From assembly GCA_030700025.1 (NCBI GenBank), contig JAUYKI010000002.1, positions 1 to 41,024 of the forward strand: DNA of 41,024 nucleotides. Direction: 5' to 3'. Positions 1 through 41,024 of this stretch are shown here, piece after piece. The position numbers and the translations under genes were made by a program. Position 1 is the first letter of the stretch; each line of letters opens with the position of its first letter. The notes beneath the pieces were generated by a model, which saw only the letters and a program-made list of their open reading frames with translations, did no database searches and was not told where the DNA came from. This DNA comes from a bacterium (GTDB lineage: Bacteria; Patescibacteriota; Minisyncoccia; UBA6257; 02-FULL-45-10c).

Positions 1-111
1 CCTACGGGAAACAGAATAAATCAGCTCCAGCGGCTGATTTTTCTTCGCCCTCGGCGTATTTTGTGGTCCAAGCAAAATACGCCTGCGGGATGTTCCCTAC
101 GGCAACCATGG
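1..111 (+). repeat. Family-1 structured repeat, copy 1: GGAAACAGAATAAATC-AGC(TCCAGCG)GCT-GATTTTTCTTCGCCCTC-GGCGTATTTTG(TGGTCCAAG)CAAAATACGCC-TGCGGGATGTTCC
   Basis: Near-identical core at about 22427-22517 and diverged core at about 6472-6552. Two internal hairpins. Left flank lies outside the window. Confidence 0.85.
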
Positions 112-224
112 CAGAGTTAAATAACCTATGTAACCCGTAAAATTAGTGTTGAGGTTCATTTGACATTTCTTAAAAATCTCTATATACTAATAAACGAACT
201 TTGAAAATCTACGAAGGAGATGCA

Positions 225-395
225 ATGACCAAGAAGGCGCGGCAGGAAAGGTTCATATATGAACTTAAGTCTATAGGTTTGTTTTGGTGCCTTTGGCTCG
301 CCTTATTATTTACCGGCTATCCTCTTTTAGCGCTCGTCTCATTTGGTATTATGCTGGCGCATGCTTTTTCGGTCCTTACTACGGTTAGGAGGTAG
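225..395 (+). CDS. small membrane protein (MTKKARQERF...)
   Basis: GAAGGAGATGCA-ATG; promoter TTGACA-N17-TATACT at about 161-189; one or two hydrophobic segments. Confidence 0.7.
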   Translation: MTKKARQERFIYELKSIGLFWCLWLALLFTGYPLLALVSFGIMLAHAFSVLTTVRR

Positions 396-399
396 TAAG

Positions 400-492
400 A
401 TGGAAGCACTGGTCGTCATCGGTACTACGTTCATTCTCTTCCTCGGTTTGGTGGTAGGTGCATTGAAAGTATTAAAAATGTGGCCGGATTAA
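400..492 (+). CDS. 30-aa predicted membrane peptide MEALVVIGTTFILFLGLVVGALKVLKMWPD
   Basis: SD TTAGGAGGTAGTAAG-ATG directly after the preceding stop; hydrophobic. Confidence 0.65.
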   Translation: MEALVVIGTTFILFLGLVVGALKVLKMWPD

Positions 493-493
493 T

Positions 494-595
494 ATGGGAC
501 TTCTGCTCGTAATAGCAGGCTTGTATTTGCTTCTGGAAACCAGGCATTGGGTTATTGGCCTTCTGTGTTTGATTGTCGGGTGCGACATGAAATGA
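494..595 (+). CDS. 33-aa predicted membrane peptide MGLLLVIAGLYLLLETRHWVIGLLCLIVGCDMK
   Basis: Starts 1 nt after the previous stop; stop overlaps next start (ATGA). Confidence 0.55.
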   Translation: MGLLLVIAGLYLLLETRHWVIGLLCLIVGCDMK

Positions 596-711
596 TCTGG
601 CTATTGAAGCTCACCCTTAGTCTTCTTATTATAACCATTGGCTTCTGCTTGTTAATCGGGGGCAACCCAATAATCGGAGGGATCTTAATGGTTGTCGGAT
701 TTCTAATGTGA
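592..711 (+). CDS. 39-aa predicted membrane peptide MIWLLKLTLSLLIITIGFCLLIGGNPIIGGILMVVGFLM
   Basis: ATGA overlap with previous ORF, GTGA overlap with next; hydrophobic. Confidence 0.55.
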   Translation: MIWLLKLTLSLLIITIGFCLLIGGNPIIGGILMVVGFLM

Positions 712-806
712 AAACGAAAGCGCCGACAAAGATTTTTTTGACGGTAGTCGGTGTTTATTTGATAGTTAACGCATTTATTAGAATTATAAACTTAGTAACC
801 GCTTAA
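708..806 (+). CDS. 32-aa predicted membrane peptide (GTG start) MKTKAPTKIFLTVVGVYLIVNAFIRIINLVTA
   Basis: GTGA overlap with previous stop; followed at once by a hairpin terminator. Confidence 0.5.
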   Translation: MKTKAPTKIFLTVVGVYLIVNAFIRIINLVTA

Positions 807-820
807 AACGCGGTTTTTTT
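797..820 (+). terminator. Rho-independent terminator of the micro-operon
   Basis: AACCGC-ttaaaac-GCGGTTTTTTT. Confidence 0.75.
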
Positions 821-828
821 ATAAACTA

Positions 829-851
829 AAACCCGCCTTTCGGCGGGCTTT
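829..851 (-). terminator. Terminator of rnpB
   Basis: On the minus strand: AGCCCGCC-gaaa-GGCGGGTTTTAG after the rnpB 3' end. Confidence 0.7.
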
Positions 852-854
852 AGA

Positions 855-1201
855 GCTGATAACCAATAAGCCGGATTCTGTTCCCTAATTTGCATTAGGA
901 CGACAACTATTTATCTAGCCCCGCGATTGCTCGTGGGGTCGTGCGGCACACCAATTAAGGTACGGCCTTGCACCCAGTAAGGATTTAGCCGTTTCACTTC
1001 TGCTTTTTAATCTCTATAGCAGAATTAGGCCAACTAGCTTGAGATTGGGCCTTCCCGGATCTTTCGCTCCAGGACGTCTCTGTTCGCACCTCTGCCTTAC
1101 GGACTGATGGCTGTTAGCCACTACTTTTCTTCGGCTTGCGCCGAAAAGGTGTCCGGACTTTCCTCTCCGGCTTTCGCCGAAGCAGTTATCTAGGTTATCA
1201 A
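855..1201 (-). ncRNA. rnpB: RNase P RNA (bacterial type)
   Basis: Minus strand has GATAACTGCTTCGGC...GAGGAAAGTCCGGACACC near the 5' end and GAACAGAATCCGGCTTAT near the 3' end; terminal P1 pairing TTGATAACC/GGTTATCAG. Confidence 0.93.
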
Positions 1202-1300
1202 CCTAAATATAGTATAGCACATATTGACTTTAAATCAAGTATGTGATAACATGCGTTAGCTATTTGAAAACGAGGAATGCTTAGGTTGGGAGGTGTCAAG

Positions 1301-1576
1301 GTGGCAACTGATGAGTATCTGATGAAACACAAGACCGGAGAGCCAGGAACTTTTGTTCGTTGCGCGATCTGTGATATGCCCGTGCAAGGCACAGATCATA
1401 ACGGCATGTATTGCCCCAAGTGCAAAGTAAGCTCATTACCGGATTCAACTCTTTTTTGCTGCTACGAATGCAGCACCCCCGTACAATACATGGTTATGGA
1501 TCTAGGTTGGAAAGATTATTGTGTCTCTTGCAAGCATTTCTGTGAATCTCAAATGGGGCCCGGACCAAAAGTTTAG
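1301..1576 (+). CDS. small multi-CxxC (zinc-ribbon-like) protein
   Basis: Four CxxC-type motifs; GGGAGG SD upstream of a GTG at 1301; promoter TTGACT-N17-TAACAT at about 1224. Confidence 0.6.
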   Translation: MATDEYLMKHKTGEPGTFVRCAICDMPVQGTDHNGMYCPKCKVSSLPDSTLFCCYECSTPVQYMVMDLGWKDYCVSCKHFCESQMGPGPKV

Positions 1577-1584
1577 CCTAGCTT

Positions 1585-1616
1585 ACCGCTCAAAATTCTG
1601 AGCGGTTTTTTCTTTT
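1585..1616 (+). terminator. Rho-independent terminator
   Basis: ACCGCTCAaaattcTGAGCGGTTTTTT. Confidence 0.75.
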
Positions 1617-1631
1617 AAAAAATTGAGCGAG

Positions 1632-1778
1632 GCCGATACTATTTTTCGAAACCCAAGCGAGCCGATTGGCTCGGGTGCCGAGCGCATAATATATTTATGT
1701 GCTCGGCCAATCGCAGTGAGCGACAAGTGGAGGTTTTCGCTGGAAAAACCGTAACGGGTTGAGAAAAGTGGTATCGGC
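1632..1778 (-). repeat. Family-2 structured repeat, copy 1
   Basis: Outer stem GCCGATAC...GTATCGGC. Minus strand: CAACCCGTTacGGTTTT(TCCAGCG)AAAACCTCCACTTGTCGCTCACTGCGATTGG-hairpin-CCAATCGGCTCGCTTGGGTTT. Flanking direct repeat TGAGCGA(G/A). Confidence 0.7.
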
Positions 1779-1790
1779 TGAGCGAAAGCG

Positions 1791-2261
1791 TTAATGTTTT
1801 CCAAAAAAAGACGCCTGGCCGCTTTCATGATGATTGCCCCCTTTGATATCCAGCGCTTCGTTGACCAGCTTATCCGCTTCTTTGTTTTGTTCCCTGGGTA
1901 TTTGGACAAAAGACACATTTTTAAAATCCTGTTTTAAATTCCAAATTTCCATAAATAGCGGCTGAAGTTCAGAATCTTTAACTTTATATTTTCCATTAAT
2001 TTGTTTTGCCATTAATTCGCTGTCGGTTCTGATTTCCACTTCCAGCTCCTGGGCGCCCTTTTTACCCGAAAGCAGGATCAGCTTTTTTAAAGCAAAAAGC
2101 GCGGCTTTATATTCTGCCACGTTATTGGTAGTGTCCCCTATTTTTTCGTTATATTTCCGGGTGCCGATTACTACGCCGATGGCAGAAGGCCCGGGATTTC
2201 CCCGTGATCCGCCGTCGGTATAAACAATCATTTTTTCGCCTTGAAAAAGTTTATTTGCCAT
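1791..2261 (-). CDS. RNase HI-family protein
   Basis: VYTDGGSRGNPGPSAIGVVI, NNVAEYKAALFAL, RTDSELMAKQINGKY. Confidence 0.85.
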   Translation of the reverse strand: MANKLFQGEKMIVYTDGGSRGNPGPSAIGVVIGTRKYNEKIGDTTNNVAEYKAALFALKKLILLSGKKGAQELEVEIRTDSELMAKQINGKYKVKDSELQPLFMEIWNLKQDFKNVSFVQIPREQNKEADKLVNEALDIKGGNHHESGQASFFGKH

Positions 2262-2270
2262 AGTGAGGGA

Positions 2271-3122
2271 TTATTTTTTTATCGGAGTCCAGGGCAATTT
2301 AGCATTGCCCGGCAAAGAAAATCCGGAAGAGCCCGGATGCCCGCCGCCGCCAAAACGCTTGGCTAACTTGCCGACATCCACTGACCTGTCGGAACGGAGC
2401 GATACGATAATCTTATTATCCCTCCGGCTCCAGATAATTCCTATGGGGGGCAGTTTTTTCACCAATTCATTGCCGACTTGCGAAGGCCAGTTCGCGGAAT
2501 TAACCGCCAGCGTTTTATAGCCGGCAAATTTTACCAGTTCGGAATTTTTTTGGACTAAGTTTTGAACCCGTTTATCTTCGTATCGTAAAACTATCTTCCC
2601 TTTTTCAATAAACCCCTTTAGTTTTTTAGGATTTTCGGCATCTCTAATTATTTTGTCCCAAATTTTAAAATCCTGGCTGAAAAGATTCAGGTAAGCGAAT
2701 AGCGCCGCGCTGTCCGGCAAAAACCTCCAAAGATCCACCGCTTCAATATGTTTTAATAAAACCGGCAGGGGTTTTGTGGGATGGAAATATTTCCAGGCCA
2801 AAGCGCAGCCGGAATGGGAGTTGTCAAAAAGATAATCTTGGGTAAGTTTGGCGGCCCTTTCCGCCGTGGCGTGGTGGTCAATGGCGGTTACCAGCTTATT
2901 ATCCCTAAGGAATCGGCGGATAATCGGTTCCGTGTATGTAAAATCAATCAAATATATGGTTTTGTTTTTTAGCCCCTGGGGCGGCGGGTTATCGTGCTTT
3001 ACGCCGATATAATCGGCCTTATTGCCGAAAATTTTCCAGGCTGCCCAAGCGCCGCCAAAACCATCGGAACAGTCGCCGTCATGGAGAATAACAATACTTT
3101 TTTTGGCTTTTTGCGCTTTCAT
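2271..3122 (-). CDS. DHH-family phosphoesterase
   Basis: HDGDCSDGFGGAWAAW, AIDHHATAE, GGGGHPGSSGF. Confidence 0.8.
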   Translation of the reverse strand: MKAQKAKKSIVILHDGDCSDGFGGAWAAWKIFGNKADYIGVKHDNPPPQGLKNKTIYLIDFTYTEPIIRRFLRDNKLVTAIDHHATAERAAKLTQDYLFDNSHSGCALAWKYFHPTKPLPVLLKHIEAVDLWRFLPDSAALFAYLNLFSQDFKIWDKIIRDAENPKKLKGFIEKGKIVLRYEDKRVQNLVQKNSELVKFAGYKTLAVNSANWPSQVGNELVKKLPPIGIIWSRRDNKIIVSLRSDRSVDVGKLAKRFGGGGHPGSSGFSLPGNAKLPWTPIKK

Positions 3123-3130
3123 TTTTTTGA

Positions 3131-4171
3131 TTATCGTTTATTGATTTTTAATGCCTCTAGTCCGGGCAGTTTTTTTCCGGCCAAGAAGTCCAACATAGCG
3201 CCGCCGCCCGTAGAAACAAAATCAAATTTTTTATCTAATTTCAGCTTTTTTAAAAAAGCCACTGTTTCTCCCCCGCCTACTATTTTAAACGATTTTAGAT
3301 TGGCCGTAACTGCCCGGGCAATGGCTTTAGTGCCAGCGGTAAACTTGGGCTTAGTGATGTCTCCGGCCGGGCCATTCCAGATAATAGTGCGGGCAGTCAA
3401 GATTTCTTTCCCGAATTTTTTAATGCTTTTCGGGCCGATATCGCGGATCGCCCCTTTTTCATATTTAAAATCTTCGGACAATACTAATTTTCCAATTCCC
3501 GATATTTTATGGATTATCGCGGTATTTAATGCCCCGCCGATTAAAAACGCGGAAGCAGTCCGATGGAGATTTTTAACCACCCTTAATTTATCTTCAATTT
3601 TTAATCCTCCCAGAATAACCACCAGCGGTTTTTGAGGTTTTTTAATTACGCGGGAAAGATTTTTTATTTCCGCTTCCAGCTCAAAGCCGGCAAAGCTGGG
3701 CAAGAATTTAGTTATAGCGGATATGGAGGCATTGGCGCGATGCGATACCGCGAAGGCGTCATTGATATATAAATCGCCCAAAGTAGCCAGGCGCTTCGCC
3801 AGGGCCGAGCTATTATCCCCTTCTTCTTTTAGAAATCTGAGGTTTTCCAGTAAAAATACGGATTTTTTCGGTGAGGATTGGATAATCTTTTTGATTTCTG
3901 GAAATCGGAAATGAGGCGCGAAAGATACGGGTTTTTTAATCGCCCGGCTGATATCTTTGGCGTAGCGTTTTAAGCTTAATCTCTTTTCCCGGCCAGCTGG
4001 ACGGCCCTTATGGCTTAAAATGACCACTGCCTGGCAATGGGCGGTTAAGAGCTTCAAAGTTGGAAGGCTTGCCAGCCAGCGCCAGTTATCATCGGTATTA
4101 AAATCTAGCCTTAAAAGGCATACTTTATCTTTCAGATTAACCGGCTTTAATTGGCTTAAGAAGCGCACCAT
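3131..4171 (-). CDS. pgk: phosphoglycerate kinase (short, divergent N-terminus)
   Basis: LRLDFN, LSHKGRP, VILGGLKIEDKL, WNGPAGDI, VSTGGGAMLDFLAGKKLPGLEAL. Confidence 0.9.
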   Translation of the reverse strand: MVRFLSQLKPVNLKDKVCLLRLDFNTDDNWRWLASLPTLKLLTAHCQAVVILSHKGRPAGREKRLSLKRYAKDISRAIKKPVSFAPHFRFPEIKKIIQSSPKKSVFLLENLRFLKEEGDNSSALAKRLATLGDLYINDAFAVSHRANASISAITKFLPSFAGFELEAEIKNLSRVIKKPQKPLVVILGGLKIEDKLRVVKNLHRTASAFLIGGALNTAIIHKISGIGKLVLSEDFKYEKGAIRDIGPKSIKKFGKEILTARTIIWNGPAGDITKPKFTAGTKAIARAVTANLKSFKIVGGGETVAFLKKLKLDKKFDFVSTGGGAMLDFLAGKKLPGLEALKINKR

Positions 4172-4213
4172 TAAATATGATTATAACCCTAAATAGGCTT
4201 ATAATAAATAATT

Positions 4214-5509
4214 ATGAGTCCAAAGAAGAAAATCGTTATTTTGGGAGCAGGATTTGGCGGTGTCAGGGCGGCCACGGATATCTGCCGAAACTTGGCTAAA
4301 TTGAATTTAAACGGCAAATACGAGGTGGTTTTAGTGGATCGCAATCATTACCATACCTACGTTCCGATTCTTTATGAAGTAGCCACCACCTCCAAGGATG
4401 TGGCCAATCAGATTAAGCTCAAGGATATTGTTACGTTTCATTTGAAGGATATTTTTCAAAATCATTGCGTTACTATCAAAGAGGCAACGGTAAGCGAAAT
4501 TGATTTAATTGAAGGCGACGTACATTTTCAGGACGCGGAAAAGTTAAAATTTGATTATTTAGTTCTGGCGCTTGGTTCCGAGACTAATTATTTTGATATT
4601 CCGGGATTAAAAGAAAACTCTTACGGATTAAAGACTTTTGGAGACGCCATCCGGGTGCGGGACGCGGTTTGGGATTTAGTGGATAGCCGGGCCTCAAATG
4701 AAGAGATTAAAATTATTGTGGGCGGCGGCGGCGCTACCGGCGTGGAAACTGCCGGTGAAATTAAGGCCTGGATTTGCGAGTTGGATGAGAAATTTAAAAA
4801 ATGCCCGGCTTCGGTAAAAATTATTGAAGCCATGCCCACGGTTTTGGCCGGTTTAGACCAAAAAGTAGTTAAAAGGGTTTTGAAGCGCCTGAAAGCAATA
4901 AACGTGGAATTGGTTTTGAATGAGGCGATTGAAAAAGTTGAACCCAAAAAAGTATTTTTAAAAAGCGGAACTATGATTCCGTTTGATGTCTTAGTTTGGA
5001 CCGGAGGCGCTAAAGCTTCTTCGTTAATGACCGGCTTGCCGTTAAAAAAAGAAAAGCGCGGCCGGGTGGAAGTTCCCGGAGTCATGCAGTGCCTTCCGCA
5101 AACCGAAGACTTAAAGTTTTACGGCAAGATTTACGGGTTGGGTGATGCTATTTGTTTTACTAACGCCAAAACCGGACGGCCAATCCCCCAGGTCGCGGAA
5201 GCTGCCATTGAACAAGCCAAAGTAGTTGCCCACAACATCATAGAAGATATAAAAGAGGCCGAGGGACTGAAGCCGAAAAGCCAGCCCATTCATTATATTC
5301 CCCGCGAGTATCCTTATATCATTACTGCCGGCGGAAAATATGCCGTGGCGAAAATGGGCCCGATTGTAATTGGCGGATTTTTCGGCTGGATTTTAAAAGG
5401 GCTAGTAGAGCTTTATTATTTGCTGTTTAATGTTTTGCCTCCTTTTCAGGCAATTAGGATTTGGTTAAAAGGGCTCTGGATTTTTATAAAAAACGACCGG
5501 CTTGGGTAG
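4214..5509 (+). CDS. ndh: type II NADH dehydrogenase (NDH-2, FAD)
   Basis: IVILGAGFGGVRAA, NHYHTYVPILYEVAT, VGGGGATGVETAGE, GLGDAICF. Confidence 0.85.
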   Translation: MSPKKKIVILGAGFGGVRAATDICRNLAKLNLNGKYEVVLVDRNHYHTYVPILYEVATTSKDVANQIKLKDIVTFHLKDIFQNHCVTIKEATVSEIDLIEGDVHFQDAEKLKFDYLVLALGSETNYFDIPGLKENSYGLKTFGDAIRVRDAVWDLVDSRASNEEIKIIVGGGGATGVETAGEIKAWICELDEKFKKCPASVKIIEAMPTVLAGLDQKVVKRVLKRLKAINVELVLNEAIEKVEPKKVFLKSGTMIPFDVLVWTGGAKASSLMTGLPLKKEKRGRVEVPGVMQCLPQTEDLKFYGKIYGLGDAICFTNAKTGRPIPQVAEAAIEQAKVVAHNIIEDIKEAEGLKPKSQPIHYIPREYPYIITAGGKYAVAKMGPIVIGGFFGWILKGLVELYYLLFNVLPPFQAIRIWLKGLWIFIKNDRLG

Positions 5510-5516
5510 GGTTTTC

Positions 5517-5763
5517 GGCAATCTCTCTTTTCGGAAACAGAATAACTGCTCACCCAAATCTCTTTCCTCAACCCGTTCCAGTCGCTCCAGCGGCGACTTC
5601 CACTTGTCGCTCGCTACGATTGGGTTTTGGTGTCGCGTTGCTCCCTAATTTTACCAAAACCACCTAGCCAATCGGCTCGCTTGGGTTTTGGGAAAGAGAT
5701 ATCGGCCTTCGCTTTAAAATAATTTGTATATAATTGCGGGATGTTCCGATAAGAGAGATTGCC
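5517..5763 (+). repeat. Composite repeat: family-1 termini (TCGGAAACAGAATAA...TGCGGGATGTTCCG) enclosing a family-2 element (about 5551-5707), inside inverted arms GGCAATCTCTCTT / AAGAGAGATTGCC
   Basis: Terminal match to the family-1 copies; interior match to 1632-1778; flanking inverted repeat. Confidence 0.7.
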
Positions 5764-5859
5764 CTCAATATTGAATTGTAAGATAGGCCTTATTTTTTTC
5801 GCTTGACATTTAATAAAGTTCGTGCTAACATCTTGCCAGGTCCTTAAAAGGAGGTACCG

Positions 5860-6159
5860 ATGGCTAGAAAACAAAGCATGCAGTGGGACGTGAAGGACGA
5901 AGTTACTGTTTCTGAACTTCTGATGGGAGCGGCAGAACTTTCTTGCGGCGTGATCCCCTTGGATCATTTTCGGGTTGAGGGAAAATGTCCGCATTGCCTT
6001 GGACGCGCGATGTTACTTCTCATCAACGAGAAGGACGAACATTTAAACGAGGCCGTAAAAGCAGCAATTCTCAAGAGGGCTGATTATATTCGCGCGAATG
6101 AAAGAGTGTGGAAAAGAGCGCTGAAGAAAGAACGGCGATTTTCGGAGAAGAGTGCCTAA
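5860..6159 (+). CDS. hypothetical protein with CPHC motif
   Basis: AAAAGGAGGTACCG-ATG; promoter TTGACA-N17-TAACAT; terminator follows. Confidence 0.65.
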   Translation: MARKQSMQWDVKDEVTVSELLMGAAELSCGVIPLDHFRVEGKCPHCLGRAMLLLINEKDEHLNEAVKAAILKRADYIRANERVWKRALKKERRFSEKSA

Positions 6160-6170
6160 TTATTTTTTTT

Positions 6171-6200
6171 GAGCCCAACTACGGGCTCTTTTTATTTTTT
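6171..6200 (+). terminator. Rho-independent terminator
   Basis: GAGCCCaactacGGGCTCTTTTTATTTTTT. Confidence 0.75.
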
Positions 6201-6201
6201 A

Positions 6202-6343
6202 AATAAAAGAAAGGGCTCACCAGAGGTGAGCCTTTCGTGAAAGACCATCATGTCTTTTGTTATTAAGACAGAGTATCTAACTGTCAGCTAGGGCATTTTT
6301 TGTTTAGCCCAGCTATCGCAGTGATTACCTTTCGGAAACCAGT
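6202..6343 (-). ncRNA. candidate small RNA
   Basis: Minus strand: possible promoter TTGCCC-N17-TTATAT, AGCTGGGC...GCCCtAGCT stem, terminal hairpin GGCTCACCTCTGGTGAGCC followed by CTTTCTTTTATTT; no convincing ORF. Confidence 0.4.
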
Positions 6344-6444
6344 GCTTATCTATATAATACCACAATTTTGGATGGGGCAAAAGGAGGGTGTGGATAACTT
6401 TAAAGTCTCAGAAATTCTTATTCCATTGCTATATTTAGAACTTT

Positions 6445-6571
6445 TTTGCCTGCTTATTTCTCGGAAACAGAATAAATCGGCTCCAGCGGCCGGATTTTCT
6501 TCGCCCTCGGTACATTTTGTGGTCCAAGCAAAATGTACCTGCGGGATGTTCCTTAAAACAAGCAGGCAAAG
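6445..6571 (+). repeat. Family-1 structured repeat, copy 2, inside flanking arms TTTGCCTGCTT / AAGCAGGCAAA
   Basis: Core conserved; stem 2 is GGTACATTTTG/CAAAATGTACC instead of GGCGTATTTTG/CAAAATACGCC, changed on both sides. Confidence 0.85.
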
Positions 6572-6631
6572 CCGTTTACATTCTTAAATCGCGCTACGGA
6601 GAATAAAAGTTTCCTCGCCTTACTTATAAAT

Positions 6632-7675
6632 TTAAAATAGCTGGCTGACGAAGAAGAGCACTAAGCCGATAAGGCCGAAGATTACGGAGATAATCCAGAA
6701 GCGCATTGTCACTTTAGTTTCCGGCCAGCCCAGGGCTTCAAAGTGGTGGTGGATTGGCGCGGAAAGGAATACCTTTTTTCCGCGGAGTTTTTTGCTGAAT
6801 ACCTGGATAATCACCGAGAGGGATTCTAAAACCAGGATGGAAGCGAAAAACGGCAGGAAGATCGCAGTGTTGGTAAGCATGGCAATCACGCCCATGGTAA
6901 TTCCCAAGGACATGGAGCCGGTGTCGCCCATGAAAAATCTAGCCGGATAGATATTGTTCCACAAAAATGCCAATAATGCGCCAATGGTCACTCCTCCGAA
7001 TACCGCTAAATCATAACGGCCGAGAACAAACGCCACCGCGGTCAGCGCCATAAAAGCAAAAAGCATCACTCCCCCGGCCAGGCCGTCCAGTCCGTCGGTT
7101 TCATTGGCGGAAAAAGCGCTGGCCACGATAATGAAAGTGAAAATCGGGATATACCACCAGCCGATATAAAGATTGCCGAGAAACGGGATGTATAAAACAT
7201 TCCAGTCCAACTTGAAATAAAACCAAAGCGCTCCAAGGACGGCTATTACCGAATACATAATCAGCTTTTGATACATGCGGAGGCCGCCGCCATTGGCGCC
7301 TTTGCGCAAAACTCCCAAAAAATCATCCGCTAGCCCCAGTATTGCAGCTCCGAACATAGCGGCCAGCGGTAAATAAGTTTCAGCGCGGTTGATAAAGTTT
7401 AAATAAGTCCAAAATCCGCCGAAAAGCCAGCTGAGCAGAAAAATAATCAGAGCCAGGCCGATAATGGTTGTCCAGATAATTATTCCGCCCATGGTTGGAG
7501 TATTTTCTTTGCTTTTATGAAGCCGGTAAAAAATAGGCGCGGATTCTTCACTGCGGATTTGCTTGGCAGCTTTAATTCGCTTGAGTAATTTGATAATAAT
7601 CGGAGTTAAAATCAAGGCTACCAAAAAGGAGACCATAGATAATCCTAAAATTCTTGATACGTGAAAAATTGGCAT
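6632..7675 (-). CDS. mraY: phospho-N-acetylmuramoyl-pentapeptide transferase
   Basis: PTMGGIIIW, FSANETDGLDGLAGG, GDTGSMSLG, HHHFEALGW; start taken at MPIFHV. Confidence 0.92.
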   Translation of the reverse strand: MPIFHVSRILGLSMVSFLVALILTPIIIKLLKRIKAAKQIRSEESAPIFYRLHKSKENTPTMGGIIIWTTIIGLALIIFLLSWLFGGFWTYLNFINRAETYLPLAAMFGAAILGLADDFLGVLRKGANGGGLRMYQKLIMYSVIAVLGALWFYFKLDWNVLYIPFLGNLYIGWWYIPIFTFIIVASAFSANETDGLDGLAGGVMLFAFMALTAVAFVLGRYDLAVFGGVTIGALLAFLWNNIYPARFFMGDTGSMSLGITMGVIAMLTNTAIFLPFFASILVLESLSVIIQVFSKKLRGKKVFLSAPIHHHFEALGWPETKVTMRFWIISVIFGLIGLVLFFVSQLF

Positions 7676-7677
7676 AG

Positions 7678-8646
7678 TTAGAATGTATAGGCGCTCTTCA
7701 TCCAATTATACAATAGTTCTGTTTGTTCAAAGCGGATTTCCGCTCCAAAAACTATTATTAGGATCCGGTGGCCCTGGTGTTGGAAGATAGAAATTTGATT
7801 TTTTCCGGCAGCGTCAATAAATCCGGTTTTGCCCCCCAGAAAATCCGGCCGGCCGGCAAAAACATTAATATTGGTTAAAGTTTTCCCGTTGTTATTATTA
7901 ACATCAGTTATCACTACTTCTTTTAATCGGGTCGTGTCAAAAATATCCGGATGGGTTTTTAAAATATACTTCACTAATTTTTCCAGGTCCCGGGCGGTAG
8001 ATTGGTTTAAAAATGACAAACCGGTAACTTCCGAAAAATTAGTTTGGGACATTCCCAGCGCCCCGGCTTTTTCCGCCATCGCGGAAATAAAATTGCTTTC
8101 CCCGTAGAAATCGGCAATCGCCTGGGCCGCGTCGTTGCTGGATACCACTAACGAGGCTTTTATCAGATCGCCGGTTTTATAAATTTCCCCGATTTTAAAT
8201 TTACCAGATTCCCCTTCGGTATTAAAAGCTTTTTCGCTGATTGGGATGTGCTTATCGCGCCCTACATTTTCCAAGGCAATGACAATAGTCATTAGTTTAG
8301 TGACGGAAGCAATTGGCCAGCGGGCATCGCTTTTCAAGTCAAAAAGGTCGGTTCCGGTGTCCAGGTCTTCCACTAGCGCTGCTTGGACATTGGTCGCCGG
8401 CAAAGGCACGCCCTCTTTTCTTTGAGGAACAATCAGTCCAGCGAAATCCGGCAAATCTATGACGGTCGTCCGGCTTTCTTTTTGGGGAGTCAGCAGGGCC
8501 GGCTGGATAGAAGCGGTTAAGCTGGTGTCTTGGATATTGTTTTGCGAAGAAATTTTACGCAAATTATCGCGGTCTACTTTGGATACCAGCGAAAATATTA
8601 AAATTATCAGCGTTAATAATAAGCTATTAAATGCTTGCTTCTTCAT
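7678..8646 (-). CDS. D-alanyl-D-alanine carboxypeptidase (PBP5-like, S11)
   Basis: ASVTKLMT (SxxK), SSNDAA (SxN), GGKTGF (KTG). Confidence 0.85.
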   Translation of the reverse strand: MKKQAFNSLLLTLIILIFSLVSKVDRDNLRKISSQNNIQDTSLTASIQPALLTPQKESRTTVIDLPDFAGLIVPQRKEGVPLPATNVQAALVEDLDTGTDLFDLKSDARWPIASVTKLMTIVIALENVGRDKHIPISEKAFNTEGESGKFKIGEIYKTGDLIKASLVVSSNDAAQAIADFYGESNFISAMAEKAGALGMSQTNFSEVTGLSFLNQSTARDLEKLVKYILKTHPDIFDTTRLKEVVITDVNNNNGKTLTNINVFAGRPDFLGGKTGFIDAAGKNQISIFQHQGHRILIIVFGAEIRFEQTELLYNWMKSAYTF

Positions 8647-9241
8647 CTGGTTGTTTTTCGGGCTCCTCGCTTTTAATTTCTTCTTGTTTTATTTCTTCCT
8701 GGACTTTAGTTTCGGCGTAAAGAGTTTTAACCAGATCGTTATATTTTTGATATTCCGGCAATTGGTTATTTTTTGCTAAGCCCAGTTTCTTTAATAGTTC
8801 AAAACTAGTGGTGTAAACAAAAGCATTCATCCGCTTCGGATCCGGTTCCCGCTCTACCAAGCCCCGCATCAAAAGATTCCGCAGGATAAAACTGGAATTG
8901 ACTCCCCGGATATATTCCAAGTCTGCCCGATTAACCGGGCCGGCATAGGCAATAATAGACAAGGTTTCTAAAGTAGCTGGAGTGAGGTCTTCGGTAAACT
9001 CTTCCTTAGTAATATCTTCCACTAATTTAGAAAATTCCGGCTTGGTAACCAGTTGGATCCGGCCCTTGTCCTGCACCAGCATCAATCCCCTTTCAGGTCT
9101 TTTCAGCTCTTCTTCTAAAAGCGCTAAACCGCTTTCCACTTCTTCTTGTTTGAACCCTAGCATTTTAGCCAGCTTTTTAACTTCTAGCGGTTCGCCGTAG
9201 ATAAAAAGCAAAGCTTCTAATTTTGAAATTAATTCTGCCAT
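8627..9241 (-). CDS. scpB: segregation and condensation protein B
   Basis: LEALLFIYGEPLEVKKLAKML, TPATLETLSIIAY, RADLEYIRGV. Confidence 0.9.
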   Translation of the reverse strand: MAELISKLEALLFIYGEPLEVKKLAKMLGFKQEEVESGLALLEEELKRPERGLMLVQDKGRIQLVTKPEFSKLVEDITKEEFTEDLTPATLETLSIIAYAGPVNRADLEYIRGVNSSFILRNLLMRGLVEREPDPKRMNAFVYTTSFELLKKLGLAKNNQLPEYQKYNDLVKTLYAETKVQEEIKQEEIKSEEPEKQPDEEASI

Positions 9242-9942
9242 TATTTTTTGATAGTTATTTCCGAAAATTGGCCTGACTGCTCAACCGTTATTAAGTGATC
9301 GCGCAATAAATGGAGCATTGCTAGAAATAATACAATAATTTCCAGCTTTGGCCTATCCTTGGAAATTTGACTAAAACTTTGTTGGGCTTGCTCCTGCAGG
9401 CGGCGCAGAAGTTCTTTAACTTTTTCTTCCACGCTAATTACTATTCTTCTCACGGTTTGTTTTTCCGGAATTAAGCTTTGAAGCTGATTGAGCGCCGACA
9501 AAATTGCTTTTTCCAGGTCGGAAGCCTGCAAATCTTTGGGCGGATAAAAAACAACCGGCAAATTCATTAAAAACTGCCGGGCAAAAGCGCTGGGATTTTT
9601 ATCCCAGGCTTGGTTTAAATTCAAAGCCGCGTTTTTAAATTCTTTATAGATTTTTAAGCGGGCTTCTAAGTCGCGGATGTCTACTTCTTCCTCCTGGGTT
9701 AATTCCAGACTGGGCAGAATGGACTTGGATTTAATAAGAAGCAATCGGGACGCTACGACTACGAAATCGGCCAGCACGCTCGGATGCCGGGCTTCCGCGC
9801 TAAGGGCCTTTAAGTAATTCAAAAAATCTTCGGTTACGGCTGCTAAGCTGATGGTAGTAATTTCCAGCTTCTTTGCCTCAATTAGTTCTAGAAGCTTATC
9901 CAGCGGTCCGGAAAATTGATCTAATTTTACTAAATAACTCAT
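9241..9942 (-). CDS. scpA: segregation and condensation protein A
   Basis: FSGPLDKLLELIEAKKLEITTISLAAVTEDFLNYL; adjacent to scpB. Confidence 0.9.
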   Translation of the reverse strand: MSYLVKLDQFSGPLDKLLELIEAKKLEITTISLAAVTEDFLNYLKALSAEARHPSVLADFVVVASRLLLIKSKSILPSLELTQEEEVDIRDLEARLKIYKEFKNAALNLNQAWDKNPSAFARQFLMNLPVVFYPPKDLQASDLEKAILSALNQLQSLIPEKQTVRRIVISVEEKVKELLRRLQEQAQQSFSQISKDRPKLEIIVLFLAMLHLLRDHLITVEQSGQFSEITIKK

Positions 9943-9973
9943 AACAATTAACTATTCACTATTAACTATTAAC

Positions 9974-10333
9974 TTACGATTTTAATGTCTTTTTAAACCC
10001 TCCAAGCTGATTCATAATCTTTATTAATTTATTAGTGACCAATTCAAAATCGCCTTTGGTAATAAAATGGTTATCTCTTAATATATCTAGAATAGCAAAT
10101 GTTTCATGGAGGGATCCCAGTGCGATATTAATGAATCTAGTAAAGTCTTTATCTGAATGTTTGCCGCTTCCCTCCGCAATGTTTAAGGTAATAGAAAGTG
10201 AAGACCTGATTATTTGGCTGCCTATATCGAATCTGTGTTCTTTGGGGAGTTTGTTAACAATTTTTAAAATCAAAGAAAATATTTCCTTAGAATCTTTATA
10301 TACTGGCCAATTTAAAAATCTTAGTTTGTCCAT
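9974..10333 (-). CDS. four-helix-bundle protein (23S rRNA IVP-like)
   Basis: RSSLSITLNIAEGSGKHSDKDFTRFINIALGSLHET is typical of the family. Confidence 0.85.
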   Translation of the reverse strand: MDKLRFLNWPVYKDSKEIFSLILKIVNKLPKEHRFDIGSQIIRSSLSITLNIAEGSGKHSDKDFTRFINIALGSLHETFAILDILRDNHFITKGDFELVTNKLIKIMNQLGGFKKTLKS

Positions 10334-10350
10334 TAGTTAATAGTTAGAAG

Positions 10351-11556
10351 TTAATTGTCCGTTAGTAGCGCCGCGCGCGTGTAAACGTTGCTTGGAGCCC
10401 AAAGCATCCAGCCGATTGGCGTACTGCTGGCGGATTTATAAGTGGCGGTTATCTGGGCGCGAACCTTGGTAGCGTCGTAAGTTGCTCCCATATCAAAATC
10501 TTGCAGCCATGGCCGGAGTTGGCCGCGAACAGTCTGAGTGGTGCTGGCGTTTTTTAAATGTTCCAACCGTTGATACGCGGTATACATAGATTCAAAAACT
10601 ACCTCATACGGTTTTTCGGCCGGATTTTTATATCCCAGGAAACCGCTATTATAATGGGACGGATAAACCATCGGCGCCACATAATCAAAATAAATGTAAG
10701 CATTTTCAATAATTTGGCCGATGCCCAGATCATCGTAAAGAAGAGTGGTGTAGCCGAAAAGATCGGCGGATAGGCGGGCATCTCCCAAATGTTCCCTTAA
10801 GTATTGAAAGAACCGGCGGACGGTTTCTGATTTGCTGGTTTTTTTGTTCCAAGCCGGATAAACAACGTCTTTCATATTGCCGTCCGAAGCAAAGCGGATA
10901 TAGTCAAAGTTAACTTCATCAAATCCCCTGGCCAACGCGTCTCGGGCAATTTCAATGTTATAGTCCCAGACTTCTTGCGCGGCGGTATCCATCCACATTA
11001 CGCCTTTATAATCTTTCCATTGTTTGCCAGTGGAAGAGCTGGTTAGGGCAAGATCCGGGCGGCCCAGCGCTAAAGTCGGGTCCTGAAAAACAGTTTGCCG
11101 GGCAATGACATAAATTCCGTTATCGTGGAGTTTTTTGATCAAAGCGTTAGGCCTTAAAATTTTTAAATCTCTTTTGGCTCCGTATTTTTCCACATCTTCC
11201 AGCGCGGTTGGATAACTTAATTCTCCGGAATAATCTTTAATATCAATGACAATGGCGTTTACTTCGGTTTCGTTGATTAAATTAATTAAACGGGTAATGC
11301 CCTTTTCACTGCCGGCGGTCCAGCCGGTGGCGTATATTGCCTTAATAATAGCCGGGGGGCTGTCTAACGGCGGTTGCGGTTCAATATCGCTATATGGATT
11401 TGGCTTTGGAGCCGGAGCGGGCGCTGTTTGCACGGCAACTAGTTCGGCGGACGGCTGTAAATCGCCGGAAAAATTAAAATCCCGGCTGTAGGTAAAAAAT
11501 AAAAACAGGCCAAAGCCCGCGAAAATAATTGTTGAGAATCTAAATATCTTGTTCAT
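10351..11556 (-). CDS. putative glycoside hydrolase (DUF4015-like)
   Basis: NAIVIDIKDYSGELSY, GFDEVNFDYIRFASDG, YVAPMVYPSHY; N-terminal membrane anchor. Confidence 0.85.
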   Translation of the reverse strand: MNKIFRFSTIIFAGFGLFLFFTYSRDFNFSGDLQPSAELVAVQTAPAPAPKPNPYSDIEPQPPLDSPPAIIKAIYATGWTAGSEKGITRLINLINETEVNAIVIDIKDYSGELSYPTALEDVEKYGAKRDLKILRPNALIKKLHDNGIYVIARQTVFQDPTLALGRPDLALTSSSTGKQWKDYKGVMWMDTAAQEVWDYNIEIARDALARGFDEVNFDYIRFASDGNMKDVVYPAWNKKTSKSETVRRFFQYLREHLGDARLSADLFGYTTLLYDDLGIGQIIENAYIYFDYVAPMVYPSHYNSGFLGYKNPAEKPYEVVFESMYTAYQRLEHLKNASTTQTVRGQLRPWLQDFDMGATYDATKVRAQITATYKSASSTPIGWMLWAPSNVYTRAALLTDN

Positions 11557-11673
11557 CCCGTTAGAGATAATTAAATTAGTTTTATATATTAAATGAAATT
11601 TAAAATTTAAAAATGTCGGTTGCTGTTAAATCGGCTTTATTACGGTCGCCTATGGCGACCTATCTCTAACGGG
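11557..11673 (-). repeat. Start-codon-abutting inverted-repeat element, copy 1 (CCCGTTAGAGATA...TATCTCTAACGGG)
   Basis: 117 bp; last base adjacent to the ATG of 10351-11556. Interior is inverted relative to the gene compared with the other two CCCGTTAGAG copies. Confidence 0.85.
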
Positions 11674-11788
11674 ACAAGTCCATAATAAAAATTATAAAGT
11701 AAAACCAGGTTATAATCCAACGGAGTTGATAAAAACCAATGAATAGATTAATATTCTCCTAGACCCCTAAAAGGAGGTAGAAAAGAGA

Positions 11789-11962
11789 ATGGACGCTCAA
11801 GCTCAAAGCACCTTTGTTCTTGCGGTAGCCTTTATAGGAGCCCTTGTATTTGGACTCGCTGGATTACTAGCCGTTAAATTAGATAATCTAGCCATTCTAA
11901 TAGTCAGTATGCTGGTCTATGTAGTTAGTGTACTGGTCTTCGGTGTAGTGGTCTTCTCCTGA
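11789..11962 (+). CDS. 57-aa predicted two-TM protein (MDAQAQSTFVLAVAFIGALVFGLAGLLAVKLDN...)
   Basis: Not in the ORF track. AAAAGGAGGTAGAAAAGAG-ATG; promoter TTGATA-N17-TAATAT; terminator after the stop. Confidence 0.65.
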   Translation: MDAQAQSTFVLAVAFIGALVFGLAGLLAVKLDNLAILIVSMLVYVVSVLVFGVVVFS

Positions 11963-12004
11963 AACTGACTGATGGCCCGATAAAATCTCTGTTTTGAAAG
12001 AGTT

Positions 12005-12029
12005 AACCTCGCCTATAGCGAGGTTTTTT
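12005..12029 (+). terminator. Rho-independent terminator
   Basis: AACCTCGCctataGCGAGGTTTTTT. Confidence 0.75.
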
Positions 12030-12118
12030 GTAAAAACGCTCTTTCAAGAGTGAGGGATTTTTTTATTCGAAATTTTAACTTATACTAGATACTAGATACT
12101 AAATTCTAGATTCTAATC

Positions 12119-13222
12119 ATGCTTGCCATTTATCGTAAATACCGCCCGAAGACTTTTGATGAACTTTTGGGACAGGAACATATTGTGGAAGTTTTAAAAA
12201 ACGCCGCCCGGCAGGATAGGTTCGGGCACGCCTATCTTTTTTACGGTTCGCGTGGTTCCGGCAAAACTACTACTGCCCGCTTACTGGCAAAGCTGGTAAA
12301 TTGCGAAACCCGGCAAAAAGATAAATCTTTTCAAGTTAAGGGCGAGCCCTGCAATCAGTGCCGGGTTTGCAACGAGGTTGATGAAGGGCGCGCCTTGGAT
12401 GTTATTGAAATTGACGCCGCTTCCAATACGCAGGTGGAAAAAATGCGCGACCTTATTGAAGGAAGCCGGCTGGCGCCATCGTCATACCGTTATAAATTTT
12501 TTATTTTGGACGAAGTGCACATGCTATCTAAGTCCGCTTTTAACGCGCTTTTAAAAACTTTGGAAGAACCGCCGGCGCACGCGATTTTTGTTTTAGCGAC
12601 TACGGAATATGAAAAAGTTCCGGCCACCATTTCTTCCCGCGCCCAGCGTTTTCATTTCCGGAAATTAGCTTTAACCGAAATTTTGAAAAAATTAAATATG
12701 GTTGTTAGTAATGAAAAGTTAAAAGTAGACGACGACGCACTGGAACTTATCGCGGCTTTGGGCGAAGGCAGTTTGCGGGACGCGGAATCGCTTTTGGACC
12801 AAATCGCCTCTTTGGACAAATACATAGAATTGAAAGACGTGGAACGGATTGTCGGAAAAATCGGTTATAAGAAAACCGTCCAGCTGGCGGAATACATTTT
12901 AAAAAACGAATTAAAAGAGGCATTAAAATATATCAACGAAATCAATCAGGACGGTTATAACCTTATTCAGCTGAATAAAGACTTAATCCACTATTTGCGC
13001 CGGGCTTTAACTTTGAAAACCAATTCTCAAATTGAAGAGATTTATTTGAAAGAATTAACTAAAGATGAACTCGGCCACCTTAAGAATCACGCCTTACTGA
13101 TTCAGGAAGATAAACACATAGCTTTATTGAAATCCTTAATCCGCGCTTACAGTGAAATGCGGTACTCCCCTTTCGCGATCGTGCCTTTGGAAATCGCTAT
13201 AATTGAAAATTTAAAAGAGTAA
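12119..13222 (+). CDS. dnaX: DNA polymerase III gamma/tau subunit (short form)
   Basis: RKYRPKTFDELLGQEHIV, GSRGSGKTTTARL, CNQCRVC, DEVHMLSKSAFNALLKTLEEPP. Confidence 0.93.
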   Translation: MLAIYRKYRPKTFDELLGQEHIVEVLKNAARQDRFGHAYLFYGSRGSGKTTTARLLAKLVNCETRQKDKSFQVKGEPCNQCRVCNEVDEGRALDVIEIDAASNTQVEKMRDLIEGSRLAPSSYRYKFFILDEVHMLSKSAFNALLKTLEEPPAHAIFVLATTEYEKVPATISSRAQRFHFRKLALTEILKKLNMVVSNEKLKVDDDALELIAALGEGSLRDAESLLDQIASLDKYIELKDVERIVGKIGYKKTVQLAEYILKNELKEALKYINEINQDGYNLIQLNKDLIHYLRRALTLKTNSQIEEIYLKELTKDELGHLKNHALLIQEDKHIALLKSLIRAYSEMRYSPFAIVPLEIAIIENLKE

Positions 13223-13387
13223 TCGCGAATAACGCGAATGGCGTTAAATAATGCGAATAAAGAACCATGGCCCTTGGCCGTGGTATTTTTACATTACTTG
13301 CGCTAAGAATAGTTTTTTACAAACTTGACGAAAAAAGGAAAATAGCTTACAATCAAGCAAGTTTTCTTTGAAAATAAAGGAGGCCGA

Positions 13388-14485
13388 ATGGAGATAGCGC
13401 TTTTGTTGCTGTTGCCCATACTGATCGCTCTGACGGGGTTTATTATCAGCGCGGTAAAGAATAACCAGCGGTATAGTATTACTTTTAAAGAGTTTTTGGC
13501 TCTTTTGGGCGCTGTGTCTGCCGTGGTAACGATTGGTTATCTTATTTCTCGGTACGCTGGAATATATGATGAGGAACTTTGGAACGGCCGGATTGCCAAG
13601 AAACAACAAGAACGAGTTTCTTGTTCTCATTCTTATCCGTGTAATCCATATCCTTGTGGAGATAGCAAGCATCCCAGTACTTGTTGGCATACTTGTTACG
13701 AACATACTAACGATTGGGATTGGGCACTCTACTCTACTAATAACGAGAGGATTGAAATTGCGCGAGTAGATCGCCGCGGCTCCAATGAACCACCTCGTTT
13801 TACCCGGGCGCAAATCAATGATCCGACGGCTGTGGTGCATAGCTGTAAAAATTATATTAAAGCCAACCCTTGGACGCTTTTGCGAAGGCAAGGCATGGTA
13901 GAAAAATTTAAAAATCAGATTCCGTCTTATCCCATTAAGATTTACGATTATCATTATGTAAATCGTCTTGTGGACGTTACCGGCAAGATTCCGGCCCATG
14001 AAGCCGCGCTCTGGAATCAAGATTTAATGGATATCAACGCAACACTGGGAAAGAAAAAAGAAATCAACATTGTTTTAGTAGTGGTGCCAACTTCTGATTC
14101 CGCTTATCTCCACGCCCTGGAAGAGGCCTGGCTGGGCGGGAAGAAAAATGATTTGGTGGTAATTTTAGGAGTTAGCGCGTATCCAAAAATTGATTGGGCG
14201 CGGGCAATGTCCTGGACAAGGGCGGAAGAATTAAAAATTATGCTCCGCGACCAGCTTCAGCAAATCGGCACTTTGGAAAAAAGAACTGAAATTGTTAAAA
14301 CTGTCAGCGTTTTAGCGGACGAACTATTTGTCCGGACCAAAATGAGCGAATTTAAATATCTGATGGCGGGTGTTCGCCCGCCGATCTGGGCCCTAGCCAT
14401 TCTTTTCGTGATTGGCACGGGCCTATCCATCGCCTTAACGCTTTATTTCTGGAACAACGATCCGTTCGGTTCCAGAAATTACTAA
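13388..14485 (+). CDS. membrane protein with TPM-like domain and a Cys-rich insert
   Basis: NIVLVVVPTSDSAYLHALEEAWLGGKKNDLVVILGV; C-terminal TM; SD AAAGGAGG; next to the LemA gene. Confidence 0.6.
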   Translation: MEIALLLLLPILIALTGFIISAVKNNQRYSITFKEFLALLGAVSAVVTIGYLISRYAGIYDEELWNGRIAKKQQERVSCSHSYPCNPYPCGDSKHPSTCWHTCYEHTNDWDWALYSTNNERIEIARVDRRGSNEPPRFTRAQINDPTAVVHSCKNYIKANPWTLLRRQGMVEKFKNQIPSYPIKIYDYHYVNRLVDVTGKIPAHEAALWNQDLMDINATLGKKKEINIVLVVVPTSDSAYLHALEEAWLGGKKNDLVVILGVSAYPKIDWARAMSWTRAEELKIMLRDQLQQIGTLEKRTEIVKTVSVLADELFVRTKMSEFKYLMAGVRPPIWALAILFVIGTGLSIALTLYFWNNDPFGSRNY

Positions 14486-14537
14486 TGACTCGCCTCTAGC
14501 CCGGGCCGAAACCTAACAACCCAAAAGGAGGACGAAG

Positions 14538-15095
14538 ATGAAGGTGCTTGGCGCGATACTCGGAGCTGTTTTGGTCGTAGTGCTTGTCATTGGTGTTTAT
14601 CTGGCAATTGCCGTTATTGGTTTTTACAATACTGCTACGAAAACCGAAAACGGGATCGTTATGCAGTATAAGCAAAACCAGAATAACTATGACAATTACT
14701 TTAAGAAATTAAAGGAAGCTGCCCAAGTTCCCCAGATGTACGTTGATGACATGCAGAAAATTTGGGATAAAGTAATGCGCGGCCGCTATGGGAAAAATGG
14801 ATCTAAGGCAATGTTCCAATGGATTCAGGAACATAATCCCAATGTGGATGCCTCGCTCTACGCGAAGCTTCAAACTATTATTGAAGCGGGTCGAAATAGC
14901 TTTGAAGCGGATCAAAGATCCCTGTTGGACAAAAAGCTCCAGTATGATAATTACCGAATGACCTTTCCGAATAATTTCTTGGCTGGCTGGCTTGGCTTCC
15001 CGAAGATCAAGCTGGAAGATTACGATATCGTAACTTCCGAAGAAACCGACAAAGCCTTCAAATCTAAGAAGAGTCAGCCCATCAAGTTAAAGTAA
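14538..15095 (+). CDS. LemA-family protein
   Basis: YNTATKTENGIVMQYKQNQNNYDNYFKKLKEAAQVP...; N-terminal TM; SD AAAAGGAGG. Confidence 0.75.
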   Translation: MKVLGAILGAVLVVVLVIGVYLAIAVIGFYNTATKTENGIVMQYKQNQNNYDNYFKKLKEAAQVPQMYVDDMQKIWDKVMRGRYGKNGSKAMFQWIQEHNPNVDASLYAKLQTIIEAGRNSFEADQRSLLDKKLQYDNYRMTFPNNFLAGWLGFPKIKLEDYDIVTSEETDKAFKSKKSQPIKLK

Positions 15096-15102
15096 TCTAT
15101 TT

Positions 15103-15126
15103 ACCCCCGATATTATCGGGGGTTTT
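15103..15126 (+). terminator. Rho-independent terminator
   Basis: ACCCCCGATattATCGGGGGTTTT. Confidence 0.75.
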
Positions 15127-15292
15127 AATTTGTCCCAGCTTCACCCAAGCAGAGTTGTTAATATTGACAAAACTAATTTTATATGCTATGTTTATATTTA
15201 CGTAAGCTGGCGCCGCCTTATAGCGTAGTTGCCAAACGCCAAAGAATTAAGTTATATTTAGATAACAAATTATTATTAATAAAAAATAAAAT

Positions 15293-16474
15293 ATGACAAA
15301 GAAATTACAAATTAGTTTCGCGTTTACCGCTGCTTTCGTTTTAGCGGCAATGTTATTAACCAGCATCGTCTTCGGAGAAGGAGGCAACCGGAAAATTGTC
15401 ACCTTTGATAGCGCTGTAAATGCTTCGGCGCAAGACGCGCTTTTAAAGGCGCATGGCGCGGTTAAGGTTAAGAGTTTGCCGTCCGTAAATGGAGCGGTAG
15501 TTTTGCTTTCATCCAGAGCCGCGGAACGAGCTTTGAGCGGACAAGCGGGCGTTTTGAGAGTGGAAACTGACGCGGTAGCCACTACCTTGGCCCGCTCCAC
15601 TGCTAGCAAGGGCAAACCAGCGCCTAAGCAAGTTTTACCTTGGGGCGTAGACCGAGTTGATGCCGAACAAGTTTGGCCAACCAGCAATAGCGCTGATCCG
15701 ATTAAAGTGGCAGTTGTGGACACTGGAATTTCCAGCACTCATTCTGATTTAGTTGCCAATGTTAAAGGAGGCGTTAACACCATTACCGGCGGAAGCTGGA
15801 GTGATGATAACGGCCACGGATCGCATGTCGCGGGCATTATTGGCGCGTTGAATAACACCATTGGCGTTGTTGGCGTTGCTCCTCTGGCAGATTTGTACGC
15901 TGTAAAAGTTTTGAGCGCCAGCGGTTCCGGTTATATTTCTGATATTATTGAGGGCTTGCAATGGGCAGTTGCCAATGGCATGCAAGTAGTAAATATGAGC
16001 TTGGGCGCTTCCGTTGATGTACAAGCTTTTCATGACGCAATTATTGCCACCCGCAATGCCGGCGTAACGCTGGTAGCGGCGGCAGGAAACAGCGGCGGAG
16101 CAGTCGGTTATCCGGCAGCTTATTCGGAAGTAATCGCGGTTTCGGCGACCGATTCCAATAACGTTTTAGCATCATTTTCCAGCAGAGGCCCGGAAGTTGA
16201 TTTAACTGCTCCCGGCGTAAGCATCTACTCCACTTATAAAGGAACTGCTTATAAAACTTTGTCCGGAACTTCTATGGCTTCTCCGCATGTAGCCGGCGTT
16301 GTAGCTTTAGTTCTAAACACTCCGGTTGGCTTTTATGACACTAATTTAGACGGCATTTGGAATCCTTCTGAAGTTCAAAATAAACTTCAATCTACCGCTA
16401 GCGATTTAGGAACAGGCGGTTATGACACCTTGTACGGCTGGGGCCTAGTGAATGCCTGGGCGGCTGTTCAGTAA
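15293..16474 (+). CDS. S8 family subtilisin-like serine protease with propeptide
   Basis: VAVVDTGISSTHSDL, NGHGSHVAGIIGA, LSGTSMASPHVAGVVAL; signal sequence. Confidence 0.92.
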   Translation: MTKKLQISFAFTAAFVLAAMLLTSIVFGEGGNRKIVTFDSAVNASAQDALLKAHGAVKVKSLPSVNGAVVLLSSRAAERALSGQAGVLRVETDAVATTLARSTASKGKPAPKQVLPWGVDRVDAEQVWPTSNSADPIKVAVVDTGISSTHSDLVANVKGGVNTITGGSWSDDNGHGSHVAGIIGALNNTIGVVGVAPLADLYAVKVLSASGSGYISDIIEGLQWAVANGMQVVNMSLGASVDVQAFHDAIIATRNAGVTLVAAAGNSGGAVGYPAAYSEVIAVSATDSNNVLASFSSRGPEVDLTAPGVSIYSTYKGTAYKTLSGTSMASPHVAGVVALVLNTPVGFYDTNLDGIWNPSEVQNKLQSTASDLGTGGYDTLYGWGLVNAWAAVQ

Positions 16475-16572
16475 GCGAGAATTTAGTATCTAGAAAATAG
16501 AATCTAGAATTAAAGGTCCGCCCTTGGCGGGTCTTTAATTTTGTGGTAATATATAACACTGACTTAACTATT

Positions 16573-16692
16573 ATGAATCCCGTTAGAGACAACCAAGTCA
16601 AAATTAATATGATAAACAAGATTTTCAATATACAAAGTCGAAAGCCATTAAAATTGGTTAATTTACGATTGCCTCTGGCAATCTGTCTCTAA
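16573..16692 (+). CDS. 39-codon uORF (MNPVRDNQVKINMINKIFNIQSRKPLKLVNLRLPLAICL) spanning the element upstream of typA
   Basis: Open from the upstream ATGAAT to TAA, 4 nt before the typA ATG; expression unknown. Confidence 0.35.
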   Translation: MNPVRDNQVKINMINKIFNIQSRKPLKLVNLRLPLAICL

Positions 16693-16696
16693 CGGG
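16579..16696 (+). repeat. Start-codon-abutting inverted-repeat element, copy 2 (CCCGTTAGAGACA...TGTCTCTAACGGG)
   Basis: 118 bp; flanked by a perfect direct repeat ATGAAT, the right copy of which is the typA start. Confidence 0.88.
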
Positions 16697-18490
16697 ATGA
16701 ATATCCGCAACATCGCCATTATCGCTCACGTTGACCACGGCAAGTCCACTCTCGTGGATACGCTTTTGAAACAATCCGACACGGACTTGGGCAAGCTTAG
16801 CGAACAAGAATTAATTATGGATTTTAACGAGCTGGAACGAGAGCGCGGTATTACGATTTTTTCTAAAAACGCCGCGGTTCAGTACGGTGACACAAAAATC
16901 AATATTATTGATACCCCGGGGCACGCGGATTTTGGCGGCGAAGTGGAGCGGGTTTTAAACATGGCGGACGGAGCACTTTTGCTGGTGGACGCCCAGGAGG
17001 GTCCGATGCCGCAAACCCGTTTTGTTTTAAAAAAAGCTTTATCTATGGGCCACAAGATTGTGGTGGTTATAAATAAAATTGATAAGAAAAATGCCCGGGT
17101 AAATTACGCTTTGGATAAAGTTTTGGATTTATTTATTGAATTAGGAGCCAATGACGAACAATTAAATTTTCCGATTATTTACGCGGCCGCCCGCTTGGGC
17201 AGGGCCGGTTTAACTCCGGACTTAGACAGCATGACTGACGTCAAGCCGGTTTTTGAAACTGTTTTAAAACATATACCGCAACCGCAGGTAAATCCGGATG
17301 CTCCTTTGCAAATGATGGTAGTTTCCATTGCTTACGATAATTATCGGGGCAGAATCGGCATCGGCAGAATTTATCAGGGCAAAATTAAAGCCAATCAAGC
17401 CGTTATGCATATCAGCCGCGAAGGAAAAAGCACCAACAGCAAATTAACCGCTTTAATGACTTTTCTTGGATTAGCGCGCGTTGCCGTCGAAGAAGCGGAA
17501 GCTGGCGATATTGCCGCGATATCCGGAATCGCGGATATTAACATTGGCGATACTATTGCCGACCCGATTAATCCGATCGCGTTGCCCCCGATTAACATTG
17601 AGAAGCCGACTGTGAAAATGGTTTTTGCGGTAAATAACTCCCCTTTTTCCGGAAAAGAAGGCCAATACTGCACCTCCCGCAATTTAAAAGAACGGCTGGA
17701 AAAAGAATTGGACAATGACGTGGCGCTCCGCGTGGAGCAGGGAAAATCTCCGGACGAATTCGTGGTCAGCGGCCGCGGTGAATTGCATTTGGCTATTTTA
17801 ATTGAAAAAATGCGGCGCGAAGGATACGAACTCCAGGTTTCCCGCCCGGAAGTTATTATGCGGGTAGAAAACGGAAAAACTATGGAGCCGGCGGAAGACG
17901 CCTGGATTGAAGCGCCGGAAAAATATTCCGGAGCGGTTATTGAAAAAATGGGCAAGCGCAAAGGACTGATGAAAAATATGAATATGGAAAACGGAGTGGT
18001 TTATTTCCACTTCTTTATCCCGACCCGCGGATTGATCGGATTCCGAAACGAATTTTTAATTGATACCAAAGGCAACGGAATTATTAATACTCTTTTTGCC
18101 GGTTATCATCCGAAATGGGAAGATATCCAGACTAATATCCACGGATCTTTGGTGGCTCACGAAACCGGCGCGTCCACGGCGTACGCCCTTTTGAGCAATC
18201 AGGAGCGCGGAGAAATGTTTATCGGCCCCGGCGTTCAAGTTTATGAGGGCCAGGTAGTCGGCCAAAATGCAAAACTTGGAGATGTCGTAGTTAATGTTTG
18301 TAAAGCAAAACAATTGACTAATTTCCGAGCAAAAACCGATGCCGTAACCGACGATTTAATTCCGCCCCGGCCAATGTCTTTGGAACAAGCGCTGGAATAT
18401 ATCGGCGATGATGAACTGGTGGAAATTACGCCAAAAAGCATCCGTCTGCGGAAAAGAATTTTGAAGAATACTTTAAGAAATAAACGTTAA
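16697..18490 (+). CDS. typA: translational GTPase TypA/BipA
   Basis: [60 protein letters not shown]. Confidence 0.95.
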
Positions 18491-18498
18491 AGATTAAA

Positions 18499-18540
18499 CA
18501 ACACTCCGACATTCTCAAGAATGTCGGAGTGTTGTTTTTT
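18499..18540. terminator. Terminator between typA and the VKOR gene
   Basis: CAACACTCCGACATTCTcaAGAATGTCGGAGTGTTGTTTTTT. Confidence 0.85.
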
Positions 18541-18554
18541 AGATCATGAAAGAG

Positions 18555-19016
18555 TTAAGCTCTTAGTTCCCTCCTTATTTGAAGCCCTAATATCCAAAGC
18601 AAAATTGAAGCAGTTGCCGAACCCATGCAGTAAATACAGATGGCGTGGATAACGAAAAGCTGAAGCCAGATTAGGACCAGAGAGGTTATTAAGCCTGCCC
18701 AGGTCAGTAATGTTGCCAGCCGCAGGGCTTTAAGATTTTCCGTGTCTAAATAAACAATCGCCAGGATTAAAAGCGTTAAATAATACAGCGCTCCGAATAG
18801 GGCCACCGGAATCGGGCCAACGGTTGCGTATTTGCTGATTAAAACCGTTTCGCATTGGCCGGTAATCGGGCAAGGAATCGTAAAGTCCCGGTAATGAAAG
18901 GCCGTAAGATAGGCGGCGTCCAGAAAACCTAAAAACGCCAGCACTAGAAAAATAATTACCAGCGTTTTAGAGGCTGTCGGCAAGGGCTTGTTCCAGTTTT
19001 GTTCGGAATTCATCAT
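18555..19016 (-). CDS. vitamin K epoxide reductase family protein
   Basis: LGFLDAAYLTAFHY, C-x-V-L-x-S-K-Y, HAICIYCMGSA. Confidence 0.85.
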   Translation of the reverse strand: MMNSEQNWNKPLPTASKTLVIIFLVLAFLGFLDAAYLTAFHYRDFTIPCPITGQCETVLISKYATVGPIPVALFGALYYLTLLILAIVYLDTENLKALRLATLLTWAGLITSLVLIWLQLFVIHAICIYCMGSATASILLWILGLQIRRELRA

Positions 19017-19662
19017 AGCTTTGAGGATTTGGAATCTGTTTTAAATTAATAAAGAAAGTCGGAGTGTGGTCTATTTTTCCGGCAATTCCTCCGGCTAAGT
19101 CTTTCGCCACTTTGTCTTTGATTGCTTTGGAACCAGCGTCAATTTTGAATTTAGCTAAATCCAAACCAAATTCGGTTGCGTAAACTTCTAGCTGGCTTTG
19201 GGGGTTAGATGATCCCAGCCAAGATTTTTGGTTTTCGTAAATCTTATCGTACATTTCCCAAAACTTTCCCTGCGCTCCGGCCGCCTCCACGGCATAAGCC
19301 GACGGCAAAGCAAAAAGATGCTGGGATAAAGGAAAATGCCGGGCGACAAATAAAATCCGATCCTGATATTCATTGACCAGTTGTTTAACAATTGGATGAT
19401 AAGCGGCGCAGGCCGGACACTGGAAATCGCCGTATTCAATCAAAGTCACTTTGGCGTTTTTATTTCCAAGAGTCCAATCAGCAGAAGTAATTTCCGGCGC
19501 CAGGCCAGCAGAAAGCGCTTGAGGGCCCAAGGAAGCGGCTTTAACCATTAGCCAGATAATTCCCGCCAGAACCAAAACTACTCCGCCCCACATGAGGAAA
19601 CGGCGCATTTGGCGTTTTCGTTCTCTCTGCTGGGCTCCGAACTCTTTTACGTCTTTATTCAT
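18967..19662 (-). CDS. DsbA-family thioredoxin-fold oxidoreductase
   Basis: LIEYGDFQCPACAAYHPIV, HTPTFFIN; N-terminal TM; overlaps the VKOR gene. Confidence 0.88.
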   Translation of the reverse strand: MNKDVKEFGAQQRERKRQMRRFLMWGGVVLVLAGIIWLMVKAASLGPQALSAGLAPEITSADWTLGNKNAKVTLIEYGDFQCPACAAYHPIVKQLVNEYQDRILFVARHFPLSQHLFALPSAYAVEAAGAQGKFWEMYDKIYENQKSWLGSSNPQSQLEVYATEFGLDLAKFKIDAGSKAIKDKVAKDLAGGIAGKIDHTPTFFINLKQIPNPQSYDEFRTKLEQALADSL

Positions 19663-19762
19663 AAGTAATTTAAATTATGGAACAAAGGGTGTCAGGTCGC
19701 AAGTGTCCCGGGCCAGGTATATTGGCGGGTTTTTAGTTTTGTGTTAAAATATAACAAGTCAG

Positions 19763-20029
19763 AACCTATCCCAATAATATTTCCTAACCGCGTTGCTAAG
19801 ATAAATTGAAAATTTCTAGGCGTGCCGAGGAGCTTGTGGCCAAAGCCACAGCGAGGAGGCAGAACAACGAAATTTTCAATTTAGCTAGCAACCGAAGGAT
19901 GCAGCTAATTTTGTCCATAACGTCGTTGCTCGTCGAAGATATGGCTTAAAGCTATAAATCTTCTCCTCGCGCCTAGTTCTGAACAAAATTAGCTAGTATC
20001 GCGGTTGGAAGATATTATTGGGATAGGTT
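19763..20029 (+). repeat. Family-3 large structured repeat, copy A (AACCTATCCCAATAATAT...ATATTATTGGGATAGGTT)
   Basis: About 30-bp imperfect terminal inverted repeat, two long internal arms; matches 22620-22887 in inverse orientation. Confidence 0.88.
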
Positions 20030-20035
20030 CTAAAT

Positions 20036-20106
20036 TGCCGGGTCGTCTAATGGTAGGACAGGAGCCTTTGAAGCTTCTAATCGGGGTTCGATCCCCTGCC
20101 CGGCAG
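20036..20106 (+). tRNA. tRNA-Gln(UUG)
   Basis: Cloverleaf with acceptor TGCCGGG/CCCGGCA, anticodon loop CTTTGAA, GGTTCGATCCC; no encoded CCA. Confidence 0.92.
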
Positions 20107-20139
20107 CAAATAAAAATTTTAAGCTATACTTATTAATAG

Positions 20140-21015
20140 ATGCACGTCCATATCAGCTATCACCGCAAAGTTGTAGGCATTTTGTCCGGCGTAGTGCTGG
20201 TGCTTTTAGTTTTACTGGTGATGGCGCTTTTTAAAGTCGGCCTGTTTCACACAAAGGAATACCGCTATCTCAAGGGCGAAGAGGCGGTGCTGATTGAAGG
20301 CAAAGACGGCCAAGACGACAAGGTCCTTCCCGTTGAGAAAGTGCTTTTTGAATACATTGAAGTGGCAGATAGCTGTAGTTCCGATTTTCAGGGAGAATGC
20401 TTAAACGCGCGTTCGGGTCCGGGCGAAGATTTTCCCAAGATATTAAAACTGCGGAAGGGCATAGTTTTGAAAGTGGGCGGAAAAGTGGAACGCGACGGGC
20501 AAGGCTGGTACAAAGTAATTTTTGACGAATGGCTCCGTTATCCGGAACGCTTAACGACCGATTTTTACGTATCCGCCGATTATGTGAAAGTTTTGCTGGA
20601 TGAAGGCCTTCGTGATTTAACCAGTCCGGCTATTGCCAGCGCAAAACAAATAATTGTAGACCGCTCGGAACAAATGCTCTACGCCTATGACGGCAAGGAA
20701 CTATTTATGAAGCAATCTATTTCTACCGGCTTGGAACTGACTCCTACTCCGCGGGGCACTTTTACGATTTATAGAAAAACCCCGAGCCGTTACATGCAGG
20801 GGCCGATTCCGGAAATTTCTCAAAAATTTTATGATCTCCCGGGCGTGCCGTGGAACTTATACTTCACTTATGACGGGGCGGTAATCCACGGAACTTATTG
20901 GCACCAGAATTTTGGCAAGCAATCTTCCAACGGATGCGTAAATCTTCCGCCAGAAAAGGCGCATGAACTTTATACTTGGGCTGATCTCGGCACGCGCGTG
21001 ATTGTCCAGGACTAG
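20140..21015 (+). CDS. L,D-transpeptidase (YkuD) with SH3-like domain
   Basis: HGTYWHQNFGKQSSNGCVNL catalytic motif; CLNARSGPGEDFPKI SH3-like motif. Confidence 0.9.
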   Translation: MHVHISYHRKVVGILSGVVLVLLVLLVMALFKVGLFHTKEYRYLKGEEAVLIEGKDGQDDKVLPVEKVLFEYIEVADSCSSDFQGECLNARSGPGEDFPKILKLRKGIVLKVGGKVERDGQGWYKVIFDEWLRYPERLTTDFYVSADYVKVLLDEGLRDLTSPAIASAKQIIVDRSEQMLYAYDGKELFMKQSISTGLELTPTPRGTFTIYRKTPSRYMQGPIPEISQKFYDLPGVPWNLYFTYDGAVIHGTYWHQNFGKQSSNGCVNLPPEKAHELYTWADLGTRVIVQD

Positions 21016-21096
21016 CAACGAGTAATTAGTGATTAGCCATTAGTAAATAGATCTCAATAATAAAAATCCCCCGCTTACGCGAGGGATGAATTGTAA

Positions 21097-21624
21097 TTAG
21101 GAGGACTTAGGAATTTCCAGAAGCGGGCAAACCTTCCGCTTCTTTGCTTTGACGAATTCGGACACCAGTTTGTAGGTTTCGGCATCCGCGATTTTTCTAG
21201 TGACATTAACCACCTTTTCTTCAATTCGGTTAGGATCCGCCCTTTCAACCAGACAAAGAATTAGGTATACAACAAACAATACACCGGCGACAATTGTTAC
21301 AATTAGACAAGAGAAGCCGAAAAGCCACAGAACTTGAATTAAGGTAGCTATGCCTGCTTTTTGCAATTCCCTCAAATTATCAAATCCCATGTTTAAATGG
21401 GCGATGGCAATATACATCGGAACAACATAGAAATAGAAAATAGCGACACCGATAATTACCGGCCGGACCATTTTGGACCAAAGCACATCTTCCGCGAACG
21501 CGCGCAGTAAGTACCAAAGCGTTAACCAGAAATATGTACAGAGCGAAATGAGCCTGTCATACTGGAGCATGTAGTTGTACCGCATTGCCAATTTCCAGTG
21601 CCAGCTGTCCGGGTTGATCTGCAT
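21097..21624 (-). CDS. hypothetical multi-TM membrane protein
   Basis: AAGGAGGATTGGA-ATG; promoter TTGACA-N17-TACAAT; start taken at MQINPDSW. Confidence 0.6.
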   Translation of the reverse strand: MQINPDSWHWKLAMRYNYMLQYDRLISLCTYFWLTLWYLLRAFAEDVLWSKMVRPVIIGVAIFYFYVVPMYIAIAHLNMGFDNLRELQKAGIATLIQVLWLFGFSCLIVTIVAGVLFVVYLILCLVERADPNRIEEKVVNVTRKIADAETYKLVSEFVKAKKRKVCPLLEIPKSS

Positions 21625-21693
21625 TCCAATCCTCCTTATCAAGGAACTCGGGAGTATTGTAATTTAAATTTTTGAGTCTGTCAACCCCCTCTA

Positions 21694-22404
21694 TTGCTTT
21701 ATTTAACAAAATATGGTATAGTATCTCTTATGTCTGTATTTATCAGTTTTCTAAAAAAATTACTTATTAGTTCCTATATTGCCACCGCGAGCGTGTCTCC
21801 GAGCGTCCCAAGCCTGCCTGCCGACAGGCAGGCGCCCCTTAGCGTGTCTGGGGCGTCTTTAATTGAGGTAACGGGCCAAACTCGTGAAATAGCCAGGAGC
21901 GTCAAAATGGACGTCCCAAAGGTGCCTTTTTACTCGCAATTTGCCGATATTTCCGACCCGAAATGGCAAGGGTTGGGCTGTGGCGTCGCCAGCTTGGCTA
22001 TGCTTATTGAGTTTTATAAACCGGGTATTGTTAACGTTGATAATCTGCTTCAAGAAGGTATTAATGCCGGAGCGTTTATTCCGGGCGCCGGATGGTCGCA
22101 TAACGGCTTAGTTCTGATTGCCAACAAATATGGCTTGCGAGGTTCCACCCAGGATTTATCTAAATTAGATTCCGACGCCACCCTTGCTCAATTGGAAGAA
22201 CTTTTAAACGAGGGCCCAGTTATAGCATCAGTGCATTATAAATTGGAACCGGGAAATCCAATCCCCCATCTTATTGTTGTCAACGGAATTAAGGACGGCC
22301 TGGTTTATTTTAACGACCCGGCTTCAGCCTTTGGCGGAAAAACTATTTCCGTCCAAGATTTTATGAAAGCGTGGAAAAAAAGAATTATTGTGGTCAGGCC
22401 TTAA
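21694..22404 (+). CDS. C39-like peptidase family protein (true start probably 21730)
   Basis: VPFYSQFADISDPKWQGLGCGVASLAMLIEFY, HLIVVNGIKDGLVYFNDPA. Confidence 0.8.
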   Translation: MLYLTKYGIVSLMSVFISFLKKLLISSYIATASVSPSVPSLPADRQAPLSVSGASLIEVTGQTREIARSVKMDVPKVPFYSQFADISDPKWQGLGCGVASLAMLIEFYKPGIVNVDNLLQEGINAGAFIPGAGWSHNGLVLIANKYGLRGSTQDLSKLDSDATLAQLEELLNEGPVIASVHYKLEPGNPIPHLIVVNGIKDGLVYFNDPASAFGGKTISVQDFMKAWKKRIIVVRP

Positions 22405-22405
22405 C

Positions 22406-22541
22406 AACCTCGGCTATATTTCTTTTCGGAAACAGAATAAATCAGCTTCAGCGGCTGATTTTTCTTCGCCCTCGGCGTATTTTGTGGTCCAAGCAAAATA
22501 CGCCTGCGGGATGTTCCTCAAAGAAACATAGCCCCGGTTTT
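22406..22541 (+). repeat. Family-1 structured repeat, copy 3, in flanking arms AACCTCGGCTATaTTTCTTT / AAAGAAAcATAGCCccGGTT
   Basis: Core nearly identical to copy 1; flanking arms unique to this locus. Confidence 0.87.
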
Positions 22542-22619
22542 TATTTGCGAATCTTGGATATTGAAAACCAATTCCTTCTTCGTACCGACCACAAGTGAAG
22601 GGGGTTTAGAAATTCTTGG

Positions 22620-22887
22620 AACCTATCCCAATAATATCTTCCAACCGCGATACTTGCCAATTTTCTTTAGAACCAGGCTTGAGGGCGAAGAATGTATAGA
22701 ATTATACATTTGAGCCCGAAAACGAAGTTATAAAGAAAATTGGCCGTATCCCGTAGGGTTGATGTCTAAATTGAAAATTTCGTTGTTTTGCCTCCTCGCT
22801 GTGGCTATGGCCACAAGCTCCTCGGCAGGCCTAGAAATTTTCAATTTATACTGGCAACGCGGTTAGGAAATATTATTGGGATAGGTT
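22620..22887 (-). repeat. Family-3 large structured repeat, copy B
   Basis: Reverse complement aligns with copy A; second arm stem changed on both strands (GCCAATTTTCTTTA/TAAAGAAAATTGGC vs AGCTAATTTTGT/ACAAAATTAGCT). Confidence 0.88.
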
Positions 22888-23044
22888 CTGGAGCGAATAG
22901 CAAAATACCGGGTGCCCGCGTTGCAGGGCGGTATTTTGCGTAGATGAGTGAATTAGAATTTCTGCGACCGGATACGGGTCGGGTAGAAGAAGGGATTGGT
23001 TAATATATGAGCAAAAAAATAAGATTTCTGTTATTATTATTTTT

Positions 23045-23533
23045 ATGACCTTGACCACTCACGCGATAGTCGGAGCCGCGGCGGCTCAAATTTTTCCCTC
23101 CCAGCCTTGGCTGGCTTTTTTTGCCGGATTTATCAGCCATTTTATAATTGACACCATCCCCCACCGCGACTATTCGCTTTCTTCCTTAACCGAAAGCGCC
23201 GACGATCCGCTAGCGGCCGACATGGCTATTAATAAAAATTCTATTAAGGATTTTTTAAAAGTCGGTTTTGACGCTTCTTTGGGAATCGTTCTGGCCAGCT
23301 TTATTTTTACTAATTTTTATGAATCCACTTTATTACTGGCAATTATCGGAGCGGTTGGCGGGATTGTTCCGGATGGCCTTCAATTCGCTTATTGGAAAAT
23401 GAGAATTGAGCCTTTAAAATCACTTCAGCGTTTTCACATCTGGATTCAACGGCATAGCCCGCTGAATGTTCCTTGGTTAACCAGTTTGTCGCATCAGGCC
23501 TTAATAATCGCGGTAATTTTGTCATTAATTTAA
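23045..23533 (+). CDS. predicted integral membrane protein with conserved His/Asp residues
   Basis: HAIVGAAAAQIFP, HFIIDTIPHRDY, GGIVPDGLQFAYW. Confidence 0.55.
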   Translation: MTLTTHAIVGAAAAQIFPSQPWLAFFAGFISHFIIDTIPHRDYSLSSLTESADDPLAADMAINKNSIKDFLKVGFDASLGIVLASFIFTNFYESTLLLAIIGAVGGIVPDGLQFAYWKMRIEPLKSLQRFHIWIQRHSPLNVPWLTSLSHQALIIAVILSLI

Positions 23534-23660
23534 CCAAATTATCATTTAGACTTATCCACTTTTGAGCCACCGGCTGGAATTGACGCCAGGCGGTTTTTTT
23601 TGTAAAATACGGCTATCTCAGCCCTTTGAAAAAGTTTTTAAAAAAAGAAAGGAGACAGCC

Positions 23661-24731
23661 ATGGAAGACTACGAACGAATTCTTTACTTTACCGATGCTT
23701 CGGTAAATTTGAAGGGATTTATCGTCGTGCATAGCTCAAAGTTCGGACCGGCAATCGGCGGAACCAGAATGCGCCCCTACCCCACTGAAGATGACGCGCT
23801 GGAAGACGCGCAGCGGCTGGCAAAGGCAATGACTAATAAAGCGGCGGCGGCGGGATTGAATCTCGGCGGCGGAAAAGCAGTAATTATCGGCGATCCTAAA
23901 AGCCAGAAAACTGAAGCTTTACTCATGGCTTATGGCGAAATTATAAATGAATTGGGCGGCCGGTACATTACCGCTGAAGATATTGGAATCGGCGTTGATG
24001 ACCTGGCGGTCATTAAGCGCTCCACCAAATGGGTAGTTGGCTGTTCGGAAAAAGACGGCGGTTCCGGCGATTCCGCTCCACCTACCGCTTTGGGAGTTTT
24101 GCTTGGAATGCGAGCCGCGGCAGAAGAACTTTTCGGCCCTTCCGGACTAAAAGGACGGCATGTTGCGATTCAGGGGCTCGGCAAAGTTGGCTATGCCCTG
24201 GCGAAGACCTTATATAAGATGGGTGTCCGGTTAACTGTTGCTGATGTAAATGAAGAGGTGACGAAGCTCGCCGAAAAAGAATTCAATGCGACAGTCGTGA
24301 ATACTATGAGAATCCATTCTGTTGATGCTGACATTTTTTCTCCTTGCGCTGTTGGAAACGCGATCAATCATGAGAATATGGCCGGCATTCGGGCAAGAAT
24401 CATTGCCGGTTCCGCCAATAATCAATTAGAGGACGAATGTTCTGACGCGGCCTTCCTGCATAGCAAGAAAATCTTGTACGTCCCTGATTTCTTGCTGAAT
24501 GCCGGCGGTTTAATCCACGTTTCTGAAGAATTGCATCCGAGCGGTTTCAACCGCCAGCGGGCATTGTGGCAAGTAGCGCAAATTTACGGGCGAGTTAAGT
24601 CCGTGGTGCGCGAAGTAATGACTAATCAGGATACTATGGTTTCTACTACCCAAATCGTTAACAGGATCGTAGGTAAGCGGTTGGGCTCGCCAGAGCTGGT
24701 TGTTCCTCCCGGAGATTTCTTCGGCTGTTAA
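23661..24731 (+). CDS. Glu/Leu/Phe/Val dehydrogenase family protein
   Basis: GGTRMRPYPTEDDALEDAQRLAKAMTNKAAAAGLNLGGGKAVI, HVAIQGLGKVGYALA; SD GAAAGGAGACAGCC-ATG. Confidence 0.88.
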   Translation: MEDYERILYFTDASVNLKGFIVVHSSKFGPAIGGTRMRPYPTEDDALEDAQRLAKAMTNKAAAAGLNLGGGKAVIIGDPKSQKTEALLMAYGEIINELGGRYITAEDIGIGVDDLAVIKRSTKWVVGCSEKDGGSGDSAPPTALGVLLGMRAAAEELFGPSGLKGRHVAIQGLGKVGYALAKTLYKMGVRLTVADVNEEVTKLAEKEFNATVVNTMRIHSVDADIFSPCAVGNAINHENMAGIRARIIAGSANNQLEDECSDAAFLHSKKILYVPDFLLNAGGLIHVSEELHPSGFNRQRALWQVAQIYGRVKSVVREVMTNQDTMVSTTQIVNRIVGKRLGSPELVVPPGDFFGC

Positions 24732-24740
24732 AATATTCCC

Positions 24741-24814
24741 CGATCCCTCACTCTTACGAAAGCTAACTCGCCATATCCGATCCCTCACTCTTACGAAAGC
24801 TAACTCGCCATATC
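24741..24814. repeat. Two tandem 37-bp units CGATCCCTCACTCTTACGAAAGCTAACTCGCCATATC
   Basis: Identical direct repeat, no spacer. Confidence 0.9.
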
Positions 24815-24817
24815 TGG

Positions 24818-24850
24818 TCCCTCACTTTTATATAAGAGTGAGGGATTTTT
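24818..24850 (+). terminator. Terminator-like hairpin built from the CCCTCACT motif
   Basis: TCCCTCACTtttatataAGAGTGAGGGATTTTT. Confidence 0.65.
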
Positions 24851-24912
24851 AATTTTCACTTTCGTAAAAGTGAGGGAGGGTTTTTATTTATCTAGGGCCG
24901 AGAAAAACTAAT

Positions 24913-25821
24913 TTAAATTTTTAGGTATTTTCTAACCGCTAATCCGCTGGAAACTGTTCCCAAGACCACGCCGAAAGCGGTTTGGTACAAAAATAAACTG
25001 AATAAATTGGAATAGAAATAACCGGAGAAATTCATTTCCGGAATCAAGGCGTTAATATACGGAGCGGCAAGGGAAACGGCCGGCGCCGCCAAAATTAAGC
25101 TGATAACCGCCGCTAGGATTCCATAAAGGACGCCTTGGAAGATATAAGGCCCGCGAATGAATTTATTTGGCGCACCCACTAAGCGCATAATCCCAATCTC
25201 ATCCCGTGAGGAATAAATAGCCAGCATGATGGTATTTAAAGTAACTAAAACTGAAACGATGGCCAGGGTTAACGTTAAAACAATTCCGCCTTTTTGTCCG
25301 GTATCAACGATGGAAGCCAGGCGGTTAATTACCAATTGGTTCTGGTTGTAAGTAACCTGTTCTATATAATTACTAAGATTTTGATTATTTAAATAAGACG
25401 CGATTGCCGGATATTGGCGGGGGTCATTAGCTTTAATATTTAATGAAGCGGAAAGCGGATTTTCGTCTAAAATGCTGATGGCTTGGCTAATGGTTTGGTC
25501 ATTTTTATGCCTTTCCTGGAATAATTCAAGAGCTTGGTCTCGGGAGATATATTCTACGGTTTTGACCTCGGTTAAACTTTCCAAAGACCGCTTAACTTTT
25601 AAAACATCATCTTCTTTGGTATCAATTTTAAAATAAACGCTGATATCAATTTTATCTTTTAAAACATCCAGCGCCGAACCGCTTAAAACGCTGAAAAATA
25701 TAAGATTTTCAAAAACAAAAAGTGCCAAAGTCATGACGGCCAAAGTGGCGGTGGAAAGCCATTTATTCCGCCAGAAATTCTGCAAACCGTATTTAATTAT
25801 GCGCGCTAAAGAAGTAGCCAT
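24913..25821 (-). CDS. ftsX: cell division protein FtsX
   Basis: VEYISRDQALELFQERH, EIGIMRLVGAPNKFIRGPYIFQG; downstream of ftsE. Confidence 0.92.
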   Translation of the reverse strand: MATSLARIIKYGLQNFWRNKWLSTATLAVMTLALFVFENLIFFSVLSGSALDVLKDKIDISVYFKIDTKEDDVLKVKRSLESLTEVKTVEYISRDQALELFQERHKNDQTISQAISILDENPLSASLNIKANDPRQYPAIASYLNNQNLSNYIEQVTYNQNQLVINRLASIVDTGQKGGIVLTLTLAIVSVLVTLNTIMLAIYSSRDEIGIMRLVGAPNKFIRGPYIFQGVLYGILAAVISLILAAPAVSLAAPYINALIPEMNFSGYFYSNLFSLFLYQTAFGVVLGTVSSGLAVRKYLKI

Positions 25822-25844
25822 GTAATTTAGTTATTAGTTAATAG

Positions 25845-26528
25845 TTACGCTAGTACGTACTTACCCTGTTCTTCATCTCTAATTATTTTACCATTATCCA
25901 AAGTAATTACCCGCCGGCGCAAATGATTAACCACTTCCCGGTTATGGGTTACCAACATAACCGTGGTGCCCAGCTCGTTAATTTTTAAAATCAGTTTTAT
26001 AATTTCCGCCGAATTAATCGGGTCTAAATTGCCGGTCGGTTCATCCGCTACTAAAAGAGCCGGCCGGTGGACCAAGGCGCGGGCAATGGCGGTGCGCTGT
26101 TTTTCTCCGCCGGAAAGTTCGTGGGGAAAATTATAAGCCCGGTGCGCCAAACCTACCATGTCTAACACTTGCGGAACCAATTCATCAATATTAGCTTGCG
26201 CCCGGCCTTCTACTTCCAGGGCAAAGGCAACGTTTTCATAAACATTTTTAGTCGGCAGCAGCCGGAAATCCTGGAAAACAATACCGATATTCCGCCTAAG
26301 CTGGGGCATTTCCCGCGGCCCTAGCTTATTTACCTCATAGGCGCCGAAAAATACCCGTCCTTTGCTGGGTTTTTCTTCGCCGGTCAGTAATTTTACTATC
26401 GTGGATTTGCCAGCCCCATTTTTGCCCACCACTGATACAAATTCATTTGGTTTAAGGGAAAAATTAACACTGTCTAGGGCTATTGAATCCCCGCTATATA
26501 CCTTAGAAACGTTTTGAAAAACAACCAT
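25845..26528 (-). CDS. ftsE: cell division ATP-binding protein FtsE
   Basis: [34 protein letters not shown]. Confidence 0.94.
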
Positions 26529-26555
26529 AATTAAGCTACTAGTTACCTAGTGAAC

Positions 26556-27284
26556 TTACTTTAATTGTAGCTCGGCATTGATGAATTTATCAAGGTCGCC
26601 GGCCAGAACTTTGTCCGGCTGATGGCTTTCCACCTTGGTTCGGTGGTCTTTAACCATTTGGTACGGGTGAAGCACGTAGGAACGGATTTGGCTTCCCCAT
26701 TCCGGCTTAACCTGGGTACGCAAGTTTTTCAGCTCTTTTTCCTGTTTTTCTTCCATTAATTTAAAAAGCTTGGCTTTTAATAGAGCGGTGGCTTTTTCCC
26801 GATTTTGCAGCTGGCTTCTTTCCACTTGCGAAGCCGAAGCTAGGCCCGTTGGCAAATGAATTACCCGGACCGCGGTTTCCCGCTTATTGACGTTTTGGCC
26901 GCCCGGCCCGCTGGAGCGCGACATTTCTACGCGCAGATCTTCCGGCGGTATGTTTATTTTTTTTAAATCCATTTCCGGCATTTCAGGTAAAACTTCCACT
27001 AGGGCAAAAGAGGTGTGGCGCAATTGTTTGGAATCAAACGGCGAAATCCGGACCAGGCGATGCACCCCGATCTCTTTTTTTAAAGTTCCATAGGCGTATT
27101 CTCCGCGGACGTCAATCGCCCGATCGTCAATTAAAACGGTTTTCCAACCGCGTTTTTCCGCGTACTTTACGTACATTTTTAAAAGCATATTCGCCCAGTC
27201 TTTGGCGTCCTCGCCCCCCACTCCTGGAAAAATGCTGATATGCGCGTGATTTTTATCGTATTTTCCGGTTAATGATTCAAACAT
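26556..27284 (-). CDS. prfB: peptide chain release factor 2-like, without an N-terminal domain 1
   Basis: GVGGEDAKDWANMLLKMY, RISPFDS (SPF), SSGPGGQNVNKRETAVR; starts 12 nt after the tRNA-Thr 3' end. Confidence 0.85.
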   Translation of the reverse strand: MFESLTGKYDKNHAHISIFPGVGGEDAKDWANMLLKMYVKYAEKRGWKTVLIDDRAIDVRGEYAYGTLKKEIGVHRLVRISPFDSKQLRHTSFALVEVLPEMPEMDLKKINIPPEDLRVEMSRSSGPGGQNVNKRETAVRVIHLPTGLASASQVERSQLQNREKATALLKAKLFKLMEEKQEKELKNLRTQVKPEWGSQIRSYVLHPYQMVKDHRTKVESHQPDKVLAGDLDKFINAELQLK

Positions 27285-27296
27285 AATTTTAGCGGG

Positions 27297-27367
27297 AGCC
27301 CCCTGACAGAATCGAACTGTCGTCTTTGCTTTACGAAAGCATTGCTCTGCCACTGAGCTAAGGAGGC
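27297..27367 (-). tRNA. tRNA-Thr(CGU)
   Basis: GCCTCCTTAGCTCAGTGGCAGAGC...TTCGTAA...GACAGTTCGATTCTGTCAGGGGGC; no encoded CCA. Confidence 0.88.
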
Positions 27368-27451
27368 AATATTTTGTATATTATCAGGTTTTATGATATT
27401 TTAAAAACAGTTATTTAAAATCAGCTCAAGGGGGCGAAAAAGGAGGATGGC

Positions 27452-28129
27452 ATGAATGAAGGCATTTTTACTTATACTAAGGCTCATTTAGCCGTGTTAT
27501 TTGAGGAACAACTTGCCATTCTTCAAGCCGCTTCCACCCAGATTGTCACTATATCCGCGCTGCTTAAGCAAAAAGAGGCGGTAATCGCGAAAGCCAGTGA
27601 AATGATCTTCGCGGAATCCTATATTCCTTTTATTCCGGTAATTCCTAGAGAATGGCGCACTCCCCTGGACCAAGTTGTTTTCTTACATGAAGAAAATAAA
27701 GGTTTTTGCAGAATAGAGTCGCAAGATATTTGGAATAACCAAGAAATGCCGCAAAAACCATATTACATTTTTAATGTGGAGGATGGAGCTGCTTTGCGCA
27801 GAGAAAATCCTAACGCGCATGAGCATCATTTAGATGAATCCGGCCGGCGATTTTTGACCGCGGAAGAAATTATCAATCTGGCTTTACAGGGCGAAGTATT
27901 GAGGCGCCATTGGCTGGTAGCTCCGGCGTCCGGCTGTCAAGCGCTGGCAGACGATGGCAGCATAGTTAAGGGCTGGCCATTTTTAGTTCGCGGTTCCCAT
28001 AGCGTCATTATGCAATGTGTTCACCCGAGTAATTTACAGAAAATGGCCTCGCGCTTTTCCTACGACTGGGGAGTTCCCACTTGCTTCAAAGAAAGTTATA
28101 ACAGTAATATAACTCCCGCGGCTGATTAA
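27452..28129 (+). CDS. hypothetical protein
   Basis: AAAAAGGAGGATGGC-ATG; terminator after the stop. Confidence 0.65.
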   Translation: MNEGIFTYTKAHLAVLFEEQLAILQAASTQIVTISALLKQKEAVIAKASEMIFAESYIPFIPVIPREWRTPLDQVVFLHEENKGFCRIESQDIWNNQEMPQKPYYIFNVEDGAALRRENPNAHEHHLDESGRRFLTAEEIINLALQGEVLRRHWLVAPASGCQALADDGSIVKGWPFLVRGSHSVIMQCVHPSNLQKMASRFSYDWGVPTCFKESYNSNITPAAD

Positions 28130-28154
28130 CCCACACACCTAATAAGTAAAGTTT

Positions 28155-28180
28155 AACTCGCCTAATTTGGCGAGTTTTTT
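28155..28180 (+). terminator. Rho-independent terminator
   Basis: AACTCGCCtaatttGGCGAGTTTTTT. Confidence 0.75.
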
Positions 28181-28187
28181 ATTTATG

Positions 28188-28258
28188 AGCGGGATACGAG
28201 AATCGAACTCGCGTCTCGACCTTGGGAAGGTCGCATACTGCCACTGTACTAATCCCGC
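28188..28258 (-). tRNA. tRNA-Gly(CCC)
   Basis: GCGGGATTAGTACAGTGGCAGTATGCGACCTTCCCAAGGTCG...GCGAGTTCGATTCTCGTATCCCGC; anticodon loop TTCCCAA. Confidence 0.92.
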
Positions 28259-28281
28259 GACACTATACCCGCAAGAATTCT

Positions 28282-28857
28282 TTATTGAGGTATTACTTGT
28301 TTTCCGTCCCAGCTGAAATTAGGGATTAAAATTATAACTCTAGCTTCTTGAGTAACGTCTTCCAGCCATTTATTAAAATCTTGTTTTTCCGAAAACATCC
28401 GCCCTTCCAGAATTTCCCGGTAGGCCTGCGCCAGCAAAACCTGTTTTTTAAAATCTTCCAAAGTTAAGCCATAGATCTCTTTAACCGCTTCTTCTAAACG
28501 AGGATTGGTTAATTCCTGGCTGATAATTTTTTCGGTTATTTGGTTTAGGTCTTTGCCTAATCTTTTCTTAGTCTCGTCAAAAACCAGCCAATCCACGATT
28601 AACTTATTTAAGGCGGCTCTTTTGATTTCCGTTTTAGACCCGGATTCTTTTAAAATTTCCGGATTGGATCCATAAGTCAGCAGGGCATTGTTAAAATAGC
28701 GGATAGCGGCGTTATAATTCTGGTCCAGATTATTGGCGCTGATCATATGAAAATTCACAAAAGCCACCGGATAAAAACCGTTATGGATAACGGAATAAAG
28801 CCCCAATCCGGAGCCGATTATTATTAGAAAAATTACTACAAAAAATCTATAAGACAT
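28282..28857 (-). CDS. membrane-anchored hypothetical protein, possibly SurA-N-like
   Basis: N-terminal TM; ALNKLIVDWLVFDETKKRLG...LTLEDFKKQVLLAQAYREIL. Confidence 0.5.
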   Translation of the reverse strand: MSYRFFVVIFLIIIGSGLGLYSVIHNGFYPVAFVNFHMISANNLDQNYNAAIRYFNNALLTYGSNPEILKESGSKTEIKRAALNKLIVDWLVFDETKKRLGKDLNQITEKIISQELTNPRLEEAVKEIYGLTLEDFKKQVLLAQAYREILEGRMFSEKQDFNKWLEDVTQEARVIILIPNFSWDGKQVIPQ

Positions 28858-28868
28858 GCTTTAAATTT

Positions 28869-29144
28869 TTAATCACTGGTTTTGGGCGGAACAATAATTA
28901 TCAGCTTCTCGCCTGGCGCCTTATAATTTAACTTCTCTCTTAATTCTTTGGCAAGATTGCCGGCTTCGGCCAAATAGCTCAAATCCGCTTCTAAAACCGT
29001 ATTTTCCTTGGAAACGCCGGTTAGTTCAGTATTGATTTTAGATAAATTGCTTTCTAAGCTAAGATTCTGACCGTACAGCCTAAAAAGCTGAACGCCGACA
29101 GCTACTAATATAATAGATAAAATTATGGTGACGATGGATTTCAT
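28869..29144 (-). CDS. septum-formation initiator-like (DivIC/FtsL-type) protein
   Basis: N-terminal TM plus coiled-coil, 91 aa, YLAEAGNLAKELREKLNYKAPGEKLIII. Confidence 0.65.
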   Translation of the reverse strand: MKSIVTIILSIILVAVGVQLFRLYGQNLSLESNLSKINTELTGVSKENTVLEADLSYLAEAGNLAKELREKLNYKAPGEKLIIIVPPKTSD

Positions 29145-29263
29145 CCCGTTAGAGGCAGACCATCTTTAGATGGTCGTAAATAGGCCGATTTAACCGCGAC
29201 TGATGTTTTATGTTTAAAATTTGTTTTAGCATAGATAGCTTAGGCTTAGTTGCCTCTAACGGG
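29145..29263 (-). repeat. Start-codon-abutting inverted-repeat element, copy 3 (CCCGTTAGAGGCA...TGCCTCTAACGGG)
   Basis: 119 bp; abuts the ATG of 28869-29144; shares GGTTAAATCGGC..TATT.ACG plus hairpin with copy 1. Confidence 0.88.
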
Positions 29264-29268
29264 ATCAT
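29149..29268 (-). CDS. 39-codon uORF (MIPLEATKPKLSMLKQILNIKHQSRLNRPIYDHLKMVCL) spanning element copy 3
   Basis: Open from ATGAT to TAA-CGGG-ATG, same length and stop position as the typA uORF. Confidence 0.35.
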   Translation of the reverse strand: MIPLEATKPKLSMLKQILNIKHQSRLNRPIYDHLKMVCL

Positions 29269-29301
29269 TTTATTAGTTTAACATTAGAACCCGCTTCATC
29301 G

Positions 29302-31101
29302 CTATTTCTTAAGAAGCTCCTTAAAAATTTTAGCCGGAATATTAACCTGAGTTTTCATGCCGCGTTCTTGAAGCCGTTCCTTTCCGCGCTTTTGTTTTTT
29401 CCAAAGCTTCATTTTTCTGGTCCGGTCACCGCCGGTTTTTCCAAAGTTACCCAGCTCTTTACGCATTGCCGGAATATCTTCTCTGGCAATAATCCGCCCG
29501 CCGACTATGGCCTGCAAGGCCTGGGAAAATTGCTGTTGGGGCAACAGATCTTTTAACTTTTCCAAAGTTTTTCTCCCCTCCCTTTCTATATCGCTCTTAT
29601 GGATAATCCGGGTTAAACCGCTGACTTTATGGCTGGCTACAAAAACCTCCAGCTTAGCGACTTCGGTTCTTTGATACTCCGATACTAAATAACTTAGCGA
29701 GGCATAACCCGCGGAAATGGATTTCAGCTGATCATCAAAATCCCTGATTAATTCTGCCAGCGGCAAAAGAGCGGAAACTAACAAAGAATTTTTTCCCAGG
29801 TTTTCAGTGGTAATATCCCGCAAACGAAAGGTGTCTTGGAGGCGCATAATGGCGCCTAAATATTCCGCGGGCACTAAAATTTCTACTTTGGCCATTGGTT
29901 CTTCTACTTCTATGTAATCTAATGGAAAATCCTCAGGATAGTTAACCATTTTCCATTGGCCGTCCCGTAATTTTACGCGGTAGGAAACCGATGGAAAGCT
30001 GTGAACGGTGTTTAAGCTAAACTCTTTTTCCAAACGTTCAGCGGTAATTTCAAAATGCAGCCGCCCCAAAAATCCGCTTTTAAATCCCCGGCCCAAAAAT
30101 TCGTTAAAGTCCGGCTCAAACTTTAAAGAAGAGTCATTTAGCCGCAGTTTGCCCAGCGCATTTTTAAGATCATCATAATCATCCGCCTCTTCCGGGTAAA
30201 AAGAAACGAATACTACCGGCTGAGGATCTTTATAACCGTGCAAAGCGCCGGCAGAAGGGTCGGTAGTTATAGTATCGCCGATTTTCAGAGTTTCCGGGTC
30301 TTTTAATCCCGTAGCTACATAACCAATCTGGCCATTTTCGATTTTTGAAGAAATTTTTAACTCCGGGGAAAAGTAGCCAAGCTCTTTAATTTTAAATTCG
30401 GTATTAGTTGCCAGCAGAAATGCTCTTTGATCGGGTGAAATTTCCCCATCAAATGCCCGGACCGCGGCCACGATGCCTTTATGTTCATGGTAAAAAGAAT
30501 CGAAGATAAGCGCTCGGAAGACTTTAGAATTTTTTTCTTCCTTTCTTGCCGAGGTGGGATGCGGAACTTTTTTAATTACAGCGTTTAATAAATCAGCAAC
30601 GCCTAATCCAGTTTTTCCGGATACTTTATAAATTTCATTTTCCGGAACGCCAATCAGTTCCGCGGTGCTTTTAATAACATCTTCCACCCCCGGCGGATTC
30701 ATATCTACTTTATTAACCGCGCCGACAATGGTCAGCCCTGCTCTTTGAGCGGCGTGAAAATTCGCCAAGGTTTGGGCCTGGATTCCTTGAGTGGCATCTA
30801 CTAATAAAATTGCTCCGTCTACTGCCTCCAGCGCCCTGGAAACTTCATAGGAAAAATCGGAGTGGCCGGGAGTGTCAATTAAGTTGAGATCGTAAGTAAC
30901 GCCGTCCATTGTATAAGACATCCGCACCGGCGCCATTTTAATGGTAATTCCCCGTTCCCGTTCTAATTCCAATTGGTCTAAAAATTGCGCCTTCATGTGG
31001 CGCTTATCAATAGTCCCGGTAACTTCTAAAAGCCGGTCGGCTAAGGTGGATTTGCCGTGGTCAATGTGGGCAATAATGCAAAAATTGCGGATGTTATTCA
31101 T
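29302..31101 (-). CDS. lepA: elongation factor 4 (LepA)
   Basis: [78 protein letters not shown]. Confidence 0.95.
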   Translation of the reverse strand: MNNIRNFCIIAHIDHGKSTLADRLLEVTGTIDKRHMKAQFLDQLELERERGITIKMAPVRMSYTMDGVTYDLNLIDTPGHSDFSYEVSRALEAVDGAILLVDATQGIQAQTLANFHAAQRAGLTIVGAVNKVDMNPPGVEDVIKSTAELIGVPENEIYKVSGKTGLGVADLLNAVIKKVPHPTSARKEEKNSKVFRALIFDSFYHEHKGIVAAVRAFDGEISPDQRAFLLATNTEFKIKELGYFSPELKISSKIENGQIGYVATGLKDPETLKIGDTITTDPSAGALHGYKDPQPVVFVSFYPEEADDYDDLKNALGKLRLNDSSLKFEPDFNEFLGRGFKSGFLGRLHFEITAERLEKEFSLNTVHSFPSVSYRVKLRDGQWKMVNYPEDFPLDYIEVEEPMAKVEILVPAEYLGAIMRLQDTFRLRDITTENLGKNSLLVSALLPLAELIRDFDDQLKSISAGYASLSYLVSEYQRTEVAKLEVFVASHKVSGLTRIIHKSDIEREGRKTLEKLKDLLPQQQFSQALQAIVGGRIIAREDIPAMRKELGNFGKTGGDRTRKMKLWKKQKRGKERLQERGMKTQVNIPAKIFKELLKK

Positions 31102-31111
31102 TCGCTTGATT

Positions 31112-32215
31112 TTAAGCGATTTGGCTGCTTTTTACAATTTTTAAAATTTCTTTTTTAAATTTATTTTTAGAGAACTTTTCCGCGGATTTTTGGATAGCGT
31201 CTTCATTAAAGGAGGTCAGCAAAAATCTCTTCACTGCTACTACTAAATCCTCCACAGTTTGCTTATGGAAGAATACTCCAGTAACTCCTTCGGTTACGAT
31301 TTCTCTGGCTCCGCCCTCGGAAAAGGCAATCACCGGGCAACCGCAGGCTTGCGCCTCCGCCGCCACTAATCCAAAATCTTCTACCTGCGGAAAAACCAAG
31401 GCTTCCGCCCCGCTATAAAAAGTCCGGAGGTCGTTATCGTCTACAAAGGGGTAAAATTCAATTTTTTTAGACTTCACCATGCTTTTAAGATTGGGCAATT
31501 CCGGTCCGTCGCCCACTATCAACAGCGGCCAGTTAAGCCGGTTGAAAGCCTCAATAATTAAATCAAAACGTTTGTAAGGCAATAACCGGCCGACCGCCAA
31601 AAAATAACCGCCTCTTTTAACATCCGACTTATAAAACTTACTGGAATCTACCGGCGGATAAATTACCTCTGATTCGCGGTTATAATATTTTTTTATTTTT
31701 TCAGAAATAAAATGAGAATTTGCTAATAAAGTATCCGGCCTCTGTCCGGCTTTTTTATCCCATTGGCGCAAATAGCTGAATATTGGCGCGGCTGCCAGCT
31801 TTACTGCCGGATGCCAGTTAAAGTATTGGCTGGACTCCCAAGCATAGCGGAGCGGAGTATGAATGTAAGAGATATGCCGAGGCAACTTTTGACTTTTAAC
31901 TTTTAACCATTGACTCGTTCCGATTCCTTTTCCAAAGCCGGCGCTAGAAGAAATAATTAAGTCGTAATCCGATTTTAAATCCATTAAATTTGCCGCTGTT
32001 GGCATCAGGGGTATGAAAAAACGGTGATTATTAGCCACTAATGAATTATTTAAAAAGCTTGTTCCTTGAACTTTGCCGTCAAAACGATTGCGGGTTTTAT
32101 CTTTATCATAAAAAAGCGTATAGATTGGCGCTTCAGGAAAAATTTCCGATAAAGTTTCCAGAACTCTTTCTCCCCCGCCATATTGGTTTAGATAATCGTG
32201 TGTTAGGGCAACTTT
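31112..32215 (-). CDS. glycosyltransferase family 4
   Basis: MKVALTHDYLNQYGGGERVLETL, AVGRLLPYKRFDLIIEAFN, VFPQVEDFGLVAAEAQACGCPVIA. Confidence 0.88.
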   Translation of the reverse strand, partial: KVALTHDYLNQYGGGERVLETLSEIFPEAPIYTLFYDKDKTRNRFDGKVQGTSFLNNSLVANNHRFFIPLMPTAANLMDLKSDYDLIISSSAGFGKGIGTSQWLKVKSQKLPRHISYIHTPLRYAWESSQYFNWHPAVKLAAAPIFSYLRQWDKKAGQRPDTLLANSHFISEKIKKYYNRESEVIYPPVDSSKFYKSDVKRGGYFLAVGRLLPYKRFDLIIEAFNRLNWPLLIVGDGPELPNLKSMVKSKKIEFYPFVDDNDLRTFYSGAEALVFPQVEDFGLVAAEAQACGCPVIAFSEGGAREIVTEGVTGVFFHKQTVEDLVVAVKRFLLTSFNEDAIQKSAEKFSKNKFKKEILKIVKSSQIA

Positions 32216-32265
32216 CATAACTTTTAACAATTAACTATTTATAACTTTAACGTTATAATAATAAC

Positions 32266-32853
32266 ATGAAACGATTAATGGATATTATGGGCGCCACCGT
32301 TGGACTGGCAGTGACCGCTCCTTTGTGGCCATTTATCGCTTTAGCCATCAAGTTAGACCAAAAAGGCCCGGCCTTAGTAAAATTAGACCGCGTCAGTAGC
32401 GGCCGAACAATAAAAGTTTATAAATTCCGCTCTATGACTGATGGAGCGCATCAATTAAAGCCCCAATTAAAGCATTTAAACGAAAGAACCGACGGTTCAT
32501 TCTTTAAAATTAAAAATGACCCGCGTTTAACCCAAACAGGAAGGCTTTTGCGCAAGTTCCGGTTAGATGAGCTTCCCCAATTAATCAATGTTTTGAAGGG
32601 AGAGCTTTCTTTAGTCGGTCCGAGGCCCCATGAACCAGAAGAAGTTATTTTTTATCCGCATCCCCACAAGCATTTAATCGTTGCCAAAGCGGGCGTAACC
32701 GGACTATCGCAAGTTAACGGCGCCTCCAGTTTGCCGTTTTTGCGGGAATTGGAATTAGACAGCCATTACGTTAAAAACCAGTCTTTATTATTAGATGTTA
32801 AGATTTTAGGAAAAACTCTGTGGATTATGTTTTTTGATCCAACCGGCGTATAG
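32266..32853 (+). CDS. bacterial sugar transferase (undecaprenyl-phosphate sugar phosphotransferase type)
   Basis: KRLMDIMGATVGL, KVYKFRSMTDGA, GRLLRKFRLDELPQLINVLKGELSLVGPRP. Confidence 0.92.
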   Translation: MKRLMDIMGATVGLAVTAPLWPFIALAIKLDQKGPALVKLDRVSSGRTIKVYKFRSMTDGAHQLKPQLKHLNERTDGSFFKIKNDPRLTQTGRLLRKFRLDELPQLINVLKGELSLVGPRPHEPEEVIFYPHPHKHLIVAKAGVTGLSQVNGASSLPFLRELELDSHYVKNQSLLLDVKILGKTLWIMFFDPTGV

Positions 32854-32885
32854 AGTATAATGATTTTAAGAGAGTAAAACATTAC

Positions 32886-33281
32886 ATGTTTAACCCCAAC
32901 TTAAAACCGCCATCATTAAAATTAGAACATACCAATTTATTGCGCATTACTTTAGCTGGAAAAATGACCACTCTTCATAAAGATGAGGTGCGGAAATTTA
33001 CCGATCAAGTTTATACCGCGGTTCAGGAATTATATAAACGCACCGGCCAGAAAGTAAATTTTTTAACTGATTTGAAGGGCTTAGAAGTTATTGAACCGGA
33101 AGTCATGGATGTTTATTCCGAACTTCTAAAAAAAGATTTGCCATATGTAAATAAATCCGCCACTTTCGGAAGCAGTGTTATGATACTGGAAGCATTCGCG
33201 ACTTTAAGCGTGCTTAGCGCGCGCAGTAACTTCCGGCACTTTGCCACCCGCGAGGAAGCCTTGGAATATTTATTTGAATAA
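32886..33281 (+). CDS. hypothetical protein (STAS-like)
   Basis: FATREEALEYLFE C-terminus; -10-like TATAAT upstream. Confidence 0.5.
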   Translation: MFNPNLKPPSLKLEHTNLLRITLAGKMTTLHKDEVRKFTDQVYTAVQELYKRTGQKVNFLTDLKGLEVIEPEVMDVYSELLKKDLPYVNKSATFGSSVMILEAFATLSVLSARSNFRHFATREEALEYLFE

Positions 33282-33353
33282 CGTTGGTCTTGACTTTTAG
33301 CTCTGAAAGGTATATACTATATTTAGTACTTAAACTTAAGTAGGGAGGTTACC

Positions 33354-33605
33354 ATGTATTACAAAGTGCGTCGTAACGCCGATGGCATGAAGGAAGTGGT
33401 TTTCGACCTCAGGGATTTTCCGATCTACAGCGGTGATGACGTTTACGCGAAGATTCTGGAAATCGCCCCGTGCGAATTTCTGGGAATCCCGCCGGTTCTG
33501 GCCTTCTTCAGCATGAAGCGGGAGGGCAAAGATCTCGAGCGCGCGGTCGTCAGCGTCAATACCAACGTGGTGTTCTCCTCGAATCTGCTGTTGGCTCACT
33601 GCTGA
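33354..33605 (+). CDS. small hypothetical protein
   Basis: TAGGGAGGTTACC-ATG; promoter TTGACT-N17-TATACT; terminator follows. Confidence 0.6.
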   Translation: MYYKVRRNADGMKEVVFDLRDFPIYSGDDVYAKILEIAPCEFLGIPPVLAFFSMKREGKDLERAVVSVNTNVVFSSNLLLAHC

Positions 33606-33621
33606 AATTCTCGCTTGAACG

Positions 33622-33656
33622 CGCCTAGTCCAAAAGGATTAGGCGTTTTATTTTTT
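33622..33656 (+). terminator. Rho-independent terminator
   Basis: CGCCTAGTCCaaaaGGATTAGGCGTTTTATTTTTT. Confidence 0.7.
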
Positions 33657-34175
33657 AATAAAAAAGTTTAGCCATTGCCATTATAACAGCTTGCCGGACA
33701 TATTCTTTCCGGTTTATCCGGCCATGAGTGATTAAGCTCAACATCCCCTCTTTACTGCCGATTTCACGATCTTCGGTTAGTCCCGCCTTAAAACAGGCCT
33801 GGTTAAAATTTAAATTTTCGTTTAAAACATAATGCATTAATTTTTCCGGGCATTCTATTGCCGGAGAAAGCCCTAAATGGAAAATTTTACCGTTATAAAT
33901 CGCGCAGGCGGTAAAGTCCATATAACCGGTTTTGGTAAAAGGAACCGCCATCAAGCCGGATTCAATTCCAAAACTATAATCACAATCTAAAAACGCGCTT
34001 TTGGCGCGGTTCATGGCGCCAGTTAAAGTTTCTTCCAAAGACTTCGGCTGATCGGAAACTCCGGATTCGGTTTTAACGCCCAGAACTTCCGCTTGGGCAA
34101 AATCTTTATATGAAACCAGTATTTCTTTGACCGCGCTAACTTTCGCGTTATTTGTTGAACCGACTTTAACTTTCA
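33655..34175 (-). CDS. DUF84 inosine/xanthosine triphosphatase-like protein
   Basis: MKVKVGSTNNAKVSAVKEIL, DYSFGIESGLMAVP; start taken at MKVKVGS. Confidence 0.82.
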
Positions 34176-34225
34176 TATTATTTCTTGTTATTGATTCTGT
34201 TACGGGCATTGTTGAGCTTGCTTGT

Positions 34226-34312
34226 GTAGGCCGTAAGCAGCCAAGAGCTGGATTGGACTTTTCCGCCGTGGCCGACGTGAAGCGGATCAAATCCCCCGCT
34301 TACGGTTACTAC
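34226..34312. repeat. Structured inverted-repeat element GTAGgCCGTAAGC...GCTTACGGttaCTAC
   Basis: Outer stem plus inner GGATTtgaT/GTCcAATCC and CCGC/GCGG pairing. Confidence 0.55.
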
Positions 34313-34350
34313 GATTTTTTTATTTTTTGATGATTTTTTAAATCGCATAA

Positions 34351-34617
34351 TTATTCAAAAGAAATTATTTGCAGGCCCTTAGCTTTTATTTCCTCTTCGG
34401 GCCAATATAAACTGTCTAACTTAAATTTTACCACGTGCGTCACGCGTTTCTCCAGTTTTCGCCCGGTAAATTTCCGAGGTTCTCCGTCCCATTCCTCAAG
34501 GACTAATGCATCACCCTCGGCGATATTAAAATCATTTAAGCGCAACTCGCATTTCTTTTTCCCGGATAATATATCTTCAAAATGCCGCGGTTCTATTTTT
34601 TTGATAATTATAGCCAT
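34351..34617 (-). CDS. ASCH/PUA-like domain protein
   Basis: IIKKIEPRHFEDILSGKKKCELRLNDFNIAEGDALVLEEW. Confidence 0.75.
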   Translation of the reverse strand: MAIIIKKIEPRHFEDILSGKKKCELRLNDFNIAEGDALVLEEWDGEPRKFTGRKLEKRVTHVVKFKLDSLYWPEEEIKAKGLQIISFE

Positions 34618-34628
34618 GTTATTCTCTG

Positions 34629-35120
34629 CTATCGTTCTTTGATTAAAATCTTCATTCCTAAAATTTGATTTAATTTTTCGATTACTTTTCCGCCCTCTTG
34701 GCTGAATAACCAGGCAAATAACTGAACATTTTTCGCGTGCGGAATAGCATCTATCGCTTCCAGGAACATTTTTACTGCTAACCCTTGCCCTCTATGTTTC
34801 GGCACCGTAAAAGCGGAACAAAGATACAGCGCTTCATAGCTATCCCGAACTTTTGTCAGATTAAGCAGTTCGCGTTCGTTAATTTCTCCTATTAAAAATT
34901 TTTCCATTAATTCAATTTGAGTTGGCAACACAGTCACCCAGCTAATCGGTTCCCCATTCTCTAGCCGGCAGATAACGGTTTTGGGGTGCAGTTTTTGTAT
35001 CTTATAAATTGATTCTCTAGTTATTGGTATCTGATTCGGATCGCTTTCGCTTTTAAAATATTGCTCGGCGATATTCAGCATTGTATTTAAAATTTTGTCA
35101 TTCATGCCGGGATTACTCAT
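34629..35120 (-). CDS. GNAT-family acetyltransferase-like protein
   Basis: LYLCSAFTVPKHRGQGLAVKMFLEAI. Confidence 0.75.
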   Translation of the reverse strand: MSNPGMNDKILNTMLNIAEQYFKSESDPNQIPITRESIYKIQKLHPKTVICRLENGEPISWVTVLPTQIELMEKFLIGEINERELLNLTKVRDSYEALYLCSAFTVPKHRGQGLAVKMFLEAIDAIPHAKNVQLFAWLFSQEGGKVIEKLNQILGMKILIKER

Positions 35121-35523
35121 TAACTGCTATTTTACTTAAATCCCCGTTTAAAATTTCCGGGCTCATTGCTTCAATCTCATTTTTATAATTCATTTCCGGG
35201 GCGGAGTTCAATAAGTATATTTTTTTATCCAGCACGTGCGCGAAAGCCACTTCTATCAGGGCGTTGCCGCCGATATAATTTTCAACTCCGTTCTTAGTAA
35301 GGTTTAAAATCAAAACGGCGTCCGATGCTTTTATTTCATTCCAGTAATTTTTAAATAAATCGCCCTCCTGCTTTTCCCACTTCCCTTCCGCGCCTTTCTT
35401 CCCCGAAGCATATTCTTCGGTATCTTTAGGCAACACAACCACGTGGCCAAGCTGTTCTAGCTTTACCTTGGTTTCTACCATCTCTTTTCCAAATTGCATG
35501 CTTCCGCAAATTGCTATTTTCAT
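35113..35523 (-). CDS. nucleoside 2-deoxyribosyltransferase-like protein
   Basis: MKIAICGSMQF, ASDAVLILNLTKNGVENYIGGNALIEVAFAHVLDKKIYLLN. Confidence 0.65.
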   Translation of the reverse strand: MKIAICGSMQFGKEMVETKVKLEQLGHVVVLPKDTEEYASGKKGAEGKWEKQEGDLFKNYWNEIKASDAVLILNLTKNGVENYIGGNALIEVAFAHVLDKKIYLLNSAPEMNYKNEIEAMSPEILNGDLSKIAVNE

Positions 35524-35532
35524 ATATTTTGA

Positions 35533-36003
35533 TTATATATTATTCCTCATAAGCATAATTTGCTTAGCGTTTTTTGAAATTTCTGGGAGATTATCGGACG
35601 AAAACCATTTGGCTTCAAGAATCTCTCGCTCATCAATTTTAAATACGCTGCTTCCGCTTTTTCCCATGAAAACTGTAACCGTATCCTTTTTGTACTCAGT
35701 CGTTGTGGTAAAGTCTCCGATTTTTCTCAAATCTTGCGTTTCAACTCCCACTTCTTCTATCACCTCTCTTTTTACCGCCTGTTCAGGCGTTTCGCCCCTA
35801 TTGATTCCTCCGCCGGGAAATGTCCAAAGTTTATGGCCATAAGTATTGCGAATCATTAAAATTTTTCCATTATTTTGAACAATGCATTTTACCCCGCTAG
35901 TTTTGGGTCTAAATATAAACCAGTAGATTTTAAGAATAGGATGTATTAGATTTCTAAGCGCTTTACTTTCCATGGCACTTTTTATCCTTTTACGTAAACC
36001 CAT
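35533..36003 (-). CDS. NUDIX hydrolase
   Basis: GGGINRGETPEQAVKREVIEEVGVE Nudix box. Confidence 0.92.
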   Translation of the reverse strand: MGLRKRIKSAMESKALRNLIHPILKIYWFIFRPKTSGVKCIVQNNGKILMIRNTYGHKLWTFPGGGINRGETPEQAVKREVIEEVGVETQDLRKIGDFTTTTEYKKDTVTVFMGKSGSSVFKIDEREILEAKWFSSDNLPEISKNAKQIMLMRNNI

Positions 36004-36284
36004 GCGGATATACCGCTTTTCAAAATAATCTCTTCTCGCTTATAAGAATTAGATTCGTATTCATCAATTTTTTTCAATTCATAATTCGTAACTTCGATTA
36101 CTAATCCTTTCACCCTTTCTTTTTTATCAGGAATAATAAGCGGATAATTTTCATCCTCAATTTTGATTTCTGATTTTCTATACCCGATCAGTTCATCGGG
36201 TACGGTCTTAATTACTCGTCCCAAAACATTTTTCTGAACTTCTGAATTGATTAATGTGCCGTAAATAAATAATTTATTTTCCAT
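35982..36284 (-). CDS. gamma-glutamylcyclotransferase/AIG2-like protein
   Basis: MENKLFIYGTLINSEVQKNVLGR; start ATGGAAAATAA overlaps the secA stop. Confidence 0.8.
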   Translation of the reverse strand: MENKLFIYGTLINSEVQKNVLGRVIKTVPDELIGYRKSEIKIEDENYPLIIPDKKERVKGLVIEVTNYELKKIDEYESNSYKREEIILKSGISAWVYVKG

Positions 36285-38625
36285 GACATTTTTTATATTT
36301 AATTGGACTTCCATCTTCGTGTTTCGCTCCGCACGGGCAAGGGTCGTTCCGCCCCACCTTGGCTTGACCCACGACTGACGACTGACGACTTACAACGGAA
36401 TCTTGAGTCGTTTGTCGTTGGTCGTTTGTCGTAAGTCGCGATAACCGTTCCGCATTTTCACTAAGCCACTTTTCAAATCCTTCCATTGTTTGGGCAAAAA
36501 GCTGATGCCCCTCGCGCTTATATTCTACCAGCGGGTCGTGCTGGCCGTATGCCCGCAAGCGCACCGATTCCCTAAATGCTTCCATGGCCTCCAAATGATT
36601 CATCCAAAAAAGATCCAAAGTTCCCAAGATTTGCGGATGGCTTCCTGTTTCCACCAATTCTTGCCGTTTTTTATAAATTGAAACTCTTTGCTTGTTTAAA
36701 ATGTCGTCATAATCCAGCAAGTGTTTCCGGGCGTCAAAATTAAATCCTTCCACCCGGGATTGGGCCTGGGAAACGGCTTTGGAAACTACGCCGGATTCAA
36801 TCGGCATATCTTCAGGAACTTTTAAAGTTTCCATTAATTTTTGAATCCGGCCTCCGCCGAAAATTCGCATTAAATCGTCTTCCAAAGACAGATAAAACTG
36901 CGTTGAACCTTGGTCGCCTTGCCGGCCGGACCGCCCGCGCAATTGATTATCTATTCTCCGGGCTTCGTGCCGTTCCGTTCCGATTACGTGCAATCCCCCA
37001 AATCCCTTTACTTTCTCGCTTTCAATCACATCCGGCGGATTGCCTCCTAAAATAATATCCACACCCCGGCCCGCAACATTAGTCGCCAAAGTTACCGCGC
37101 TTAGTTTTCCAGCCTGGGCGATAATTTGGCCCTCCCGTTCATTATTCTTGGCATTCAAAATTTCGTATTTTATTCCCGCCCGGGACAGTAAATTTCCCAG
37201 CTGTTCGTTCTTTTCAATGGAAATCGTGCCAATCAGCACCGGCTGGCCCAGCTTTTGCTTTTCTTTAACGTCCCGGATAATCGCGTTGTATTTTGCTTCC
37301 TCGTTTTTAAAAATCAGGTCTGGCAAATCTTTGCGGATCATTTGCCGGTTAGTCGGAATGCTGGTAACTCTTAACCCGTAAACTTTATCAAACTCTTCCG
37401 CGGAAGTCTGGGCGGTGCCGGTCATACCCCCTAATTTTTTATAAAGCCGGAAATAATTTTGGATGGTAATTTGGGCGTAAGTGCGGGATTCCTGTTGAAC
37501 CGAAACATTTTCTTTAGCTTCAATCGCCTGATGCAATCCGCCGGAATAACGGCGTCCGAGCATCAGCCGGCCGGTAAATTGGTCTACAATAACAATTTCC
37601 CCGTTTTTGACCACATAATCTTTGTCGCGCTTGAAAAGCCCGTAAGCTTTTAAAGTTTCTTGAAGGTAATGCACTAATCGGAGATTTTCCGGCGCGTAAA
37701 TATTTTGGACTTTCAGCGCCTGTTCCACTTTATCAATGCCCGCCGTGGTAATATCCGTTGACCGGTGTTTCTCATCCACTAAATAATCTTCACCGGGAGT
37801 TAATCCGGCAACCAGCCGGGAACAAGTCCGGTAAAAACTGCTGGACTCGGCATCGGGCGCGGAAATAATCAGCGGAGTGCGCGCTTCGTCAATCAAAATG
37901 CTGTCAATTTCGTCTACTACCGCGAAATAGCGCTCGCGCTGAACTTGCTGTTCTGTTGAATAAACTAAATTGTCCCGCAAATAATCAAATCCGAATTCAT
38001 GGTTGGTGCCATAAGTAATGTCCGCCAAATAAGCTTCTTTTCTGGAAATCGGCCGGAGAAATTCTTGCTGAACCAAAAAACTTCCGGTGGTGTCTCGCTC
38101 TTTATCCATTAAATCGTCAGCGCTTTTGGAAATATAGCTAGGATCGTATAACAGCGCTCCATCATGAATCAGGCACGCAATCTTTAAACCGAGCGCGTGA
38201 TAAATCTGCCCCATCCAAACCGTGTCCCGTTTTGCCAGATACTCGTTAACCGTTACAACATGAACGCCTTTGCCGGCCAAAGCATTTAAATAAACCGGCG
38301 CAGTAGCGGAAAGCGTCTTGCCTTCACCGGTTGCCATCTCGGCAATTTGCCCGCGATGAAGCGCAATTCCGCCCATAAGCTGGACGTCAAAATGGCGTTG
38401 TTTCAGGGTCCTTTTAGCTGTTTCTCTGACTAAGCCGAACGCCCTGGGCAAAGCCTCGTCTAGCCCTATTTTTTGCTCTAAAACCAGCCTTTTTAGGGCC
38501 TGGCTGTCCTCTAATAGCCGTTCCTGGGAAAATCCCTGAATTTCGGGCTCTAGGGCGTTAATTTGGGCTACAATTTGCTTTAGGTCCCCTTCGCGATTGA
38601 ATAATCTAGAAAACCACTTAAACAT
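36274..38625 (-). CDS. secA: preprotein translocase subunit SecA
   Basis: MATGEGKTLSATAPVYLNAL, VDEIDSILIDEARTPLIIS, TNVAGRGVDIILGG, C-terminal CPCGAKHEDGSPIKYKKCHGK; start taken at MFKWFSRLF. Confidence 0.95.
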   Translation of the reverse strand: MFKWFSRLFNREGDLKQIVAQINALEPEIQGFSQERLLEDSQALKRLVLEQKIGLDEALPRAFGLVRETAKRTLKQRHFDVQLMGGIALHRGQIAEMATGEGKTLSATAPVYLNALAGKGVHVVTVNEYLAKRDTVWMGQIYHALGLKIACLIHDGALLYDPSYISKSADDLMDKERDTTGSFLVQQEFLRPISRKEAYLADITYGTNHEFGFDYLRDNLVYSTEQQVQRERYFAVVDEIDSILIDEARTPLIISAPDAESSSFYRTCSRLVAGLTPGEDYLVDEKHRSTDITTAGIDKVEQALKVQNIYAPENLRLVHYLQETLKAYGLFKRDKDYVVKNGEIVIVDQFTGRLMLGRRYSGGLHQAIEAKENVSVQQESRTYAQITIQNYFRLYKKLGGMTGTAQTSAEEFDKVYGLRVTSIPTNRQMIRKDLPDLIFKNEEAKYNAIIRDVKEKQKLGQPVLIGTISIEKNEQLGNLLSRAGIKYEILNAKNNEREGQIIAQAGKLSAVTLATNVAGRGVDIILGGNPPDVIESEKVKGFGGLHVIGTERHEARRIDNQLRGRSGRQGDQGSTQFYLSLEDDLMRIFGGGRIQKLMETLKVPEDMPIESGVVSKAVSQAQSRVEGFNFDARKHLLDYDDILNKQRVSIYKKRQELVETGSHPQILGTLDLFWMNHLEAMEAFRESVRLRAYGQHDPLVEYKREGHQLFAQTMEGFEKWLSENAERLSRLTTNDQRQTTQDSVVSRQSSVVGQAKVGRNDPCPCGAKHEDGSPIKYKKCHGK

Positions 38626-38728
38626 AGCTATCATTATAAGCTGGTTATTCTGAATTGACAAATAATTCTATCTATGCTATACTATTTAAAGTTGCTTTTA
38701 AATCAAAAGTTAGTAAAAGGAGGATGCC

Positions 38729-38974
38729 ATGGCCAGTTTGGCTATCGGAGACAAAGTTCGGCTGAATCTGGACCAGAGCGCCGCAATCGTCATGGGCTTT
38801 CCAGATATCAATCGGGTCTACACCGTGCAGTGCGTGCTGACCTGTACCAGTCCATCCATGTGCGGCTGCGAAGTTGCCGTGGATGAACATGGCGAGATCG
38901 AGCCGTCGCATGTGATGATCGCTGTGCAAGGACTTCCGGATTTCTTCGACGCAGAATGGTTCAGTAAGGTCTAA
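38729..38974 (+). CDS. small hypothetical protein
   Basis: AAAAGGAGGATGCC-ATG; promoter TTGACA-N17-TATACT. Confidence 0.6.
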   Translation: MASLAIGDKVRLNLDQSAAIVMGFPDINRVYTVQCVLTCTSPSMCGCEVAVDEHGEIEPSHVMIAVQGLPDFFDAEWFSKV

Positions 38975-39004
38975 ACCAAAAAGAAAAAGAAAAGGAGGAA
39001 GTAA

Positions 39005-39373
39005 ATGCTCAAGATCGAAGGCCGTTCCACCGGCCAAAAGAACGGTACCGAAGTTTCTCTGAAAGTCGCGCTCACTTCCCTGGTGGAAGACGCGCTCCTT
39101 CGGAACATCGGCGGGCCCATCGCAGTGACGATGAACCTGTTCGCGCTGTTTGGTCCGGGACCCAACGGTTCCTGGCGCGTCAGCGGACCGGCAGAAGAAA
39201 TCGCCAAGATCAAGGAAGGATGGCGATTCTTCATTCGCTGGACCAGCCCGGAATACGGATGCGGAAGGAACGTAACGCCCCACAAGGCAGTTTACCCGGG
39301 AACGCCGGAGTTCATCCCATTTTTCTTGAAAAAGATAATGGGGGAAAATTCCGCGACACCGGCCGGGGCCTAA
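39005..39373 (+). CDS. small hypothetical protein
   Basis: AAAAGGAGGAAGTAA-ATG; terminator after the stop. Confidence 0.6.
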   Translation: MLKIEGRSTGQKNGTEVSLKVALTSLVEDALLRNIGGPIAVTMNLFALFGPGPNGSWRVSGPAEEIAKIKEGWRFFIRWTSPEYGCGRNVTPHKAVYPGTPEFIPFFLKKIMGENSATPAGA

Positions 39374-39380
39374 GCCCCAC

Positions 39381-39410
39381 GCCGTCAAGTTCAACTTGGC
39401 GGCCTTTTTT
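39381..39410 (+). terminator. Rho-independent terminator
   Basis: GCCGTCAAGTTcAACTTGGCGGCCTTTTTT. Confidence 0.75.
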
Positions 39411-39415
39411 ATTTT

Positions 39416-39494
39416 CCCTCACTTTTGAGAAAGTGTTAACGAAATTAAATTCTCCATTATTAATGGGGGGGTTAGCTTTCTCAAGAGTGAGAGA
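39416..39494. repeat. CCCTCACT-family inverted-repeat element
   Basis: CCCTCACTtTTGAGAAAG...CTTTCTCAAgAGTGAGaGA; related motifs at 2263, 12040, 24741, 40130. Confidence 0.6.
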
Positions 39495-39564
39495 TTGACA
39501 AGGCAATAATTTTATTAGATAATTTCATCAGTATTTTAAATTCGGCGGACGAAAGGAGCTGACC

Positions 39565-40089
39565 ATGATTAAGGTGACGGAAATCCGGGAAAAGAGCGAA
39601 GCTGGATCAACTGAATTTTTAGCTAAAGAAATTTCGCCAGCGGATGCCGTAAAAATTCTTGTAGACCAAGAATTAGGCCGTGGCGCGATCGTCGCCGAGG
39701 TTGTTGAAAATAAGCTGATCACGATGGCGCAAAACGCCGACGGCTCCTGGGACGAAGTGATTTTTGAAGGAACCGGCAAGGAATTCAAACTCCTGTTGGA
39801 ACAAGCTGCTTATTTTTCCACCGCCTGGTCTACTAATTTGGAGTTGCTGGAAAATGTCTGCGCCGGAGAGTTGTCCACGAAATCTTCCAAAACAATGCCC
39901 TTGGCCTGTCGATTTGCCGCCCCGGTTTCTCTTGCCTACCCGAATAACTTAAAGCTTCTTTTAGGAAAGGGGCTTAAGCCGGAAAAATCAACTTCTAGCG
40001 TTTCGCGCAAATCCGCGAAAATATACAAGGACAGAACTGCTATCTTCCACGCCGTATACTTGATTGCTACGCCTCTGGCTGATTGCTGA
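39565..40089 (+). CDS. hypothetical protein
   Basis: GACGAAAGGAGCTGACC-ATG; promoter TTGACA-N17-GATAAT; terminator follows. Confidence 0.6.
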   Translation: MIKVTEIREKSEAGSTEFLAKEISPADAVKILVDQELGRGAIVAEVVENKLITMAQNADGSWDEVIFEGTGKEFKLLLEQAAYFSTAWSTNLELLENVCAGELSTKSSKTMPLACRFAAPVSLAYPNNLKLLLGKGLKPEKSTSSVSRKSAKIYKDRTAIFHAVYLIATPLADC

Positions 40090-40095
40090 AAAATA

Positions 40096-40121
40096 AAACT
40101 CCGATAATAATCGGAGTTTTT
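40096..40121 (+). terminator. Rho-independent terminator
   Basis: AAACTCCGATaataATCGGAGTTTTT. Confidence 0.75.
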
Positions 40122-40150
40122 ATTTAGACCGCTCTTTCAAGAGTGAGGGA

Positions 40151-40513
40151 TTATTTTCCTCTTAATTCCCGCAATTTATTTTTCTGTTTAGAATCCTGCG
40201 GGCGAACTCTTTCTTTATACTTGCTCACTTCCCGCTGTAATTCTTTTTTAATTTCATCAACGGCTCGGCGGATGTTCCAATCGCTGTGTTCGGCGCGGAC
40301 TAATTTGCCGGGCAATTCTAAATTACACTCAGCTTTAAAAACAGGCCCCTTTTGGTGATGCTTGGTAATCCGGGCAATTTCTATAAATGCCTCAACAGCG
40401 CCTTTTTCTACCAGGCGTTTTAAATATTTCTCCAATGAACCGATTTTTTCTTCAATATAACTCCTGATGGCCGGAGTTAAGTCTAAATTCGTGGCTTTAA
40501 TATTAATTTTCAT
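40151..40513 (-). CDS. hpf: ribosome hibernation promoting factor / RaiA-like
   Basis: MKINIKATNLDLTPAIRSYIEEKIGSLEKYL, RRAVDEIKKELQREVSKYKER; start taken at MKINIK. Confidence 0.9.
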   Translation of the reverse strand: MKINIKATNLDLTPAIRSYIEEKIGSLEKYLKRLVEKGAVEAFIEIARITKHHQKGPVFKAECNLELPGKLVRAEHSDWNIRRAVDEIKKELQREVSKYKERVRPQDSKQKNKLRELRGK

Positions 40514-40634
40514 CCCCCACATAACAAAGACTGCGGAGCAGATTGTCCGCTAAGTCCTTGTTTTTTAATAAACGATTAATTCTTGTAATAAAACTTTGTT
40601 TAGACATAAATCTATTGTCTTTGTTATGTGGGGG
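40514..40634 (-). repeat. Start-codon-abutting inverted-repeat element, second type (18-bp perfect TIR CCCCCACATAACAAAGAC/GTCTTTGTTATGTGGGGG)
   Basis: 121 bp; abuts the hpf ATG; flanks ATGAAT | element | ATGAAA. Confidence 0.88.
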
Positions 40635-40639
40635 ATTCA

Positions 40640-40743
40640 TCACCTTGATAGCTTGTTGGTTGAGCAGGAGCAGGGCACCTGCTCAACTACCGCTCATTTT
40701 TACCCGCAATCTCTTATGGGCAAAAATGAGCGGTAGTGGTGAC
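40640..40743. repeat. Adjacent multi-hairpin structure (TCACC...GGTGA; GTTGAGCAGG/CCTGCTCAAC; CTACCGCTCATTTTTaCCC/GGGcAAAAATGAGCGGTAG)
   Basis: Three nested/adjacent inverted repeats. Confidence 0.6.
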
Positions 40744-40840
40744 CTCCAATACTATTTGTAATTAGTGAGTGCTCATCTACCGCTCAAATATTATTATATA
40801 CTACTTATCCTGAAAACAATAAACCCCCGCTTGTAGACCC

Positions 40841-41024
40841 CTATCCCAATATCAGCTCTCGCCGTATTGTTAGCCAAAATGAAATAGGTTAAGGAACGAC
40901 GACAAGATTGCGGTTTATCCGCATCGAGGAGGAGTGACGCAAAGATATTTCTATTTTGGCAACAACCCTTCCAGGGATGCGCGGATTTTATTTCATAACT
41001 TCGTTACTCGTCGAAGACGTAGCT
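40841..41024 (+). repeat. Family-3-like structured repeat, copy C (truncated by window end)
   Basis: CTATCCCAATA start; CGAGGAGG, CAACCC..GGGATGC, CATAACTTCGTTACTCGTCGAAGA motifs shared with copy A. Confidence 0.65.

What the first reader, a model, noticed from the sequence alone, without database searches (positions are those of the whole stretch)
6445..6571. Family-1 element: invariant loops, compensating stems, and locus-specific outer arms
Seen directly: copies at 1-111, 6445-6571 and 22406-22541 keep CGGAAACAGAATAAATC, loop TCCAGCG, TTCTTCGCCCTC, loop TGGTCCAAG and TGCGGGATGTTCC. Stem 2 changes on both sides (GGCGTATTTTG/CAAAATACGCC vs GGTACATTTTG/CAAAATGTACC). Where both flanks are visible, the core is enclosed by a palindrome unique to that locus (TTTGCCTGCTT/AAGCAGGCAAA; AACCTCGGCTATaTTTCTTT/...). 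Inference: the core either inserts into the loop of existing hairpins such as terminators, or creates complementary flanks. Either would be an unusual targeting mode.
Basis: partly seen in the sequence, partly recalled or inferred. Interest (0 to 1): 0.74.

Follow-up and report, generated by a model that had tools for sequence, protein, structure and literature searches.

The report
Mobile element with self-made matching arms
A small repeated DNA element of tiny uncultured bacteria (Paceibacterales) carries a conserved folded core whose two outer ends always match each other but differ from site to site, apparently because one flank is copied backwards to make the other, and it even sits in frame inside housekeeping genes.

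Summary
The 90-nt core has about 24 matches in this 830-kb genome. A covariance model finds it in 78 of 244 genomes of the order but in only 4 of about 378 sampled elsewhere in the phylum. Rfam has no match. Covariation is very strong: 31 of 48 pairs change on both sides, 0 of 500 shuffles reach the score. Across 129 copies the arms are complementary and locus-specific (mean pairing score 12.2, against 1.5 with another genome's arm). Cores at least 97% identical have arms only 49% identical.

The element sits in frame inside cysteine desulfurase and MnmA genes. In 9 of 11 empty relatives there is no palindrome above chance. In 12 of 16 filled genes the gene-5' arm is host coding sequence and the gene-3' flank its inverted copy (p<0.01). 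At one orthologous site a block changed on both arms; in another pair the core lies inverted within the same arms. These are footprints of DNA template switching. Mismatch types show that the favoured fold is on the complement of the displayed strand. The mobilising enzyme is unknown: Y1 transposase is absent, and reverse transcriptase does not co-occur.

The parts
1..117 (+). Element copy cut by the contig start: core 7-96 (GGAAACAG...GATGTTCC), 3' arm of the GCTCCGCC class from 97
   Evidence: sequence; core identical to G000:C4 and G000:C13 copies; R1 115.9 bits
5513..5768 (+). Related longer copy: same terminal motifs (5533-5545 GGAAACAGAATAA; 5735-5747 TGCGGGATGTTCC) and its own arm (5515-5532 / 5748-5764), but a different interior of about 190 nt with its own hairpins; a similar interior recurs at G000:C3:527 with another arm
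   Evidence: (R1 33 bits)
6443..6462 (+). 5' outer arm of the reported copy (TTTTTGCCTGCTTATTTCTC)
   Evidence: pairs with 6553-6573
6463..6552 (+). Core of the reported copy: three-way junction. GGAA/TTCC closing pairs 6463-6466/6549-6552; stem 1 6469-6482/6488-6500 with loop CCAGC; CCC/GGG 6504-6506/6543-6545; stem 2 6508-6520/6528-6541 (GTACATTTTG type)
   Evidence: 128.3 bits
6553..6573 (+). 3' outer arm of the reported copy (TTAAAACAAGCAGGCAAAGCC)
22406..22541 (+). Third copy: core 22428-22517, arms AACCTCGGCTATATTTCTTTTC / TCAAAGAAACATAGCCCCGGTT, starting directly after the TAA of the C39-peptidase-like gene 21694-22404
   Evidence: (144 bits)

Best explanation
This is a dispersed palindromic element of Paceibacterales that spreads within genomes. 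Shown: a conserved core of about 90-140 nt (three-way junction, invariant loops, freely varying stems) lies between outer arms of about 22 bp; near-identical cores sit at unrelated loci; it lies mostly just downstream of stop codons and sometimes in frame inside genes. Inferred from empty sites, a block change and a core inversion: the arms are not a pre-existing target hairpin. One arm is target sequence, and the other is written as its reverse complement by template switching between the two sides of the hairpin, primed by the short complementary ends of the core (GGAA/TTCC). Repeated switching keeps the arms matched while they drift, extends them into unique flank, and can invert the core. 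Inferred: core and arm modules are exchanged between copies by gene conversion. Inferred from mismatch types: the strand whose fold matters is the complement of the one displayed. How new copies insert is unknown.
For: Copies and distribution. Covariation 0.388 against 0.151 in shuffles, 31/48 pairs double-changed, 0/500. Locus-specific complementary arms in 129 copies. Core and arm decoupled: 18 same-genome pairs with cores >=97% identical have 49% identical arms (baseline 47%), correlation -0.07 in the own genome; near-identical arms carry different cores. Empty versus filled sites in MnmA (G128, G124 empty; G125, G123, G126, G127 filled; one genus) and cysteine desulfurase (G191, G192 empty; G193, G194 filled; one genus; G239 and others filled): 9/11 empty sites without a palindrome above chance, host-codon arm complementary to the gene-3' flank with p<0.01 in 12 of 16 filled sites. 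Compensated block change at one orthologous site, G189/G190. Core inverted between the same arms in G217/G218. Multibase compensatory change, stem extension and loop inversion are the footprints predicted for template switching (PMC8794818, PMC8604942). Complement strand: A.C 117 versus G.U 51 within helices, p about 4e-7, with the same trend whichever way the neighbouring gene points.
Against: No transposition event was seen and no enzyme identified. Four of 16 filled coding sites do not show the host-copy signal at p<0.01 (G128 p=0.33, G121 p=0.70, G214 p=0.09, G123 p=0.03). Two empty sites (G237, G000) hold a weak hairpin. Compensated changes could instead come from selection on a folded RNA or DNA. 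Some filled sites share ancestry, so the number of independent insertions is smaller than the number of genomes. Which arm is the copy may be decided by protein constraint rather than by mechanism. The block change and the core inversion are single cases.
Confidence: 0.6

Rival explanations
1. Hairpin-loop insertion: the core is a mobile DNA that targets loops of existing hairpins (terminators, repeats), so each copy shows the host hairpin as its outer arms.
For: Arms are locus-specific. Copies with a shared inner arm have locus-specific complementary tips further out (L117/L119; L118/L119). Other palindromes sit inside copies of this element (L001, L027, L051). Two empty cysteine desulfurase sites hold a weak hairpin.
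Against: 9 of 11 empty coding sites have no palindrome above chance; the gene-3' arm is absent from empty relatives; no T-run after the arms, so they are not terminators; arm classes recur at unrelated loci.
Confidence: 0.13
2. A structured RNA family (non-coding gene or cis element) whose stems vary by ordinary compensatory evolution under selection; dispersal is by duplication.
For: Strong covariation and invariant loops; mismatches favour the complement strand, where they read as G.U and G.A; orientation bias, 62 sense against 12 antisense next to an upstream gene.
Against: The favoured strand is antisense to the adjacent gene in most copies; copies lie in frame inside genes in both orientations; identical cores carry unrelated arms; no Rfam match. 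Transcription was not tested.
Confidence: 0.15
3. Retroelement: the complement-strand RNA is copied at a nick by a reverse transcriptase, and the cDNA end snaps back on GGAA and copies the host flank, giving the inverted arm at the moment of insertion.
For: The favoured strand would be the RNA strand; inverted host copy beside the core; the own genome has three reverse transcriptases.
Against: Reverse transcriptase is no commoner in genomes with the element (my count 31/78 against 107/243; 5 of 11 high-copy genomes); the antisense cases in cysteine desulfurase have the copy on the other side of the element.
Confidence: 0.07
4. REP or IS200/IS605-type element moved by a Y1 (HUH) transposase.
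For: Short, imperfectly palindromic, mostly intergenic, single-strand folding preference.
Against: No PF01797 match in the own genome, 98.7% complete, which has recent copies.
Confidence: 0.03

Closest known systems
Rickettsia palindromic elements (RPE)
   Same: About 100-150 bp, palindromic, foldable, dispersed, inserted in frame inside unrelated housekeeping genes as well as between genes (PMC10969869); mobilisation unknown (own knowledge).
   Different: Different phylum; a three-way-junction core with strong covariation; arms that are inverted copies of host flank; both orientations seen at one site. Sequence relation to RPE was not tested.
Quasipalindrome / template-switch mutation at inverted repeats
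   Same: Arm homogenisation in blocks, stem extension and spacer inversion (PMC8794818, PMC8604942).
   Different: Known as a mutation process at static hairpins; here the hairpin belongs to a dispersed element found at many sites.
Integron attC sites
   Same: Structure conserved more than sequence; the complement (bottom) strand is favoured; placed right after stop codons (own knowledge of attC).
   Different: No conserved end boxes, the ends are locus-specific; no cassette array seen; integrase not tested.
REP/BIME with RAYT transposase
   Same: Short palindromic repeats, mostly extragenic.
   Different: No Y1 transposase in the own genome; long, locus-specific arms; conserved multi-stem core.
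MITEs such as ERIC and RUP
   Same: Short non-coding dispersed elements, some with in-frame insertions (PMC10969869).
   Different: No fixed terminal repeats beyond GGAA/TTCC and no obvious target duplication.

Membership tests
Rickettsia palindromic elements | About 100-150 bp palindromic element able to fold | tested here: met
   90-nt core plus arms, stable fold
Rickettsia palindromic elements | In-frame insertion inside protein-coding genes | tested here: met
   MnmA and cysteine desulfurase, open frames through the element
Rickettsia palindromic elements | Sequence membership in one of the described RPE families | not tested
   no RPE sequences were compared; Rfam gave no match
REP / RAYT | Cognate Y1 (PF01797) transposase in the genome | tested here: not met
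   no match in the own genome; control genomes ring
REP / RAYT | High copy number, often above 100 per genome | tested here: not met
   about 24 matches
Integron attC | Conserved end boxes (RYYYAAC / GTTRRRY) | tested here: not met
   element ends are locus-specific arms
Integron attC | Integron integrase in the genome | not tested
   not searched
MITE | Conserved terminal inverted repeats | tested here: not met
   only GGAA/TTCC is conserved; arms vary by locus
MITE | Target site duplication | tested here: inconclusive
   CTACG flanks both ends in one arm class only; elsewhere no direct repeat was noticed, no systematic test
Known structured RNA (Rfam 15) | Covariance-model match | tested here: not met
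   none at gathering in the window or 10 other loci for the element, and none at E<=10 over the core
Template-switch footprints | Multibase compensatory change at one orthologous site | tested here: met
   G189/G190 orthologue, block in both arms and in stem 2
Template-switch footprints | Stem extension by an inverted copy of flank | tested here: met
   12 of 16 filled coding sites p<0.01; empty relatives lack it
Template-switch footprints | Spacer inversion between the arms | tested here: met
   G217 versus G218, same arms and opposite core

The most novel reading that the evidence does not exclude
Insertion itself builds the palindrome: a single-stranded form of the core (complement strand folded) joins the target, its end snaps back on the closing GGAA/TTCC pairs and copies 20-40 nt of host flank, so each new copy writes its own locus-specific inverted arm. 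That would be a mode of target-site inverted duplication.
Probability: 0.25. Interest if true: 0.88.

Novelty: new variant of a known kind. Interest (0 to 1): 0.72.

Why it matters
It adds a structured, dispersed element to a large, mostly uncultured bacterial order and gives natural filled/empty pairs inside conserved genes, where the origin of the arms can be read directly. That makes a long-standing question testable: how long hairpin stems arise and stay perfectly paired. It also gives a second case, after Rickettsia, of palindromic elements inserted in frame in housekeeping genes of reduced genomes, with one desulfurase loop hit repeatedly across families.

Tried and rejected
Rfam at gathering and permissive thresholds: nothing for the element. 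Y1 transposase: absent. Reverse transcriptase: present in the own genome but no co-occurrence with the element. Terminator idea: no T-run beyond the 3' arm. Viral contigs: two exact patterns, no match. Replication-strand bias: copies lie in both orientations within single contigs, not pursued. Fold energy by strand: the complement is more stable in 117 of 129, but shuffles also favour it (-5.1 against -7.3), so I rely on mismatch types instead. Orthologous intergenic site L119/L180 (G190/G189): the flank was too diverged to call the empty site. Papers: no description of such an element in Parcubacteria or Patescibacteria turned up, though the library is partial.

Full report
What is there. The window is one whole contig (C16) of an 830-kb, 98.7% complete genome. 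BLAST with the 90-nt core gives 24 matches in that genome, some partial. Nine places match the 5' pattern exactly; one pair of contig ends may be the same physical copy, because C13 and this contig both begin inside or beside a core with the same arm. A fourth, longer relative lies at 5513-5768, with the same ends and a different interior; a similar interior recurs at G000:C3:527 with a different arm.

Structure. The displayed strand reads: outer arm, GGAA(A/C)CAGAATA, stem 1 with loop CTCCAGCG, TTTCTTCGCCCTCG, stem 2 (often with an extra hairpin and the bulge ACCAAGC), TGCGGGATGTTCC, outer arm. On 21 copies the structure has 88% of cells paired, 31 of 48 pairs with a change on both sides and a covariation score of 0.388 (shuffles 0.151, 0 of 500); sliding the partner by one to three columns destroys it. 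The structure was derived partly from these sequences, so the slide control favours it; the shuffle control ignores relatedness.

Distribution. The covariance model R1 finds the family in 78 of 244 genomes of the order, in 56 of 173 genera, with 12 matches in several (the search scored at most 12 candidates per genome). A phylum sample of 380 gives only four genomes outside the order. Named genomes with an exact pattern are Brennerbacteria, Liptonbacteria and Wolfebacteria; that these fall in Paceibacterales is my knowledge. Rfam has nothing for it, and two exact patterns give nothing in viral contigs.

Arms. In 129 copies the 5' arm pairs with its own 3' arm (mean score 12.2, median length 22) but not with the arm of a copy from another genome (1.5) or the same genome (3.2). 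The arms have a weak position consensus next to the core (my reading). Cores at least 97% identical within a genome have arms averaging 49% identity, against 47% for all same-genome pairs; in the own genome the correlation of core and arm identity is -0.07 over 210 pairs. The reverse also holds: one arm class, GCTCCGCCAGATTGCC, recurs at several loci with different cores, and L117 and L119 of G190 have 95% identical arms with 80% identical cores. I infer that core and arm are exchanged as modules, most simply by gene conversion.

Position. With simple ORF calling, 62 copies have a sense gene ending within 60 nt upstream and 12 an antisense gene starting there (p about 3e-9). The copies at 5513 and 22408 in this window start 3 nt after a gene end by that count. 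Part of this is avoidance of 5' ends; the orientation part (62 against 21 at gene 3' ends) remains (p about 8e-6). No T-run follows the arm, so these are not intrinsic terminators.

In genes. Four copies lie in frame in the sense direction: in cysteine desulfurase of G193, G194 and G239, and in MnmA of G125 (gene names are my reading of the sequences, which were not put through Pfam). A copy lies antisense but open in cysteine desulfurase of G214. A wider search shows the same desulfurase loop, between NLALRG and the PKIIVS segment, holding the element in more genomes, along with unrelated AT-rich inserts in others. Some share ancestry.

Empty sites. In the same genus as the filled G193/G194, the desulfurases of G191 and G192 are empty; in the same genus as filled G125, G123, G126 and G127, MnmA of G128 and G124 is empty. 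Across 11 empty sites, 9 have no palindrome beyond shuffles. G237 and G000 do; reading the sequences, I attribute this to the codons for NNLA and PKII, outside the arms. In filled sites the 30 nt of host codons after NLALRG, or after TGHYV in MnmA, are complementary to the gene-3' flank with p<0.01 in 12 of 16. Examples: G194 has GGCGTGTTCGAGCATATT (host; G192 has GGCGCGGTTGAGTATGCG) and downstream CATACTCCGAACACGCC; G239 has GTAAAAAGTTTTG and downstream CAAAACTTTTTAC.

How. Three footprints point to template switching between the arms. First, at the G189/G190 orthologue (L097/L115) a block of about seven arm positions differs on both sides, with near-identical sequence just outside, and three positions of stem 2 differ on both sides. 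Second, the gene-3' arm is an inverted copy of host flank (above). Third, in G217 and G218 the same arms hold the core in opposite orientations. Published work predicts multibase compensation, stem extension and loop inversion (PMC8794818), and reports arm homogenisation and spacer inversion in yeast genes (PMC8604942). What is not shown is whether the inverted arm is written at insertion or afterwards. The side that is copied may be set by protein constraint: the helix codons cannot change, the following loop can.

Which strand. Within helices, genome-deduplicated, A.C mismatches number 117 against 51 G.U (p about 4e-7); C.C 19 against G.G 4; C.T 27 against G.A 9. Read on the complement these are G.U, G.G and G.A, the tolerated mismatches. 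The conserved TC/TC internal loop of the arm becomes tandem GA/GA. The G.U/A.C imbalance has the same direction whether the neighbouring gene is sense, antisense or distant, though it is weaker in the antisense class. So the strand whose fold is favoured is the complement. These mismatches are tolerated in both RNA and DNA, so this does not say which.

Mobilisation. Near-identical cores at unrelated loci show recent spread, but no enzyme is identified. Y1 transposase is absent. Reverse transcriptase occurs in 31 of 78 element genomes by my count, against 107 of 243 overall, so there is no association.

Verdict. Real, widespread and, as far as the held library shows, undescribed. In behaviour it is closest to Rickettsia palindromic elements, combined with a template-switching history that can be read at single sites. 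Filed as a new variant of a known kind.

Noticed in passing
window 12042-12064, 24740-24857, 39415-39454, 40135-40157: A separate family of palindromes, TCCCTCACTCTT...AAGAGTGAGGGA, one place with a perfect 37-nt tandem pair.
   Followed up: no
window 19762-19797 and 22619-22654: A 36-nt repeat GAACCTATCCCAATAATAT..., 86% identical, the second just downstream of the element copy at 22406.
   Followed up: no
window 11628-11674 and 16651-16697: A 47-nt repeat with a small palindrome ending in CTCTAACGGGA.
   Followed up: no
window 851-1202: Bacterial RNase P RNA, minus strand, only just above its gathering score.
   Followed up: no
L001, L027, L051 near 13784, L034, L035: Other small palindromes sit inside copies of this element, for example ACCTGCCTACCGGCAGGCAGGT between GGGA and TGTTCC in L001.
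   Followed up: partly
L231, L232, L237, L243, L248, L249: The desulfurase loop that holds this element also holds unrelated AT-rich palindromic or tandem inserts in other genomes: a general insertion-tolerant hot spot.
   Followed up: partly
G000:C5:82283-84251: One of three reverse transcriptase genes of this genome lies about 150 nt from the empty cysteine desulfurase gene.
   Followed up: no
L262 (G000:C2:6463-6477): An arm of the GCTCCGCC class with GGGAAACA but no core: looks like a deletion derivative of a copy.
   Followed up: partly
L091, L124, L098: Pairs of copies in opposite orientation close together, in L091 and L124 only about 8 nt apart.
   Followed up: no

Follow-up and report, generated by a model that had tools for sequence, protein, structure and literature searches.

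Why should reading frames of the same length stand directly before the start codons of two genes? In the window (the whole stretch of 41,024 nucleotides that we analyzed), a DivIC/FtsL-like gene and typA are each preceded by a 118- to 119-bp element that carries a 39-codon upstream frame. An earlier note on this DNA had proposed either that the length of this frame is selected for coupling to the host gene or that a short peptide or RNA is conserved. We therefore asked what the element is, where it occurs, and why its frame is open.

An element between two copies of a host start codon

The window belongs to a Patescibacteria-like genome (labeled G000) of 830 kb in 18 contigs, for which gene calls beyond the proteins named here are ORF-based. 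It also encodes a bacterial RNase P class A RNA (positions 851 to 1202; Rfam RF00010, 107.5 bits). On the minus strand, the DivIC-like locus reads ATGAT (29268-29264), then the element (29263-29145), then ATGAAATCC (from 29144). The arrangement first described is present, with 119 bp plus a 5-nt flank at this gene versus 118 bp plus 6 nt at typA, as are the 39-codon uORF ending in TAA-CGGG-ATG at both copies and the in-frame Met at codon 13 (Table 1).

Table 1. Positions in the window of the element, its parts, its other copies, and the genes concerned
Feature	Position	Strand	Remarks
Element at DivIC/FtsL-like gene, predicted to be non-autonomous	29145..29263	(-)	119 bp; CCCGTTAGAGGCA...TGCCTCTAACGGG
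Left terminal inverted repeat, CCCGTTAGAGGCA	29251..29263	(-)	Pairs and covaries with right repeat across copies
Right terminal inverted repeat, TGCCTCTAACGGG	29145..29157	(-)	Contains sORF stop TAA
Hairpin GACCATC-TAAA-GATGGTC, stacked on terminal stem	29158..29175	(-)	Compensatory changes across copies
Upstream copy of duplicated target, ATGA (host start codon plus A)	29265..29268	(-)	ATGRA(T)-element-ATGRA recurs over copies
Downstream target copy, functional start codon of DivIC-like gene	29141..29144	(-)	Element-free orthologues begin at same residue
39-codon uORF, from duplicated ATG to TAA in right repeat	29149..29268	(-)	TAA at 29151-29149, then CGGG-ATG
Internal 27-codon sORF (MLKQILNIK...)	29149..29232	(-)	Part recurring across copies
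Host gene, DivIC/FtsL-like septum protein, 91 aa	28869..29144	(-)	Pfam DivIC; orthologues in 15 relatives
Gene upstream of DivIC-like gene, translational GTPase	29302..31101	(-)	GTPase match at 30676-31095
Second copy, at typA	16579..16696	(+)	118 bp, flank ATGAAT
39-codon uORF of typA copy, ending TAA-CGGG-ATG	16573..16692	(+)	Same layout as DivIC-like copy
typA/bipA, host of second copy	16697..18490	(+)	Pfam GTP_EFTU and BipA_C
Third copy, reversed relative to host gene, adjoins host ATG	11557..11673	(-)	Without long sORF
Host gene of third copy, DUF4015 putative glycosyl hydrolase	10351..11556	(-)	Pfam

The match of the host protein to Pfam DivIC (E=1.8e-5, 24.9 bits) lies under the 28.9 cut-off. 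The upstream GTPase gene, LepA-like by inference, is separated from the DivIC start by 157 nt; this gap measures 9-80 nt in most relatives but 187 nt in one of them. Within the family, the orthologues of S7, typA, and the DivIC-like gene begin at the corresponding residue, and the upstream gap of S7 amounts to 162 nt where an element is present, compared with -4 to 37 nt where there is none. Insertion is precise relative to orthologues that lack the element. The S7 (rpsG) start codon carries different elements of the superfamily in two members of the family, genomes G008 (L259) and G000 (L257), which are apparently independent insertions.

A MITE-like element in many genomes

The ends of the element are inverted repeats of the form YCCCGTTAGAG...CTCTAACGGGR. 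These terminal repeats span 13-14 bp, show compensatory changes, and are followed by a covarying hairpin, whose arms pair among copies as GGTCGCC/GGCGACC, GATTGCC/GGCAATC, or GACCATC/GATGGTC. They are flanked by a duplicated target with a TGRA core, whose copies usually read ATGAAT or ATGGAT (left) and ATGRA (right), the length of the duplication being ambiguous within 4-6 bp; duplication pairs in related elements are GTCCAC, GTCAAC, GTGGAC, and ACTTAT. Since the left flank is the duplicated target at a start codon, the upstream ATG is a duplicated host start codon. The first reading did not include this, nor that the element is mobile and widespread, nor that a GIY-YIG element shares its ends. 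The 115-120 bp elements contain no transposase gene, only sORFs of about 30 codons. The element thus resembles a MITE in being short, AT-rich, and without a transposase gene, and in having inverted repeats, a target duplication, and many copies in both orientations.

Copies with both ten-base ends exact number 13 in the genome, and a covariance model built from them finds 16 copies of 115-120 bp; since a control pattern gave 0 matches, this occurrence is not due to chance. In all 16 copies, ...CTCTAACGGG is followed immediately by the A of a host ATG. The hairpin end lies at the gene in 13, and three are reversed (11557-11673, L005, and L006), adjoining the host ATG without a long frame. Copies were found with the model in 26 of the 101 genomes searched (this genome and its relatives), while of the order's 244 genomes 56 contain exact CTCTAACGGGATGA, with 0 occurrences of the reversed control pattern among the matches listed.

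Some insertions are nested or in tandem (L198, L135, and L119/L148), lying at the GIY-YIG start codon of another element, directly behind one, or inside one. Inverted repeats, target duplication, and nested copies are the mark of a mobile element and, judged from its sequence, the 119-base element is mobile DNA, non-autonomous and MITE-like. Shorter palindromes that share the element's ends, 45-75 bp long, lie inside ORFs (L107, L112-L116, L120-L122, L125, L129, L134, L143, and L145). Their lengths (45, 48, 51, 66, 69, and 75 bp) are all multiples of 3, so that insertion with a 6-bp duplication preserves the reading frame. Among the relatives between genes, lengths of 68 or 70 bp are common.

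Location at start codons

We counted 94 distinct copies of the 115-120 bp length class, which share ancestry and are therefore not independent; 83 of them adjoin a gene's ATG, 78 of these in the forward orientation. The non-coding ATGRA sites in the window comprise 15 at starts and 27 between genes, for a chance start share of 0.36, from which the observed share departs with p about 4e-26. When one copy is drawn per genome, a start-codon copy is obtained in 18.7 of 21 genomes. The hosts recognized by Pfam include S7, L29, L24, L17, ClpP, TypA, a glycosyltransferase, and the DivIC-like protein, to which inspection of sequences adds bL25. Essential genes, such as those for ribosomal proteins, are thus among them.

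Short frames that end just before the host start codon

Among the 76 forward start-codon copies, 53 contain an ATG-started sORF of 24-31 codons ending in TAA-CGGG-ATG; its TAA belongs to the right repeat and is separated from the host ATG by 4 nt. Frame openness, for which the earlier note had suggested comparison with shuffled controls, clearly exceeds them: 200 dinucleotide shuffles of the interior gave a mean of 1.9 sORF copies and a maximum of 6. On the opposite strand, with the same TAACGGG end, an sORF is present in 0 of 71; with one copy per genome, the figures are 9.9 of 20 versus 0.

These findings bear on whether the element could be just an ordinary MITE that recognizes a short TNNA target, is confined to starts because a gene-dense genome tolerates it nowhere else, and has open frames that are incidental. 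Such an element would likewise recreate the ATG by target duplication, and related elements do sit elsewhere (a 99-bp class in G028 and the 68-70 bp intergenic copies). However, copies concentrate at starts although intergenic ATGRA sites are the more numerous, start-codon copies share one orientation almost throughout, the sORF is strand-specific and far more frequent than in shuffles, and essential ribosomal genes are among the hosts. We consider this explanation unlikely.

The layout upstream of the sORF varies. The ATG-ATG distance, 124 nt at both the DivIC-like gene and typA, is not fixed but ranges from 120 to 127 over 58 copies. The left ATG is missing in 20 of 78 copies, and only 29 of the 58 that have it place it in the same frame as the final TAA. 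A single ORF leads to the final stop in 15 of the 58 copies with a left ATG. In another 27, there is a two-ORF route, the first short ORF ending near an internal ATG with a gap of -4 to +22 nt in 26 of the 27. The remaining 16, many of them of the CGCGATCGC class, have no complete translation route. The two 39-codon uORFs are therefore one among several layouts, and the proposal that ORF length is selected for coupling holds in part: the excess of sORFs over shuffles and over the opposite strand supports coupling, but the length is not fixed.

A second structural class (CCCGTTAGA-RGC-CGCGATCGC; CCCGTTAGARGC-CGCGRTCGC...GRTCGCGRYC) also occurs at ATGs (L016, L034, L036, L037, L038, L042, L085, L095, L101, L102, and L105), mostly without a coupled sORF; reversed copies are likewise without one. 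Both weigh against the coupling reading.

Pairing within the terminal stem is predicted for the 12 nt before the host AUG (computed value of 0.95). Initiation directly at this AUG would therefore be expected to be inefficient, and the predicted pairing fits a need for coupling. A covarying stem and hairpin directly 5' of the AUG might instead belong to a cis-regulatory leader, domesticated and propagated for its effect on gene regulation in the manner of an attenuator or RNA thermometer, in which structured RNA before the AUG controls translation, and the element is indeed found at some orthologous genes in several genomes. Yet the hosts are functionally mixed and differ among genomes, most orthologues are without the element, its repeats, target duplication, and nested copies are those of mobile DNA, and no Rfam family matches it at gathering thresholds, all of which makes such a leader quite improbable.

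Substitutions in the sORF fall almost evenly on the three codon positions (123/96/105) with a dN/dS of ~0.75, values that are indicative since the pairs compared are related, and diverged copies have little in common beyond residues encoded by the hairpin and repeats. With so little codon-position bias, it is the open frame, not the peptide, that appears to be kept. The suggested Ka/Ks comparison therefore reveals little peptide constraint and, of the conserved peptide or RNA once proposed, the peptide is not clearly conserved whereas the structure is, in the covarying repeats and the hairpin. Although 27-aa frames recur, the codon-position counts give no support to the sORF being a functional conserved micropeptide, to which we attach hardly any probability.

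A GIY-YIG element with the same ends

The same ends enclose a longer element of 272-280 bp, whose sole ORF encodes a single-domain GIY-YIG protein of about 86 aa (PF01541, E=3.2e-18). Residues Y3, Y5, Y16, G18, R26, and E62 are invariant in 7 copies, so the catalytic positions are kept and a nuclease is predicted. The nearest solved relatives are UPF0213/COG2827 proteins (PDB 1zg2 and 1ywl), for which our searches show no membership of a mobile element. The genome under study has a copy on contig C7 (G000:C7, about 2543-2815), several relatives hold more, and in G028 a 274-bp start-codon copy contains the GIY-YIG ORF.

We examined the 80 closest GIY-YIG relatives from GTDB genomes and found paired ends at 75 of these loci, with lengths of 272-280 bp save for two longer ones. 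In 46 of the 75, the element adjoins the ATG of a frame 50 codons or longer (in a few cases cut by a contig end), and 44 of these 46 have ATGA as their right flank, so the target supplies a GIY-YIG stop that overlaps the host start (GGG-ATGA). At the other end, the GIY-YIG ORF begins at the host's own start codon (MNPVRDN...YVYIL) in 25 of the 43 elements that have a left start codon. The left and right ends covary to an extent reached in 0 of 1000 shuffles, and covariation extends to the base outside the core, which is T...A or C...G in 70 of 72. Judged by these shared ends, the 272-280 bp element is likely the autonomous partner of the 115-120 bp element, although we know of no GIY-YIG protein that acts as a transposase.

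GIY-YIG elements were found in Patescibacteria and in records titled Omnitrophota, Planctomycetota, Desulfobacteraceae, Syntrophaceae, and a woesearchaeote, where single cases may be binning errors since these records are MAGs. Some element-bearing genomes (e.g., G074 and G088) have no GIY-YIG copy with the element ends among the loci examined, and no other transposase lies inside the same ends in the stretches examined of the genome under study. A phage origin of the ORF was rejected for the collections searched, which gave only weak GIY-YIG matches, to one viral contig and to one Vibrio phage (two records).

Different inverted repeats, such as TGACCCCGCACCTTTCAAGCAC, CGGGTAGTGAAAATTCGA, and the common repeats of the GTCATTGCGAGCGAAG... 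and CCTGAGCTCGTCGAAGG types, surround further small GIY-YIG ORFs of these genomes (L155, L162, L158, L167, L164, L152, L161, L163, L151, and L168). This suggests a broader principle, by which more than one family of genomic palindromes may be driven by GIY-YIG nucleases.

A proposed relay of ribosomes between two start codons

Taken together, we think it probable that the element belongs to a family of mobile elements that dwell in start codons and are rendered harmless by translational coupling, a reading in which both the coupling and mobilization by the GIY-YIG protein are inferred. Insertion at A/TGRA would duplicate the target, and a second ATG would arise at the downstream junction (...CGGGA/TG). 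With the target duplicated, the host's ribosome-binding site and ATG remain upstream. Ribosomes from the original ATG would enter the element, through either one ORF of ~39 codons or a short ORF stopping near an internal ATG, and would open the terminal stem as they translate the sORF. They would then terminate at TAA-CGGG-ATG and could reinitiate at the regenerated ATG. By such a relay from the original to the duplicated start, essential genes seem to be invaded without being switched off. Selection against inactivation of the host gene would keep frames open in the non-autonomous copies, and the GIY-YIG protein would act as mobilizing nuclease for both element sizes.

Several known systems are similar in part. 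The element differs from other MITEs in being nearly confined to start codons with a frame that would couple to the host gene, and in that the ORF inside the shared ends is a GIY-YIG nuclease, with a putative role in transposition, and not a DDE or HUH transposase. Nor is it a classical insertion sequence, since GIY-YIG is the sole ORF and no DDE, HUH, serine, or tyrosine transposase was found. A homing endonuclease gene has a single cognate site and is missing from the allele that is cleaved, whereas the present element is found at numerous unrelated sites, where a short target is duplicated. Rickettsia palindromic elements are in-frame insertions inside ORFs, tolerated because their frames are open; this tolerance of palindromic repeats is shared, but the 115-120 bp class lies at start codons, whereas the 45-75 bp relatives, which do lie within ORFs, look like the Rickettsia elements. 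The free-standing GIY-YIG homing endonucleases of phage T4 (seg genes) are small selfish nucleases between or overlapping host genes, and overlapping start and stop codons have been described for mobE, segC, and segF (PMC2988022). The GIY-YIG element is likewise a small selfish nuclease gene with a start/stop overlap. However, it is the upstream gene that the T4 genes overlap, whereas the GIY-YIG stop runs into the start codon of the gene downstream. The GIY-YIG element further differs in its inverted repeats and duplicated target, in its many unrelated sites and its non-autonomous derivatives, and in starting from the host's own ATG. IStrons are spliced out of RNA, which limits damage to the host gene (PMC4227781); the present element would limit it by translational coupling, with no splicing. 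No published description of the element was found in open-access full text, sequence strings included.

Whether these elements form a new superfamily of minimal transposable elements, living in start codons and mobilized by a single-domain GIY-YIG protein of ~86 aa, we regard as an even question. Should GIY-YIG prove to be the enzyme of transposition, the family would be new in kind. The reading would also account for a group of small GIY-YIG genes found in Patescibacteria and in other phyla. The motifs MNPVRDN... / ...SLTG and CTAACGGGATG would offer a sequence-only handle on such elements, which would help to correct the annotation of start codons and small ORFs. If the relay is real, translation across a duplicated start codon would be a further harmless route into essential genes, beside the established routes of RNA splicing (introns and IStrons) and protein splicing (inteins).
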